From: Deinococcales bacterium | GTDB taxonomy: Bacteria > Deinococcota > Deinococci > Deinococcales > Trueperaceae | NCBI GenBank assembly: GCA_012515535.1 | Contig: JAAYYF010000090.1 | Coordinates: forward strand, 1-55,481 | DNA length: 55,481 nt | Direction of reading: 5' to 3' | Part shown: one piece after another, positions 1 to 55,481 of the stretch | Numbering within the stretch: position 1 is the first letter of the stretch | How the letters are laid out: each line of letters begins with the position of its first letter | The notes under the pieces: generated by a model | Databases searched by the model: none | The model's input: the letters and a program-made list of their open reading frames with translations, nothing else | What the model was told of the DNA's origin: nothing | Position numbers and translations under genes: made by a program

Positions 1-28
1 GCGCGTCAGCGCCGCCCGGGGGCCTAGC

Positions 29-250
29 TCAGGCGTCGCCGTCCGGCGGCGCGCCGTCGTCGGACGCGCGCCCCTCGCTCGCCTCCTCGGCCGGCCGCGG
101 GCGGGGGTAGCGCCCCGCCCGCTTGAGCGCCTCCGAGAGCACGTACTCCATCTGCGCGTTCACGCTCCGCAGGTCGTCGGCGGCCCACTTCTCGATGGCG
201 GCGTAGACGCGCGGGTCGATGCGCAGCAGGAACCGCTTCTTCTCGGACAT
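29..250 (-). CDS. Ribbon-helix-helix (Arc/CopG-like) DNA-binding protein
   Basis: A 73-residue protein. Residues 5-45 (KKRFLLRIDPRVYAAIEKWA, then an NAQMEYVLSEAL helix) fit the MetJ/Arc ribbon-helix-helix fold, in which a beta strand inserts into the DNA major groove as a dimer. The tail after residue 46 is Pro/Glu/Asp-rich and probably disordered. The start has a good Shine-Dalgarno (AAGGAG) 3-4 bases upstream, and the gene lies 21 bp behind the alpha/beta hydrolase, so it is probably the last gene of that transcript. Such proteins are often annotated as HicB- or FitA-type antitoxins. No toxin gene is visible here, so a solitary regulator is equally likely. Its DNA target is unknown. Confidence 0.75.
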   Translation of the reverse strand: MSEKKRFLLRIDPRVYAAIEKWAADDLRSVNAQMEYVLSEALKRAGRYPRPRPAEEASEGRASDDGAPPDGDA

Positions 251-271
251 CGCTCCTTCGTCGCCTCCGCC

Positions 272-2032
272 TCAGTGCGCCACGCGCAGCCAGCCGTTGA
301 GCCAGGTGGCGAGCGCCTGCACCAGCGTCGGCGAGATCACCGTGTCGGGGGTCGGGACGGCGCCGCTCAGCGGCTCGCCAGGCACCTCGTTGAGGTTGTG
401 GCCGAGCTCGGGGAGCTCCAGCAGCGTGGCGCGCGGCAGCGCCTCCGCCAGGTTGCGCCCGTCGACCTGCAGCACCTGGATGTCCTTGAGGCCCTGCACC
501 ACCAGGGCCGGGACGCGCACCTGGCCGGCCAGCGCCACGGGGTCCTGCTCGACCTCGCTGCGTAGCAGGCCGGCGGCGTGGGCGAACAGCGGCGCGATCT
601 GGTTGTCGGCCAGCTCGCCCTCGAGCGCCAGGCGCGTGCCCTCCAGGCTCTCGAGCGCCTCGAAGAACACGTCGACGTCGTGGTCCAGCGCCCGCAGCCC
701 CTCCTCGGTGAGGCCGGCGCGCTCGCCCGAGGCGAGCACCTGCTCGCGGATGATCACGTCCATGGGGCGGCCGCCGGTGGCGAGGAGGACCACCGCGGCG
801 GGGTCGGCGATCCGCTCGGCGACGGCGTAGAGCGCGATGAGCCCGCCCTCGGAGTGCCCCATCAGGCCCAGCCGGTCGGGGTCCACGCCCGGCTGCTCGG
901 CCAGGAAGCGCAGCCAGTCGGCGGCGTTGCTGGCGTAGGTGCCCAGGGTCACGGCGTTGCCGTCGCCGGTGGAGGGCGGCAGGCCGAGCTTGTTGGCGCG
1001 CAGCACGCCGTAGCCGTGGCACGCCAGCGCGTAGGCGAGCTGCTTGTAGCCGGAGTTGAGCAGCACGGGCGGGGCGTTGCCGTCCATGTCGGGCGCGCCC
1101 GAGCCGGGCAGCAGGAGCAGCACCGGCGCTGGCGCGCCGCCCTCGGCCGCGGCGCGCGGCAGGGTCAGGCGGCCGTGGAGCGTCTCGCCCGTGGAGGCGA
1201 TGCTCACCTCACGCTCCACCAGGCAGGCGGCGGCCTCGGCGAGCGCCGCCTCTACCGCGGAGCGGGCGGGCGCGTCGGTGGTGGCCTCCGCGGGCGCCGC
1301 CGCGGCGTCCGCCTCGGCGATCGCCGGGGCGCGCCGCTCGAAGCGGATGGCGCCGGGCTCCTGCTCGAGCACCAGGATGTCGCCGGCGGCGTCCAGGTAG
1401 ACGGAGACGGCGAGCGACTGGAACCCCACCTCGAAGGTAGCGCGCAGGAGGGTGGCGTCGACGGTCGCGCCGAGGTGGTCGAGGGTGGCCCGCTCGGGGG
1501 CCTCGAACGTCATCGACCCCAAGGCGGCGGCCTGGGGCACCAGCACGGCGAAGGTACGCCCCTCGCCCGCGGCCATGACCTGGTCGGCGGCCACCTGGTA
1601 GCCGTCGAGCAGGTTGTTGTCGAAGACGTACAGCGGCTCCGCCGAGGGGAGCGACAGCGCCTGCTGGCCGCCGCCCTGGAGGAGCGCCAGGTCGGCGCCG
1701 GCCTCCGTGAAGGTCACCTCGATGGAGAACGGCACGCCCTGCACCCAGCCGGAGACCAGGTAGTCGCGCGCCGAGCCGTCGGCGCGGGTCGTGAGGGCGC
1801 CGGTGGCGTCGAAGACGCCGCCGACGTCGACGTAGGAGGCGACGGTCGTGCCGTCGGCCGTGCGCGTGACGGTCATGCCGGTCTCGCCGAGCTGGCGGCC
1901 GGCCTGGTAGAGGTCGTAGACGAGCGCGGCCTCGGGCCGCTGCTCGCCTCCCGCCTCGCCCTGCGCGAGGGCCGGGGGCAAGCACGCCAGCAGCGCGGTC
2001 AGGACGAGTAGCGTGATCGGTCGTCTTCGCAT
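272..2032 (-). CDS. Secreted alpha/beta hydrolase
   Basis: A 586-residue protein beginning MRRRPITLLVLTALLACLPP, a clear Sec signal peptide ending near ALAQG, so it should act outside the cytoplasm. The first 270 residues are a beta-rich domain of unknown function. The C-terminal half is an alpha/beta hydrolase: an oxyanion region around LLLLPGSGAPDMDG, a nucleophile elbow GHSEGG, an acidic residue near VVQGLKDIQV and a His in ELGHNLNEV. The substrate cannot be told; esterase or peptidase activity fits the family. I chose the ATG at 2032 because AAGGAG lies 8 bases upstream, rather than an in-frame ATG 14 codons earlier that would spoil the signal peptide. It is followed by the RHH gene. Confidence 0.8.
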   Translation of the reverse strand: MRRRPITLLVLTALLACLPPALAQGEAGGEQRPEAALVYDLYQAGRQLGETGMTVTRTADGTTVASYVDVGGVFDATGALTTRADGSARDYLVSGWVQGVPFSIEVTFTEAGADLALLQGGGQQALSLPSAEPLYVFDNNLLDGYQVAADQVMAAGEGRTFAVLVPQAAALGSMTFEAPERATLDHLGATVDATLLRATFEVGFQSLAVSVYLDAAGDILVLEQEPGAIRFERRAPAIAEADAAAAPAEATTDAPARSAVEAALAEAAACLVEREVSIASTGETLHGRLTLPRAAAEGGAPAPVLLLLPGSGAPDMDGNAPPVLLNSGYKQLAYALACHGYGVLRANKLGLPPSTGDGNAVTLGTYASNAADWLRFLAEQPGVDPDRLGLMGHSEGGLIALYAVAERIADPAAVVLLATGGRPMDVIIREQVLASGERAGLTEEGLRALDHDVDVFFEALESLEGTRLALEGELADNQIAPLFAHAAGLLRSEVEQDPVALAGQVRVPALVVQGLKDIQVLQVDGRNLAEALPRATLLELPELGHNLNEVPGEPLSGAVPTPDTVISPTLVQALATWLNGWLRVAH

Positions 2033-2092
2033 GGGTCGGTGCTCCTTCCGACAGGACAGCGGTCGCCGCGCCACCTGCGGCGCGGCCGCCTA

Positions 2093-2098
2093 AGCCTA
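2093..2098 (-). promoter_or_regulatory. Candidate -10 box (TAGGCT) for the hydrolase gene
   Basis: TAGGCT on the minus strand lies about 60 bases before the hydrolase ATG and just after the hairpin that follows the SPFH gene. No -35 hexamer is recognisable. This gives a leadered transcript that relies on the AAGGAG ribosome site. Confidence 0.4.
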
Positions 2099-2106
2099 GG
2101 GCGTGG

Positions 2107-2134
2107 GGCCGAGGCGCGCCGGTGCGCCTCGGCC
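2107..2134 (-). terminator. GC hairpin after the SPFH gene
   Basis: A perfect 11-bp stem (GGCCGAGGCGC with GCGCCTCGGCC) around a 6-nt loop lies 10 bp past the SPFH stop codon. There is no T-run after it. Confidence 0.6.
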
Positions 2135-2144
2135 GGTTCCTGGG

Positions 2145-3095
2145 TCAGCCGTACAGCGTGCCGGTGTTGATGATGGGCGTGCTGGCCTGCTCGCTCGTGA
2201 GCGCCACCATCAGGTTGTTCGCCATGGCGGCGCGCTTCTCGGGGTCGAGGTCGACCACGCCGCGCTCCGCCAGGCCGGTGAGGGCGTCCTCGACCATGCC
2301 CACCGCCGCCTCCACGATGAGGCGCCGCGCCGACACCACCGCCTGCGCCTGCTGGCGCCGCAGCATCGCCTGAGCGATCTCGGGGGCGTAGGCCAGGTGC
2401 GTGAGGCGCGCCTCCAGCACGTCGACGCCGGCCACCTCGAGGCGCTCCTCGAGCTCGACCTTGAGCGCCGCGGCGAGCTCGTCGGGGTTCTCGCGCAGGC
2501 TGGCGCGCTCCTCGCCGGCCGAGTCGTACGGGTAGCGCGTGGCGAGGTTGCGCAGCGCGGTCTCGGCCTGGATGCCCACGAACTCCTCGTAGTCGTCGAC
2601 GTCGAACACGGCCTTGGCCGACTCGCGCACGCGCCACACCACCACCGCGGCGATCTCGACCGGGTTGCCGTCGGCGTCGTTGACCTTGATGCGCTCGGAG
2701 TTGAAGTTGCGCACCCGCAGGCTCACGCGCTTCTTGGAGGTGAAGGGGTTGGCCCACCAGAAGCCGCTCTTGCGCTGGCTGCCGACGTAGGTGCCGAACA
2801 GCGTCAGCACGCGCGCGTCGTTCGGCTGCACGGCGTACAGCCCGGTCAGCAGCAGCAGGGCCGCCAGCATGCCCACCAGGCCCGGCACGATCAGCGCCAC
2901 GTTGGCGGCGCCCGAGCCGGTGACGTCGGGCCTCACGCCCAGGATGAACAGGGCGAGGCTGCCCGCCAGCAGGGCCAGGCTCACGAACAGCATCAGGAAG
3001 CCGTTGACGCCGGCCACCGGCTTCTCGTGCACCTGCTCGACCACGTCCTTCTGGAAGCTCTGGTTCACGGGCTGGATCTTCGTGTCGTCGCTCAT
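2145..3095 (-). CDS. SPFH/prohibitin-domain membrane protein
   Basis: A 316-residue protein of the stomatin/prohibitin/flotillin (SPFH) type. After a soluble N-terminus come two membrane helices (about residues 32-54 and 65-88), then the SPFH domain, recognisable from the [18 protein letters not shown] start, the [17 protein letters not shown] stretch and the [20 protein letters not shown] core. A helical C-terminal part contains [17 protein letters not shown]. Family members form membrane-associated oligomers that organise microdomains or protect proteases. The double-TM N-terminus is typical of bacterial versions found beside small regulators. There is no clear Shine-Dalgarno; a TATCAT box sits 9 nt before the ATG, so the mRNA should have almost no leader. 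Confidence 0.88.
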
Positions 3096-3135
3096 GCTGT
3101 CATGATGATATCACTCTGTTATCGCTCGGCGTCAA
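3096..3135 (-). promoter_or_regulatory. Promoter of the SPFH gene with palindromic AT-rich island
   Basis: On the minus strand TTGACG (3135-3130) and TATCAT (3110-3105) are spaced 19 nt apart and the ATG follows 9 nt later. The -10 region contains the palindrome TGATATCA and is strikingly AT-rich for this genome, so a repressor operator may overlap the promoter. Confidence 0.55.
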
Positions 3136-3256
3136 GCGCGGCCGGCTGCACGCACGCGGCGCACGGCCCGCGACGGGCGCTGCGTGGAGCGACCAGCCGA
3201 CGCCTACCCCCTGCGGCGACCGAGCGGGTCCTCCCGGAGCCGATCCGCCCCACTGC

Positions 3257-3262
3257 TACACT
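3257..3262 (+). promoter_or_regulatory. Leaderless -10 box (TACACT) of dcd
   Basis: TACACT ends exactly 6 nt before the dcd ATG, so the transcript should begin at or next to the A of the start codon. No Shine-Dalgarno is present. Confidence 0.65.
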
Positions 3263-3268
3263 TCGCCC

Positions 3269-3817
3269 ATGAGCATCAAACCGGACTGGTGGATCCGCGA
3301 ACGCGCTCTCGAAGGGATGATCACCCCCTTCGAGGACGCCCTGGTGCGGGAGGGCGTCATCAGCTACGGCCTCTCGAGCTTCGGCTACGACCTGCGCGCC
3401 GCCCCCGAGTGGCGCATCTTCGTGAACGCCTTCAACACCGTCGTCGACCCCAAGAACTTCGACACCCGCAGCCTCGTGGAGTACGAGGGGGAGGAGTGCA
3501 TCATCCCGCCCAACAGCTTCGTGCTCACGCGGTCGGTGGAGTACCTGCGGATCCCCGACGACACCATGGTCGTGGCGCTCGGGAAGAGCTCGTACGCCAG
3601 GTGCGGCATCGTAGCGAACGTCACGCCGCTGGAGCCGGGCTGGGAGGGCCACGTGACCCTCGAGCTCAGCAACACCACCCCGCTGCCCGCCAAGGTCTAC
3701 GCCAACGAGGGCATCGTGCAGCTGTTGTTCTTCCAGGGCGACCGCCCCGAGACCACCTACGCCGACCGCCAGGGCAAGTACCAGGGCCAGCGCGGCGTGA
3801 CGCTGCCGCGGCTCTAG
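3269..3817 (+). CDS. dcd: dCTP deaminase
   Basis: A 182-residue protein matching dCTP deaminase, which makes dUTP from dCTP on the way to dTMP. The family pattern is complete: [13 protein letters not shown] and MITPFED at the N-terminus, SSFGYDLR, the nucleotide-binding KSSYARCGI segment, and [10 protein letters not shown] with the catalytic Glu. A C-terminal QGKYQGQRG segment closes the active site of the neighbouring subunit. Length is close to the usual 180-195. Whether it is mono- or bifunctional (deaminase plus dUTPase) cannot be told by eye. The gene stands alone, convergent with the histidine kinase gene, and is predicted to be leaderless. Confidence 0.95.
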
Positions 3818-3835
3818 GCACGGGCCCGCGCCCGG

Positions 3836-3861
3836 CGCGCCGCGGGGCCGGTCGCGGCGCG
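3836..3861. terminator. GC hairpin between dcd and the kinase gene
   Basis: CGCGCCGCG and CGCGGCGCG form a perfect 9-bp stem with an 8-nt loop exactly between the two converging stop codons. No T-run is present on either strand. Confidence 0.5.
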
Positions 3862-3862
3862 G

Positions 3863-5215
3863 CTACCCCTCGTCGACCGCCTCGATGAGCGGCAGGCGCA
3901 TCTCGAACACCGTCTCGCCCGGGCGGCTGCGCACCGTGAGGGCGCCGTGGTGGTGCTCCACGATCTGCCGCGCGATGGCCAGGCCCAGCCCCGAGCCACC
4001 GCCGGCGCCCTTGTAGAACTTCTCGAAGATGTGCGGCAGCGTCTCCTGCGGGATGCCGGGGCCGTCGTCCTCGACCGTCACCAGCGCCTCCTGGCCCCGC
4101 TGGGCCAGCCGCAGGGTCACGCCCCCCGGGCGCCCGGCGGCGCGCACCGCGTTGGCCGTGAGGTTGCGCACCGCCTGGTTGAGGCGCTGCGGGTCGCCGA
4201 GGATCAGCACGCCGCCGTCGGCCTCGACGCGCACGCCCGGGAACTCGTCGGCCACCGGCCGCAGCACGTCGAGGCCCACGTCCACCAGGTGCAGCGCCTG
4301 GTCCACCACCAGCTGCCCGCGCGACAGCTGCAGCAGGTCCTCGACCAGGCGCGTCATGGTGCCGGCCACGCGCTGCGCGTCGAGCAGGTCGTCGCGGTGC
4401 GCCGGCGGCGTGCGGCGCACCGCGCGGTCGAGGAAGCCGCGCAGGCTGGTCAGCGGCGTGCGCAGCTCGTGGCTCGTCTCGGCGAGGAACACGCGCTGCG
4501 CCGCCAGCGCCTCCCGCAGGCGCTCCAGCAGGCCGTTGAGCGCGAAGGTCAGGCGCCCCACCTCGTCGAGCGGGCCCTCGTAGGCGATCGGCTCCAGGTC
4601 GTCGGGGCCGCGCAGGGCGGCGAGGCGCGCCAGGCGCGCGATGGGCCGCAGGGCGGCGGCGGCCACCGCGTAGCCCACCACCAGGCTGAGCCCCACCAGC
4701 AGCAGCGCCGCCACCAGCAGCGTGCGCGACAGGTCGGCCAGCACCGGGCCGATGTAGGAGGGGTCGGTGAGCACCGCCACCACCCCGAGCTCGAAGGGGG
4801 CCAGCGCCGCCTCCATCTGCCGCCCCGCCACCAGGCCGTTCCAGGTGGTGGGCACGAGCGCCGCCCCCACCACGTCGGAGGGCGGCAGCGCCGCCTGGGC
4901 GCGCTCGAACTCGGGCTGGCTGGCGGCCAGCAGGCGCCCGCTGGGGTCGTAGATCTGCAGCACCACCCCGCCGGTGGGGCCCGACAGGCCGGAGGCGGCG
5001 CTCCCCTCGCCCTGCGAGTAGAGCGCCGCCACGGTGGCGGCGTCCTGCTTGATGGCGCGCCGCAGCTCGGCGTACAGCCCCGCCCGCACCACCTGGTAGG
5101 CCACCAGCATGGTGAGGCCGCCCAGCGCCGCCACCGCCAGCGCGCTCATCAGCGCCACGCGCCAGGTGAGCGACACCCGCGACGCGCGAACCAGGGCGGG
5201 CCGGCGCGCCTCCAT
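3863..5215 (-). CDS. Membrane sensor histidine kinase
   Basis: A 450-residue two-component sensor. TM1 (about residues 18-42) and TM2 (about 165-189) flank an extracytoplasmic sensor region of about 120 residues. A HAMP linker follows, beginning near LRPIARLARLAAL. The dimerisation/phosphoacceptor helix carries ETSHELRTPLTSLRG with His249. The ATPase domain shows the N box (LNQAVRNLTANAV), G1 (DDGPGIP), F box (HIFEKFYKG) and G2 (GSGLGLAIA). It lies 5 bp behind the response regulator and is surely its partner. The signal sensed is unknown. The closely spaced unknown gene at the head of the operon may contribute to sensing. Confidence 0.95.
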   Translation of the reverse strand: MEARRPALVRASRVSLTWRVALMSALAVAALGGLTMLVAYQVVRAGLYAELRRAIKQDAATVAALYSQGEGSAASGLSGPTGGVVLQIYDPSGRLLAASQPEFERAQAALPPSDVVGAALVPTTWNGLVAGRQMEAALAPFELGVVAVLTDPSYIGPVLADLSRTLLVAALLLVGLSLVVGYAVAAAALRPIARLARLAALRGPDDLEPIAYEGPLDEVGRLTFALNGLLERLREALAAQRVFLAETSHELRTPLTSLRGFLDRAVRRTPPAHRDDLLDAQRVAGTMTRLVEDLLQLSRGQLVVDQALHLVDVGLDVLRPVADEFPGVRVEADGGVLILGDPQRLNQAVRNLTANAVRAAGRPGGVTLRLAQRGQEALVTVEDDGPGIPQETLPHIFEKFYKGAGGGSGLGLAIARQIVEHHHGALTVRSRPGETVFEMRLPLIEAVDEG

Positions 5216-5220
5216 TCAGG

Positions 5221-5889
5221 TCACGACTTCAGCGCGTACCCGACGCCGCGGATGGTGCGGATGACGCCGTAGCCGCCGGCGTCGCGCAGCTTCCCGCGGA
5301 TGTTGGCGATGTGCACGTCGACGACGTTGGAGGACGGCGGCAGGTCCTCGCCCCACACGTTGTTCTCGATCTCCTTGCGCGAGTAGACGCGCCCCGGCTG
5401 CCCCGCCAGGTAGGTGATCAGCTCGTACTCGCGCGGCGAGAAGCGGATCTCCTCCTCGCCCCAGAACACCTGGCGGCGCACCGGGTCGATGGTGAGCTCG
5501 CCGATCTTCTGCGCCGAGCCCAGGGTGCGCTTGCGCAGCTGCACGTTCACGCGCGCCACCAGCTCCTCGACGTGGAACGGCTTGGCCAGGTAGTCGTCGG
5601 CGCCGGCGTTGAGCATCTCCACCTTGGTGCCCACCTCGTCGGCGGCGGTGAGGATGATGATCGGGGTGTCGCCGGTGCGGCGCACGCGGCGGGCGATCTC
5701 CTGCCCGCTCAGGTCGGGGAGGCCCAGGTCGAGGATGACCAGGTCGGGCTCCGACTCCCGCACCGCCGACAGGCCGCGCATGCCGCTGTCGAAGGCGAGC
5801 ACCTCGAAGCCGGCGTCCTCCAGCTCACGCGTGAGCAGCCGCAGGATGTCGAGGTCGTCTTCGACGATCAGGATGCGTTTCGTGGACAT
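5221..5889 (-). CDS. OmpR/PhoB-family response regulator
   Basis: A 222-residue regulator. The receiver domain has the acidic pair Asp11/Asp12, the phosphoacceptor Asp54 in VILDLGLPDLSG, the conserved Thr in ILTAADE and Lys in YLAKPFHVEE. The C-terminal winged helix contains FSPREYELITYLA, the recognition-helix region SNVVDVHIANIRGKL and the closing RTIRGVGYAL. It should bind DNA when phosphorylated by the kinase encoded 5 bp downstream. The upstream gene's TGA directly abuts this ATG (TGAATG), which points to translational coupling. Confidence 0.96.
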   Translation of the reverse strand: MSTKRILIVEDDLDILRLLTRELEDAGFEVLAFDSGMRGLSAVRESEPDLVILDLGLPDLSGQEIARRVRRTGDTPIIILTAADEVGTKVEMLNAGADDYLAKPFHVEELVARVNVQLRKRTLGSAQKIGELTIDPVRRQVFWGEEEIRFSPREYELITYLAGQPGRVYSRKEIENNVWGEDLPPSSNVVDVHIANIRGKLRDAGGYGVIRTIRGVGYALKS

Positions 5890-6270
5890 TCACCTGCTCC
5901 TTCCCAGCGGAAGGTCGAGCCAGATCTCGCGCTCCTCCAGCAGCAGCGCCCGCAGCGACAACGGCTCGTCGCTCCCCTGGTACGTGATGAGGACGTCGTT
6001 GCCCGCCTCCGAGACGCGGCCCTTGAGGGCGGTGGCGCCGCTGAGGGCGGCGGCGCGCGAGGCGTCGTCGGCGTCGGGCGGGAAGATGAGGACGCGAACC
6101 TCGGTACCGGGCGGCGGCAGCTCGCGGAAACGCAGGTGCCGGGCCTCGACGCGCGCCGAGGCGTAGACGGTGAAGAGGTCGACGGACATCAGCCGCACCT
6201 CCGTGCCCGCCGGCATCATCGGCAGCTGCAGCGCCACCTGGCCCAGCAGGAACAGATGCGCCAGGCTCAT
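5890..6270 (-). CDS. Uncharacterised protein heading the two-component operon
   Basis: A 126-residue protein that I do not recognise. It starts with a hydrophobic stretch (MSLAHLFLLGQVALQLPM) that could be an N-terminal anchor or signal. The rest is beta-rich: a segment around TEVRLMSVDLFTVYAS, then PPPGTEVRVLIFPP, then a region ending VLITYQGSDEPLSL and REIWLDLPLG. The ATG at 6270 is preferred over the in-frame ATG at 6327 because the only good -10 box (6323-6318) would start transcription downstream of 6327. Its start overlaps the stop of a 14-codon leaderless micro-ORF (ATGA), and its own stop abuts the response regulator ATG. The context suggests an accessory or sensory partner of the two-component pair. 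Confidence 0.7.
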   Translation of the reverse strand: MSLAHLFLLGQVALQLPMMPAGTEVRLMSVDLFTVYASARVEARHLRFRELPPPGTEVRVLIFPPDADDASRAAALSGATALKGRVSEAGNDVLITYQGSDEPLSLRALLLEEREIWLDLPLGRSR

Positions 6271-6311
6271 GAGAGGCGAGCGAACGTGAGCGCCCGGGTC
6301 GTTCGCGACAT
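6267..6311 (-). CDS. Leaderless micro-ORF coupled to the following gene
   Basis: A TACCAT box (6323-6318) is followed 6 nt later by an ATG at 6311, the same geometry as the leaderless genes in this window. The ORF encodes MSRTTRALTFARLS. Its TGA overlaps the ATG of the downstream gene in an ATGA tetranucleotide (6270-6267). The downstream gene has only a weak ribosome site, so ribosomes that load on the bare 5' end may be needed to start it. The peptide resembles nothing I know, and the translation itself may be the function. Confidence 0.5.
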   Translation of the reverse strand: MSRTTRALTFARLS

Positions 6312-6317
6312 GCGCCA

Positions 6318-6323
6318 ATGGTA
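6318..6323 (-). promoter_or_regulatory. -10 box (TACCAT) of the two-component operon
   Basis: TACCAT ends 6 nt before the micro-ORF ATG at 6311. No clear -35 hexamer is seen. Confidence 0.55.
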
Positions 6324-6483
6324 CCAACGCGCCGTGATACCGCGTCCGGCCCGGGTTCAGCGAGCCTTAACCTGCCGCCGGCGGCGCGGCGCGACAAGTG
6401 AACGACCTAACCCCCTAGCGGCAGATGTGCGGTTCATGATAGGAAGACGAGTCGCCACACAGGCGGGTTCCGGAAGGGGTCGC

Positions 6484-8130
6484 ATGTTCCAGCACACGGG
6501 GGAAACCGGGGGCAGGCGGCACCGTGCGCTGCCAGCGGGCGTGCTGGTCGTGGTGCTGCTCCTCCTCGCTTCGGCCTTCGCGCAAGGCTTCGACGAGAAC
6601 CGCTACTTCAGCCAATGCCAGCTGTTCGAGGCGCGCGGCGACCTCGAGACGGCTCAGCAGTTCTGCCTCAACACCCTGCAGGTGCGCCCCGACTTCGCCG
6701 ACGCCGAGCTGGTGCTGGCGCGCATCGAGCTGGGCCTCGGCGAGGCCGCCAGCGCCGAGCAGCGCCTGCGCCGCGTGCGCAACCGCATCGACACCGCCGA
6801 GCCGCTCGTGCTGCTGGCCGAGGCCGCCCTGGCCAACCAGCGCCCCGGCGACGCCGAGGCGTTCCTGGGCGAGGCGCGCCAGCGCCTGCGCGAGCGCAGC
6901 AACGTCGAGCTCTCCGGCCGCGTCGGCTTCCTGTCGGCGCGCATCATGCAGTCGCAGGGGCGCTACAACGACGCGCTGGCCGAGTACGCTCGCGCCATCG
7001 CCGCCGACCCCCTGAACGTCGAGTACCGCCTCACCGACGCCACGCTGCGGCTCCGGCTGCGCGACGCCGACGGCGCCGCCCGCCAGCTGCAGGACTACGT
7101 GCAGCTGAGCGGCGACGACCGCCACGCCGAGGTGCGCTCCCTGCTGGGCCGCGCGCTGTGGGCCCAGGGGAACCTGAGCGCCGCCGCCGGCCACCTGGCC
7201 ACCGCCCACCAGCTGCGCGGCGCGCGCAACGTCGAGGCGCAGGCCGCCGACTTGCGCGGCCTGGCGCTGATCTCGTACGCCCAGGGCGACCTCGCGGGCG
7301 GTGGGCTGGCGCTGCGCGAGTCGTTCCGGCGCGAGAACTTCTCCGCCGCCCTGGGCGGCAACACCCTGCTGTGGGTCCTGCTGCTGCTCCTGCTGGTGGC
7401 CGTCCACCTGATCGGCGAGAGCCGCATCGCGGCCTCGACCACCCTGGAGGTCGTCGAGGGCCCGCGCCCCTGGAGCGTGGGCGACGTCTACGGCACGCTG
7501 ATCACCGCCGTGCTGGTGGCGCTGCTCGTGACCGTGCTGTACGGCCTGATCCTCTTCGAGAACGTGCTGGCGCTCCTCACCCCCGGCACGGGCGGCGACG
7601 CCGCGGCGCTGTTCTTCCTCACCCTCGCGGTGATGCTGGCGCTGCTCGCCTGGCGCCGCGTGCAGCTCAACGGCCACGACGCCTACGAGACGCTGCTCGG
7701 CGACGCCGGCGCGGCCGCGCGCGGCCTCGGCTGGGGCCTGCTGTTCCTCGCCGCCAGCCTCGCCTACCTGTACTACCTGCCCGGCGACGGCGCCCTCGGG
7801 CGCTTCTACCTCGACTTCGCCCAGCTCACGCCCCTGGTGGTGGCCGCCGCCATCCTGGTGCCGCTGGCCGAGCTGTTCTTCCGGCCGTTCATGCTGGCGC
7901 CGTTCGTGCAGCGCTACGCCGGCGGCATCGCCACCGTGGCCTCCGCCGCGCTCTACGCCCTCGTGTTCGGGGTGCCGGTGGTGCTGCTCGTGCCCTTCGG
8001 CCTGCTGCTCGCCGACGCCTACCGCCGCCGGCGCCGCGGCTGGGAGCCGCTGATGGCCCAGCTCACGCTCCACGTCGGCCTGCTGGTGGCGGTGTCCGTC
8101 AGCCCCTGGGCGCGCGCCCTGTTCTTCTGA
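6484..8130 (+). CDS. Exported TPR protein with C-terminal membrane domain
   Basis: A 548-residue protein. The first 35 residues are a signal sequence or anchor (LPAGVLVVVLLLLASAFAQG). Residues about 38-285 are repeated helical pairs of the tetratricopeptide type, for example YNDALAEYARAIAADPLN. From about residue 295 there are seven or eight hydrophobic helices. One of them carries PLAELFFRPFM, which resembles the EExxFR motif of CPBP (CAAX-protease/bacteriocin-processing) proteins, but with one Glu only and without a clear FxxxH motif. The start was chosen for GGAAGGGG upstream and for the signal sequence. It probably assembles or scaffolds something at the membrane; enzymatic activity is doubtful. 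truB follows under its own promoter. Confidence 0.72.
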   Translation: MFQHTGETGGRRHRALPAGVLVVVLLLLASAFAQGFDENRYFSQCQLFEARGDLETAQQFCLNTLQVRPDFADAELVLARIELGLGEAASAEQRLRRVRNRIDTAEPLVLLAEAALANQRPGDAEAFLGEARQRLRERSNVELSGRVGFLSARIMQSQGRYNDALAEYARAIAADPLNVEYRLTDATLRLRLRDADGAARQLQDYVQLSGDDRHAEVRSLLGRALWAQGNLSAAAGHLATAHQLRGARNVEAQAADLRGLALISYAQGDLAGGGLALRESFRRENFSAALGGNTLLWVLLLLLLVAVHLIGESRIAASTTLEVVEGPRPWSVGDVYGTLITAVLVALLVTVLYGLILFENVLALLTPGTGGDAAALFFLTLAVMLALLAWRRVQLNGHDAYETLLGDAGAAARGLGWGLLFLAASLAYLYYLPGDGALGRFYLDFAQLTPLVVAAAILVPLAELFFRPFMLAPFVQRYAGGIATVASAALYALVFGVPVVLLVPFGLLLADAYRRRRRGWEPLMAQLTLHVGLLVAVSVSPWARALFF

Positions 8131-8176
8131 GCCGCGCCCGCGGCCGCCGCGGCCCCGCACGGCGCGTCGCCGCGGG

Positions 8177-8182
8177 TACCAT
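8177..8182 (+). promoter_or_regulatory. Leaderless -10 box (TACCAT) of truB
   Basis: TACCAT ends 6 nt before the truB GTG and no Shine-Dalgarno is present. Confidence 0.6.
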
Positions 8183-8188
8183 CTAGCC

Positions 8189-9172
8189 GTGCCGATCTAC
8201 CCCGTCGACAAGCCCCTGAACCTCACCTCGCACGACGTGGTGGCCGAGGCGCGCCGCCGCCTCGGCACGCGCCGCGTCGGCCACGCCGGCACGCTCGACC
8301 CGCTCGCCACCGGCGTGCTGACGCTGCTGGTCGGCGAGGCCACCAAGCTCTCGCCGTACCTGACCGCCAGCGCCAAGCGCTACCTGGCCTGGGTGGCGTT
8401 CGGCGCCGGCACCCCCACGCTCGACGCCGAGGGCCCGGTGACCGCCACCGCCGACGCCGTCCGGCTGCGCGCCCTCTCCCCCGCGGCCATCGCGGCGGAG
8501 GCGGGCCGCTTCCTGGAGCTCACCGAGCAGCGCCCGCCCGCCTACTCCGCCGTCAAGCAGGGCGGCGAGCGCAGCTACGCCGCCGCGCGCCGGGGCGAGG
8601 TGGTGGAGCCGCCCGCGCGCCCGGTGGCGTACCACCGGGTGGAGCTGCTGGCGTTCGCGCCGCGCCGCGCGGAGCTGCCGGGCCGCTTCGCGCCCGGCCC
8701 CGACGGCTGGGCGCCAGCCGCGTCCGGGCGCGCCTTCGACCTGCCGCCCGAGCTCGCCGAGCTGCCCACCGCGCTGCTGCGCCTCGAGGTGGGCGCCGGC
8801 ACCTACGTGCGCGCCTTCGCGCGCGACCTGGGCGCGGCGCTCGGCGTGCCCGCCCACCTCGCCGGCCTGGTGCGCACCGGCGCCGGCGGCATCGACCTCG
8901 CGCGCTGCACGCCCTTGCACGCGCTGGGCGAGGCGGAGGGCCTGGCCCCTTCGGAGGCGCTCGACCTCCCCAGCCTGCGCCTCGACGCGGCCACGGCCCT
9001 GGCGGTGCGGCAGGGCAAGCGCCTGTCGCTGCCCCTGACGGGCACCACCGTGCTCGTCGACCCGGACGGGCAGCTGGCGGCCATCGTGGAGCCGCGCGAG
9101 CCCCGGGCCCCGGGCGGGGAGGCCGCGAGTACACCCGTGCCCGTGCGGATCCTGCGGGCGTGGCAGCGGTAG
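8189..9172 (+). CDS. truB: tRNA pseudouridine(55) synthase TruB
   Basis: A 327-residue protein matching TruB, which isomerises U55 in the T-loop of tRNAs. The N-terminus has PVDKPLNLTSHDVV and the catalytic motif GHAGTLDPLATGVL with Asp37 as nucleophile. Later family segments are RPPAYSAVKQGGERSYAAAR and LRLEVGAGTYVRAFARDLG. A C-terminal domain of about 80 residues extends past the catalytic fold. A PUA-like role for it is plausible. The GTG start sits 6 nt after a -10 box. The truB stop codon is itself part of the next -10 box (TAGAAT), so ald is transcribed separately. Confidence 0.95.
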   Translation: MPIYPVDKPLNLTSHDVVAEARRRLGTRRVGHAGTLDPLATGVLTLLVGEATKLSPYLTASAKRYLAWVAFGAGTPTLDAEGPVTATADAVRLRALSPAAIAAEAGRFLELTEQRPPAYSAVKQGGERSYAAARRGEVVEPPARPVAYHRVELLAFAPRRAELPGRFAPGPDGWAPAASGRAFDLPPELAELPTALLRLEVGAGTYVRAFARDLGAALGVPAHLAGLVRTGAGGIDLARCTPLHALGEAEGLAPSEALDLPSLRLDAATALAVRQGKRLSLPLTGTTVLVDPDGQLAAIVEPREPRAPGGEAASTPVPVRILRAWQR

Positions 9173-9175
9173 AAT
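9170..9175 (+). promoter_or_regulatory. -10 box (TAGAAT) of ald overlapping the truB stop codon
   Basis: TAGAAT begins with the TAG stop of truB. The predicted 5' leader of about 85 nt includes a GCGGGCC/GGCCCGC hairpin just before the AGGAG ribosome site of ald. Confidence 0.5.
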
Positions 9176-9268
9176 CGGGCGATCCAAGCACCGCGGCCGG
9201 CGCGCGATAGCGGCCGCTACGAGTACCGACGGGAGCGGGCCGAGGCCCGCAGACCCAGGAGCGCGAAG

Positions 9269-10393
9269 ATGAAGATCGGTGTCCCCAAGGAGATCAAGCC
9301 CCAGGAGTACCGCGTCTCGACGACGCCGGGCTCGGTCCAGGCGCTGGTGAGCGCCGGCCACCAGGTGGTGGTCGAGCGCGGCGCCGGCCTGGGCTCGAGC
9401 TTCGCCGACGAGGAGTACGCGGCCGCCGGCGCCACGCTGGGCAGCGCCGCCGACGCCTGGGCGCAGGAGCTGGTGCTGAAGGTCAAGGAGCCGCTGCCGA
9501 GCGAGTACGGCTACCTGCGCGCCGACCTGCTGCTCTTCACCTACCTGCACCTGGCCGCCGACCGCGCGCTCACCGAGGCGCTGCTGGCGGCCGGCACCAC
9601 CGCGGTGGCTTACGAGACGGTGCAGTTCGACAACGGCGCGCTGCCGCTCCTCACCCCCATGTCGGAGGTGGCGGGGCGCATGGCGCCGCAGGTGGGCGCC
9701 CACTTCCTGGAGCGCGCCCACGGCGGCCGCGGCCTGCTGCTCTCGGGGGTGCCCGGCGTGATGGGCGGCACCGTCACCATCCTGGGCGCCGGCACGGTCG
9801 GCACCAACGCCGCCAAGATCGCGCTGGGCCTGGGCGCGCGCGTCAACCTGCTCGACGTGAACCACGCCCGCCTGCAGTACCTCGACGACGTCTTCAACGG
9901 CCGCCTCCACACCATGACCAGCAACCTGGGCAACGTCATGGACCTGCTGCCCCACACCGACCTGCTGATCGGCGCGGTGCTCATCCCGGGCGCCCGCGCC
10001 CCGCGGCTCGTCACGCGCGAGATGCTCGCGCACATGAAGCCGGGCAGCGTCATCGTCGACGTGGCCGTCGACCAGGGCGGCTGCATCGAGACCATCCGCC
10101 CCACCACCCACGAGGCGCCCACCTACGAGGTCGACGGCGTGGTGCACTACGGCGTGTCGAACATGCCTGGCGCGGTGCCGAACACCAGCACCCGCGCGCT
10201 CTCCAACCAGACGCTGCCGTACGTGCTCCGCCTCGCCAGCAAGGGGCTGGCGGCGCTCACCGAGGACCCCGCTTTCCTCAAGGGCCTCAACACCCACGCC
10301 GGCCGGCTCACCTACGCGGCCGTGGGCGAGGCGTTCGGCATCGAGACGGTGGCGGCCGCCACCGCGCTGGCCGACGCGCCGGTGCGCGCCTAG
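9269..10393 (+). CDS. ald: Alanine dehydrogenase
   Basis: A 374-residue protein with the typical length of NAD-dependent alanine dehydrogenase, which interconverts L-alanine and pyruvate plus ammonia. It begins [20 protein letters not shown], carries the substrate-binding Lys in [17 protein letters not shown] and the catalytic His in [15 protein letters not shown]. The NAD fold has [38 protein letters not shown] and the closing [20 protein letters not shown] are diagnostic. AGGAG lies upstream of the ATG. A long perfect hairpin follows the stop. It could be used for alanine catabolism or for nitrogen and redox balance. Confidence 0.96.
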
Positions 10394-10403
10394 CGCCACC
10401 CCT

Positions 10404-10445
10404 CGCCCGTGGGCGCGCCCGCAGCACGCGGCGCGCCCACGGGCG
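10404..10445. terminator. 16-bp perfect hairpin between ald and ruvA
   Basis: Arms 10404-10419 and 10430-10445 are perfectly complementary (16 bp) with a 10-nt loop. They sit between converging genes, so the hairpin can serve both directions. No T-run follows on either strand. Confidence 0.75.
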
Positions 10446-10487
10446 GGCGGTCGTGCCGGGCCGCCCCGGCCGCGCCCTGCGCCCGCC

Positions 10488-11084
10488 TCAGCGCAGGCGC
10501 GCCAGCGACTTGCGGATGAGCGCCTCGGCGCCGTCGTCCGGGTTGGCGGCGGCCAGCTCGGCCACCACCCCCTTCACCTGCGCCTCGCGGTAGCCGAGCG
10601 CCAGCAGCGCCGCCACGGCGTCCGCCCCCGCCCCGCCCAGCGGGCGCCGCGCGGCGCCGCCCGCCTCCGCGGCCGCCAGCAGCGCGTCGGGCAGGCGGTC
10701 GCGCAGCTCGAGCACGATGCGCTCGGCGGTGCGCTTGCCCACCCCCGGCGCGCTCGTGAGCAGGCCGGCGTCCTGGTTCGTCACGGCCGTGACCACCAGC
10801 GAGATCGGCAGGGTCGACAGCACCCCCATCGCCACCTTGGGTCCCACCCCCGTGACGTCGAGCAGGCGCCGGAACAGCGCCAGCTGGTCGGGGTGGTCGA
10901 AGCCGTAGAGGGTGGGCTGCTCGTCGCGCACGATCAGCTGCGTCCGCAGCCGCACCCGCTCGCCCGGCCGGCAGGCGGCCAGCGTGGAGGCGGGCGCCAG
11001 CAGCTCCAGGCCCACGCCGCCCACCTCGACCACCACGCTGGTCTCGCTCACCTCGGCCACCACGCCGTCGACGAAGGCGATCAC
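10488..11084 (-). CDS. ruvA: Holliday junction branch migration protein RuvA
   Basis: A 198-residue protein of normal RuvA length. RuvA tetramers hold the four-way junction while RuvB hexamers drive branch migration. The N-terminal OB domain runs from [20 protein letters not shown] to about residue 62. The double helix-hairpin-helix domain shows [16 protein letters not shown] and [19 protein letters not shown]. The C-terminal UBA-like domain (about 145-198, [18 protein letters not shown]) contacts RuvB. The GTG start overlaps the stop of the upstream FMN-dehydrogenase-like gene (GTGA), so they form an operon. ruvB and ruvC are not adjacent. Confidence 0.96.
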
Positions 11085-11860
11085 GGCTCACCGAACAGCG
11101 GGGCGAAGAGGGCGTCGTAGCCGACGTCCGACAGGTCGGCGCAGCCGGTGAGGCGCATGGCGTACTCGAGCTCGGCCTGCAGCGCCGGCACGGAGCGGTC
11201 GCCGTCGACGACCACCAGCTCGGCGCCCACGGCCAGGTAGCGCAGCACGTCGACGCCGTCGCGCACCGGCCCGCCCGCCACGATCGTGAGGGTGCCGCCC
11301 ACGGCGTCGATCACCTCGGGCAGCAGGTCGATCACCGCCGGGGCGCCCAGGCGCCGGCCCAGCTCGGAGCCGATGACCACCCCGTCGGCGCCCGCCTCGG
11401 CCGCGACCTCGGCGTCGGCCGCGCTGCCGAGGCCCACCAGCCACAGCGGCCGCCCGGCGGCGGCGCGCAGCTCGGCGAGCTCCTCGCGCGTGCGCGGGCG
11501 CCACTCGCGCTCGCCGTAGGGCGCCGTGCACGCCAGCGGCGCCATGTCGAGCGCCACCGCCGCCACGCCGCGCTGCGCCAGCCCGCGCACGCGCTCGATG
11601 AGCGCCGCCATGCGGTCGGCGGCCAGCAGGGCGATGGTGCGCTCGGGCGGCTGCTTGTTGGCCCCCTCGAGGGCGCCGCTCGCCTCGAGCAGCGCCAGGC
11701 CGTCGGCGGGGAGCGCGGCCGCGTGCCTGAGGCGCGGCACCATGGGGCTGGCGAGCGGCTGCCCCAGCGCGTGCGTGCTGGTGTCCACGCGGCCCAGCTC
11801 GGTGAGCACCCGGGGCAGCAGCTGATGCCCGTCCAGGGCGGCGAGGTCTCGTTCCGACAT
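11081..11860 (-). CDS. Degenerate FMN-dependent alpha-hydroxy-acid dehydrogenase-like protein
   Basis: A 259-residue TIM-barrel protein. The C-terminal half follows the FMN-dehydrogenase pattern closely: [56 protein letters not shown] and [17 protein letters not shown]. In active family members the first segment reads SNHGGRQLD with the catalytic His. Here it is GSELGRRLG, one residue shorter and without His. The flavin-phosphate IGRP segment is replaced by VDGDR. It is about 100 residues shorter than the usual enzyme. It is therefore probably not a classical oxidase, although flavin binding cannot be excluded. It is predicted to be leaderless (TATCAT, 7 nt) and is translationally coupled to ruvA. 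Confidence 0.72.
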
Positions 11861-11867
11861 CCCCGCG

Positions 11868-11873
11868 ATGATA
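11868..11873 (-). promoter_or_regulatory. Leaderless extended -10 (TGCTATCAT) of the ruvA operon
   Basis: TATCAT with an upstream TG (extended -10) ends 7 nt before the ATG at 11860. Confidence 0.6.
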
Positions 11874-11949
11874 GCAAGGCCGCACCCGCGCCCCGACGGT
11901 CGCCGAGCCGCCGCCGCCCGCCCCGTGGCGCGGCGTGCCGCCGGAACGG

Positions 11950-11955
11950 TAGAAT
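11950..11955 (+). promoter_or_regulatory. -10 box (TAGAAT) of the NatAB operon
   Basis: TAGAAT ends 8 nt before the ATG at 11964, which gives a leader of at most one or two nucleotides. Confidence 0.6.
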
Positions 11956-11963
11956 GGTCCGTT

Positions 11964-12719
11964 ATGGCCGACCTTATCGAGGTACGCAACCTCAACAAGA
12001 GCTTCGGCACGGTGAAGGCGGTGGACGACCTGAGCTTCTCGGTGGCCGCCGGTGAGGTCTACGGCCTCCTCGGCCCCAACGGAGCTGGCAAGACCACCAC
12101 CCTGCGCATCCTCGCCACCCTGCTGAAAGCCGACAGCGGCTCCGCGACCATCGCGGGCCACGACATCGCCCGCGACGCCGAGGCCGTGCGCGCCACCATC
12201 GGCGTGGTGAACGGCGGCATGGGCCTCTACGACCGCCTCACGGGCCGCGAGATCCTCCACTACTTCGGGCGCCTCTACGGCATGAGCCACGAGGCGATCG
12301 AGCGCCGCATCGCCGAGCTCGACGACCTCCTCTCGCTCGGCGACACCCTCACGCGCCGCGCCAGCGGCTTCTCCACCGGCATGACGCAGAAGATCGTGAT
12401 CTCGCGCGCCGTGCTGCACGACCCGCCGGTGATCTTCTTCGACGAGGCCACCAGCGGCCTCGACGTGGTGGCGCGCCGCGCCGTCATCGACTTCGTGCGG
12501 GAGTACCCGAGCGCCGACCGCGCCGTCGTCTACTCCACCCACGTGATGAGCGAGGTCGAGGAGCTCTGCGACCGCGCCGCCATCATCTACCGCGGCCGCA
12601 AGGTCGCCGAGGACAGCGTGGCCGCGCTCGTGGCGCAGGGCGAGGGCCGCGGGCTGGAGGAGGCGTTCTTCCGCCTGGTGGGCCGCAGCGAGATGCAGCA
12701 CGGCGGGGTGCCGGCATGA
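11964..12719 (+). CDS. ABC exporter ATP-binding protein (NatA type)
   Basis: A 251-residue ATPase subunit. Walker A is GPNGAGKTTT, the signature region is GFSTGMTQKIVISRA, Walker B is PPVIFFDEATSGLD, and the switch His lies in VVYSTHVMSE. The STGMTQK signature in place of LSGGQ is typical of the NatA/YhaQ branch. It overlaps the permease gene by ATGA and so works with it. NatAB of Bacillus exports sodium. Relatives export peptides or drugs, so the substrate is open. In-frame codons further upstream precede the -10 box and are not used. Confidence 0.9.
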   Translation: MADLIEVRNLNKSFGTVKAVDDLSFSVAAGEVYGLLGPNGAGKTTTLRILATLLKADSGSATIAGHDIARDAEAVRATIGVVNGGMGLYDRLTGREILHYFGRLYGMSHEAIERRIAELDDLLSLGDTLTRRASGFSTGMTQKIVISRAVLHDPPVIFFDEATSGLDVVARRAVIDFVREYPSADRAVVYSTHVMSEVEELCDRAAIIYRGRKVAEDSVAALVAQGEGRGLEEAFFRLVGRSEMQHGGVPA

Positions 12720-13942
12720 GGCCGCAGATGATCTGGCGCGTCGCGAAGAAGGAGATCGTCTCCACGCTCCGCGACACGCGCGCCATCGTCTCCAACCTGG
12801 TGATCCCGCTGGTGCTGATGCCGGTGATGATGCTCGGCATGCCGCTGCTGCTGGGCGGGCTGTTCGAGCGCCAGGCCACCACCGTCACCCCCATCGGTGT
12901 GGTGGGGCTCGAGAACCTGCCGGCCGACTTCGTGAGCATCATCGAGGCGCAGAACGTCGAGCTGGTGCCCGTGAGCGACGGCGTCCAGGCGGTGCAGGAG
13001 GGCGAGGTCGACGTGGTGGTGCGCGTCGACGAGCCGCTCGCGGACGCGCTGGCCGCCGGCGAGCCGAGCCTCGTCACGCTCGTCACCAAGGTCGGCAACA
13101 TGAAGAGCGAGCTGAACGCCTCCAAGGTGCAGCAGGCGGTGGCCGTCTACCAGCAGCAGGTGGTGGCGCAGCGCCTCGCCGCCGCCGGCCTCGACCCCAG
13201 CGTGCTGCAGCCGCTGCAGGTCGAGACGGTCGACGCCAGCAGCGTCGCCGAGCGCTCGAGCGGCCAGCTGTCGTGGCTCATCCCGTTCTTCATCGCCATC
13301 TGGACCCTCACCGGCGGCCAGATGACCGCCATCGACGCCACCGCCGGCGAGAAGGAGCGCGGCACCCTCGAGGTGCTGCTGGTGGCGCCGGTGCGCCGCA
13401 GCGAGGTGGTGATCGGCAAGTTCCTCGCCACCGTCACCTTCGGCCTAAGCGCCGCCCTGATGGCCATCGTGGGCTTCCTGCTGGGCGGCACCCTCATGAG
13501 CGGCATCTTCCTGCCGCGCCTCGGCGAGCAGGGCTCCGAGATCGCCTCCATCATGGGCGGCGGGCTCAGCATCGACCTGCCGTCGGTGGTGGTGCTGGTC
13601 GTCAGCGCGCTGCTGCTCTCGGCGCTGGTGTCGGCGCTGCTGCTGACCGTGGCGCTGTTCGCGCGCTCGTTCAAGGAGGCGCAGAGCTACATCGCCCCGC
13701 TGTCGTTCCTGTTCATCCTCCCGGCCGTCGGCCTGCAGTTCAAGGACCTCATCGGCCTGGGCAACGAGGCCTACCTGATCCCGGTCTTCAACGTGCTGAT
13801 GCTGATGGACGACGTGGTGCGCGGCAACTACGACCCGAGCCAGCTGGCGCTGGTGTGGGGCTCGATGCTGGCGCTGATCGTGGTGCTCTTGGGCTTCGCG
13901 CATCGGAGCTTCCAGCGCGAAGAGGTGATCTTCCGGAGCTGA
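12716..13942 (+). CDS. ABC-2 type exporter permease (NatB type)
   Basis: A 408-residue membrane partner of the NatA-like ATPase. It has the NatB layout: one membrane helix near residues 22-44 (LVIPLVLMPVMMLGMPLLLG), a large extracytoplasmic loop of about 140 residues, then five or six helices from about residue 180. The conserved ATAGEKERGTLEVLLVAPV stretch follows the second helix and is the likely coupling contact with the ATPase. The ATG overlaps the natA stop codon. A 9-bp hairpin lies 10 bp past the stop. Confidence 0.9.
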   Translation: MRPQMIWRVAKKEIVSTLRDTRAIVSNLVIPLVLMPVMMLGMPLLLGGLFERQATTVTPIGVVGLENLPADFVSIIEAQNVELVPVSDGVQAVQEGEVDVVVRVDEPLADALAAGEPSLVTLVTKVGNMKSELNASKVQQAVAVYQQQVVAQRLAAAGLDPSVLQPLQVETVDASSVAERSSGQLSWLIPFFIAIWTLTGGQMTAIDATAGEKERGTLEVLLVAPVRRSEVVIGKFLATVTFGLSAALMAIVGFLLGGTLMSGIFLPRLGEQGSEIASIMGGGLSIDLPSVVVLVVSALLLSALVSALLLTVALFARSFKEAQSYIAPLSFLFILPAVGLQFKDLIGLGNEAYLIPVFNVLMLMDDVVRGNYDPSQLALVWGSMLALIVVLLGFAHRSFQREEVIFRS

Positions 13943-13952
13943 GCGCGTTGGG

Positions 13953-13976
13953 GCACGCGCCTCGTACGGCGCGTGC
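13953..13976 (+). terminator. Hairpin after the NatAB operon
   Basis: GCACGCGCC and GGCGCGTGC form a perfect 9-bp stem with a 6-nt loop just past the permease stop. No T-run is present. The next 200 bases up to the malQ stop hold no gene or RNA that I can support. Confidence 0.6.
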
Positions 13977-14174
13977 GTGAGGGGGAGTGGGCCCGGACCG
14001 TGGCGACGCAGGGGTCGTGGCGGTGCTCGGCTGCGGGCGTGGCGGTGAGCGGTCGGGGCCGGAGACCCTCGAGGCGCTAGCCCTCACGGCACGTTCCGAA
14101 CCGAACGACACCGGCCACACCGCAGCACCGCCCGAGGCGCAGGCCCGTACGCAAGGCCCGATCAGGCCCGAGCG

Positions 14175-15710
14175 TCAGAGCTGCGACTGCCGGTAAGGCG
14201 TGTCGACCCCGCCGCTCCCCGGCAGCCGCCCGTACAGCGTCGCCAGCTCGCGCAGCTGCGGCGCCACCCAGTGCGGCACGTCCTCCCAAGCGAAGCGCCA
14301 CGTCCAGTTGCCGCCCGCCGTGCCCGGGGTGTTCATGCGCGCCTCGCTCCCGAGGCCCAGCACGTCCTGCAGCGGGGCGATGGCGGTGTCGGCCACCGAG
14401 GCCTGCGCCAGGCGCAGGAGCTCCCAGGCGACGTTGCGGTCGTCGCGCGCCAGGTAGCGGCGCACGAGGTCGCGCTCGGCCTCGGGCGCCTGGGCGTACC
14501 AGCCGGCGGTGGTGTCGTTGTCGTGGGTGCCGGTGTAGACCACGCACTCGCGCTCGTAGTTGTGCGGCAGGTACGGGTCGTCGGCGTCGCCGGCGAAGGC
14601 GAACTGCAGCACCTTCATGCCCGGCAGGCCGTTGGCGCGGCGCAGCTCGTCGACGTCGGGGGTGATGACCCCCAGGTCCTCGGCGATGACCGGCAGCGCG
14701 CCCAGCGCCTCCGTGAGCGCGGTGAACAGCGCCTGCCCGGGTCCCTGCACCCAACGCCCGTTAACGGCGGTGGGCTCGGCGGCGGGGATCTCCCAGTAGG
14801 CGGCGAAGCCGCGGAAGTGGTCGATGCGCACGATGTCCACCAGCGCCAGCGTGGCGCGCACGCGCTCGACCCACCAGCGGTAGCCGTCCCGCGCCATGGC
14901 CTCCCAGTCGTAGAGGGGGTTGCCCCAGCGTTGCCCGGTGGCCGAGAAGTAGTCGGGCGGCACGCCGGCCACCACCGTGGGACGGCCCTGCGCGTCGAAG
15001 TGGAACAGCTCGGGGGCGGCCCAGGCGTCGGCCGAGTCGAGCGCCACGAAGATGGGCACGTCGCCGATGACCTGGATGCCGCGCGCGTGCGCCTGCTCGC
15101 GCAGCCTACGCCACTGGCGGAAGAACCAGAACTGCCACGTCTCGTGCTTGCGTACCCCCGCGGCCGCCTCCCGGCGGGCGCGCGCCATGGCGCCGGGCTC
15201 GCGGCCACGCAGCTCGGGCTCCCAGTCGGACCAGGCGGCGCCGCCGTGCGCCTCCTTGAGGGCCATGAACAGGGCGTAGTCGGCGAGCCAGCCCGCCTCG
15301 GCCTCGCGGAACGCCCCCAGCTCGGCGCGCTGCGCGGCGGTGGCGCGCTCCTCGAAGCGCCCGGCGGCGCGCTCCAGCAGCGCGAGCTTGGCGGGGATCA
15401 GGGCGCCGTAGTCGACGCGCTCCCTCGGCAGCGCCGCCAGGGGCGCCAGCTCCCCCGCCTCCAGCCACCCCTCGGCGACGAGCTCCTCGACGGCGATCAG
15501 GTAGTGGTTGCCGGCGAACGAGCTGAACGACTGGTAGGGGCTGTCGCCGTAGCCGGTTGGGCCCAAGGGCATCACCTGCCACAGGCGCTGCCCGGCCTGC
15601 TCGAGGAAGTCGAGCCAGGCGACCGCCTCGCGGCCCAGCTCGCCGACGCCGTACGGCCCCGGCAGCGAGGTGGGGTGGAGCAGGACGCCCGAGCGCCTGG
15701 GGAACGGCAT
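14175..15710 (-). CDS. malQ: 4-alpha-glucanotransferase (amylomaltase)
   Basis: A 511-residue GH77 enzyme that transfers maltodextrin segments between alpha-1,4-glucans. It starts MPFPRRSGVLLHPTSLPGPY. The catalytic sites are visible: the nucleophile Asp in VDIVRIDHFRGF, the acid/base Glu in VIAEDLGVIT and the third Asp in YTGTHDNDTTAGW. Length is about that of the Thermus enzyme. The ATG at 15710 has GGAGGT 4 bases upstream and is preferred to an ATG four codons earlier. It lies 34 bp behind two BmpA-family permease genes and may be co-transcribed with them, although no functional link is obvious. Confidence 0.95.
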   Translation of the reverse strand: MPFPRRSGVLLHPTSLPGPYGVGELGREAVAWLDFLEQAGQRLWQVMPLGPTGYGDSPYQSFSSFAGNHYLIAVEELVAEGWLEAGELAPLAALPRERVDYGALIPAKLALLERAAGRFEERATAAQRAELGAFREAEAGWLADYALFMALKEAHGGAAWSDWEPELRGREPGAMARARREAAAGVRKHETWQFWFFRQWRRLREQAHARGIQVIGDVPIFVALDSADAWAAPELFHFDAQGRPTVVAGVPPDYFSATGQRWGNPLYDWEAMARDGYRWWVERVRATLALVDIVRIDHFRGFAAYWEIPAAEPTAVNGRWVQGPGQALFTALTEALGALPVIAEDLGVITPDVDELRRANGLPGMKVLQFAFAGDADDPYLPHNYERECVVYTGTHDNDTTAGWYAQAPEAERDLVRRYLARDDRNVAWELLRLAQASVADTAIAPLQDVLGLGSEARMNTPGTAGGNWTWRFAWEDVPHWVAPQLRELATLYGRLPGSGGVDTPYRQSQL

Positions 15711-15744
15711 GGCTACCTCCATCGGGGCCGCCGGGCCCCCGCGC

Positions 15745-16683
15745 TCACTTCTCGAACGGCTTGCCCGACGCCTTCGGGGCGATGGAGCGCCCCACGAAGC
15801 CGGCGAGCACGACCATCGTCAGCACGTACGGCAGCGACTGCACCAGCGTGGGCGGCAGCAGCCGGCCCCCGCCCAGCAGCACCTCGGTGGCCTGGAAGGC
15901 GCCGAACAGCAGCGTGGCGCCGAAGACGCCCAGGGGGTGCCACTTGCCGAAGATCAGCGCCGCCAGCGCGATGAAGCCGCGCCCGCCCGCCATCTCGCTG
16001 ACGAACTGGTTGACGTTGCCGATGGAGAGGTAGGCGCCCGCCAGGCCGGCCAGCACGCCCGACAGCACCACGCCCACGTAGCGCATGCGGAAGACGTTGA
16101 TGCCGAGGGAGTCGGCGGCCTCGGGGTGCTCCCCCACGGAGCGCAGGCGCAGCCCGAACGGGGTGCGGAACACCACGAACCAGGTGATGGGCACCAGCAG
16201 GAACGCCAGGTAGACGAGCGGGTTGAAGGCCAGCCCGTCGATGCCGAACAGCTCCCAGCTGGGCAGGCGGTTGCGGATCGGGGTGGAGGTGGCGGTGTTG
16301 CCGTAGAGGCCCGACAGGATCACGGCCGGGATGCCGATGCCCATCAGGTTGATGGCGGTGCCCGAGATGATCTGGTCGGCCTTGTAGCGGATCGAGATCA
16401 CGGCGTGGACCCAACCGATGAGGCCGCCGACCGCCATGGCCGCGAGCACGCCGAGCCACGGGGCGTACCAGACGCGGGCGTTGGCGGCCTGCGCCACGGC
16501 GGGCGCCTCGATCAGCTGGGCGGTGACGGCGGCGGCCAGCGCCCCGAAGAGGATGATGCCTTCCAGGGCGATGTTGACCACGCCGGAGCGCTCGCTGAAC
16601 AGGCCGCCCAGCGCGGCGAACAGGAGGGGCGTGGTGGCGCGCAGCATGGACGAGACGAGGGCGAGGAGCAGTACGGTGTCCAT
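15745..16683 (-). CDS. BmpA-family ABC transporter permease (NupQ/YufQ type)
   Basis: A 312-residue inner-membrane permease with about eight hydrophobic helices. The diagnostic N-terminal stretch is TPLLFAALGGLFSERSGVVN followed by IALEGIILFGAL. Later comes NPLVYLAFLLVPITWFVVFR, and the RTPFGLRLRSVGEHPEAADSLGI segment corresponds to the coupling loop. This family imports nucleosides or related compounds with a lipoprotein receptor and a double ATPase. It is separated by one base from the larger upstream permease gene (TGAgATG), so the two form the heterodimeric channel. Confidence 0.93.
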   Translation of the reverse strand: MDTVLLLALVSSMLRATTPLLFAALGGLFSERSGVVNIALEGIILFGALAAAVTAQLIEAPAVAQAANARVWYAPWLGVLAAMAVGGLIGWVHAVISIRYKADQIISGTAINLMGIGIPAVILSGLYGNTATSTPIRNRLPSWELFGIDGLAFNPLVYLAFLLVPITWFVVFRTPFGLRLRSVGEHPEAADSLGINVFRMRYVGVVLSGVLAGLAGAYLSIGNVNQFVSEMAGGRGFIALAALIFGKWHPLGVFGATLLFGAFQATEVLLGGGRLLPPTLVQSLPYVLTMVVLAGFVGRSIAPKASGKPFEK

Positions 16684-16684
16684 C

Positions 16685-18889
16685 TCAGGTGGGTTCCTCG
16701 GCAGCGGTGGTGCGCTTCTGGTTGGCGTCGTCCTTGGCGGGGCCGCTCTCGGCGCCCATCCAGGTGCGAGGGTCGAAGAGGCGTTGCGGCAGGAAGCCCC
16801 GCGCGGCGATGAACAGCACCACCAGCGCGAGGATCATGCTCACGACCTCGCGCGTGAGGTTGGGGAAGGTGATGTTGAGCACCGAGCCGCCGTACTTCAG
16901 GACCCCGAACAGGAACGCCGAGGCCACGATGAAGACCGGCTGGTTGGCGCCGAGCAGCGCCACCGCGATGCCGTCGAAGCCGTCGTTGGTGGGGATCGAC
17001 TGGCGCAGCGAGTAGTCCTCGAGCGCGCCGCCCAGCACGTAGTGGGTGGCGGTGAGGCCGGCCAGCGCACCGCTGATGGCCATGGCCATCACGGTGTTGC
17101 GGGCGATGTTGGCGCCGCCGTACTCGGCGGCGCGCGGCGACAGGCCCACGGCGCGCAGCTCGTAACCCCAGCGCGTGCGGAACAGCACGACGTGCACCAG
17201 CGCCGCCGCCAGCAGCGCCAGCAGGAACGACAGGTTCAGCTTGGTGGGCGGGATGGCGGTTGGGAGGCTGGTCCAGCCGAGCAGCCAAGCCACCCCGTAG
17301 GCGAGCGCGCCCACGCCCAGCGCCAGCGGCAGGCGCCGCGACCAGGGGCGCGCCGCGCGCCAGCGCGGCAGCAGCAGCAGCGCCAGCAGGGCCGCCACCG
17401 GCGCCAGCAGCAGGCCGTAGTCGAGGCTGACCAGGTTCACCCCGGCACGCTGGATGCCGAGCATGGCGGGCAGCTGCGGCAGCTGCGCCGCGGCGTTGAG
17501 CACCTGCGACTTGGGCTCGTTGCCCGGCACCTTGAACGGCATCTGCAGCCTGACGGGGGTGTCGCCGGGCTGCGGCAGGCCGGCCACGATGCAGGCGCCC
17601 AGCAGCACCACGGCGCCGACCGCCAGAGCCACCCGCGGCGCCCGCGCCACGAGCGCGCGCACGGGCCGGATCAGCGACAGCACGATCATCAACGCCACGA
17701 ACACGCCGATGACCACGATGATGCGCACCGCCGCGGCCGCGAAGACGTTGCCCGACGAGAGGATGAACAGCAGCACGGAGGCCGCCACGAAGTTGAGCAG
17801 GATGGTGTTGATGACCTCGTTGGCCCCGAAGCGCGCCTTGAGCCAGCCGGGCAGCGCGCCCCACAGGCCCCCGCCCAGCGCGGCCGCGAGGATGGCCAGC
17901 GGCATCACCACCAGGCGCGGCCCCGGGACGTAGAGGCCCGCCAGCATCGCGAAGATGGCGCCCATGACCATCTGCCCCGGGGCGCCGATGTTGAACAGGC
18001 CGGCCTGGAAGCCGAACGCCACCGCCAGCCCCGTGAAGATCAGCGGCGTGCTGAACTTGAGCGACTCCGCGAAGCCGTTCACCGTGCCCAGGGAGTCGTG
18101 GAACATCGAGTAGTAGGCGTACCAGAGCGTGTCGAGGCGCCCCACCAGGTAGGTGAAGAGGCCGTCGATCTCGACGGACGCGCCCACCGGCGTGGGCTGC
18201 AGCGCCAGGATCACCACGGCGGCGGCCAGCAGGGCCAGCAGGATGGAGATGGCGGGCACCGCGGCGCCGCGCAGCAGCCGGTCGATGGCGCGGGACGCGG
18301 CCGGGAACCAGCGCAGGCCGAACAGGATGGCGAACAGCCCCACCACCAGCGCCAGGAAGGCGGACATGCCGAAGCCGGCGTTCGAGTAGGGCAGGCGCCT
18401 CACCACCAGGCCCGCGTCGGCGGAGGCGGCCAGGTTCTCGTCGAGGCTGCGCTCGCCGGCCGCGGCCAGCACCTGCTCGAGCGCCGCGACGTCGACGGTG
18501 GGGCGCGGGTTGTCGAGCCCGCGCTGCACCTCGTTGACGAACGCCTGCTGGCGGGCGTTGGCGACGCCCGCGTAGAAGCGGTTCATGCCGTAGAGGGTGC
18601 CGCTCACCAGCACCACGCCGGCGGCGATCCAGACGAGGTAGCGCCCCCTGCCCCGCACGGCCGCGCCCGCGCCCACGCCGGCCAGGCCGACGAGGGTGAG
18701 GACGAAGACGGTCCCTTGGGCGGGTAGGTCGACGGGGTCGGTGCGCCCCGTGAAGTCGACGACGCGCTCGGGCAGGAGCACCACCGCGCTGCGCGCCCCG
18801 GTCTCGCGGTTGATGGCCGCCCACGGCGCCACCAGCACCGCCAGCGCCGCCACTACCGCCAGGAGGAAGAGGGCTAGGCGTTCGCTCAC
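16685..18889 (-). CDS. Enlarged BmpA-family ABC permease (NupP/YufP type)
   Basis: A 734-residue permease, about twice the usual 350. The YufP-like core is split. One part spans roughly residues 270-395 (FSTPLIFTGLAVAFGFQAGL, FNIGAPGQMVMGAIFAML, GANEVINTILLNFVAASVLL). The other lies near the C-terminus (GYELRAVGLSPRAAEYGGAN, then DGFDGIAVALLGANQPVFIV). Added are an N-terminal block of about 250 residues with membrane helices and a soluble segment, and an insertion of about 150 residues with further helices. The GTG at 18889 lies 7 nt after a perfect TATGAT box. The ATG at 18901 overlaps that box and is unlikely. No ATPase or lipoprotein gene is adjacent. Confidence 0.85.
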   Translation of the reverse strand: MSERLALFLLAVVAALAVLVAPWAAINRETGARSAVVLLPERVVDFTGRTDPVDLPAQGTVFVLTLVGLAGVGAGAAVRGRGRYLVWIAAGVVLVSGTLYGMNRFYAGVANARQQAFVNEVQRGLDNPRPTVDVAALEQVLAAAGERSLDENLAASADAGLVVRRLPYSNAGFGMSAFLALVVGLFAILFGLRWFPAASRAIDRLLRGAAVPAISILLALLAAAVVILALQPTPVGASVEIDGLFTYLVGRLDTLWYAYYSMFHDSLGTVNGFAESLKFSTPLIFTGLAVAFGFQAGLFNIGAPGQMVMGAIFAMLAGLYVPGPRLVVMPLAILAAALGGGLWGALPGWLKARFGANEVINTILLNFVAASVLLFILSSGNVFAAAAVRIIVVIGVFVALMIVLSLIRPVRALVARAPRVALAVGAVVLLGACIVAGLPQPGDTPVRLQMPFKVPGNEPKSQVLNAAAQLPQLPAMLGIQRAGVNLVSLDYGLLLAPVAALLALLLLPRWRAARPWSRRLPLALGVGALAYGVAWLLGWTSLPTAIPPTKLNLSFLLALLAAALVHVVLFRTRWGYELRAVGLSPRAAEYGGANIARNTVMAMAISGALAGLTATHYVLGGALEDYSLRQSIPTNDGFDGIAVALLGANQPVFIVASAFLFGVLKYGGSVLNITFPNLTREVVSMILALVVLFIAARGFLPQRLFDPRTWMGAESGPAKDDANQKRTTAAEEPT

Positions 18890-18896
18890 GATGCTC

Positions 18897-18902
18897 ATCA
18901 TA
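18897..18902 (-). promoter_or_regulatory. Leaderless -10 box (TATGAT) of the permease operon
   Basis: TATGAT, one base from consensus TATAAT, ends 7 nt before the GTG at 18889. Confidence 0.6.
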
Positions 18903-18935
18903 AGGTCCCGGGGGCGCGGGCGACCCGGGACCGGC

Positions 18936-19801
18936 TCAGCGCTTGACCAACGTGCCGGAACGGATCAGGGCGGCGAGCGCCTCGCGCTCCACGTCGCCGT
19001 CCTGCGCGGCGGGCACGCGCAGCAGCAGGTGCTTGAAGCCCGCCTGCAGGATGGCGCTGCGGGTGCGCGCCAGGAAGCCGCGCACCTCGGCCTTGTAGGC
19101 GCGCACCTCGTCGGGGCCCACCGGCAGCTTCTCGGCGCTCTCGACGTCGACGAGCTCCAAGAGCCCCGCCGGCGGGTCGAGCTCCTCCTCCGCCACCACC
19201 TGCAGGAAGCCCACGTCGACCCCCCGCGCCCGCAGCGCCGCCAGCGCCGGGCGGACGCTGCCGTCCTCGAGCAGGTCGGACACCACCAGCACGAGCGCGT
19301 TGCCGCGCAGGGCCGGCAGCGTGAGCGCGAAGCGCTTGAGGGCCGTGATGGGCGGCGTGGCGCCCGCCGTGGGGGCCGCCTCGTCGATGAAGCGCCAGCT
19401 CTCGCGCAGGCCGGCGCGCCCCTGCGCCGGGCGGCTGGCGCCCCCGCCCAGCAGGTGGAGCTGCGTGGGGGCGTCGCGCTGCGCCACGTAGGTGAGGAGC
19501 CGCATCACGGTACGGGCGTAGCGCGCCTTGCCGTGCAGCGCCATGCTGGCCGAGCCGTCGAGCACCAGGTGCAGCTTCACGGCGCGCTCCGCCTGGTAGA
19601 GGCGCGTGTAGAGGCGGCCGGTGCGGGCGTAGACGCGCCAGTCGACGTAGCGGAGCTCGTCGCCGGGCTGGTAGGCGCGGTAGTCGTGGAACTCGACGCT
19701 CTGGCCCGGCTCCACGGCGCTGCGCTCGCCGCTGAGGCGCGACAGCGCCCGCGACGCGAGCCCGTAGCGGTCGAGCAGCGCGCGCGTCCGCGGGTCGAGC
19801 A

Positions 19802-19802
<1 letters not shown>
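18936..19802 (-). CDS. DUF58 domain protein
   Basis: A 288-residue cytoplasmic protein. The DUF58 core is seen in [20 protein letters not shown] and [18 protein letters not shown], followed by a von Willebrand A-like strand with a degenerate MIDAS motif, [11 protein letters not shown]. Further blocks are [15 protein letters not shown] and [23 protein letters not shown]58 proteins are nearly always encoded next to MoxR AAA ATPases and are thought to act with them as chaperones in assembly of cell-envelope or metal-containing complexes. Here the GTG start shares its G with the MoxR stop codon (TAGTG). No further vWA or transglutaminase partner genes follow. Confidence 0.88.
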
Positions 19803-20773
<971 letters not shown>

Positions 20774-20841
20774 CGCTCCCTCTCGGCTGACCGGGCGCCG
20801 CCGCCGAAGGCGGAAGCGCTGAACGACGTGCGTTGCCGCGC

Positions 20842-20847
20842 AGTATA
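20842..20847 (-). promoter_or_regulatory. -10 box (TATACT) of the moxR-DUF58 operon
   Basis: TATACT on the minus strand lies about 70 bases before the moxR ATG, which gives a leadered mRNA with a normal ribosome site. Confidence 0.55.
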
Positions 20848-20921
20848 GCGAAGCGCGCGCCGCGCCCGCCGCGCACAGCGGGCGCGTACCCGGCGGCGGA
20901 GGGCCGGCGCCCGGTACGGAG

Positions 20922-20927
20922 TAGACT
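20922..20927 (+). promoter_or_regulatory. Leaderless -10 box (TAGACT) of the GNAT gene
   Basis: TAGACT ends 7 nt before the ATG at 20935, and no Shine-Dalgarno is present. Confidence 0.65.
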
Positions 20928-20934
20928 CTGGCCC

Positions 20935-21507
20935 ATGAGACCTGCGTTCGGGCGGGTGACGCTGCGGCCGTTGGACGAGCTGACCGACACCGACTGGCGC
21001 CGCCTGCAGAGCCACTTCCGCGACCCGGAGATCGCGTACCTCAACGGCACGCCCCCGAACCGCATGCCGCTGTGGCTCCTCAAGCGCCTGCTGAAGACCG
21101 ACACCCGGCGCCCCGACCGCGCCACCTTCGGCATCTTCGACGAGCGCGGCGACTTCATCGGCACCACCGAGCTCTACGACGTGCGCGGCGACGTGGCCAC
21201 GCTCGGCATCATCATCGGCGAGCGCACGCACTGGTCGGCGGGCTACGGCCCCGAGGCGATGCACGCGCTGCTGGCCTACGCCTTCGACGCCCTGGGGCTG
21301 GAGGTCGTGCGCCTCGAGACGTTCGGCGACAACCTGCGCGCCCAGCGCGCCTTCCGCAAGGTGGGCTTCCAGGAGGTCGACCGGCGCGTCGACGCCAACG
21401 GCCGCATCGACGTGCGCATGGAGCTCCTGCGCGAGCGCTGGCGCCAGCTGCGCAGCGAGAGCGCGCCGAGCGCCAGCGGCCCGGACCTGGCGGAACGCAG
21501 CGCCTGA
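20935..21507 (+). CDS. GNAT family N-acetyltransferase
   Basis: A 190-residue acyl-CoA-dependent acetyltransferase of the RimJ/RimL-like type. It begins with FGRVTLRPLDELTDTDWRRL. The core strand is ATFGIFDERGDFIGTTELYD. The CoA pyrophosphate-binding loop appears as ERTHWSAGYGPEAMHALLAY, and the final strand region is LRAQRAFRKVGFQEVDRRVD. The acceptor may be a protein N-terminus, an amino acid or a small molecule and cannot be told. It is transcribed away from moxR and converges with uvrC. Confidence 0.88.
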   Translation: MRPAFGRVTLRPLDELTDTDWRRLQSHFRDPEIAYLNGTPPNRMPLWLLKRLLKTDTRRPDRATFGIFDERGDFIGTTELYDVRGDVATLGIIIGERTHWSAGYGPEAMHALLAYAFDALGLEVVRLETFGDNLRAQRAFRKVGFQEVDRRVDANGRIDVRMELLRERWRQLRSESAPSASGPDLAERSA

Positions 21508-21511
21508 GCCG

Positions 21512-21550
21512 CGCCGCGGCCGCACCGCGCCCCTAGCGCCGGCCGCGGCG
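21512..21550. terminator. Inverted repeat between the GNAT gene and uvrC
   Basis: CGCCGCGGCC (21512-21521) and GGCCGCGGCG (21541-21550) form a perfect 10-bp stem with a 19-nt loop between converging genes. No T-run is present. Confidence 0.45.
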
Positions 21551-21585
21551 GGCGCGCCCACGGGCTAGCGCGCAGGCGCGCCCAC
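21551..21585. repeat. Short direct repeat GGCGCGCCCAC
   Basis: The 11-mer GGCGCGCCCAC occurs at 21551 and again at 21575 (24-nt period), and a third copy forms part of the ald terminator arm at 10430. Chance similarity is possible at this GC content. Confidence 0.35.
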
Positions 21586-21593
21586 TCGGGCCC

Positions 21594-23384
21594 CTAGCCC
21601 GCCCCCTCGAAGAACTCCTTGACCGCCTGCGCCGCCGCCGGCCCCACGCCCGGGATGGAGGCGAGGGTGTCGAAGTCGGCGGTGCGCAGCTCCTCGACGC
21701 TCGAGAAGTGCGCCAGCAGCGCGTCGCGGCGCTTGGGCCCGATGCCGGGCACGTCGTCGAGCACGCTGCGCGTGAGCGCCTTGCCGCGGCGCTGGCGGTT
21801 GTAGCCCACGGCCACGCGGTGCGCCTCGTCGCGGACGTGCATCAGCAGCCGCAGCGCCGGATGGGTGAGGGGCACCAGCACCTCCTCGCCCTGCTCGGTG
21901 ACGATCGTCTCCTCGCGTTTCGCCAGGCCCACCAGCGGCACGCGCACGCCCGCCTCGTCGAGGGCGCGCTTGGCGGCGCTCATCTGGCCCTTGCCGCCGT
22001 CGATCAGCAGCATGTCGGGCATGGGCAGCTTGTCGGCCAGCTGGCCGGTGAAGCGCCGCAGCACCGCCTGGTGCATCGAGTAGAAGTCGTCGGGCTTGTC
22101 GAGACCGCGGATGCGCAGGCGCCGGTAGTCGGAGCGCTTCGAGCGGCCGCCCTCGAACGCCACGATGCTGGCCACCGTGTGGGTGCCCATGAGGTTGGAG
22201 ATGTCGTAGCCCTCGATGCGCCACGGCGGGCTCTCGAGGCCCAGCAGCTGCTGCAGCTCCTTGACGCCGGGCGCCTCGCCGCGCCGCTCCAGCAGGGCGA
22301 TCTCGGCCTCCACCCCCGTGACGGCGTTGCGCTGCGCCATGCCCAGCAGCTCGACCTTCTCGCCGCGCTTGGGGGTCCTCAGCTCGACCTTGCGGCCGCG
22401 GCGCTCGGAGAGGTAGCGCTCCCAGGTGGCGAAGTCCAGGTCGGTCTCGGGCAGCAGCACCAGCGGCGGCAGCACCATCGCCTGGCCGTAGTACTCGGCC
22501 ATGAAGCGCTCGAGGACCTCGGCGTCGGTGGCGTCGGCGGCGTTGGTGAGCAGGCGCTTGTCGCGGCCCACCACGCGGCCCGAGCGCATCTGGAACAGCT
22601 GCACCATGGCGAGGTTGCCGGCCTTGGCGAGCCCCAGGAAGTCGAGGTCCTCCTCGGCGGCCACCATGACGTTGGTGTCCCAGCCCGTCAAGCGCTGCAG
22701 GGCGTCGAGGCGGTCGCGGTAGGTGGCGGCGAGCTCGAAGTCCTGGCGGCTGGCGGCCTCGCGCATCTGCGCCTCGAGGCGCTCGACCACCTGCCCGACG
22801 CGCCCCTCGAGGAAGGCGCGCACGTCGGCCACCACCTGGGCGTAGTCGGCCCTGTCGGCGGCGCCGATGCAGGGCGCGGGGCAGCGGCCCATGTGGTAGC
22901 GCAAGCACGGCCGCCGGCGCGGCTGCAGCGGCACGCCGGAGTTCTTGCGCAGCCGGAACACGCTGTACACCAGGTCGAGCACGCGCCTGACGGCGCCGGC
23001 GCTGGGGTAGGGCCCGAAGTAGACGCCGCCGTCCTTCACCACCCGGCGCGTGAAGATCAGGGTGGGGTACTCCTCGTTGGTGAGCTTGAGGAACGGGTAG
23101 GACTTGTCGTCCTTCAGCTGCACGTTGTAGTGCGGCTGGTGCTCCTTGATCAGGTTGGCCTCGAGGACCAGCGCCTCGACCTCGTCCTTGGTGACGATGA
23201 ACTCGAGGGTAGCCGCGTCGGCCGTGATGTGGCGCGCCTTCTGGGGCGCGGTGCGCCCGAAGTAGCTGCTCACCCGGCTGCGCAGGTTGATGGCCTTGCC
23301 GACGTAGATGACGGTGCCGTCGGCCCTGACGAAGGCGTAGCAGCCGGGCGAGGTCGGGAGAACCGGGAGGTCGCCTCGCTTCAC
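21594..23384 (-). CDS. uvrC: UvrABC excision nuclease subunit C
   Basis: A 596-residue protein with the full UvrC layout. The N-terminal GIY-YIG nuclease domain ([10 protein letters not shown], then [16 protein letters not shown]) makes the 3' incision. A Cys-containing region ([16 protein letters not shown]) is followed by the UVR domain that binds UvrB (around [19 protein letters not shown]). The RNase H-like 5' nuclease domain includes [20 protein letters not shown] and [14 protein letters not shown]. The C-terminal tandem HhH has [17 protein letters not shown] and [13 protein letters not shown]. The GTG start is 6 nt after a TAGAAT box. It acts in nucleotide excision repair. Confidence 0.97.
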
Positions 23385-23390
23385 CGCTCG

Positions 23391-23396
23391 ATTCTA
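23391..23396 (-). promoter_or_regulatory. Leaderless -10 box (TAGAAT) of uvrC
   Basis: TAGAAT ends 6 nt before the uvrC GTG. Confidence 0.65.
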
Positions 23397-23488
23397 AGCC
23401 GGCCCCTCCGGAACGGCCGTAGCCCCTCCGGGGCCGTCGCGGCGGGGAGCGCGGCTCGGGGCGGATCAGGACCCGAGCCTGTACGCGA

Positions 23489-23542
23489 GCCTCAGACGCT
23501 CGTTGAAGGACGTTCGCCGAACCTTCAACGAGCACCTGAGGC
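23489..23542. repeat. 54-nt perfect dyad after the BCKDH operon
   Basis: GCCTCAG, two bases, GCTCGTTGAAGG, a 12-nt loop, CCTTCAACGAGC, two bases and CTGAGGC form a nearly continuous hairpin with 12-bp inner and 7-bp outer stems. The loop contains a further small dyad (TTCG/CGAA). It lies between the E2 stop and the uvrC promoter, so it could terminate the BCKDH transcript. No T-run follows. It is less GC-rich than the other hairpins here and could be a repeat element. Confidence 0.7.
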
Positions 23543-23587
23543 GCCGTGGAAGCGGTCGGGCCTCCCCCGCCCAGCGGGCGCGCCCCG

Positions 23588-25048
23588 TCAGAGGTCCAGC
23601 ATCAACGCTTCGGGGTTCTCCAGCAGGTCGATGACGAAGCTCGTGAACATCGCCCCCTCGGCGCCGTCCACCAGCCGGTGGTCGAACGACAGGCTCAGGT
23701 AGAGCATCTGCCGCGCCACGATGCTGTCGTCCTCGAGCACCACCGGGCGCTTCTTGATCGAGTGCACGCCCAGGATGGCCGCCTCGGGCAGGTTGATGAT
23801 CGGGAAGGAGAACAGCCCGCCCAGGCTGCCGATGTTGGTGATCGAGAAGGTGCCGCCGCGCACGTCGTCGGGCGCCAGCTTGCCCTCGCGCGCCAGGCCG
23901 GCGAGGCGCTGGATGTCGGCGGCGATGTCGAGGATCGAGCGCTGGTCGACGTCCTTGACCACCGGCACCACCAAGCCCGCCTCGGTGGCGACCGCCATGC
24001 CGAGGTTGTAGTAGTGCTTGCGCACGACCTCGTTCTTCTCGTCGTCGAGGCTGGCGTTGAGCATCGGGAAGCGCTGCAGCCCGGCCACCACCGCCTTCAT
24101 CACGAACGGCAGGAACGACAGCTTCACGCCGCGCTCGGCGGCGCGCGGCTTGAGCTTCTCGCGCAGCGCCACCAGCGCCGTGACGTCGGCCTCGTCCACG
24201 TGCAGGGTGCGCACGGTGTTGAGGTGCGACGCCATCAGCTGGTTGGAGATCACGCGCCTGAGGCCGCGCAGCGGGAGGCGCTCCTCGAGCTGCTCGCGCG
24301 GGGCCGCCGGCGCGTAGGCCGGGGCACCGGCGACCTGCGGGGTGGCAGCGGCGCCCGCGGCGTGCTGGCGCACGTCGTCGACGCGCACGCGGCCGTGCGG
24401 GCCCGAGCCCACCACCTGCTCGATGTCCACGCCCAGCTCGCGCGCCAGCTTACGCGCGGCCGGGACCGCCAGCACGCGGCCGTAGGGGCCGCGGGCGGCG
24501 GGGGCGCCCGCCGCGGTGGGCGGCTGCGGGGCCGCCGGCGCCGGCGCGCTCGCCGGGGCAGGCGCCGGGGTGGGCGCCGGTCGGCTGGGAGCCGCCACGC
24601 CGCTACCGGCGGCGGTCGCCTGCCCGGCGCCGCCCGGCCGCCGCACCTGGATGAGGGGCTCCTCGCCGCCGCCGCTCGGCTTGAAGAGGCTCAGGCTCTC
24701 GCCGTCGTCCTCGGCCGGGGCGCGGCCGCCCTCCACGATGGAGCGCTCCTCCGCCGCCTGCACGCTGGGCGCCTCCGCTCCGGGCGCGCCCGCTACGGAG
24801 GCGGCGCCCTCCTCGTCGGAGAAGCGCGCGATGGGGGCGTTCACCGCCACCACGTCGCCCTCCCCCACCAGGCGCTCGAGCAGCACCCCGGCGAACGGGC
24901 TGGGCAGCTCGACGGTCACCTTGTCGGTCATCACCTCGACCACGGGCTGGTCGAGCTCGACGCGCTCGCCCTCCTCCACCAGCCAGCGGACGATCTCTCC
25001 CTCGACCACCGACTCGGCCAGCTCGGGCAGCCGCAACTCTCTCGCCAT
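23588..25048 (-). CDS. Branched-chain 2-oxoacid dehydrogenase E2 (dihydrolipoyl acyltransferase)
   Basis: A 486-residue E2. It has a single lipoyl domain (1-75) with the lipoylated Lys43 in EVMTDKVTVELPS, a long acidic, then Ala/Pro-rich linker, an E1/E3-binding domain (VLAVPAARKLARELGVDIEQ to GRVRVDDVRQH), a second linker, and the acyltransferase domain with EADVTALVALREKLKP, SFLPFVMKAVVAGLQRFP and the active site YLSLSFDHRLVDGAEGAMFT. The order of genes and the E1 alpha sequence favour the branched-chain complex over pyruvate dehydrogenase. It lies 58 bp after E1 beta. The E3 gene is not in this window. Confidence 0.93.
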   Translation of the reverse strand: MARELRLPELAESVVEGEIVRWLVEEGERVELDQPVVEVMTDKVTVELPSPFAGVLLERLVGEGDVVAVNAPIARFSDEEGAASVAGAPGAEAPSVQAAEERSIVEGGRAPAEDDGESLSLFKPSGGGEEPLIQVRRPGGAGQATAAGSGVAAPSRPAPTPAPAPASAPAPAAPQPPTAAGAPAARGPYGRVLAVPAARKLARELGVDIEQVVGSGPHGRVRVDDVRQHAAGAAATPQVAGAPAYAPAAPREQLEERLPLRGLRRVISNQLMASHLNTVRTLHVDEADVTALVALREKLKPRAAERGVKLSFLPFVMKAVVAGLQRFPMLNASLDDEKNEVVRKHYYNLGMAVATEAGLVVPVVKDVDQRSILDIAADIQRLAGLAREGKLAPDDVRGGTFSITNIGSLGGLFSFPIINLPEAAILGVHSIKKRPVVLEDDSIVARQMLYLSLSFDHRLVDGAEGAMFTSFVIDLLENPEALMLDL

Positions 25049-25106
25049 TGACGCTCCTTCTCCTAGATGCGCGACGTCGCGGGCCTCGCGCCCGCGGGGG
25101 ACGTTG

Positions 25107-26084
25107 TCAGTAGTCGAGGACCCGCTGCACCGCCCGCAGGATGCGGTTGGGGCCGGGCAGGTACTCCCGATCCTGGGCGTAGGGGTAAGGCGTGTCGGGG
25201 CCCGTCACGCGCGCGGGCGGCGCCAGCAGCGCGTCGAGCACCTCCTCGGCGATGGTGGCCGACACCTCGCTCATGAAGCTGGCGGTGTGGGGCGCCTCGC
25301 TGACGAGCACCACGCGCCCCACGCGCGCCACGGCCGACAGCACCGCCTCCTCGTCCCAGGGCGCCAGCGAGCGCAGGTCGATGACGTGGGGCGAGATGCC
25401 CTGCTCCACGAGCGCGTCGGCGGCGCGCAGCGTCTCGGCCATCGAGCCGCCGTAGCTGACCAGCACCACGTCGTCGCCGCGGCGGCGCTCGGCCGCCTTG
25501 CCGATCGGCAAGGCGAAGTCGGGGTCGTCGTCGAGCTCCTCCTTGACCGCGCGGTAGAGGCGCTTGGGCTCGAGGAACACGACCGGGTCGTCGTCGCGGA
25601 TGGCGGCGCGCAGCAGCCCCTGGGTGTCCTTGGGGGTGCTGGGGAACACGACCTTGAGGCCGGCGGTGTGCGCGAAGTGGGCCTCGGGGCTCTGCGAGTG
25701 GTGGTGCCCGCCCTTCACGCCGCCGCCGGCCGGCATGCGCACCACCATGGGGGCGGTGAACTGCCCGCCGGAGCGGTAGCGCAGCTTGGCCACCTGGCTC
25801 ACCAGCTGGTCGAAGCCCGGGTAGACGTAGTCGGCGAACTGGATCTCGGCCACCGGCCGCAGCCCGTGCACCGCCATGCCCAGCGCGGCGCCGACGATGG
25901 CCGCCTCGGCCAGGGGCGTGTCGATCACCCTGTCGGGGCCGTACTTGTCGAACAGCTTCTCGGTGGCGAGGAACACGCCGCCGCGCTTGCCGACGTCCTC
26001 GCCCATCACCACGACGCGCGGGTCGCGCGCCATCTCCTCGTCGAGGGTCCTGGCGACGGCCTGGACCATGGTCACCGCGCTCAT
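25107..26084 (-). CDS. Branched-chain 2-oxoacid dehydrogenase E1 beta
   Basis: A 325-residue E1 beta subunit. Visible family segments are [80 protein letters not shown] with the active-site His region, and [20 protein letters not shown]. The C-terminal domain has [20 protein letters not shown]. With E1 alpha it forms the thiamine diphosphate enzyme that decarboxylates 2-oxo acids derived from Val, Leu and Ile. It is 23 bp downstream of E1 alpha with a GAAGGA site. Confidence 0.95.
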
Positions 26085-26107
26085 TCAGCCACGTCCTTCA
26101 CTCGTGC

Positions 26108-27571
<1,464 letters not shown>

Positions 27572-27577
27572 TAGGAT
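27572..27577 (+). promoter_or_regulatory. Candidate -10 box (TAGGAT) of the membrane protein gene
   Basis: TAGGAT lies 48 bases before the proposed TTG start. It is too close to the GTG at 27581 for that codon to be on the transcript, assuming the usual 6-7 nt to the start site. Confidence 0.4.
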
Positions 27578-27625
27578 GAGGTGAGAACACCGCCCGCGCC
27601 GCCGGCGCGGCACCGAGGGGGAGCG

Positions 27626-28057
27626 TTGTCGGTCCTGGCCCGTCTGCTGTTCGCCATCGCCGTGTTCGCGGCGCTCGTGCTCCTGGCCCTGTCGGTCGGG
27701 AGCGGCGCCTGGCTGTGGCTGCTCACGGCCGCGACCGTGGTGCTGTACCTCTACGGGCGCACGGGCGCCTACCCGCTCCTCGTGGTGGGGGCGCTGCTGG
27801 CGGGCGCCGCGCTCGGCATCCTGCTCGAGGCCACGCTGCGCTGGAGCGGCGCCTTCCTGGTGAGCCTGGGCACCGCGGCCGTCACCGTCGAGGCCATCGA
27901 GGAGCGCCCCGGGCACTGGCCCGTCGCTGTCGGGCTCGCCTTCGTGGGCCTCGGCGTGCTGGTCGGCATCGTCGACGCCGGCCCGGGCGCCGTGCTGCTG
28001 GCCTCGCTGCTGGTGGGCGGCGCCGTGGTGTGGCGCCTGCTCGCGCGCGGCCGCTGA
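27626..28057 (+). CDS. Uncharacterised small membrane protein
   Basis: A 143-residue hydrophobic protein with about five membrane helices and short polar loops, one containing VEAIEERPGHWPV and another YLYGRTGAYP. It ends in a basic tail (RLLARGR). I do not recognise the family. The TTG at 27626 is preferred because it follows a strong GAGGGGGAG ribosome site and starts directly with a membrane helix (LARLLFAIAVFAALVLLAL). The GTG at 27581 would add 15 Pro/Arg-rich residues. It is transcribed toward citrate synthase, which appears to have its own promoter. Confidence 0.6.
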   Translation: MSVLARLLFAIAVFAALVLLALSVGSGAWLWLLTAATVVLYLYGRTGAYPLLVVGALLAGAALGILLEATLRWSGAFLVSLGTAAVTVEAIEERPGHWPVAVGLAFVGLGVLVGIVDAGPGAVLLASLLVGGAVVWRLLARGR

Positions 28058-28144
28058 CGCGCCGCCGTGGGGCCCGGCAGCGTGCGCCCCGTCGCGTTGC
28101 ACCGTGCGTCACGTTCGAGAGGCGAAACGGGGTGGACCATTCGT

Positions 28145-28150
28145 TAGACT
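28145..28150 (+). promoter_or_regulatory. -10 box (TAGACT) of gltA
   Basis: TAGACT gives a predicted 5' leader of about 205 nt before the gltA ATG. Confidence 0.5.
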
Positions 28151-28361
28151 GTCATCGACGATCGACCGCGGTAGCGGCCGCGTCGGGGCCGCCCGCGACC
28201 TGGACCCACCTGGCCCCGGCAGGACAGAGCCCCACGCGAGGACCACGGCGCACACCCGCGTCACCGAGCACCCAGGGCCACCCCGCGCCACCCCACGGCC
28301 GCCCGCCACACGAGCCCAGCGAGAACGCGCAGGCCCCGCCTGCCTGGAAGCCGGAGGAACC
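28151..28361 (+). promoter_or_regulatory. C-rich leader of gltA
   Basis: This untranslated stretch contains no ATG and no gene. Its middle (28261-28320) has 34 C, 14 G, 11 A and 1 T by my count, a C-over-G bias that resembles a Rho loading site. The GGAGG ribosome site is at the end. Confidence 0.35.
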
Positions 28362-29504
28362 ATGGAGCAGACGATCAACCGAGGGCTAGATGGCGTCTAC
28401 ATCGACGAGAGCGCCATCTGCTTCATCGATGGCGGCAAGGGCCAGCTGGTCTACCGCGGCTACGACATCCGCGAGCTGGCCGGCAAGGCGAGCTTCGAGG
28501 AGGTCGCCTACCTGCTGTGGCGCGGCGAGCTCCCGGACCGCGCCCAGCTCGACGCCTTCCGCGCCCGCCTGGCCCCCTACTTCCGGGTGCCCCCCGCGGT
28601 CTACGACCTCTACCGCTCGCTGCCGGCGGGCACCTCGCCGATGGCCGCCCTGCGCAGCGCCGTGTCGCTGCTGGCGGGCTTCGACGAGCAGCCCGACGGC
28701 GTCGACGAGGCGAACGTCCACCGCATCGGCACCCAGCTGCTGGCGCAGTTCCCGCTCTTGGTGGCGGCCTTCCAGCGCATCCGCGCCGGGCAGGAGCCCG
28801 TCGAACCGCGCCCCGACCTGAGCGTGGCCGCCAACTTCCTCTACACCCTCACCGGCGAGGAGCCCAGCCCCGCCGCCACCCGCGTGATGGACGTGGCGCT
28901 GGTGCTGCACGCCGAGCACGGCTCCAACGCCAGCACCTTCGTGGCGCGCGCCACCGCCTCGACCCTAACCGACGTCTACAGCGCCATCACCGCGGCCGTG
29001 GGCGCGCTCAAGGGGCCGTTGCACGGCGGCGCCAACACCGCCGTCATGAAGGCGCTCGAGGAGATCGGCAGCCTGGAGGCCGTGGAGCCGTACGTCATGG
29101 GCGTGCTCGCCAAGCCGGGCGGCCGCGTGATGGGCTTCGGCCACCGCGTCTACAAGGTGCTCGACCCGCGCGCCGAGATCCTCAAGGAGGTCAGCCGTGG
29201 GCTGGCCGAGGAGTCCGGCGACTCCAAGTGGTTCGAGATGAGCCTCGAGATGGAGCGCGTCATGGACCGCGAGATGGCCAAGAAGGGCAAGCAGGTCAAG
29301 CCCAACGTCGACTTCTTCTCGGCGTCGGTCTACCGCATGCTCGGCTTCCCCGGCGACATGTACACGCCCATCTTCGCGGTGGCGCGCATCGCCGGCTGGA
29401 TGGCGCACCTCTACGAGCAGTACGCCGACAACCGCATCATGCGCCCGCGCCTGGTCTACACCGGCCCCACGGGCAAGACCTTCACGCCCATCGACGAGCG
29501 CTGA
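28362..29504 (+). CDS. gltA: Citrate synthase
   Basis: A 380-residue citrate synthase, the short hexameric or dimeric form common in Gram-positives and Thermus. It starts MEQTINRGLDGVYIDESAIC and has DGGKGQLVYRGYDIRELAGK. The active-site His residues lie in LVLHAEHGSNASTF and MGFGHRVYKVLDPRA, and KPNVDFFSASVYRMLGFPGD contains the catalytic Asp. The C-terminus has NRIMRPRLVYTGP. It condenses acetyl-CoA with oxaloacetate; 2-methylcitrate synthase is a possible alternative because the two families are close. The ATG has GGAGG 4 bases upstream. Confidence 0.94.
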   Translation: MEQTINRGLDGVYIDESAICFIDGGKGQLVYRGYDIRELAGKASFEEVAYLLWRGELPDRAQLDAFRARLAPYFRVPPAVYDLYRSLPAGTSPMAALRSAVSLLAGFDEQPDGVDEANVHRIGTQLLAQFPLLVAAFQRIRAGQEPVEPRPDLSVAANFLYTLTGEEPSPAATRVMDVALVLHAEHGSNASTFVARATASTLTDVYSAITAAVGALKGPLHGGANTAVMKALEEIGSLEAVEPYVMGVLAKPGGRVMGFGHRVYKVLDPRAEILKEVSRGLAEESGDSKWFEMSLEMERVMDREMAKKGKQVKPNVDFFSASVYRMLGFPGDMYTPIFAVARIAGWMAHLYEQYADNRIMRPRLVYTGPTGKTFTPIDER

Positions 29505-29527
29505 CGCCTCAAGCGGACCACGCGAGG

Positions 29528-29559
29528 GGCTCGCCGCCCGCACTTCGGGGCGGCGAGCC
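29528..29559. terminator. 12-bp hairpin between gltA and the hydrolase gene
   Basis: GGCTCGCCGCCC and GGGCGGCGAGCC form a perfect 12-bp stem with an 8-nt loop between converging genes. No T-run is present. Confidence 0.7.
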
Positions 29560-29568
29560 GCTCGCCCG

Positions 29569-30783
29569 TCAGGCGCGCACCGTCAGCGAGGCGAGGAACT
29601 CGCGCAGCCAGCCCAGGTAGCGCTCCGGGCCCCGGTTCCACGCCTCCACGTGCTCCACGCCCGCTAGGCGCACGTAGGTCAACGGCGCGCTCACGGCGGT
29701 CGCGAAGCGGTCGATGGCCGCCACCGGCACCGTGCTGTCGGCCTCGCCGGCGATGAGCAGCGTGGGCACGGCGATGTCGCCAGCGGTGCGGTGCTGCCGC
29801 AGGCCCCCGAAGTCCACGCCCGTGCGCAGCCCCGCCACGGCGATCCCCAGGCGCGTGAACAGGCCCGGCAGCGGCAGGCCAGCCTTGACCGCCCCCACCT
29901 CGATCACCGGGTAGGGGTCCACCAGCGGCGAGTCGAGCACCAGGCCCACCACCTCGGGCGCGTCCGCCGGCCAGCGCTCCAGCGCCTCGAGCGCCACCGC
30001 ACCGCCCATCGACACGCCGTATAGCAGCACGCGGTCGTAGCCGCGCCGCGCCAGCTCGCGCGCGCCCACCAGCGCGTCCTCCCACTCGCTGCCGCCGTAG
30101 TGGAAGAGGCCGTCGGGGCTGGCCGCGCTGGCGTCGTGGTTGCGGTAGGCCAGCGCCAGCGCCGGCAGGCCGAGCGCGTGGAAGGCGCTCAGGGGCCGCT
30201 GCAGCTCGATCAGCTCGCCGCGCCGGCGCCCGTGCAGCATCAGCACCGCCGTGCCGCTGTCGGCGGGCACGAACCAGGCGCGCAGCTGACCCACCGGCCC
30301 CTCCAGCGTGAGCTCCTCGTGCGCCAGCCCCAGGTCGGTGAGGGGGTCGTGACGGTACACGAAGTTGTCCATGCGCGCCGGGGCGCCGGGGCGCGGCAGG
30401 GAACCGCCCAGCAGGCGCACCTCGCGCGTGACGCGGCCGCCCTCGCGGCTCAGCACCCCGCCCAGCAGGCCGTGGCCGCCCTCCCACATCAGGGCGTAGA
30501 CGCCCTCCAGGAGCGTGTCGGCGTGCTGCCGGTCGTTGGGCGGCTCGGGCAGCACCACGGTGGCGGCCGCCGCCGCGTCGGTGGCCGCCGCCAACGGGGC
30601 GGGCAGCTCCGCCGGGGGCCACGGCGCCGCCGCGGGCGCCGGCCCCACCTCGAGCACCTCGAACTCCGGCATCAGGCCGTAGGGGGCCGGCACCAGCATG
30701 CGGTCCGACAGCACCCAGCCGAGCGCCGCCACCCCCGCGGCCAGCAGCAGCGCGACCACCAGGAGCCAGGTCACCGCCCTCAC
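29569..30783 (-). CDS. Membrane-anchored alpha/beta hydrolase
   Basis: A 404-residue protein with an N-terminal membrane helix (VTWLLVVALLLAAGVAALGW) that probably anchors it facing outward. The hydrolase fold shows AVLMLHGRRRGELIELQRPL, the nucleophile elbow in LLYGVSMGGAVALEALERW, an Asp in LLIAGEADSTVPV and the His in AGVEHVEAWNRG. It resembles bacterial BAAT/S9-like hydrolases with a cap-like N-terminal region, and the substrate is unknown. The GTG start overlaps the purA stop (GTGA), with GGGAAGG upstream, so it is translated from the purA transcript. Confidence 0.82.
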   Translation of the reverse strand: MRAVTWLLVVALLLAAGVAALGWVLSDRMLVPAPYGLMPEFEVLEVGPAPAAAPWPPAELPAPLAAATDAAAAATVVLPEPPNDRQHADTLLEGVYALMWEGGHGLLGGVLSREGGRVTREVRLLGGSLPRPGAPARMDNFVYRHDPLTDLGLAHEELTLEGPVGQLRAWFVPADSGTAVLMLHGRRRGELIELQRPLSAFHALGLPALALAYRNHDASAASPDGLFHYGGSEWEDALVGARELARRGYDRVLLYGVSMGGAVALEALERWPADAPEVVGLVLDSPLVDPYPVIEVGAVKAGLPLPGLFTRLGIAVAGLRTGVDFGGLRQHRTAGDIAVPTLLIAGEADSTVPVAAIDRFATAVSAPLTYVRLAGVEHVEAWNRGPERYLGWLREFLASLTVRA

Positions 30784-31991
30784 CACGCCACCTTCCCGTA
30801 GGTGTCCTCGCGGTCGGGGCTGGTCGAGAAGATGACCACCGGCGTGCCGGTGTGCTCCTCGATCAGGGCCAGGTAGTCGAGCACCGCCTGCGGCAGCGCG
30901 TCGCGGTCGCGCAGGCCGCGCAGCTCGCCCCAGCCGGGCAGCTCGCGGTAGACGGGGCCGGCGTCGGTGTGGTCCACCGCCACCTTCACCGTGTCCAGGC
31001 CTGACAGCACGTCGAGCTTGGTGACCACCAGGCCGTCGAAGCCGTTGACCTCGCAGGCGTAGCGCAGCTGCGGCAGGTCGAGCCAGCCCACGCGCCGCGG
31101 GCGGCCGGTGGTGGTGCCGTACTCGTCCCACTGGTTGGCGCCCGAGCCGCGCAGCCGGCCGGCGAGCGCGTCGTCGTGCACCTCGGTGGGGAACGGCCCG
31201 TGGCCCACGCGGCTGGTGAACGCCTTGACCACGCCGTACACGCCGGTGAGCGCCTTGTGGCTCACGCCCGCGCCCACCAGGATGCCGCCCACGGTGGGGT
31301 GGCTGGAGGTCACGTAGGGGTAGGTGCCGTAGGCCAGGTCGAGCATGGTGCCCTGGCCGCCCTCGAACAGCACGCGCGCGCCCTCCTTCAGGGCGTCGCG
31401 CACCATGGCGCCGGTGTCGGCCACCAGCGGCGCCAGGCGCTCGCGTACCTCGGCCAGCTCGGCCATGGCCGTCGCCACGCTGGTCCAGCCCACGCGCGCG
31501 GTGGAGTTCGGCTTGGCCTCGATCAGGCGCGCCAGGCGCTGGGCGAGGACCTCGTCGTCGAGCAGGTCGCCGAAGCGCACCCCGATGCGCCGCGCCTTGT
31601 CGGAGTAGGCGGGGCCGATGCCGCGGCCGGTGGTGCCCACGAAGCCGCCGCCCTCGTCGTTCTTGCGGTGGTGGGGCAGCACCAGGTGCGCCTCGTGCGA
31701 GATGCGCACCACGCCCGGGTCGCGGCGCGCGCTCAGAGCGTCGAGCTCCTCCAAGAACGTCCAGGGGTCGATGACCATGCCGCCGCCCAGCACCGAGGCG
31801 GGGCGGTCGTGCAGCACGCCGCAGGTGAGGTGGTGGAGCTTGAAGACCTCCTCGCCCACCACCACGGTGTGGCCCGCGTTGGCGCCGCCCGAGTAGCGCA
31901 CCACCAGGTCGGCCTCGGCCGCCAGGGCGTCGACCACCTTGCCCTTCCCCTCATCGCCCCACTGGGCGCCGATCATCGCGATTCCTGGCAT
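30780..31991 (-). CDS. purA: Adenylosuccinate synthetase
   Basis: A 403-residue enzyme that joins IMP and aspartate with GTP in AMP synthesis. The P-loop-like GAQWGDEGKGKVVDALAAEA, RYSGGANAGHTVVVG, GRGIGPAYSDKARRIG, FEGGQGTMLDLAYGTYPYVT and the GTP-binding KLDVLSGLDTVKVAVDH are all present. It is slightly shorter than the E. coli enzyme (432). The first ATG is used; an internal ATG five codons on would also keep the core. An AGGAGG motif lies 12 bases upstream. It is divergent from the amidotransferase gene. Confidence 0.96.
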   Translation of the reverse strand: MPGIAMIGAQWGDEGKGKVVDALAAEADLVVRYSGGANAGHTVVVGEEVFKLHHLTCGVLHDRPASVLGGGMVIDPWTFLEELDALSARRDPGVVRISHEAHLVLPHHRKNDEGGGFVGTTGRGIGPAYSDKARRIGVRFGDLLDDEVLAQRLARLIEAKPNSTARVGWTSVATAMAELAEVRERLAPLVADTGAMVRDALKEGARVLFEGGQGTMLDLAYGTYPYVTSSHPTVGGILVGAGVSHKALTGVYGVVKAFTSRVGHGPFPTEVHDDALAGRLRGSGANQWDEYGTTTGRPRRVGWLDLPQLRYACEVNGFDGLVVTKLDVLSGLDTVKVAVDHTDAGPVYRELPGWGELRGLRDRDALPQAVLDYLALIEEHTGTPVVIFSTSPDREDTYGKVAW

Positions 31992-32095
31992 GGTTGCTGG
32001 TCGTCCTCCTGGGTCAGGCGTGGCCGGCGGCTGGCCGCGGCCGCTCCGCCGGCCGCCTCGCGCGCCGGGCGCGCCGTCGCGGGTGTCCGGATGTG

Positions 32096-32101
32096 AGCCT
32101 A
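32096..32101 (-). promoter_or_regulatory. Candidate -10 box (TAGGCT) of purA
   Basis: TAGGCT on the minus strand would give a leader of about 100 nt before purA. No purine riboswitch pattern is evident. Confidence 0.4.
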
Positions 32102-32129
32102 CCAGGCAACACCCGCGCGGGAACGGCGG

Positions 32130-32135
32130 TAGCCT
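32130..32135 (+). promoter_or_regulatory. Leaderless -10 box (TAGCCT) of the amidotransferase gene
   Basis: TAGCCT ends 6 nt before the ATG at 32142. Confidence 0.6.
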
Positions 32136-32141
32136 TGGCGC

Positions 32142-32885
32142 ATGTCCACCACCAAGCCCCGTCCCGTCGTGCTGGTCAGCACCGGCATCAGCGCCCGCAC
32201 CACCGGCCTCTACCGCGAGGACTCGCTCACGGGCCGCAACTACTCGCAGGCGGTGGTCGCCGCCGGGGGCCTGCCGCTGATGGTGGCGGTCCTCGACCCG
32301 GCGCTGGCCGACGCCTACGTGGAGCAGGCCGACGCGCTGGTCCTCACCGGCGGCGCCGACGTCGACCCGGCGTTGTTCGGCGCCACCCCCGACCGGCGGC
32401 TGGGCTCGGTCGACGAGCGCCGCGACGCCTTCGAGATCGCCCTCTACCGCGCCTTCCGCGCCGCCGGCAAGCCGGTGCTGGGGGTGTGCCGCGGCCACCA
32501 GGTGATCAACGTGGCCGAGGGCGGCACCCTGCACCAGCATCTGCCCGCGGTGGAGGGCAGCTGGCAGCACGACCAGCGCGACCTGCGCGGGGCTCCGCTG
32601 CACCCGGTGCGCCTGGAGGCCGGCAGCCGCCTGGCGCGGGCGTTCGGCCGCCTCGACGTCCGCACCAACAGCTACCACCACCAGGCGGTCGACGAGGTGG
32701 GCGCCGGCCTCGTGGTGGTGGCGCGCACCGGCGACGGCGTGGTCGAGGCCATCGAGTCCGAGCGCGGCAGCTTCGTGCTGGGCGTGCAGTGGCACCCGGA
32801 GATGGCGTTCAAGGAGTTCCCCGAGCAGCGCGCGCCCTTCGACCTGCTGCTGGCGGCGACGCGGCGCCCCGAGGCGGTGGCCTGA
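32142..32885 (+). CDS. Class-I glutamine amidotransferase / gamma-glutamyl hydrolase (PuuD-like)
   Basis: A 247-residue peptidase C26 family protein. The nucleophile Cys lies in GKPVLGVCRGHQVINVAEGG and the His-Glu pair in LGVQWHPEMAF. DALVLTGGADVDPALFGA and RTNSYHHQAVDEVG are family segments. PuuD cleaves gamma-glutamyl-GABA in putrescine degradation, while relatives cut other gamma-glutamyl amides. No putrescine genes are nearby, so the exact substrate is open. It is predicted to be leaderless and stands alone between purA and the aromatic operon. Confidence 0.9.
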   Translation: MSTTKPRPVVLVSTGISARTTGLYREDSLTGRNYSQAVVAAGGLPLMVAVLDPALADAYVEQADALVLTGGADVDPALFGATPDRRLGSVDERRDAFEIALYRAFRAAGKPVLGVCRGHQVINVAEGGTLHQHLPAVEGSWQHDQRDLRGAPLHPVRLEAGSRLARAFGRLDVRTNSYHHQAVDEVGAGLVVVARTGDGVVEAIESERGSFVLGVQWHPEMAFKEFPEQRAPFDLLLAATRRPEAVA

Positions 32886-32886
32886 G

Positions 32887-32925
32887 CCCGAGCGCCGTTC
32901 GGCGACGTCGCGCGGGAGGCTCGGG
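32887..32925 (+). terminator. Possible hairpin after the amidotransferase gene
   Basis: CCCGAGC and GCTCGGG (7 bp) enclose a smaller CGCCG/CGGCG hairpin just past the stop codon. It is weaker than the other hairpins here and lacks a T-run. Confidence 0.35.
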
Positions 32926-32944
32926 GCCGCGTCCGGCAGGCCGG

Positions 32945-32972
32945 TTGACCGCCGGCCGCGGTCTGGTAGACT
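32945..32972 (+). promoter_or_regulatory. Promoter of the aroF-tyrA operon
   Basis: TTGACC (32945-32950) and TAGACT (32967-32972) are separated by 16 nt, the best -35/-10 pair in the window. An ATG follows 7 nt later at 32980, the expected transcript start. Confidence 0.75.
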
Positions 32973-32979
32973 CTCGCCC

Positions 32980-33105
32980 ATGACTCGACCGCGATCGGGA
33001 GGTGGTGCCGTGGACGATGGCTATGGCTATCGCAGCGCCGTCCTACGCCTGGCCCGGGCCCTCCCCCTGACCTACGCAGGTCCCGCGGTCGCGGACCCGG
33101 CCTAG
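32980..33105 (+). CDS. Putative leaderless leader peptide of the aroF-tyrA operon
   Basis: A 41-codon ORF starts at the predicted 5' end of the mRNA. An internal GTG at 33010 in the same frame has a strong ribosome site (GGGAGGTGGT), so the frame could be entered twice. It contains GGC TAT GGC TAT at 33019-33030 and a third Tyr codon, TAC, at 33073. TAT is hardly used elsewhere in the window. From 33069 on, four segments alternate: GACCT (69-73), AGGTCC (78-83), GCGGACC (91-97) and GGTCC (109-113). They can pair 1:2, 2:3 or 3:4. The stop TAG lies in the loop of the 3:4 hairpin. The next genes make tyrosine. This fits a regulatory leader peptide. Confidence 0.5.
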   Translation: MTRPRSGGGAVDDGYGYRSAVLRLARALPLTYAGPAVADPA

Positions 33106-33113
33106 GCCGGTCC
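33069..33113 (+). promoter_or_regulatory. Alternating hairpins in the aroF-tyrA leader
   Basis: Three mutually exclusive stems can form: 33069-33073 with 33078-33082 (5 bp), 33079-33086 with 33091-33097 (7 bp, one bulge), and 33093-33097 with 33109-33113 extended inward by three more pairs. The last part of the leader (33151-33210) is C-rich (34 C, 12 G, 11 A, 3 T) and lacks a T-run, so termination here would have to be Rho-dependent. Chance pairing is a real risk at this GC content. Confidence 0.4.
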
Positions 33114-33210
33114 ACCCAGGGCTCGCACCGGCGCCGCGCGACCGCCGCGCCCGCACCCGAGCCGCCCCTCCCCTGCCCACCGGAGCAGAACCACCCCCAG
33201 GAGCACCCCT

Positions 33211-34242
33211 ATGGTCATCGTCATGGCCAAGCACGCCCCGCGTGACGCCGTCGAGCGCGTCGTCAGCGAGGTCACCAGCTTGGGCTTCACCCCCCACCTC
33301 AGCGAGGGCGAGTCGCGCACGCTCGTCGGCGCCATCGGCCCCGCCCCGACCGAGGAGCTGCGCGAGCGGCTCGCCGCGCTGCCGTCGGTCGACACGGTCG
33401 TGCGCATCACCAAGCCGTACAAGCTCGCCTCGCGCGAGTTCCGCCGCGACGACTCGTTCGTGGTCATCGGCGGCGCCGGCTCCACGCCCGTCAAGACCGG
33501 CAACGGCCGCTTCGTGGTGGCCGCCGGCCCCTGCGGCGTCGAGGGGCGCGAGCAGCTGATGGACGCCGCCGCCATCGTGCAGCGCCACGGCGGCGCGGTG
33601 CTGCGCGGCGGCGCCTACAAGCCGCGCACCAGCCCGTACGCCTTCCAGGGGCTGCAGGAGGAGGGGCTCGAGCTGCTCGAGGAGGCGCGCGCCGCCACCG
33701 GCATGCCCATCGTCACCGAGGTCACCGCCCCCGAGCTGGTCGAGAAGGTCGCGGCCAGCGCCGACATGCTGCAGATCGGCGCGCGCAACAGCCAGAACTT
33801 CGCGCTGCTGGCCGAGGTCGGCAAGAGCGGCAAGCCGGTGCTGTTCAAGCGCGGCATGTCGACCTCGATCGCCGAGTTCCTGCAGGCCGCCGAGTACGTG
33901 CTGAGCCAGGGCAACCCCAACGTGATCCTGTGCGAGCGCGGCATCCGCACCTTCGAGACCGCCACGCGTTTCACCCTCGACGTGGGTGCCGTGCCGGTGC
34001 TCAAGGAGCTGTCGCACCTGCCGGTGTGGGTCGACCCGAGCCACGCCGCCGGCCGCCGCGCGCTGGTGCCGGCGCTGGCGCTGGCCAGCGCCGCGGCGGG
34101 CGCCGACGGGCTCATCGTCGAGGTGCACCCCCGGCCCGAGGAGGCCAAGTCGGACGCCGCCCAGCAGCTCGACGACGCCGAGTTCGGACAGCTGATGGCG
34201 AGCCTCGGCCAGGTGGTCGCCGCCCTCGGCAAGCGGCTCTAG
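33211..34242 (+). CDS. aroF: 3-deoxy-7-phosphoheptulonate synthase (type I beta, with ferredoxin-like domain)
   Basis: A 343-residue DAHP synthase, the first step of aromatic amino acid synthesis. Residues 1-70 form the ferredoxin-like regulatory domain (MVIVMAKHAPRDAVERVV, then VVRITKPYKLASREF), as in the Thermotoga enzyme, where this domain confers feedback inhibition by tyrosine. The barrel shows GRFVVAAGPCGVEGREQLMD, LRGGAYKPRTSPYAFQGLQE, IGARNSQNFALLAEVGKSGK, VLFKRGMSTSIAEFLQAAEY, ILCERGIRTFE and WVDPSHAAGRRALVPALALA with metal and phosphoenolpyruvate ligands. tyrA follows after 8 bases. The gene name aroF is used for the family. Confidence 0.95.
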   Translation: MVIVMAKHAPRDAVERVVSEVTSLGFTPHLSEGESRTLVGAIGPAPTEELRERLAALPSVDTVVRITKPYKLASREFRRDDSFVVIGGAGSTPVKTGNGRFVVAAGPCGVEGREQLMDAAAIVQRHGGAVLRGGAYKPRTSPYAFQGLQEEGLELLEEARAATGMPIVTEVTAPELVEKVAASADMLQIGARNSQNFALLAEVGKSGKPVLFKRGMSTSIAEFLQAAEYVLSQGNPNVILCERGIRTFETATRFTLDVGAVPVLKELSHLPVWVDPSHAAGRRALVPALALASAAAGADGLIVEVHPRPEEAKSDAAQQLDDAEFGQLMASLGQVVAALGKRL

Positions 34243-34250
34243 GGCCGCGC

Positions 34251-35357
34251 GTGCGGCCCGCGCCCCTGGTCGGCACGCTGGTGGTGGCCGGCGTCGGCCT
34301 CATCGGCGGCTCCGTGGCGCTCGGCGCCCGGCAGCGCTTCCTGGCCGAGCGCGTGATCGGCCTCGACCGCGACCCGGCGGTGCTCGACGCCGCGCGCGGC
34401 CTGGGCGCCATCGACGAGGCGCAGCTGGCGCCGGGCCCGTGGCTGGCCGACGCCGACCTGGTGGTGCTGGCCACGCCGGGCCACGCGCTGGTGCCCACCG
34501 GCCTAGCGCTGAAGGAGCACCTGCGCGAGGACGCCGTCGTCACCGACGTGGGCGGCGTGAAGGCGCCGGTGGTGGCGGGCCTGCGCGAGCTACGCTTCGT
34601 GGGCGGCCACCCGATGGCCGGCAGCGAGCGCGGCGGGGTGCTGCACGCCGAGGCGGCGCTGCTCGAGAACGCGGTGTGGGTGCTGACGCCCGAGGCGGGC
34701 ACCGATCCGGCGGCGCTGGAGCGCGTGCGCGGCCTGGTGGCGGCGCTCGGGGCGCGGCCCATCGAGGTGGCGCCCGCGCAGCACGACCGCCTGGTGGCCA
34801 CCGTGAGCCACCTCCCCTACCTGGCGTCGGTGGCGCTGACCGCGCTGGTGGCCGAGGGCGAGGAGAGCGGCCTGAAGATGCTGCTGGCGGCCGGCGGCTT
34901 CCGCGACCTCACGCGCGTGGCCAGCGGCGACCCGTTGATGAGCCGCGACATGGTGGCCGGCAACCGCGCCGCCGTGAAGCAGGCGCTGGCCGGCTACCGC
35001 GCGCAGCTCGAGCGCCTGGAGCGGCTGCTCGACGACCCCGAGGCGCTGCTGGCCGCCGGCGAGCGCGCGCGCCTGACGCGCGACTCGATCCCCATCGTGC
35101 GCCGCGGCCTGCTGCCCGCCCGCTTCGAGGTGGTGATCGCCGTGCCCGACCGGCCGGGCGAGCTCGCGCGCATCACCCACGCCCTGGGCGAGGCGGGCGT
35201 GAACGTCAAGGACATCGAGGTGCTCGGCGTGCGCGAGGCGGGCGGCGCGATCCGCCTGGCGTTCGAGGACGCCGACGAGCAGGAGCGCGGCACGGCGGCG
35301 CTGCGCGCGGCGGGCTACGAGGCGCGCGGGCGCAACAACGGCGCGGTGGGGCGTTGA
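34251..35357 (+). CDS. tyrA: Prephenate dehydrogenase with C-terminal ACT domain
   Basis: A 368-residue enzyme that oxidises prephenate to 4-hydroxyphenylpyruvate, the precursor of tyrosine. The NAD fold has LVVAGVGLIGGSVALGARQR. Diagnostic segments are VTDVGGVKAPVVAGL, FVGGHPMAGSERGGVLHAEA, ENAVWVLTPEAGTD and the active-site His in ATVSHLPYLASVALTALV. A C-terminal ACT domain (from FEVVIAVPDRPGELARITHA) should bind an amino acid, most likely tyrosine, as feedback. The GTG start 8 bases after aroF has no clear ribosome site, so translation is probably coupled. Confidence 0.95.
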   Translation: MRPAPLVGTLVVAGVGLIGGSVALGARQRFLAERVIGLDRDPAVLDAARGLGAIDEAQLAPGPWLADADLVVLATPGHALVPTGLALKEHLREDAVVTDVGGVKAPVVAGLRELRFVGGHPMAGSERGGVLHAEAALLENAVWVLTPEAGTDPAALERVRGLVAALGARPIEVAPAQHDRLVATVSHLPYLASVALTALVAEGEESGLKMLLAAGGFRDLTRVASGDPLMSRDMVAGNRAAVKQALAGYRAQLERLERLLDDPEALLAAGERARLTRDSIPIVRRGLLPARFEVVIAVPDRPGELARITHALGEAGVNVKDIEVLGVREAGGAIRLAFEDADEQERGTAALRAAGYEARGRNNGAVGR

Positions 35358-35378
35358 GCGGCCTGGCGCGCAGCTGGC

Positions 35379-35384
35379 TAAGCT
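35379..35384 (+). promoter_or_regulatory. Leaderless -10 box (TAAGCT) of the 84-codon gene
   Basis: TAAGCT ends 6 nt before the ATG at 35391. Confidence 0.55.
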
Positions 35385-35390
35385 GACCGC

Positions 35391-35645
35391 ATGCCGCGTG
35401 ACGCGCTCTTCGACCAGGCCGTCAACCGCTCGGCCGTCTACCTCGAGCGCCTGGGGCCGCTGCCGGAGGGCGCCGGGCCCGCCGAGGTAGCGGCGCGCAT
35501 CGAGCTCTGGTACCTCAAGACGCGCTTCGCCTACCGCGTGCCCTTGGAGGAGGTGGTGGCGGCGCTGCTGGCGCGGCCCGCCGACCAGCCGCCCGGCGCC
35601 CTGGAGTGGGCGGGCGGGCGCGAGGGCGGCTGGCGGGCCCGCTGA
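35391..35645 (+). CDS. Small uncharacterised protein
   Basis: An 84-residue protein that I do not recognise. It looks like a real, soluble, mostly helical protein with low-complexity ends: ALFDQAVNRSAVYLERLGPL, EVAARIELWYLKTRFAYRVP and LEEVVAALLARPADQP. There are no Cys residues and no membrane segment. It begins 33 bp after tyrA but has its own -10 box placed for leaderless translation. It could be a small enzyme-associated or regulatory protein; nothing in the sequence decides. Confidence 0.6.
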   Translation: MPRDALFDQAVNRSAVYLERLGPLPEGAGPAEVAARIELWYLKTRFAYRVPLEEVVAALLARPADQPPGALEWAGGREGGWRAR

Positions 35646-35724
35646 AGGGTCGGACGGCGCGCCCCTACGGCGAACGCGGCTTGGGAGGGCGCCCACCGCG
35701 GTCGCGGCCGCAGGGCGCGACCCT
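35646..35724. terminator. Weak inverted repeat between converging genes
   Basis: AGGGTCG (35646-35652) and CGACCCT (35718-35724) flank 65 bases between the small gene and the thiolase stop. It is the weakest of the junction dyads. Confidence 0.25.
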
Positions 35725-35727
35725 GCC

Positions 35728-36900
35728 TCAGGCCAGCCGGAAGAGCGCCGCCATCCCCTGCCCGCCGCCCACGCACATCGAGACGATGCCGTGCTCGGCC
35801 TGGCGCCTGTGCATCTCGGCGAAGAGGTCGGCGGCGATGCGCGCGCCGGTGGCGCCGAGCGGGTGGCCGATGGCGATGGCGCCACCGTTGACGTTGAGCT
35901 TCTCGTCGGGGATGCCCAGCTCGCGCTGGCAGTAGTACGCCTGGCTGGCGAACGCCTCGTTGATCTCGATCAGGTCCACGTCCGCGAGGCTCATGCCGGT
36001 CTTCTCCAGCAGCTTGCGGATGGCCGGCACCGGGCCGATGCCCATCACCTCGGGGTCCACGCCCACCACCGCCGCCTGCACCAGGCGCGCCAGCGGCTTC
36101 AGGCCCAGCGCCGCGGCGCGCTCGGCGCGCATGGCCACGGTCATGGCGGCGCCGTCGTTCAGGGGGCTGGAGTTGCCGGCCGTTACGGTGGCGGCCTCGT
36201 CCTCGGCGAACACCGTCTTGAGCGCGGCGAGCTTCTCCAAGCTGGTGCCGGGGCGCGGGCCCTCGTCCTGCTCGAGCACCACCTCGTGCCACTCGCCGGC
36301 CTCGTCCTTCACGCGCGTGGGCACCGGCACCACGTGGCCCTGGAAGAAGCCCGCCTCGCGCGCCGCCAGCGCCTTCTGGTGGCTCTTCAGCGCGAAGGCG
36401 TCCTGCTCCTCGCGCGTGATGCCGTAGCGCCTCGCCACCGCCTCGGCGGTCTGGCCCATGGCGTGGTAGGCGCCCGGCTTGCTCCTGAGCAGCGCGCGGT
36501 TGGGCGCCAGCTGGTGGCCGCCCATCGGCACGCGGCTGGTGCAGTCGGAGCCGCCCGCCAGCACCACCTCGTTCATGCCCAGCGCGATCGAGTGCACCCC
36601 CTGCACGACGGTCTGCAGGCCGGAGGCGCAGAAGCGGTTGATGGTGGCGCCGGCCACCGAGTCGGGCAGACCGGCGAGCTGCACCGCGATGCGCGCCATG
36701 TTGTAACCCGCCTCCCCCTCGGGGTGGGCGTTGCCGAGCAGCACGTCGTCGACGTGCTCGGGGGCGACGCCGGGGGTGCGCGCCAGCGCCTCGCGGATCA
36801 CGTGAGCGCCCAGGTCGTCGGGGCGGGTGTCCTTGAGCAGGCCCTTGTGGGCGCGGCCCACGGGGGTGCGGATGGCGGTCGTGATGACTACGTCGTGCAC
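35728..36900 (-). CDS. Acetyl-CoA acyltransferase (thiolase)
   Basis: A 390-residue thiolase. The acyl-carrying Cys is in [20 protein letters not shown], the His in [20 protein letters not shown], and the second Cys in [17 protein letters not shown]. Other typical parts are [20 protein letters not shown] and [20 protein letters not shown]. The sequence is nearer the beta-oxidation 3-ketoacyl-CoA thiolases (FadA) than the biosynthetic acetoacetyl-CoA type, but the substrate length cannot be told. The GTG start has GGAAGGAG upstream. It follows minC by 112 bp with no clear promoter, so it may be read through from the cell-shape operon. Confidence 0.93.
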
Positions 36901-37012
36901 GGTGGGGCTCCTTCCGAGAGCCCTCGCGCGCTGGCGCGAGAGCGTGCGAACGGTGCGGGCCGGAACCGCCTCGGGAGCCGGTGGCCGGGAACGGCCCGCG
37001 GCTCCGGGTCCT

Positions 37013-37582
37013 TCACGAGATCACGTTCCACGGCCGGATGACGATGGCGCCGCCCTTCAGGTGCGCCACCTCGGGGCCCGCGACGGCGGCCGCGTCGTCG
37101 CCGCCGGCCTGCGCCAGGGCGCCGCCGATGCGCAGCTGCGGGCTCAGGATGCGCTCGGCCCAGATGACGGCCTTCTCGTTGCCGCCGGCGCCGGCGTGCG
37201 CCAGGCCGCGCAGCACGCCCACCACGATGATGTCGTCGTTGGCGAGGATCTCGGCGCCGGCGTTGACGTCGCCCAGCACCACCACCGAGCCGGAGGACTC
37301 GATGCGCGCGCCGGAGCGCACCGTGCGCGCGATGATGACGGTCTCGCCGCGCGCCTGCACCACCGCGGTGGGCGGGCGCACGTCGACGAGGGTGCCGCCG
37401 GCGGCGGCCACGCGCTCGTGGACCGCTTGGATCACCTCGAAGGGGGTGCGGTCGGCGAGCTCGAGGTACACGCGCCCCTCGAGCAGCTCGGCGTGCGCCG
37501 TCAGCGCCTCGCCGACGCCCACCGCGTCGTCACCCGGCTCGAGCGACAACAGGATGCCGCCGCGCGTTCCTCTGGCTTTCAT
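37013..37582 (-). CDS. minC: Septum site-determining protein MinC
   Basis: A 189-residue FtsZ-polymerisation inhibitor. The C-terminal right-handed beta-helix is clear: VIIARTVRSGARIESSGSVV, VLGDVNAGAEILANDDIIVV, GVLRGLAHAGAGGNEKAVIW, then ILSPQLRIGG. The N-terminal domain is short, about 80 residues. The ATG overlaps the stop of the PBP2 gene (ATGA). minD and minE, the usual partners, do not follow, so they must be elsewhere or absent. Confidence 0.92.
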   Translation of the reverse strand: MKARGTRGGILLSLEPGDDAVGVGEALTAHAELLEGRVYLELADRTPFEVIQAVHERVAAAGGTLVDVRPPTAVVQARGETVIIARTVRSGARIESSGSVVVLGDVNAGAEILANDDIIVVGVLRGLAHAGAGGNEKAVIWAERILSPQLRIGGALAQAGGDDAAAVAGPEVAHLKGGAIVIRPWNVIS

Positions 37583-39381
37583 GGCTTGGCCGCTACCTCC
37601 ACGCCGCGCAGGCTCCAGTAGCCGGCCAGGAAGTCCCGCGCCAACGGGACGGCCACGCGTGAGCTGGAACCGCCGTACTCGATGAATACCACGAAGGCGA
37701 TCTCGGGGTCCTCGTAGGGGCTGAAGCCCATGAACCAGGCGTGGGTGTAGTCGCCGCCGCGCGGCGTCTGGGCGGTGCCGGTCTTGCCCGCCACGCTCAC
37801 CGGGAACACGCTGGGGCCGAGGATCGAGCGCGAGGGGTAGTCGGTGAACATCATCCGCATCCCCTCCTTGAACACCGACCAGTAGCGCCCGCCCAGCTGC
37901 TTCACCTCGGGCTCGAACAGCTGCTCGCCCACCTGCTTCACCAGGTGCGGCTGCACCGCGCGGCCGTCCATGGCCAGGATGGCGATGAGCTGCGCCACCT
38001 GCAGCGGCGTGGCCAGCACGTCGCCCTGGCCGATGATGGTGTTGAGGGTGAAGCCCGGCAGCCAGCCGTGGCCGTACTGCGGCTGGGCGCGCACCCACTC
38101 CTGGTCGGGGACGCGGCCGCTCTTCTCCTCCGGCAGGCCCACGTCCAGGCGCGCCCCGAAGCCGAACTCGCGCGCGCGCTCGACCACGTCCTCGATGAAC
38201 GGCGCCCAGCCCTGCGTCCAGTTGGGCGTGTCGGCGGCGGCGTACCAGTAGTAGGTGTTGCAGCTGTCGGCGATGGCGTGGCGCGCGTCGTAGTTGCCCT
38301 TGTGGTAGTTGGCCCAGTTCTGCCAGGTGATGCCGCCGAAGCGGAACGTCGCCGAGCAGGGGTAGGGGGTGTTGGGGCCGGCGTAGCCGTACTCCAGCAT
38401 CGTCGAGGCGGTGACGAGCTTGAAGGTCGAGGCCGGCGCGTACGCCTCCACGGCGCGGTTCGAGAGCGGCATGTTGCGGCCGTCGTCGAGGATCGCCGCC
38501 ACCGCCGCCGGGTCGGAGGGGCGGTGGGTGAACACGTTCTGGTCGAAGGTGGGGTAGCTGGCCATGGCCAGGATCTCGCCGGTGCGAGGGTCGAGGGCCA
38601 CCAGCGCGCCATGCACCTGCTCCTCGAGCGGCAGGCCCACGCGCGCGCGGTCCTCGTTCACCAGCTCGAGGGCGCTGGCGAGCACGTCCTCGGCCACGCG
38701 CTGCACCTGGGGGTCGAGGGTGAGGACCACGTCCTGGCCGGGCTGCGCGTTGAGCACCACGTGCGAGGCCACCTCGTTGCCGCGGTTGTCGACCTCGACC
38801 TGGCGCGTGCCGGCGGCGCCGAAGAGCACCTCCTCGAGGCCCGCCTCCAGCCCCGCCACGCCCACCAGGTCGTTGACCGAGTAGCCGGGGTTGCGCACCG
38901 GGTCGGCCTGCTGCGTGTAGCCGACGGTCTGGGCGGCGAGGTTGGTGGGGTAGGTGCGCTCGATGCGCTCGCGCAGGTAGAGGTTCGGCGTGCCCGCCAC
39001 GCGCTCCTCCACCGCCGGCACCAGCTCGTCGGGGATGTTCCAGGCCAGCACGGCGCCGTTGACGAGCTCCTCGGCCTTGGTGCGGTCGGGCTGCCGGGGC
39101 TCGCCCTCGATGCCCAGCAGGGCGGCGAGCGCCGGCCAGTCGGGGATGTCGCCGCCGCGGTAGAGCAGGTCGTAGGCCACGCGGTCGTCGGCGAGCACGG
39201 TGCCGTCGCGCGCCAGGATGCGCCCTCGGAGCGGCACGATGCGCCGCTGCTGCGTGGCGTTCTGCTGCGAGCGCGCGGCGTACTCCTCGCCCATCACCAG
39301 CTGCAGGTACATCAGCCGCACGGTGAACAGCGCCAGCACGGTGAAGATCACCGCCAGCAGCACCTTCATGCGCGCGAGCAT
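37579..39381 (-). CDS. mrdA: Penicillin-binding protein 2 (elongation transpeptidase)
   Basis: A 600-residue class B PBP. It has one N-terminal membrane helix (LLAVIFTVLALFTVRLMYL), a dimerisation/pedestal domain with the typical RRIVPLRGRILARDGTVLAD, and the transpeptidase domain with the active-site Ser318 in APASTFKLVTAS, the SCN motif in IADSCNTYYWYAA and the KTG motif in VAGKTGTAQTP. PBP2 crosslinks peptidoglycan in the elongasome with RodA, MreC and MreD. Its ATG overlaps the mreD stop by one base (TGATG), and minC overlaps its own stop. This supports the elongation role over the division homologue FtsI. Confidence 0.95.
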   Translation of the reverse strand: MLARMKVLLAVIFTVLALFTVRLMYLQLVMGEEYAARSQQNATQQRRIVPLRGRILARDGTVLADDRVAYDLLYRGGDIPDWPALAALLGIEGEPRQPDRTKAEELVNGAVLAWNIPDELVPAVEERVAGTPNLYLRERIERTYPTNLAAQTVGYTQQADPVRNPGYSVNDLVGVAGLEAGLEEVLFGAAGTRQVEVDNRGNEVASHVVLNAQPGQDVVLTLDPQVQRVAEDVLASALELVNEDRARVGLPLEEQVHGALVALDPRTGEILAMASYPTFDQNVFTHRPSDPAAVAAILDDGRNMPLSNRAVEAYAPASTFKLVTASTMLEYGYAGPNTPYPCSATFRFGGITWQNWANYHKGNYDARHAIADSCNTYYWYAAADTPNWTQGWAPFIEDVVERAREFGFGARLDVGLPEEKSGRVPDQEWVRAQPQYGHGWLPGFTLNTIIGQGDVLATPLQVAQLIAILAMDGRAVQPHLVKQVGEQLFEPEVKQLGGRYWSVFKEGMRMMFTDYPSRSILGPSVFPVSVAGKTGTAQTPRGGDYTHAWFMGFSPYEDPEIAFVVFIEYGGSSSRVAVPLARDFLAGYWSLRGVEVAAKP

Positions 39382-39872
39382 CAGAGCAGCTCCTTCTGGA
39401 GGATGCGCGAGCGCTGCAGCAACGCCGCCCCCCAGGGCAGCACCAGCAGGCCGGCCGCCACCGTCAAGGTCGCTTCGATCAGCGCCACGCCCCCGAGCCT
39501 ACCCAGCCCGAACGGGCCGCCGGTGAGCCACACGAGCATGCCGGCCATCACCACCCACTTGCCGAGGCAGGCGACGAACACCACCAGCGCGCGCTCCAGC
39601 ACGCCGGTGTTGGAGAGCTGCGCCCGCACCAGCGTCGCCACCAGGGCGGCGGCGGCGAGCGCGAAGGCGTGGCTGCCCAGCACGCCGCTGCCCACCAGGT
39701 CCTGCACGAGGCCGGCGCCGTAGCCCACCAGCACCAGCTGCCAGGGGCGCACGCGCCAGAGCAGGGTGAGCACCGCCAGAAGGAACAGGTCGGGGGCCGG
39801 GACCGGCGCCAGCAGGGCCGACAGGAAGCCTTGCGCCACCAGGAGGATCAGGTAGAAGATCACGAGGCGCAC
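39381..39872 (-). CDS. mreD: Rod shape-determining protein MreD
   Basis: A 163-residue membrane protein with five or six helices: MRLVIFYLILLVAQGFLSAL, PDLFLLAVLTLLW, LVLVGYGAGLVQDLVGSGVL, FALAAAALVATLV and VALIEATLTVAAGLLVLP. The length, hydrophobic pattern and position directly before mrdA fit MreD, which bridges MreC and PBP2/RodA. mreB and mreC are not adjacent; the gene upstream is a divergent asparaginase. The GTG start lies 7 nt after a TACACT box and is predicted to be leaderless. Confidence 0.88.
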   Translation of the reverse strand: MRLVIFYLILLVAQGFLSALLAPVPAPDLFLLAVLTLLWRVRPWQLVLVGYGAGLVQDLVGSGVLGSHAFALAAAALVATLVRAQLSNTGVLERALVVFVACLGKWVVMAGMLVWLTGGPFGLGRLGGVALIEATLTVAAGLLVLPWGAALLQRSRILQKELL

Positions 39873-39879
39873 GAGCCCA

Positions 39880-39885
39880 AGTGTA
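39880..39885 (-). promoter_or_regulatory. Leaderless -10 box (TACACT) of mreD
   Basis: TACACT ends 7 nt before the mreD GTG at 39872. Confidence 0.6.
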
Positions 39886-39920
39886 CCGAAGAACCCCGCC
39901 CCGCCGCGCCACCCGGCGGT

Positions 39921-39926
39921 TAAGCT
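39921..39926 (+). promoter_or_regulatory. Leaderless -10 box (TAAGCT) of the asparaginase gene
   Basis: TAAGCT ends 5 nt before the ATG at 39932, the shortest spacing seen in this set. Confidence 0.5.
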
Positions 39927-39931
39927 CCGGC

Positions 39932-40864
39932 ATGGCCATCCTCCTGATCCACGGCGGCGCCGGCACCATCCGCGAGCGCTACCGCGCGGCGTACGCGGCC
40001 GGCCTGCGGGCGGCCGTCGACGCCGGCCACGTCGCCCTCACCGCCCCCGCCTCCGACGACGCCCCCCGCGCCCTGCGGGCCGTGCTGGCGGCCGTGACGA
40101 GCATGGAGTCGAACCCCGACGCCTTCAACGCCGGCGTGGGCGGCGCCCTCACGCGCGACGGCGCCGTGGAGCTCGACGCCTGCGTGATGCTCTCGGGCGC
40201 GGGCGCCGGCGCCGTGGCGGGCGTGACCAACACCCCCAACCCGGTGCTGCTCGCGGACCTGGTGCGCCGCGCCACCCCGCACGTGCTGCTGATCGGCGCC
40301 GGCGCCGAGGCGCTGGTGGCCGACCCGGTGCCCAACGAGGCGCTGATCACCGAGAAGAGCCGCGCCGCGCTCGAGCTGTGGCGCATGGGCGCCGAGGAGC
40401 AGCTCGAGCAGCCCGCCGCGCACGGCCCCACCGGCTCCAACACCGTGGGCGCCGTGGCGCTCGACGACGAGGGCCACCTGGCCGCCGCCACCAGCACCGG
40501 CGGGCGCACCGGCCAGTGGCGCGGCCGCGTCGGCGACGCCCCGCTGCCAGGCCTCGGCACCTACGCCGACGAGCTGGTGGCGGTGTCGTGCACCGGCAAG
40601 GGCGAGGCGTTCATGGAGGCGGTCACGGCCGGCAAGCTGGCCGCGGCGCTGGAGGCGGGCGTCCCCCTCGAGGAGGCGCTGCGCCGCGCGCTGGCGGGGG
40701 TGGCGCGCCGCGGCGGCGACGGCGGCATCATCGCCGTGACCGCCGACGGCCAGGTGGGCGTGGCGTTCGACAGCCCCCACATGGCCTACGGCGTGGCGGC
40801 CCCAGGCGTCGACGTGGCCGAGGTGGCCACCGCCCCGTTCGTGAAGGTGCTGCGGCCGGGCTGA
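39932..40864 (+). CDS. Isoaspartyl peptidase / L-asparaginase (Ntn hydrolase)
   Basis: A 310-residue plant-type asparaginase. It begins MAILLIHGGAGTIRERYRAA. SMESNPDAFNAGVGGALTRD and GAVELDACVMLSGAGAGAVAG are family hallmarks. The precursor is cleaved before a Thr that becomes the nucleophile, here in TGSNTVGAVALDDEG; the usual residue before Thr is Gly, so the Asn-Thr bond is slightly unusual. The small subunit has ATSTGGRTGQWRGRVGDAPL and VAVSCTGKGEAFMEAV. It hydrolyses beta-aspartyl dipeptides and asparagine. Confidence 0.92.
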   Translation: MAILLIHGGAGTIRERYRAAYAAGLRAAVDAGHVALTAPASDDAPRALRAVLAAVTSMESNPDAFNAGVGGALTRDGAVELDACVMLSGAGAGAVAGVTNTPNPVLLADLVRRATPHVLLIGAGAEALVADPVPNEALITEKSRAALELWRMGAEEQLEQPAAHGPTGSNTVGAVALDDEGHLAAATSTGGRTGQWRGRVGDAPLPGLGTYADELVAVSCTGKGEAFMEAVTAGKLAAALEAGVPLEEALRRALAGVARRGGDGGIIAVTADGQVGVAFDSPHMAYGVAAPGVDVAEVATAPFVKVLRPG

Positions 40865-40866
40865 AG

Positions 40867-40886
40867 CCGGCGCCCGGTCGCGCCGG
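40867..40886. terminator. 7-bp hairpin between the asparaginase gene and ftsK
   Basis: CCGGCGC and GCGCCGG enclose a 6-nt loop just past the asparaginase stop. No T-run is present. Confidence 0.4.
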
Positions 40887-40921
40887 GGCGGGTCGTGCGC
40901 GCGCTCGGCCCGCCCGCCGCC

Positions 40922-43900
40922 TCAGCGCCCGAAGATGTCGGGCAGCTCCTCGAAGGTGACCAGCACCTCGCGCGGCTTGCTGCCCTGGTGCGGGCCCACC
41001 ACCCCCAGGCCCTCGAGCGAGTCCATCAGCTTGCCGGCGCGCGCGTGCCCCACGCTGAGGCGCCGCTGCAGCCGCGACACGCTGGCCTGGCCCTCGTTCA
41101 CCACCAGCTCGGCGGCCAGGCGCAGCTTGTCGTCGTTCCAGTCGATGAGCCCCGAGGCCTCCGACTCGTCGGGCGAGGGCGGGTCGAAGTCGGCGCCGTA
41201 CGCCTCCACGAAGTCGTCGTCGAAGTACTGGCGCCTGAGGAAGTCGGCCAGGCGCGTGGTCTCCTTCTCGCTCACGAACGGCCCCTGCAGGCGCACGGGC
41301 TTGGGCAGTCCGGGCTGGTAGAAGAGCATGTCGCCGCGACCCGTGAGGCGCTCGGCGCCCATCGAGTCGAGGATGGTGCGCGAGTCGTGGCCGCTCGACA
41401 CCGCGAACGCCATGCGCGCCGGCACGTTCACCTTGATGAGGCTCGTCAGGATGTCGACCGAGGGGCGCTGCGTGGCGAGGATCAGGTGCATGCCGGTGGC
41501 GCGCGCCATCTGCGCCAGGCGCATGATCGCCGACTCGACCTCCTTGGGGCTGGTGATCATCAGGTCGGCGAGCTCGTCGATGATGATGGTGATGAACGGC
41601 AGCGGCGGCATGTCGAGCGCCACGGCCTTCTCGTTGTACTGGTCGAGGTTCTTGGCCCCGACCTTCGACATCATCTTGTAGCGCCGCTCCATGTGCGCCA
41701 CGGCGCCCAGCAGCACCCCCGCGGCGTCGGCGGGGTTGGTGACCACCGGCCGCAGCAGGTGCGGGATGCCGTCGTAGGGGGTGAGCTCGACCATCTTGGG
41801 GTCGACCATCAGGAAGCGCAGCTGGGTGGGCAGGAAGCGGTAGAGCAGCGAGCTGATCAGGGTGTTGACCGCCACCGACTTGCCCGAGCCGGTGGAGCCG
41901 GCGATGAGCAGGTGCGGCATCTTCGTGAGGTCGCCGATCCACATCTCGCCCTCGATCGAGCGGCCCAGCACCACCGGCATGCGCGCCTTCGAGCGCCGGA
42001 ACTCGCCGGAGGCCACGGCCTCGCGGAAGCGCACCACCTCCGGGAAGGCGTTCGGCACCTCGAGGCCGATGACGCTCTTGCCGGGGATGGGCGCCTCGAT
42101 GCGCACCGAGCCGACCGCCATGGCCAGCGCCAGGTCGTCGGAGAGGTTGGCGAAGCGGCTGATCTTCTCGCCGGGCGCCGGCTCCACCTCGAAGCGCGTG
42201 ACGGTGGGGCCGCGCACCGCCGACACCACGCGCCCGCCGAGCTTGAAGTTGGCGAGCGTCTCGTCGATCTGGCGGATGCGCTGCTGCCGCTCGCGCTCGG
42301 CCTCCGCGTGGTCGTAGCCGTGGCCCGAGGGCTCGTCGAGCAGGTCGACGGGCGGCACCTGGATCTCGATCGCACCGGCCGGCGGCAGGTCCGACACCGA
42401 GCGCGCCTGCGGGGCGCCGGCCGCGGGGCGCTGGGCGGGCAGCTCCCCGTCGCTCAGGAGCGCCTGCTCGACGCGGGCGTCGACGGGCGCGGCGGCGGCC
42501 GGGGCGGCTCCGCCGGCGGCGCTGGCGGCGGCGCCGACCGTGCCGGCCTCCGCCGCGACCGGCACGCGGTCGGCCTCGGCCGGCGCGAGGTGCTCCAGCT
42601 CGGCCTCGCTCAGGGTCAGCGCCTCCAGCTCGAGGCGCTCGGCCTCCGCCAGCTCGGCGGCGCGGGCGGCCTCGGCCTCGACGGCGGCGCGCTCGGACGC
42701 GAGCCGCTCCTGCAGCTCGCGCTCGGCGGCGACGCGCTCCAGCTCCAGGCGGTGCGCCTCGGCGCGCCGCAGCACCGCCTCCAGCGCCTCGCTCCAGCCC
42801 ACGTCCTGCAGCAGGAGCTCGCGGCCCTTGTCGTTCAGCTCGGCGGCCAGCGTGCGGTGGTAGTCGTCGAGCTCGTCGTAGTCGGGGTAGCCGGCGAGGC
42901 CCTGGGCCAGACGCGCCATGAGGGGGCGCCACGCCTCCAGCTCGGCGGCGTGCGTGGCCAGCTCGGCGGCGTCGTCCTCCGTGCGGCGCAGCTCCGCCAC
43001 GCGCTGCTGGTGCGCCTGGTAGGCCTGAGCCAGCTGCCGCGGGGTCATGCGCCTCAGCTCGCGCTTGTCCTGGTCGCGCTCGCGCGCCAGGCGCCGCTGG
43101 CGCTCCATCAGCGCCACCAGGTCGAGCGCCAGCGCCTTGCGCACGCGCTCGAGCGCCTCGGCGGCCAGGCCGCGCTCGGGCAGCGGGTCGTCGAGGCCGC
43201 GCTTGAGGACCGTCGCCCACGCCTCGAAGGTGTTGGCCTCGGGCTCGGGCGGGCGCGCCTCCTCGGCGTCGAGCTGGTAGCCGAGCTCGCCGGCGCGGTC
43301 CTTGGTGAAGCCGGCGACCGCCCCCTGCCACGCCTTGAGGTCGGCGCGCGCCTCCTTGAGGGCGGCCTCGTCGGGGTCGGCGAGCAGCTGGCGGCTCCGC
43401 TGCACGTCGGCGCGCCAGCCCTCCAGCTCGGCGCTGCCCGGGTAGAGGCTGCTCAGCGCCTGCAGGTCGCGGTCGAGGTCGGCGAGGGCACGCCTGGCCT
43501 GCGCCACGTCGGCCTGGAAGGCGGCGCGGCGGCGCAGCTCGCGGCGCGTGGCGGTGAGCCAGCGCCACGCCCGCTTGATGGCGCCGAAGGTGGCGCGCAG
43601 GGCGGAGCGCAGCAGGCGCGTGGGCGGCCAGCCGAGCAGCAGGTCGACGCCCACCGTGGCCACCACCACCGCCGGCAGCGCCGCCAGCGTGCCCCAGAGG
43701 CTGCCCAGCCCCAGGCGCAGGCCGGCGCCCCAGGCGCCCGTGGCGGCCGGGGCCACGCCCACGGTGATGCCCCACAGGCCGGCCGTGAGGAGCAGGTAGC
43801 CGAGCAGCGCGCGCGGCCACCAGCGCGGGTTGCGACGCATCAGGAACAGCGCGCCCAGCACCAGCGGCGGCAGCGGCAGGCCGTAGGCGGCCCAGCCGAG

Positions 43901-44068
43901 GCGGCTGACCTGGGCGTCGCGCACGCTGGCGCCCAGCTCGCCGGTGGGCACCGCCGGCAGCAGCACCCCCGCCATGAAGATCCCGAGCGCCAGGACGACG
44001 AGCCCAAGGGCCTCGAGGTCGAAGCGCGTGGGTCGGTCCGCGGGGCGCTGGGGGCGTTTCTTCTTCAC
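40922..44068 (-). CDS. ftsK: DNA translocase FtsK
   Basis: A 1048-residue FtsK/SpoIIIE translocase. Four membrane helices lie within residues 15-155 (for example [20 protein letters not shown]). Then comes an unusually long linker, about residues 160-620, very rich in Ala, Glu, Arg and Leu and probably coiled coil. The motor starts near [13 protein letters not shown], with Walker A in [15 protein letters not shown] (about residue 722) and Walker B in [14 protein letters not shown]. The C-terminal gamma winged helix ([20 protein letters not shown]) reads polar DNA signals. It pumps DNA at the septum. The GTG lies 7 nt after TAGACT; in-frame codons upstream are before the predicted transcript start. 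Confidence 0.95.
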
Positions 44069-44075
44069 GGGGGAC

Positions 44076-44081
44076 AGTCTA
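44076..44081 (-). promoter_or_regulatory. Leaderless -10 box (TAGACT) of ftsK
   Basis: TAGACT ends 7 nt before the ftsK GTG at 44068. Confidence 0.65.
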
Positions 44082-44190
44082 TCGCGCGGCCCCGGGCGCC
44101 CGACCGGGACCCGGGCCACCATCGCTCGCCCCGCTGCCAGCGTGACGAACCCGTCAGAACCCCTTAAGACCTCTGTCATACGCCCCCTGG

Positions 44191-44196
44191 AATGAT
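44191..44196 (+). promoter_or_regulatory. Possible -10 box (AATGAT) of the GGDEF gene
   Basis: AATGAT ends 6 nt before the GTG at 44203. It lacks the first T of TANNNT, but the spacing matches the other leaderless starts. Confidence 0.35.
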
Positions 44197-44202
44197 GCGG
44201 TC

Positions 44203-46563
44203 GTGGAACGCCTGTCGCACGAGCCGTCGCGCCGCCCGTCGCGGGTCCGCATCAAGGCGGGGCCCGCCCTGCTGGCCTCGCTGTCGACCGTGCTGTTCTT
44301 GCTCAGCTTCCCCCTCCGGGAGGCCGGCATCTGGCAGGGCTTCCTGATCGCCATCCCGGTGCTGATGATCGCCACGGGCATGGGCTGGCGCTCGGCCGCG
44401 GCGCTCTCGCCCCTGGGCCTGGTGCTGTTGTGGCTGCGCGCGCAGGTCACGGGCGTACCGGCCAGCCTGCTCGACTACGCGGGCCTGCTGGTCGCGCTGG
44501 CGCTGGGCACGCTGGCGGGGAACCAGATCTACATGCTGTGGCGCGCCGCCGAGCGCCGCGCCCGCCGCTCCGAGCGCCGCGCGCAGCTGCTGCAGCAGGC
44601 GGCGGTGGAGCTGAACCAGTCGGTCAGCGAGGACGACCTGTTCCGCAACGCGCCCCGGCTGCTCTCCGACATCCTGCCCTTCACCCACGCCGAGGTCTTC
44701 GTGCCCGAGGGCGAGGGGCTGCGCGTGCACACCACCTGGCGCTGGCAGGTGGAGCCCGACTTCTCGATCCCGTTCGAGACCGTCACCGGGCGCGCCTACC
44801 TGAGCGGCCTGCGGCAGTACGTGCCCGACACCTCCGTGGACCCCGACTACATGGTGGCGCCCGGCGCCGAGCCCACCAGCAGCGAGCTGGCGCTGCCCAT
44901 CGTGGTCGACGGCACCGTGCGCGCGGTGCTCAACCTCGAGCACGAGCGCCTCGACGCCTTCGGCGCGCACGTGCAGGACTCGCTCGACGCCTTCGTGCGC
45001 ATGATGGAGGAGGTCCTCTACCGCCTCGAGGCCACCGCCGCGCTGGAGCGCAACAAGGCCGAGCAGAAGACGCTCGCCGACCTCAGTCAGCGCCTGCTCC
45101 TCACCGACGACGTCGGTGACGCCGCCGGGGCCGCCCTCGAGGTGCTGCTGCCGGCGCTCGACATCGACTGCGGCGCCTTCCTGCTGCTGCAGCACGGGCG
45201 CCTGCGGCCGCTGGCGGTGCGCGGCGACTTCACCGCCGCGCTCGAGAAGCGCCTGGCCGCGGGCCTCACGCTCGACGGCGACCTGGCGGAGGTGTGGCGG
45301 AGCCGCCGCCCCGTCTTCGTGGACCGCCTCGAGGGCCCCGTGTGGACCGCCTCCGCCGACGCGCGCTCGGTGGCGCTGCTGCCGATCGTGGACGCCTCCG
45401 AGCGGATGCAGTCGGTGCTGGCGCTCACGCGCCTGCGCACGCCGCGCCCCTGGACCGAGGAGCAGCGCCGCATGCTGCTGGCGGCCGCCACCCCGCTCTC
45501 GGCGGCGCTGGAGCGCAGCACCCTGAACCGCCAGCTGCTGGCGATGCTCGAGGTGATCCGCCAGCTGAGCTCCTCGGAGGCGCCGAACGTGCTGTACCGC
45601 CGCGCGGCCGAGGCCACCCTGGAGCTGGTGCCGGGCGCCGAGGCCGTCAGCATCCTGGTCCGGCACGACGAGCTCTTCTACTACGAGGCCGCCGTCGGCT
45701 GGGACCTCGAGGAGCTGCAGAACAACGCCGGCCCCTTCACCTACGCGGAGCAGGTGCAGTGGTACGCCGGCGACGTGCACCGCTTCGAGCAGGGGGTGGC
45801 GCGCGTGCTCAAGGGCGACGCCATCGCGCGCCACAGCGCCACCGCCGAGCGCACGCCGCTGCACCTGGAGGGCGGGCGCCTGGGCGAGATGCGCAGCCAG
45901 GTGATGATCCCGATCGCCGACCACGACGGCATCGTGGCCATCCTCAACATCGACAACTTCTCCACCGAGGACGCCTTCGGCAGCAACGCGCTGCGCGTCG
46001 CCGAGGCGTTCGCGCAGCACATCGCGGTGATCGTGCGCCAGGCCGAGCAGATGGTCGAGCTGGAGCGCTCCGCGATCACCGACGCCCTCACGGGCCTGGG
46101 CAACCGCGAGGGGTTCGAGCGCGCCGTGCGCCAGGAGCTCTCGCGCGCGCGGCGCTACGAGCACCACCTCAACCTGGTGATGGTCGACCTCGACAACTTC
46201 AAGCAGTTCAACGACCGCTTCGGCCACGCCGTGGGCGACGCGGTGCTGGTGGAGGTGGCCGACGTGCTGCGGCGCGCCAAGCGCTCCACCGACTCGGTGT
46301 TCCGCTGGGGCGGCGACGAGTTCGTGTTGGTGCTGCCCGAGGTGCGGCCCGAGGCGGCCCACAGCGCCATGGAGCGCATCGCCGGCCTGCTGTCGCAGAT
46401 CGAGGTGCAGGGCGTGCGGCTGGGCGCCAGCGTGGGCCTGGCCAGCTACCCCAACGACGGCCTCGAGCCCGAGGCGCTGATGCAGCGCGCCGACTCGCGC
46501 ATGTACGAGTGGAAGGGAGCGCGGCAGCGCGCCACGCGCTCGTCGAAGGCCGAGGCGAGCTGA
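44203..46563 (+). CDS. Membrane diguanylate cyclase with GAF domains
   Basis: A 786-residue protein. Residues about 20-110 hold four hydrophobic helices, and a short coiled coil follows. Three GAF-like modules span about residues 130-620, each with typical pieces ([60 protein letters not shown]). The GGDEF domain has [20 protein letters not shown], the I-site RSTD five residues before RWGGDEF at about residue 703, and [17 protein letters not shown]. The complete GGDEF motif predicts active c-di-GMP synthesis with product inhibition. No EAL domain is fused. The GAF ligands are unknown. Confidence 0.93.
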
Positions 46564-46662
46564 GGCGCGCCGCCGCGCTCGGAGGGACCGCGACGCGCTA
46601 GGCGCCGAACACGTCGGACCAGGCTGCGGTACCGCGCTCCCGCCGGCCCGCGGCGCGCCTCA
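46562..46662. repeat. 12-bp inverted repeat spanning two stop codons
   Basis: TGAGGCGCGCCG begins at the GGDEF stop (46561), and its exact complement CGGCGCGCCTCA ends at the AI-2E stop (46662). Both converging genes therefore end in the same bases, with 78 bases between the arms. The gap holds no gene. Confidence 0.5.
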
Positions 46663-47997
46663 GGCCTCGTCGTCGCCGTCGCGCGGGCGCGCCCGCGCCC
46701 CCTCCGTGAGCTCCTCCGCCGGCGCGTCCGTGGGCGCGTCCGCCACCGGCGGCGGCCCGATCAGCGGCGCCGTGCTCTCGCGCGGCAGGCCCGTGAAGGC
46801 GGGGCGGGTCAGCAGGTAGTCCTCCATCACCACCTTGACGAGCGCCACGAGCGGCACCGCGATCAGGGCGCCCAGCAGCCCCATGATGCCAACGCCCGCC
46901 ATGATCGCGAGCATCACCGTGATGGGATGCAGGTTGGTGTTGCGCGACAGGATCAGGGGCGACAGCAGGTGCGCCTCGAGCTGGTTGGCGATGGTGAACA
47001 CCACCGCCGCCCCCACCGCCGCCCAGGGGCTGACGGTGAAGCCGAGCAGCACCGCCGGCACCACGCCCAGGATCGGCCCCAGGTAGGGCACCAGGTTGAA
47101 CACCGCCGCCAGGAAGCTGATGGCGGTGGCGAGCGGGATGCCGAGGAGGCTGAGGCCGATCCAGATCATCACCCCCAGCAGCATGGTGATGAACAGCTGG
47201 CCGCGCAGGTAGCCGCCCACCGCCAGGTCGGCCTTGGCGAGCAGGTCGTCGGCGAGCGCGCGGTGGCGCACCGGCACCAGGCGCTTGAACGACGCCCCGA
47301 AGCGCGGGAAGTCGTAGAGGAAGTAGACGCCCGCCAGCAGGATCAGGAAGATCTGGAAGGTGGTGGAGATCACCGCCGTGGCGCCCGACAGCAGCAGCCC
47401 GGGGCCGCCCGTGACGATGTCCTCCAGGAGGCCCTGCAGGCCGCGCACCAGCTGCTGCAGGAAGTTCTGGAACTGCTCGCGCACCTGCAGCGCCAGCTCG
47501 CCATTGTCCTCCGACACGCCCAGGCGGTTCGAGAGGAAGTCGGGCAGGCCGTCGCTCACGCCCACCAGCCAGGCCTGCAGCGCCGAGAACCAGGCGCCCA
47601 CGTCGTCGAGGGCGCGGGGGATGAGCTGCACGAAGCGCCCCGTCTCGAGCACCACCTGGCTGACGATCACCGAGCCGAAGGCCAGGAGCAGCAGGAGCAG
47701 CGCGTAGGTGATGCCCACCGCCAGGCCGCGCCCTACCCGCAGGCGCCCCAGCCACGCCACCACCGGGTGGAGGATGTAGGCGATGAGGAAGCCGATCACC
47801 GCCACCTGCAGGGCGAAGGCGTAGCTGGCGCGGAAGCGCCACAGCACCACCGCCAGCAGCACGCTGAGCAGCACGTAGGTGAGGGCGCGGACCCAGACGT
47901 TGCGCCACACGATCTGCAGCGCGGTGGGCTCGGAGCCGTCGACCACGACGGGTGGCGTGGCCTCGGCCGGGGGGCGGTCGGAGGGTCGCTCGCTCAT
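46660..47997 (-). CDS. AI-2E/PerM family membrane transporter
   Basis: A 445-residue membrane protein with seven or eight helices, starting with RALTYVLLSVLLAVVLWRF. Family features are the conserved AVIGFLIAYILHPVVAWL region, a long cytoplasmic or periplasmic helical region between TM3 and TM4, and the C-terminal block starting FLAAVFNLVPYLGPILGVV with TIANQLEAHLLSPLILSRN and HPITVMLAIMAG. Members export autoinducer-2 or sodium, or are uncharacterised permeases; the substrate is unknown here. The tail is acidic and polar. The ATG overlaps the M23-like gene's stop (ATGA). Confidence 0.9.
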   Translation of the reverse strand: MSERPSDRPPAEATPPVVVDGSEPTALQIVWRNVWVRALTYVLLSVLLAVVLWRFRASYAFALQVAVIGFLIAYILHPVVAWLGRLRVGRGLAVGITYALLLLLLAFGSVIVSQVVLETGRFVQLIPRALDDVGAWFSALQAWLVGVSDGLPDFLSNRLGVSEDNGELALQVREQFQNFLQQLVRGLQGLLEDIVTGGPGLLLSGATAVISTTFQIFLILLAGVYFLYDFPRFGASFKRLVPVRHRALADDLLAKADLAVGGYLRGQLFITMLLGVMIWIGLSLLGIPLATAISFLAAVFNLVPYLGPILGVVPAVLLGFTVSPWAAVGAAVVFTIANQLEAHLLSPLILSRNTNLHPITVMLAIMAGVGIMGLLGALIAVPLVALVKVVMEDYLLTRPAFTGLPRESTAPLIGPPPVADAPTDAPAEELTEGARARPRDGDDEA

Positions 47998-48749
47998 GGC
48001 CCCACGAACAGCGCCGACGCGGCCAGGCGCACCGCGGTGGCGTCCAGCCCCGCGCCGAAGAAGTCGCCGCCCTCTTCCCAGATCTCGAAGCGCAGGCGCG
48101 CGCCGTCCTGCCCGCCGGCCACCGCGCGGTCGGTGCCGGAGTTGCCCACGTAGCCGATGACCTGACCGCGGTAGACGTTGCTGCCGGTGCGCAGGCCGCT
48201 GCGCACGGAGGCCAGGTGGCCGTAGCGGAGCACGGTGCCGTCCTGGGTGCGGATCCACACCTGGCGGCCGCGCAGGCGGTCGAGCTGCTCCTCGTCGGCC
48301 CCGGCCTCGGAGACGTCGGCCATCAGCACCTCCCAGGCGCGCGGGTCCATCTCGGTGTAGCCCAGGTCGGCGCGCACCACCTGGCCGTCGGCGGCGGCCA
48401 CCACCGGGGTGCCGTAGCTGACGGGCACGCCGGCGTCGCCGTCGTAGAAGTCGAAGCCCTGGCTGACGCCGTGGCGGTAGGCGCGCGGCGCGCCGGGCAG
48501 GTTGTCGTCGGAGGCGGGGAGGCGGGCGCCGGGGATGGGGAACCAGAGGCCCGGCGACGCGGCGCTGGGGAGCGGGTCAGACGCCTCGCGCGCGGCCGCC
48601 TCGCTGGACGCCGCCGCGGCGAGCGCCTCCGCCGCCTGCGCCCGCCCGGAGGCGCGCGCCAGCAGGACCGAGACGACCACGGCGTAGACGAGCAGCGCGA
48701 TCAGCAGGTACCAGCCCGGCTTGAGCCGCGCCAGGGCGGCGGCCCTCAC
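47994..48749 (-). CDS. M23/LytM-like protein lacking zinc ligands
   Basis: A 251-residue protein with one N-terminal membrane helix (GWYLLIALLVYAVVVSVLLA), an Ala-rich linker and a LytM (peptidase M23) fold: SQGFDFYDGDAGVPVSYGTP, VVAAADGQVVRADLGYTEMD, LRYGHLASVRSGLRTGS and GQVIGYVGNSGTD. In active enzymes the zinc is held by HxxxD and HxH. Here the HxxxD position reads SQGFD (the nearest His is three residues further away), and HxH is RLRFEIW. Only the YGHL His remains. It is therefore probably a non-enzymatic LytM like EnvC or NlpD, which activate amidases. Its GTG overlaps the stop of a leaderless micro-ORF. Confidence 0.82.
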   Translation of the reverse strand: MRAAALARLKPGWYLLIALLVYAVVVSVLLARASGRAQAAEALAAAASSEAAAREASDPLPSAASPGLWFPIPGARLPASDDNLPGAPRAYRHGVSQGFDFYDGDAGVPVSYGTPVVAAADGQVVRADLGYTEMDPRAWEVLMADVSEAGADEEQLDRLRGRQVWIRTQDGTVLRYGHLASVRSGLRTGSNVYRGQVIGYVGNSGTDRAVAGGQDGARLRFEIWEEGGDFFGAGLDATAVRLAASALFVGP

Positions 48750-48805
48750 GGCCTGCCGGCGCGCCGAACGCGGCCGGTCCCGGAGCCAGGAAGTGCGTCG
48801 ATCAC
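48746..48805 (-). CDS. Leaderless micro-ORF coupled to the M23-like gene
   Basis: An extended -10 box (TGATAGACT) ends 7 nt before a GTG at 48805. The ORF reads MIDALPGSGTGRVRRAGRP and its TGA overlaps the GTG of the M23-like gene (GTGA, 48749-48746). The downstream gene has no ribosome site of its own, so ribosomes entering at the 5' end would reach it by termination and reinitiation. The layout is the same as at 6311-6267. Confidence 0.5.
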   Translation of the reverse strand: MIDALPGSGTGRVRRAGRP

Positions 48806-48812
48806 GGGGCGA

Positions 48813-48818
48813 AGTCTA
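48813..48818 (-). promoter_or_regulatory. Extended -10 box (TGATAGACT) of the M23-PerM operon
   Basis: TAGACT with an upstream TG ends 7 nt before the micro-ORF GTG at 48805. Confidence 0.65.
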
Positions 48819-48847
48819 TCACGGCGCCCCGGACGCCCTGGCGGGGG

Positions 48848-49933
48848 TCAGCGCCGCCCCAGGAGCAGCAGCAGCGGGTTGTGGCCCCCGTGCGCCACCT
48901 GCAGCTCGCGCACGAGCTCCCAGCCGGGCGCGGCCGGCAGCAGGCGCCGCGCCAGCCTCACCTCGTGCGTCAGCAGCGCGAAGCGCGCGCCGGGCGCCGC
49001 CAGCGCCGCCGCCCTCTCGAGCAGCAGCGGGTAGAGCCGGCGGTTGGCGTCGTGCTCGCCCACCGCGTCGCCCCAGGGGGCGTCGGCCACCACGACGTCG
49101 AAGCGCCCGAGGCCGGCGTCGAGCTCGGCCACGTCGGCTGCCAGCAGCTCGCAGCGCTCGGCCGCGCCGGCGGCCTGGAGGTTGCGCTCGGCGCAGGTCA
49201 CCGCGGCCGGGTCCAGGTCGACGCCCACCAGGCGCCGCGCCGGGCCCGCCAGGGCGCGCTCGACCAGCAGGGTGCCGGAGCCGCACATCAGGTTCAGGTA
49301 GCGGTCGTCGGGGCGCACGCCCACCAGCTCGTTCATGGCCGCCGCCACCACGGCGTTGAGGCCGCCGGCGCGGTTGCACACGCGCCAAGCGCGCGCCGAG
49401 CTCGGCCGCGGCGTGAGGCGCACCAACACCTCCCAGCCGCCCCTTCGGCCCGGCCGCAGGCGCACCACCAGCTCGCCCGCCTCGGGGTCGAAGCCGAGGC
49501 CAGCGGCGCCCGCCAGCGCCTCACCGAGGCGCAGCATCACCGGCGAACCGGCGCCGGCGGCCGCCAGCCGCAGCCCGTCGAACGGCCCGCCCGACAGCGG
49601 GGTGCCGCGGCCGTGGGGCCCCGCCACGCGCGCCACCGCCTCGCTCAGGCGCCGGAAGGCGGCGTCGCCGAGCAGCGCCTTGGGCCGCGGCACCGCGAAG
49701 TCGAGCGCCAGGTAGAAGGCCGCCACCAGCCGCGCCTCGCGCACGAGCCGCGCCGGCTGCGCGGCCTCGAAGCGCACCCCGTCCGCGACGGGCTCCAGGC
49801 GCCGCGCCCCGAGCCGCTGCAGCTCGGCGCGCGCCGGCGCCTCCAGGCCCGGCACCAGCTCGGCGAACCAGCGCTCGCCCGCCGGCGCCGCGCGCCCCTG
49901 CTCCTGCCTCGTGGTGTCGCGTCGCCTGGCCAC
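48848..49933 (-). CDS. THUMP-type RNA guanine-N2 methyltransferase
   Basis: A 361-residue protein related to RlmL/TrmN methyltransferases. The N-terminal part (about 15-165: WFAELVPGLEAPARAELQRL to RLRPGRRGGWEVLVRLTPRP) looks like the ferredoxin-like plus THUMP RNA-binding region. The Rossmann domain has YLNLMCGSGTLLVERALAG (SAM motif I), VGVDLDPAAVTCAERNLQA and the catalytic motif IV VVADAPWGDAVGEHDANRRL. A DxP(F/W)G motif is found in the m2G-forming branch. The target, tRNA m2G6/m2G10 or rRNA, cannot be settled. The GTG is 6 nt after TAGAGT, so it is leaderless. Confidence 0.85.
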   Translation of the reverse strand: MARRRDTTRQEQGRAAPAGERWFAELVPGLEAPARAELQRLGARRLEPVADGVRFEAAQPARLVREARLVAAFYLALDFAVPRPKALLGDAAFRRLSEAVARVAGPHGRGTPLSGGPFDGLRLAAAGAGSPVMLRLGEALAGAAGLGFDPEAGELVVRLRPGRRGGWEVLVRLTPRPSSARAWRVCNRAGGLNAVVAAAMNELVGVRPDDRYLNLMCGSGTLLVERALAGPARRLVGVDLDPAAVTCAERNLQAAGAAERCELLAADVAELDAGLGRFDVVVADAPWGDAVGEHDANRRLYPLLLERAAALAAPGARFALLTHEVRLARRLLPAAPGWELVRELQVAHGGHNPLLLLLGRR

Positions 49934-49939
49934 CCGCCA

Positions 49940-49945
49940 ACTCTA
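49940..49945 (-). promoter_or_regulatory. Leaderless -10 box (TAGAGT) of the methyltransferase gene
   Basis: TAGAGT ends 6 nt before the GTG at 49933. Confidence 0.6.
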
Positions 49946-50033
49946 GCCCCGCGCGCCGCCGCAAAGCACGGGCGCGCCGCCGGGGTTTCCCCCGCCGTTA
50001 CGGCTCGCGGTTCCGCCCCCCCGCCGCGTTGGC

Positions 50034-50039
50034 TATAGT
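50034..50039 (+). promoter_or_regulatory. -10 box (TATAGT) of the sugar ABC operon
   Basis: TATAGT ends 7 nt before an ATG at 50047 that opens a micro-ORF; the first permease starts 129 bases further on. Confidence 0.65.
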
Positions 50040-50046
50040 TGACGCG

Positions 50047-50097
50047 ATGCGACTTCGAGGCAGCACGTCGGCCCCCCGAGGCCTGACCCGAGGATGA
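50047..50097 (+). CDS. Leaderless micro-ORF before the sugar ABC operon
   Basis: An ATG 7 nt after TATAGT opens a 16-codon frame, MRLRGSTSAPRGLTRG. Four of its five Arg codons are CGA, which the main genes here use rarely. It ends 78 bases before the first permease, so it is not directly coupled. It may be a regulatory leader peptide, or chance. Confidence 0.35.
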   Translation: MRLRGSTSAPRGLTRG

Positions 50098-50175
50098 CCG
50101 GACGCCGCTACGCTCAGGGAGCCAGCGACGACCGCTCGCGACCTGAACGGACCTGACGGGAAGCCGGAAACGCCG

Positions 50176-51357
50176 ATGTCGACGATCACCCCAACGCGCC
50201 GACCCACCCGCAGGCGTGTCCAGGCGCGCGAGCGGCGCGAGTGGCTCACCGCCTACCTCTTCGTCCTGCCCGCCACGCTGGTCATCGCGGTGTTCGGGCT
50301 CTTCCCCATCGCCTACTCGGTGTACATGAGCCTGCACCGCTGGCGCATCCGCAAGGGCGACTTCATCGGCCTCAGCAACTACACCAGCACCTTCGGCGAC
50401 TGGTGGGGGGCGGCGGCCTTCTTCGGCGGCCTGCTCCTGATCCTGGTGGCGCACTGGCTCTGGACCGACGCCTTCAGGGGCGACCGCCAGGGCGCCCCCA
50501 CCTACGCCAAGGCGCTCGGGGCGCTCACGCTGCTGGGCGCGGGCGTGGCCATCGCGCTGGGCTGGGGCCTGATGATGGAGGCGGGCAACCGCGTCTACCT
50601 CAACGGCCTGGTGCGCACCGTCTACTACGGCTTCGGCTCGGTGCCGATCCAGATCGCGCTGGCGCTGGTGCTGGCCACGCTGCTGTTCCAGAAGATCCGC
50701 GGCCAGCAGCTGTTCCGCATGCTCTACTTCCTGCCCTACGTCACGCCGGCCGTGGCCGGGGCCGCGATCTTCCGCAACATCTTCAGCCCGCGCGAGGAGC
50801 GCCTGGCCAACCAGGTGCTCGGCTGGGTGGGCATCGAGCCGCAGCGCTGGCTGTTCGAGACGCGCCCGGTGAGCCAGCTGCTCTTCGGCGGGCTGTTCCC
50901 CGACGCCTCCTTCACGGGCTTCTGGGCGGGGCCGTCGCTGGCGCTGGTGGTGGTCATCCTGTTCGGCATCTGGACCTACACCGGCTACAACGCCGTGATC
51001 TTCCTGGCGGGCCTGGGCAACATCGCCCCCGAGCTGTACGACGCCGCCGCCATCGACGGCGCCGACAAGCGCCAGCAGTTCCGCTTCATCACCGTGCCGC
51101 TGCTGGCGCCCGTCACCTTCTACCTGACGGTGCTGGGCTTCATCGGCACCTTCCAGGCGTTCACCCACCTGTACGTGATGCGCTCGGGCGCCACCCGCGA
51201 CGCCGTCGACACGGCCAGCATCGTGATCTTCGACACCTTCTACCGGCGCAACGACTTCAGCATGGCGGCGGCGCAGTCGGTGATCCTGTTCGTGATCATC
51301 CTGATCCTCACGCTGATGCAGAACCGCTTCTTCGGCCGGAGGGCGCTCGGTGGCTGA
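50176..51357 (+). CDS. Sugar ABC transporter permease (MalF type)
   Basis: A 393-residue permease. The first helix (LTAYLFVLPATLVIAVFGLF) is followed by PIAYSVYMSLHRWRIRKGDF and LSNYTSTFGDWWGAA, the usual start of this family. Two additional hydrophobic segments lie around residues 75-145, before the transmembrane domain proper (SVPIQIALALVLATLLFQKI onward). The EAA loop that contacts the ATPase is ELYDAAAIDGADKRQQFRFI. Substrates are probably oligosaccharides or sugar phosphates. The ATG has only a weak ribosome site. It overlaps the next permease by eight bases. Confidence 0.92.
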   Translation: MSTITPTRRPTRRRVQARERREWLTAYLFVLPATLVIAVFGLFPIAYSVYMSLHRWRIRKGDFIGLSNYTSTFGDWWGAAAFFGGLLLILVAHWLWTDAFRGDRQGAPTYAKALGALTLLGAGVAIALGWGLMMEAGNRVYLNGLVRTVYYGFGSVPIQIALALVLATLLFQKIRGQQLFRMLYFLPYVTPAVAGAAIFRNIFSPREERLANQVLGWVGIEPQRWLFETRPVSQLLFGGLFPDASFTGFWAGPSLALVVVILFGIWTYTGYNAVIFLAGLGNIAPELYDAAAIDGADKRQQFRFITVPLLAPVTFYLTVLGFIGTFQAFTHLYVMRSGATRDAVDTASIVIFDTFYRRNDFSMAAAQSVILFVIILILTLMQNRFFGRRALGG

Positions 51358-52276
51358 CACGACCGCCCGCGAACGCCGCACCGCCGAGGCCGCTGCGGTC
51401 GAGGCGCAGGCCGCCCCCAGGACGGCGCGCCGCACGCGCGAGCCGTTCGAGCTGCGCCTCGCGCACCTGCCCATCTACTTCCTGCTCATCGTGGGCGCGC
51501 TCGTCAGCGTCACGCCGTTCTTCTACATGCTGTCGACCTCGCTGATGACGCTCGGCGAGACCATCAACCGCGTGCCGCTGCCGGCGTCGCCGCAGTGGTC
51601 GAACTACCAGGTCGCCTGGAGCGAGGCCAACTTCGCGCTCTACTTCCGCAACTCGGTGATCATCACGGCGCTCGTGATCCTGGGCGTGCTCGTCACCTGC
51701 ACGCTGGCGGCCTACGCCTTCGCGCGCATCCGCTTCCCCGGGCGCGAGGCGATCTTCATGGTGCTGCTCGCCACGCTGATGATCCCGGGCACCGTGACCT
51801 TCATCCCCAACCTGCTGATGGTGCGCGGCCAGATCGTCCCCTGGGGCTCCTGGATGAACACGCTGCCGGCGCTGACGGTGCCGTTCATGGCCACGGCGTT
51901 CATCATCTTCCTGCTGCGGCAGTTCTTCGTGAGCATCCCCAACGAGCTCTACGACGCCGCCGTCATCGACGGCGCCGGGCACCTGCGCTTCCTCACCGCC
52001 GTGGTCGTCCCCATGAGCAAGCCCGTGCTGATGACGGCCACGCTGCTCACCTTCGTGACCTCCTGGAACGAGTTCCTGTGGCCGCTGCTCGTGACCACCA
52101 CGCCGCAGTGGCGCCCGCTGGGGGTGGGGCTCTACACCTTCCTCTCCGAGGCGGGCCCCGAGACGCACCTGCTGATGGCGGGCACGGTCATCACGGTGCT
52201 GCCGGTGCTCGTCGTCTACTTCTTCACCCAGAAGCAGTTCACCGAGGGGATCGCCACGTCGGGGCTCAAGGGATGA
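51350..52276 (+). CDS. Sugar ABC transporter permease (MalG type)
   Basis: A 308-residue second permease. Its family segments are FYMLSTSLMTLGETI, NYQVAWSEANFALYFRNSVI, ALVILGVLVTCTLAAYAFAR, MVLLATLMIPGTVTFIPNLL, PFMATAFIIFLLRQFFVSIP and the EAA loop NELYDAAVIDGAGHLRFLTA. It ends with FTQKQFTEGIATSGLKG, typical of MalG homologues. A polar N-terminal stretch of about 30 residues precedes TM1. The GTG start overlaps the MalF-type gene. Together the two form the channel; no ATPase gene is present, so a shared MsmK-like ATPase is expected elsewhere. Confidence 0.93.
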   Translation: MADTTARERRTAEAAAVEAQAAPRTARRTREPFELRLAHLPIYFLLIVGALVSVTPFFYMLSTSLMTLGETINRVPLPASPQWSNYQVAWSEANFALYFRNSVIITALVILGVLVTCTLAAYAFARIRFPGREAIFMVLLATLMIPGTVTFIPNLLMVRGQIVPWGSWMNTLPALTVPFMATAFIIFLLRQFFVSIPNELYDAAVIDGAGHLRFLTAVVVPMSKPVLMTATLLTFVTSWNEFLWPLLVTTTPQWRPLGVGLYTFLSEAGPETHLLMAGTVITVLPVLVVYFFTQKQFTEGIATSGLKG

Positions 52277-52307
52277 GCCGGGCGCACCCCACGCCGCTTC
52301 GGCATTC

Positions 52308-52362
52308 ACGGACGCGCGTCCGTTGGTGCACGCAGGCCCGAAGCTCCGCAGGAGCCGGGGCC
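52308..52362 (+). other. Palindrome and hairpin between permease and binding-protein genes
   Basis: ACGGACGCGCGTCCGT (52308-52323) is a perfect 16-bp palindrome. It is followed by a stem-loop at 52335-52362 (GGCCCG, GCTCC, loop GCA, GGAGC, then CGGGGCC). They could attenuate or process the transcript so that the binding protein is made in excess, or the palindrome could be an operator. Confidence 0.45.
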
Positions 52363-52440
52363 CGGTCCGCAGCTCTCGCGCTCGCCGATGGGCGGCGGGC
52401 GCGGTCGCTCGAGCGAGACGTAGGTTCGGAAGGAGTTCGC

Positions 52441-53793
52441 ATGAAGATCGGTAGGTTCGTCCTGGCGGCGCTGCTGGCGCTGCTGCTGGCCTCCCCGGCG
52501 ATGGCGCAGGAGGCCGTGGACTACGAGAACGTCGACCCCAGCGGACAGACGGTGACCTTCTGGCACCAGCACAGCCGCGAGCGCGAGACGGCGCTGCTGG
52601 AGATCGTCGAGGAGTTCAACACCACCAACGAGTACGGCATCACCGTAGTGGCCGAGTACCAGGGCGGCTACGACGACATCTTCCAGAAGATGGTGGCGCT
52701 GCTCGGCACCCAGGACACCCCGAACATCGTGGTGGCCTACCAGAACCAGGCGGCCACCTACCAGCTCGTCGATGGCCTCGTCGACATGACGCCGCTCGTC
52801 GAGTCCGAGCGCTGGGGCCTCACCCAGGAGGACATCGACGACTTCTTCCCCGGCTTCTGGCAGTCGGACATCTTCCCCAGCTTCGACAACCAGCGCCTCG
52901 GCATCGCGCCGAACCGCTCGATGGAGATGCTCTACTACAACCAGAGCTGGCTCGACGAGCTGCGCGAGCAGGGCCTGATCGACTTCGAGGGCCCGCCCAC
53001 CACCCCCGAGCAGTTCGAGGCCGCCGCCTGCGCCGCCAGCGAGAACGCCTTCTCCGGCGCCACCGCCACCGGCCGCCCCTACGGCTACGAGCTGTCGATC
53101 GACGCCAGCCGCTTCGCCTCGTGGACCTTCGCCTTCGGCGGCAACGTCTACGACGCCGAGACCAACCGCTACACGCTCGACGACCCGGGCGCCATCGCGG
53201 CGATGGAGTTCCTCCAGGGCCTGTTCGAGAAGGGCTGCGCCGTGTTCGTGTCCGAGCAGTACGGCGACCAGACCAACTTCGGCGCCGGCCGCACCCTGTT
53301 CACCGTCTCCAGCTCCTCGGGCCTGCCGTTCTACCAGAGCGCCGTGGAAGCCGGCGCCGGCTTCGAGTGGAACGTGGCGGCCATCCCGCACACCACCCCC
53401 GAGCCGGTCATGAACGTCTACGGCGCCTCGGTCAGCCTCCCGGCCGGGCACACCCCCGAGGAGACCGTCGCCGCCTGGCTCTTCCTCAAGTACTACACCG
53501 GCACCGAGGCGCAGGCCGCCTGGGCCACGGCCAGCCAGTACTTCCCCGTGCGCGAGAGCGTGGCGGCGGGCCTCACCGAGTTCTTCGAGTCGCTGCCGCC
53601 GTACCAGACCGCCTTCGAGCTGCTCGACTACGGCATCGCCGAGCCGAACGTGCCCGGCTACGACTTCGTGCGCGCGCTGATCGACTCCGAGATGGCGGCC
53701 ATCATGGACGGCGCCGACGTGGCGGAGACGCTGACGTTCGCCAACCGCGAGGCCAACCTGATCCTCGACGACCAGATGGCCCAGCTCGACTGA
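52441..53793 (+). CDS. Sugar ABC transporter substrate-binding protein
   Basis: A 450-residue exported binding protein. The signal peptide is MKIGRFVLAALLALLLASPA with cleavage near AMAQE. There is no lipobox Cys. The mature protein follows the extracellular solute-binding family 1 pattern: VTFWHQHSRERETALLEIVE, VVAEYQGGYDDIFQKMVALL, APNRSMEMLYYNQSWLDEL and FTVSSSSGLPFYQSAVEAGA. It resembles UgpB/MalE-type receptors for glycerol-3-phosphate or oligosaccharides. GGAAGGAG precedes the ATG. The gene comes after the permeases, the reverse of the common order. Confidence 0.93.
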   Translation: MKIGRFVLAALLALLLASPAMAQEAVDYENVDPSGQTVTFWHQHSRERETALLEIVEEFNTTNEYGITVVAEYQGGYDDIFQKMVALLGTQDTPNIVVAYQNQAATYQLVDGLVDMTPLVESERWGLTQEDIDDFFPGFWQSDIFPSFDNQRLGIAPNRSMEMLYYNQSWLDELREQGLIDFEGPPTTPEQFEAAACAASENAFSGATATGRPYGYELSIDASRFASWTFAFGGNVYDAETNRYTLDDPGAIAAMEFLQGLFEKGCAVFVSEQYGDQTNFGAGRTLFTVSSSSGLPFYQSAVEAGAGFEWNVAAIPHTTPEPVMNVYGASVSLPAGHTPEETVAAWLFLKYYTGTEAQAAWATASQYFPVRESVAAGLTEFFESLPPYQTAFELLDYGIAEPNVPGYDFVRALIDSEMAAIMDGADVAETLTFANREANLILDDQMAQLD

Positions 53794-53828
53794 GCCCTCG
53801 CTGAAGCTGGCGCCGCGGCCCGCGGCGC

Positions 53829-53866
53829 ACGGAGCGGCGCCCCCGCACGAGGGGGCGCCGCTCCGT
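53829..53866 (+). terminator. 16-bp perfect hairpin after the ABC operon
   Basis: Arms 53829-53844 and 53851-53866 (ACGGAGCGGCGCCCCC and its complement) are perfectly paired with a 6-nt loop, 35 bp past the stop. Only a weak CGTCGTCCC follows, not a T-run. Confidence 0.8.
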
Positions 53867-53942
53867 CGTCCCGGCTAGCCGCGGCGGGCCCTGTATGGCG
53901 CGACGCGCCCCCAGCGATACCGGCGCGCGGCCGCGCATGCCG

Positions 53943-53948
53943 TACGCT
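53943..53948 (+). promoter_or_regulatory. Leaderless -10 box (TACGCT) of hemW
   Basis: TACGCT ends 6 nt before the ATG at 53955. Confidence 0.55.
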
Positions 53949-53954
53949 TCAGCG

Positions 53955-55142
53955 ATGCCGCCCGCCGAGCACCCGGCCGCTACCGCCGCCAGCGCCCCTA
54001 GGCCCACCGAGGGACGCGTCGCCGCCCTCTACCTGCACGTCCCGTTCTGCCCCAGCGTCTGCCCGTACTGCGACTTCCACAAGATGCTGCGCAGCGAGCC
54101 GCTGGTGGCGCGCTACCTCGACCGGCTGGAGGCGGAGGCGGCGGAGGTGGCGACCGCGTACCCCGGCCCCCTCGACACCGTCTACCTGGGCGGTGGCACC
54201 CCCTCGCACCTGCGCGACGCGGAGCTCGAGCGCGTGTTCGCGGCGCTGCGCCGCGGCTGGGCCGACGCCGACGGGCGCGTGGGGCGCCTGGAGACCACGC
54301 TCGAGGCCGACCCCCTCACCTTCGACGCGCGGCGCCTCGAGCTGTTCCGGCGGCTCGGCGTCACGCGCCTCTCGATCGGGCTGCAGTCGAGCCAGGACGC
54401 GGTGCTCGCCTACCTGGGGCGCGCGCACGACGCGGAGGCTGGGCTCGAGGCGGTGCGCCTGGCGCTGGCGTCGGGCATGCGCGTGAACGTCGACGTGATC
54501 ATGGCGGTGCCCGGCCAGCGGCTGGCCGACGACCTGCGCACGGTGCTCGACCTGGGCGTGAACCACCTGAGCGTCTACAGCCTCACCATCGAGCCGGACA
54601 CGCCGTTCGGCCGCCGCGGCATCGTGATCGACCCCGACGTCGACGCCGACGCCTTCGAGCTGGCCGGCGACGTCGTCGCGGAGTACGGCCTGGAGCGCTA
54701 CGAGGTCAGCAACTTCGCGCGCCCCGGCGAGGAGTCGCTGCACAACCTCGCCTACTGGCGCGGCGACCGCTACCTGGCGCTCGGCCCCGGCGCCTCGGCC
54801 TACCTGCCCGAGGGCGCCTTCGGCACGCGCACCAAGAACCCGCCCATCAAGACCTGGCTGCTGGGCGCGCCGCCCGAGCGCGACGTGCTCGACGCCGACG
54901 ACGTGGTGCTCGAGCGCCTCATGACCGGCCTGCGCACACGCGAGGGCGTCGACCTGGCGCGCCTCGAGGCGCGCACCGGGCGCGCGCTGGCCGCGGTGGC
55001 GCCCGCCTGGCTGCGCGACGCCACGCGCCACGGCCTGCTCGTCCTCGAGGGCAGCGTGCTGCGCGCCACCCCGCTGGGCCTGGAACGGCTCGACGCCCTG
55101 CTGCGCGCCTTCGTGGGCAGCAGGGCGTCGACGCCGGCCTGA
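53955..55142 (+). CDS. hemW: Radical SAM protein HemW (heme chaperone / coproporphyrinogen III oxidase-like)
   Basis: A 395-residue radical SAM protein. The 4Fe-4S cluster motif is in YLHVPFCPSVCPYCDFHK (CxxxCxxC). TVYLGGGTPSHLRDAELERV, TLEADPLTFDARRLELFRRL, GVTRLSIGLQSSQDAVLAYL, ALASGMRVNVDVIMAVPGQR and VNHLSVYSLTIEPDTPFGRR are typical of HemW, as is YEVSNFARPGEESLHNLAYW. HemW inserts heme into respiratory enzymes and lacks true HemN activity; the CPYC form without the extra Cys of HemN (CxxxCxxCxC) favours HemW. The ATG at 53955 is chosen because the -10 box excludes the earlier ATG at 53895. Confidence 0.93.
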   Translation: MPPAEHPAATAASAPRPTEGRVAALYLHVPFCPSVCPYCDFHKMLRSEPLVARYLDRLEAEAAEVATAYPGPLDTVYLGGGTPSHLRDAELERVFAALRRGWADADGRVGRLETTLEADPLTFDARRLELFRRLGVTRLSIGLQSSQDAVLAYLGRAHDAEAGLEAVRLALASGMRVNVDVIMAVPGQRLADDLRTVLDLGVNHLSVYSLTIEPDTPFGRRGIVIDPDVDADAFELAGDVVAEYGLERYEVSNFARPGEESLHNLAYWRGDRYLALGPGASAYLPEGAFGTRTKNPPIKTWLLGAPPERDVLDADDVVLERLMTGLRTREGVDLARLEARTGRALAAVAPAWLRDATRHGLLVLEGSVLRATPLGLERLDALLRAFVGSRASTPA

Positions 55143-55163
55143 CCGGCCCGCGGGGCCGCGGCG

Positions 55164-55200
55164 CGGCGGGCGGGGCGAACGCGTGCCCCCGCCCGCCGCT
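55164..55200. terminator. 13-bp hairpin between hemW and the last gene
   Basis: GCGGCGGGCGGGG and CCCCGCCCGCCGC form a perfect 13-bp stem with an 11-nt loop between converging genes. No T-run is present. Confidence 0.65.
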
Positions 55201-55211
55201 CGCTACCTAGC

Positions 55212-55481
55212 TCAGCGCCCCTCCCGCACCCGGCTCTTGGCGGCCGCGGCCTCGGCCTGCTTCAGGAGCCGCACCAGCACCGTGCCCGACGCCAGGTCGA
55301 GGGCGTCGGCGGCGCGCACGCTGGCGAGCGCGTCCTGGTAGCGCGTCAGCGGCGCCAGTGGCGCCAGGAACTCCTCGAGCTCGTGGGCGGGGCGCTCCTT
55401 GACGAACGTGGCGGTGAGGCGCTGCTGCACCTCGCGCAGGTCCATCACCAGGTCGGTGAGCGCCGCCTTCTCCCAGGGGCC
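55212..55481 (-). CDS. C-terminal end of a gene cut by the window edge
   Basis: The reading frame stays open from the stop at 55212 to the window edge (90 codons), so this is probably the 3' end of a longer gene rather than a 78-codon gene starting with the GTG at 55448. The visible protein is helical and soluble: WEKAALTDLVMDLREVQQRL, HELEEFLAPLAPLTRYQDAL, ASVRAADALDLASGTVLVRL. The WEK-A-L-D-L pattern followed by QQRLT recalls the C-terminus of large NAD-dependent glutamate dehydrogenases, but this is a guess from memory. Confidence 0.5.
   Translation of the reverse strand, partial: GPWEKAALTDLVMDLREVQQRLTATFVKERPAHELEEFLAPLAPLTRYQDALASVRAADALDLASGTVLVRLLKQAEAAAAKSRVREGR

Follow-up and report, generated by a model that had tools for sequence, protein, structure and literature searches.

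The window, i.e. the whole 55,481-nucleotide stretch of DNA analysed here, corresponds to contig 43 in a draft genome of 2.47 Mb, a Trueperaceae MAG. It carries aroF and tyrA, preceded by a promoter and a short leader open reading frame (Table 1). The N-terminal regulatory domain of the DAHP synthase and the ACT domain of the prephenate dehydrogenase, both named in a preliminary description of the locus made from the DNA sequence, are confirmed by domain matches. The nearest solved relatives of the aroF product are the 4grs, 1rzm/3pg9 and 1vr6 chains. In each relative checked, tyrA follows aroF.

Table 1. Features of the aroF-tyrA leader region in the window.
Feature	Position	Strand	Remarks
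Promoter TTGACC-16-TAGACT	32945..32972	+	extended -10 (TG before it); transcript start predicted at or next to the ATG
Leader ORF from leaderless ATG, MTRPRSGGGAVDDGYGYRSAVLRLARALPLTYAGPAVADPA	32980..33105	+	41 codons; stop TAG at 33103-33105
P1 5' strand CGACCGCG	32986..32993	+	possible long-range hairpin; the predicted fold joins it to 33084-33091
Shine-Dalgarno (SD) GGGAGGTGG of the internal start	32997..33005	+	near-perfect; conserved, part of the searched motif
Core GTG GAC GAT GGC TAT GGC TAT (V-D-D-G-Y-G-Y)	33010..33030	+	putative control TATs at 33022-33024 and 33028-33030
Third Tyr codon TAC	33073..33075	+	seen in the sequence; absent in relatives, not conserved
P1 3' strand CGCGGTCG	33084..33091	+	possible hairpin; 3' half of the peptide pairing with the ATG-SD region
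C-rich, G-poor untranslated gap	33106..33196	+	candidate Rho loading region; no terminator
aroF, DAHP synthase	33211..34242	+	PF00793; PF18152, N-terminal ferredoxin-like regulatory domain
tyrA, prephenate dehydrogenase with ACT domain	34239..35357	+	PF02153, PF20463, PF01842

Promoter, in-frame starts and tyrosine codons

The promoter had been proposed to place the ATG at the 5' end of the transcript, and the promoter itself is confirmed. It is the sole promoter-like site in 32850-33260 (shuffled sequences give 0.0 +/- 0.1), and 7 nt separate its -10 from the ATG. Similar spacing recurs in relatives, where 23 of 24 leaders have 6-7 nt and G040 has 10 nt. Promoters of the relatives have TTGACA/G with a TANNNT -10, and a good -35 is absent in G001, G016 and G030. 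Leaderless mRNA is common in this phylum. Placement of the -10 near the ORF is the documented pattern of leaderless genes in Deinococcota (PMC12340547).

All elements first described within the 41-codon frame are present, i.e. an internal GTG with a strong ribosome site, the sequence GGC TAT GGC TAT and a later TAC. The GTG lies 30 nt past the ATG and in frame with it. Across the relatives, ATG and internal start share a frame with no intervening stop in 25 of 26 leaders, the exception being G001 (28 nt), and the two are usually 30 nt apart, with 33, 39, 45, 51 or 123 nt in others. A parsimony count gives six changes of length, of which five preserve the frame against an expectation of one-third (p ~0.02, with independence assumed). 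The leader start is best read as dual and in frame, with a leaderless ATG and an SD-driven GTG. Given the shared frame and the leaderless-type -10 spacing, translation could enter by either start, and both routes would read the Tyr codons.

Conservation is confined to the SD and the first seven codons (M/V-D/E-D/E-G-Y-x-Y), and the remaining peptide drifts. Pairwise identity between genera is 0.67 over the SD (-15..-7) and 0.73-0.80 over the core, and falls to ~0.3 on both sides of the block from SD to codon 7. The claim that TAT is very rare locally is borne out, as it accounts for 2 of 317 Tyr codons in the 34 gene-like frames of the window; GAT accounts for 12 of 700 Asp codons in the same frames. 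Leaders prefer TAT; in 24 of them, codons 1-12 include 57 Tyr codons, and 46 of these are TAT. Because TAT is so rare in the window's genes, the chance of finding it at both conserved Tyr places is ~4e-5 under local codon usage. The GGC TAT GGC TAT pair of the preliminary description is conserved but the TAC that it also counted is absent in relatives; the presumptive control codons that are conserved are thus the two Tyr codons that closely follow the GTG.

Distribution among relatives

The search for related leaders covered 111 genomes of the phylum, apparently without Deinococcaceae. Family labels used here are f1 for Trueperaceae, f4 for Thermaceae (including Calidithermus roseus, G088) and f3 for a second family with the leader. 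An aroF ortholog at E <= 1e-95 was found in 79 of the 111 genomes. In the Trueperaceae genomes G007, G011-G014, G017, G023, G025, G028, G031 and G034, both this ortholog and the leader pattern are absent; just a more distant DAHP synthase is retained there, and none was found in G014.

Among the 22 Trueperaceae genomes with enough sequence upstream of aroF, 13 have a leader of the type (M/V)(D/E)DGY(G/D)Y, with the variant MDGDVYGY in G008. All 11 genomes of f3 have a leader (M/V-E/D-D/E-G-Y-P-G-Y and similar), a single Tyr being kept in two. A short ORF with Tyr codons and an SD before aroF-tyrA, one mark of classical attenuators, is therefore conserved in 24 genomes. The phylum was searched with a degenerate 27-base pattern, GGNGGN7RTGGANGANGGNTAY, in which the second Tyr is optional. 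It matched once each in 26 genomes, of which 23 matches lie before aroF, two before tyrS (g2) and one is a stray in Thermus. The G008 leader was missed by this pattern, and the reversed control pattern had no match in any of the 111 genomes.

The leader is dispensable, which counts against the sensor reading, because four Trueperaceae keep aroF-tyrA without it and five use a one-Tyr leader. The four (g16; L014, L015, L016, L018) retain the -10 and aroF-tyrA. In L018 (G036), the block from just past the ATG through the SD and Tyr codons is gone relative to G030, resembling an internal deletion. The five (g11 and g14; L019, L021, L022, L023, L024) have a different leader starting from a leaderless ATG. 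This replacement leader has one conserved Tyr (TAT) in an arginine-rich context, RRYPR or RRYTR.

The two g2 genomes lack such an aroF, and in them the module precedes tyrS as a -10, an ATG, 39 in-frame nt, an SD and ATG GAC GAT GGC TAT GG(C/T) TAT. Occurrence of the module before both a tyrosine biosynthesis operon and tyrS is the best evidence that it would read tyrosine supply. Another form of leader is seen in f5, where L212 and L213 (G054, G050) encode peptides from a leaderless ATG, MSQLNNRYYSPMTFLV and MFSQLHTKRYSPRANV, upstream of tyrS and followed by a hairpin and T-run. These are apparent classical tyrosine attenuators, whose sequence is unlike the window's module.

Sensing and readout

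The leader very probably acts as a cis-acting tyrosine sensor before aroF-tyrA. Transcription would begin at or beside the ATG, and ribosomes would enter leaderless there or through the SD 30 nt further on. They would then reach the two TAT codons, which are codons 5 and 7 when counted from the SD-driven start. A scarcity of charged tRNA-Tyr is expected to stall the ribosome at these codons and to raise expression of aroF-tyrA.

The readout of such a sensor is less readily assigned. An absent T-run and a C-rich stretch after the leader had been noted before, and both observations stand. No intrinsic terminator (hairpin plus T-run) lies between leader and aroF in the window, and the excess of C over G in the gap from leader stop to aroF is +0.29, above all 30 control upstream regions (mean 0.00, sd 0.09). 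All relatives measured likewise have more C than G in this gap, by a slim margin in G021 and G008. The gap folds like its shuffles (z -0.81 in the window; mean z -0.4 in relatives). Rho and RNase J are both encoded in the genome. From the C bias of the gap, the presence of the Rho and RNase J genes and the lack of a consistent change in access to the aroF ribosome site described below, the readouts can be ordered for this genome as Rho termination, then message protection, then translation control.

The earlier suggestion of Rho as the terminator is thus plausible (C-rich gap, no T-run, Rho encoded) but unproven, and action of Rho in the C-rich gap is put forward tentatively as the likeliest of the readouts in this genome. 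Ribosomes that finish the leader may leave the gap open to Rho, with termination before aroF, and a stalled ribosome may alter that outcome. Stalling at codon 5 would leave the gap exposed, so that a Rho switch would depend on some alternative RNA structure. A conserved alternative pairing of the gap between leader and aroF was looked for and none was found. The gap in f3 is 30-42 nt or the leader overlaps the gene, with a C-rich stretch of ~24 nt, which leaves too little room for a Rho site upstream of the gene.

Several pairings within the leader were considered. The whole leader folds with z +0.4 to +0.6 in the window species. In the long-range hairpin P1, all 24 duplexes beat the mean of their own shuffles (mean z -1.8), and a strand-swap covariation test gives z -5.2 over 19 lineages versus -1.3 for a control strand. 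In Trueperaceae alone the values are -2.3 and -1.9, and another scoring agrees. A conserved P1 is not claimed for the window species, as the Trueperaceae signal is scarcely above control and support is confined to f3. Complementarity between leader GACGATGGCTAT and the aroF start AUGGUCAUCGUC, noticed by eye in g1, was set aside; it is not kept in G021 or f3, and both sides are largely codon-fixed. Comparison with relatives, proposed at the outset as a check, shows frame and Tyr codons to be conserved; covariation of a stem is not above control in Trueperaceae.

It is conceivable, though somewhat doubtful, that the dual-start Tyr cassette acts on its downstream gene, be it aroF-tyrA or tyrS, by way of the condition of the 5' end, e.g. 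through ribosome protection from decay, with neither a terminator nor sequestration of the ribosome-binding site. A more specific version, in which a stalled ribosome close to the 5' end and helped by the strong SD shields the mRNA from the 5' exonuclease RNase J so that message stability is read out, is rather unlikely. In most leaders ~40-50 nt separate the stall site from the 5' end of the transcript, the nuclease is encoded in the genome, and neither a terminator nor a particular gap is required, which would suit both families and the tyrS copies; against this, the distance reaches ~135 nt in G030.

Control of aroF translation by the same Tyr sensor, in which the stalled ribosome would open a hairpin masking the aroF ribosome site, is improbable. 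In nearly all relatives other than G040, a stalled ribosome has little effect on the predicted cost of opening this site, and the effect has no consistent direction. The leader of G040 (L030/L164) runs into aroF and has its stop 13 nt within that gene. Pairing of AUGCG at the leader 5' end with CGCAU at the start of aroF could there conceal the SD and start codon of the gene. Placing a ribosome on the first Tyr codon lowers the modelled opening cost from 24 to 17.8 kcal/mol in this case. By the folding model, translational control looks likely in G040 alone among the relatives, and sequestration of the aroF ribosome site was rejected outside it, as no consistent fall in opening energy was obtained.

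The preliminary description had favoured four segments at 33069-33113 pairing 1:2, 2:3 or 3:4. A classical attenuator built from them, with a terminator hairpin lacking a U-run, is very improbable. One hairpin enclosing the stop codon is possible at 33093-33113, and a true terminator follows the leader in the sister family Thermaceae, but the segments fold like shuffled sequence (z = -0.61, with 50 of 200 shuffles folding equally well), as does the gap, and there is no T-run. Neither peptide nor RNA at 33069-33113 is conserved, even within the genus, and the conserved, mutually exclusive antiterminator pairing of a classical attenuator is absent. That the frame is a chance ORF, conserved on account of a promoter or of a site in the DNA or RNA where a protein binds, is barely credible, for although the conserved block is short (~36 nt) and conserved at third codon positions too, the frame survives length changes, and the Asp/Glu and GTG/ATG swaps, the repeated Tyr and the tyrS copies all speak against it.

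The Thermaceae leader and known systems

Upstream of aroF in Thermaceae, all 41 genomes read have an aromatic leader peptide of the FGFYYP or GYFYWP type, in the same position as the Trueperaceae leader. The peptide starts from a leaderless ATG and reads MRTLGRYFGFYYPAGGALRSA and variants in Thermus, whereas Meiothermus and Calidithermus have GYFYWP forms. A leaderless start alone is evident in this family. Between leader and aroF, the sequences inspected contain a hairpin, e.g. GGGCGCCCCC-AAAA-GGGGGCGCCC, followed by a T-rich stretch, and aroF is followed by tyrA in the one genome checked. By sequence and folding, pairing is possible between the 5' end and the last part of the leader ORF and, in the Thermus sequences inspected, between the peptide segment GGGGGCGCCC and the terminator's first arm. 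The strand-swap test gave no signal on the Thermaceae version, probably because the sequences are too alike. By anatomy, the Thermaceae aroF leader is a classical attenuator. Such leaders (e.g. L142, L127) are apparently undescribed attenuators of the Phe/Tyr type in Thermus and the Phe/Tyr/Trp type in Meiothermus.

Classical leader-peptide attenuators include trpL, pheL and hisL. The window leader resembles these and the Thermaceae aroF leader in being a short ORF with codons for the end product before biosynthetic genes. The Trueperaceae form differs from classical attenuators in that it has no intrinsic terminator or antiterminator, addresses tyrosine alone and has two in-frame starts, one of them leaderless. 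The Tyr T-box riboswitch, found at tyrS and aromatic genes of Firmicutes, shares target genes and signal (charged tRNA-Tyr) with the window leader. It binds tRNA directly, whereas the window leader has no Rfam match at gathering score, the T-box covariance model included. No Rfam family covers either the window's leader or the Thermaceae aroF leader.

Other leader ORFs provide partial parallels. The uORFC-13-1 motif is a uORF before aroF in Acholeplasma that is predicted to sense an aromatic amino acid (PMC8632094). It is alike in position and role but differs in having a phenylalanine codon and a terminator, and in belonging to another phylum (PMC8632094). The Rho-dependent leader-ORF attenuators mgtL and speF are known from enterobacteria (PMC5021804, PMC6386406). 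Their likeness to the window leader is that translation of a leader ORF is tied to Rho and not to a U-run terminator alone. They respond to another signal, and the window leader has no detectable alternative structure controlling a rut site.

The sensing part is well supported on comparative grounds, i.e. the window leader appears to be a real, conserved and tyrosine-specific leader peptide. The original proposal of a tyrosine-responsive leader peptide before aroF-tyrA has gained strong support, with conservation in two families and a tyrS module in a third lineage. The papers searched contained no earlier report of a tyrosine-dedicated leader peptide or of aromatic attenuation in Deinococcota. 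Together, the terminator attenuator of Thermaceae, the terminator-free leaders of Trueperaceae and f3, the loss of the leader and the module before tyrS form a natural series within one order. This series permits testing of how an attenuator persists without a terminator and of what leaderless initiation adds.
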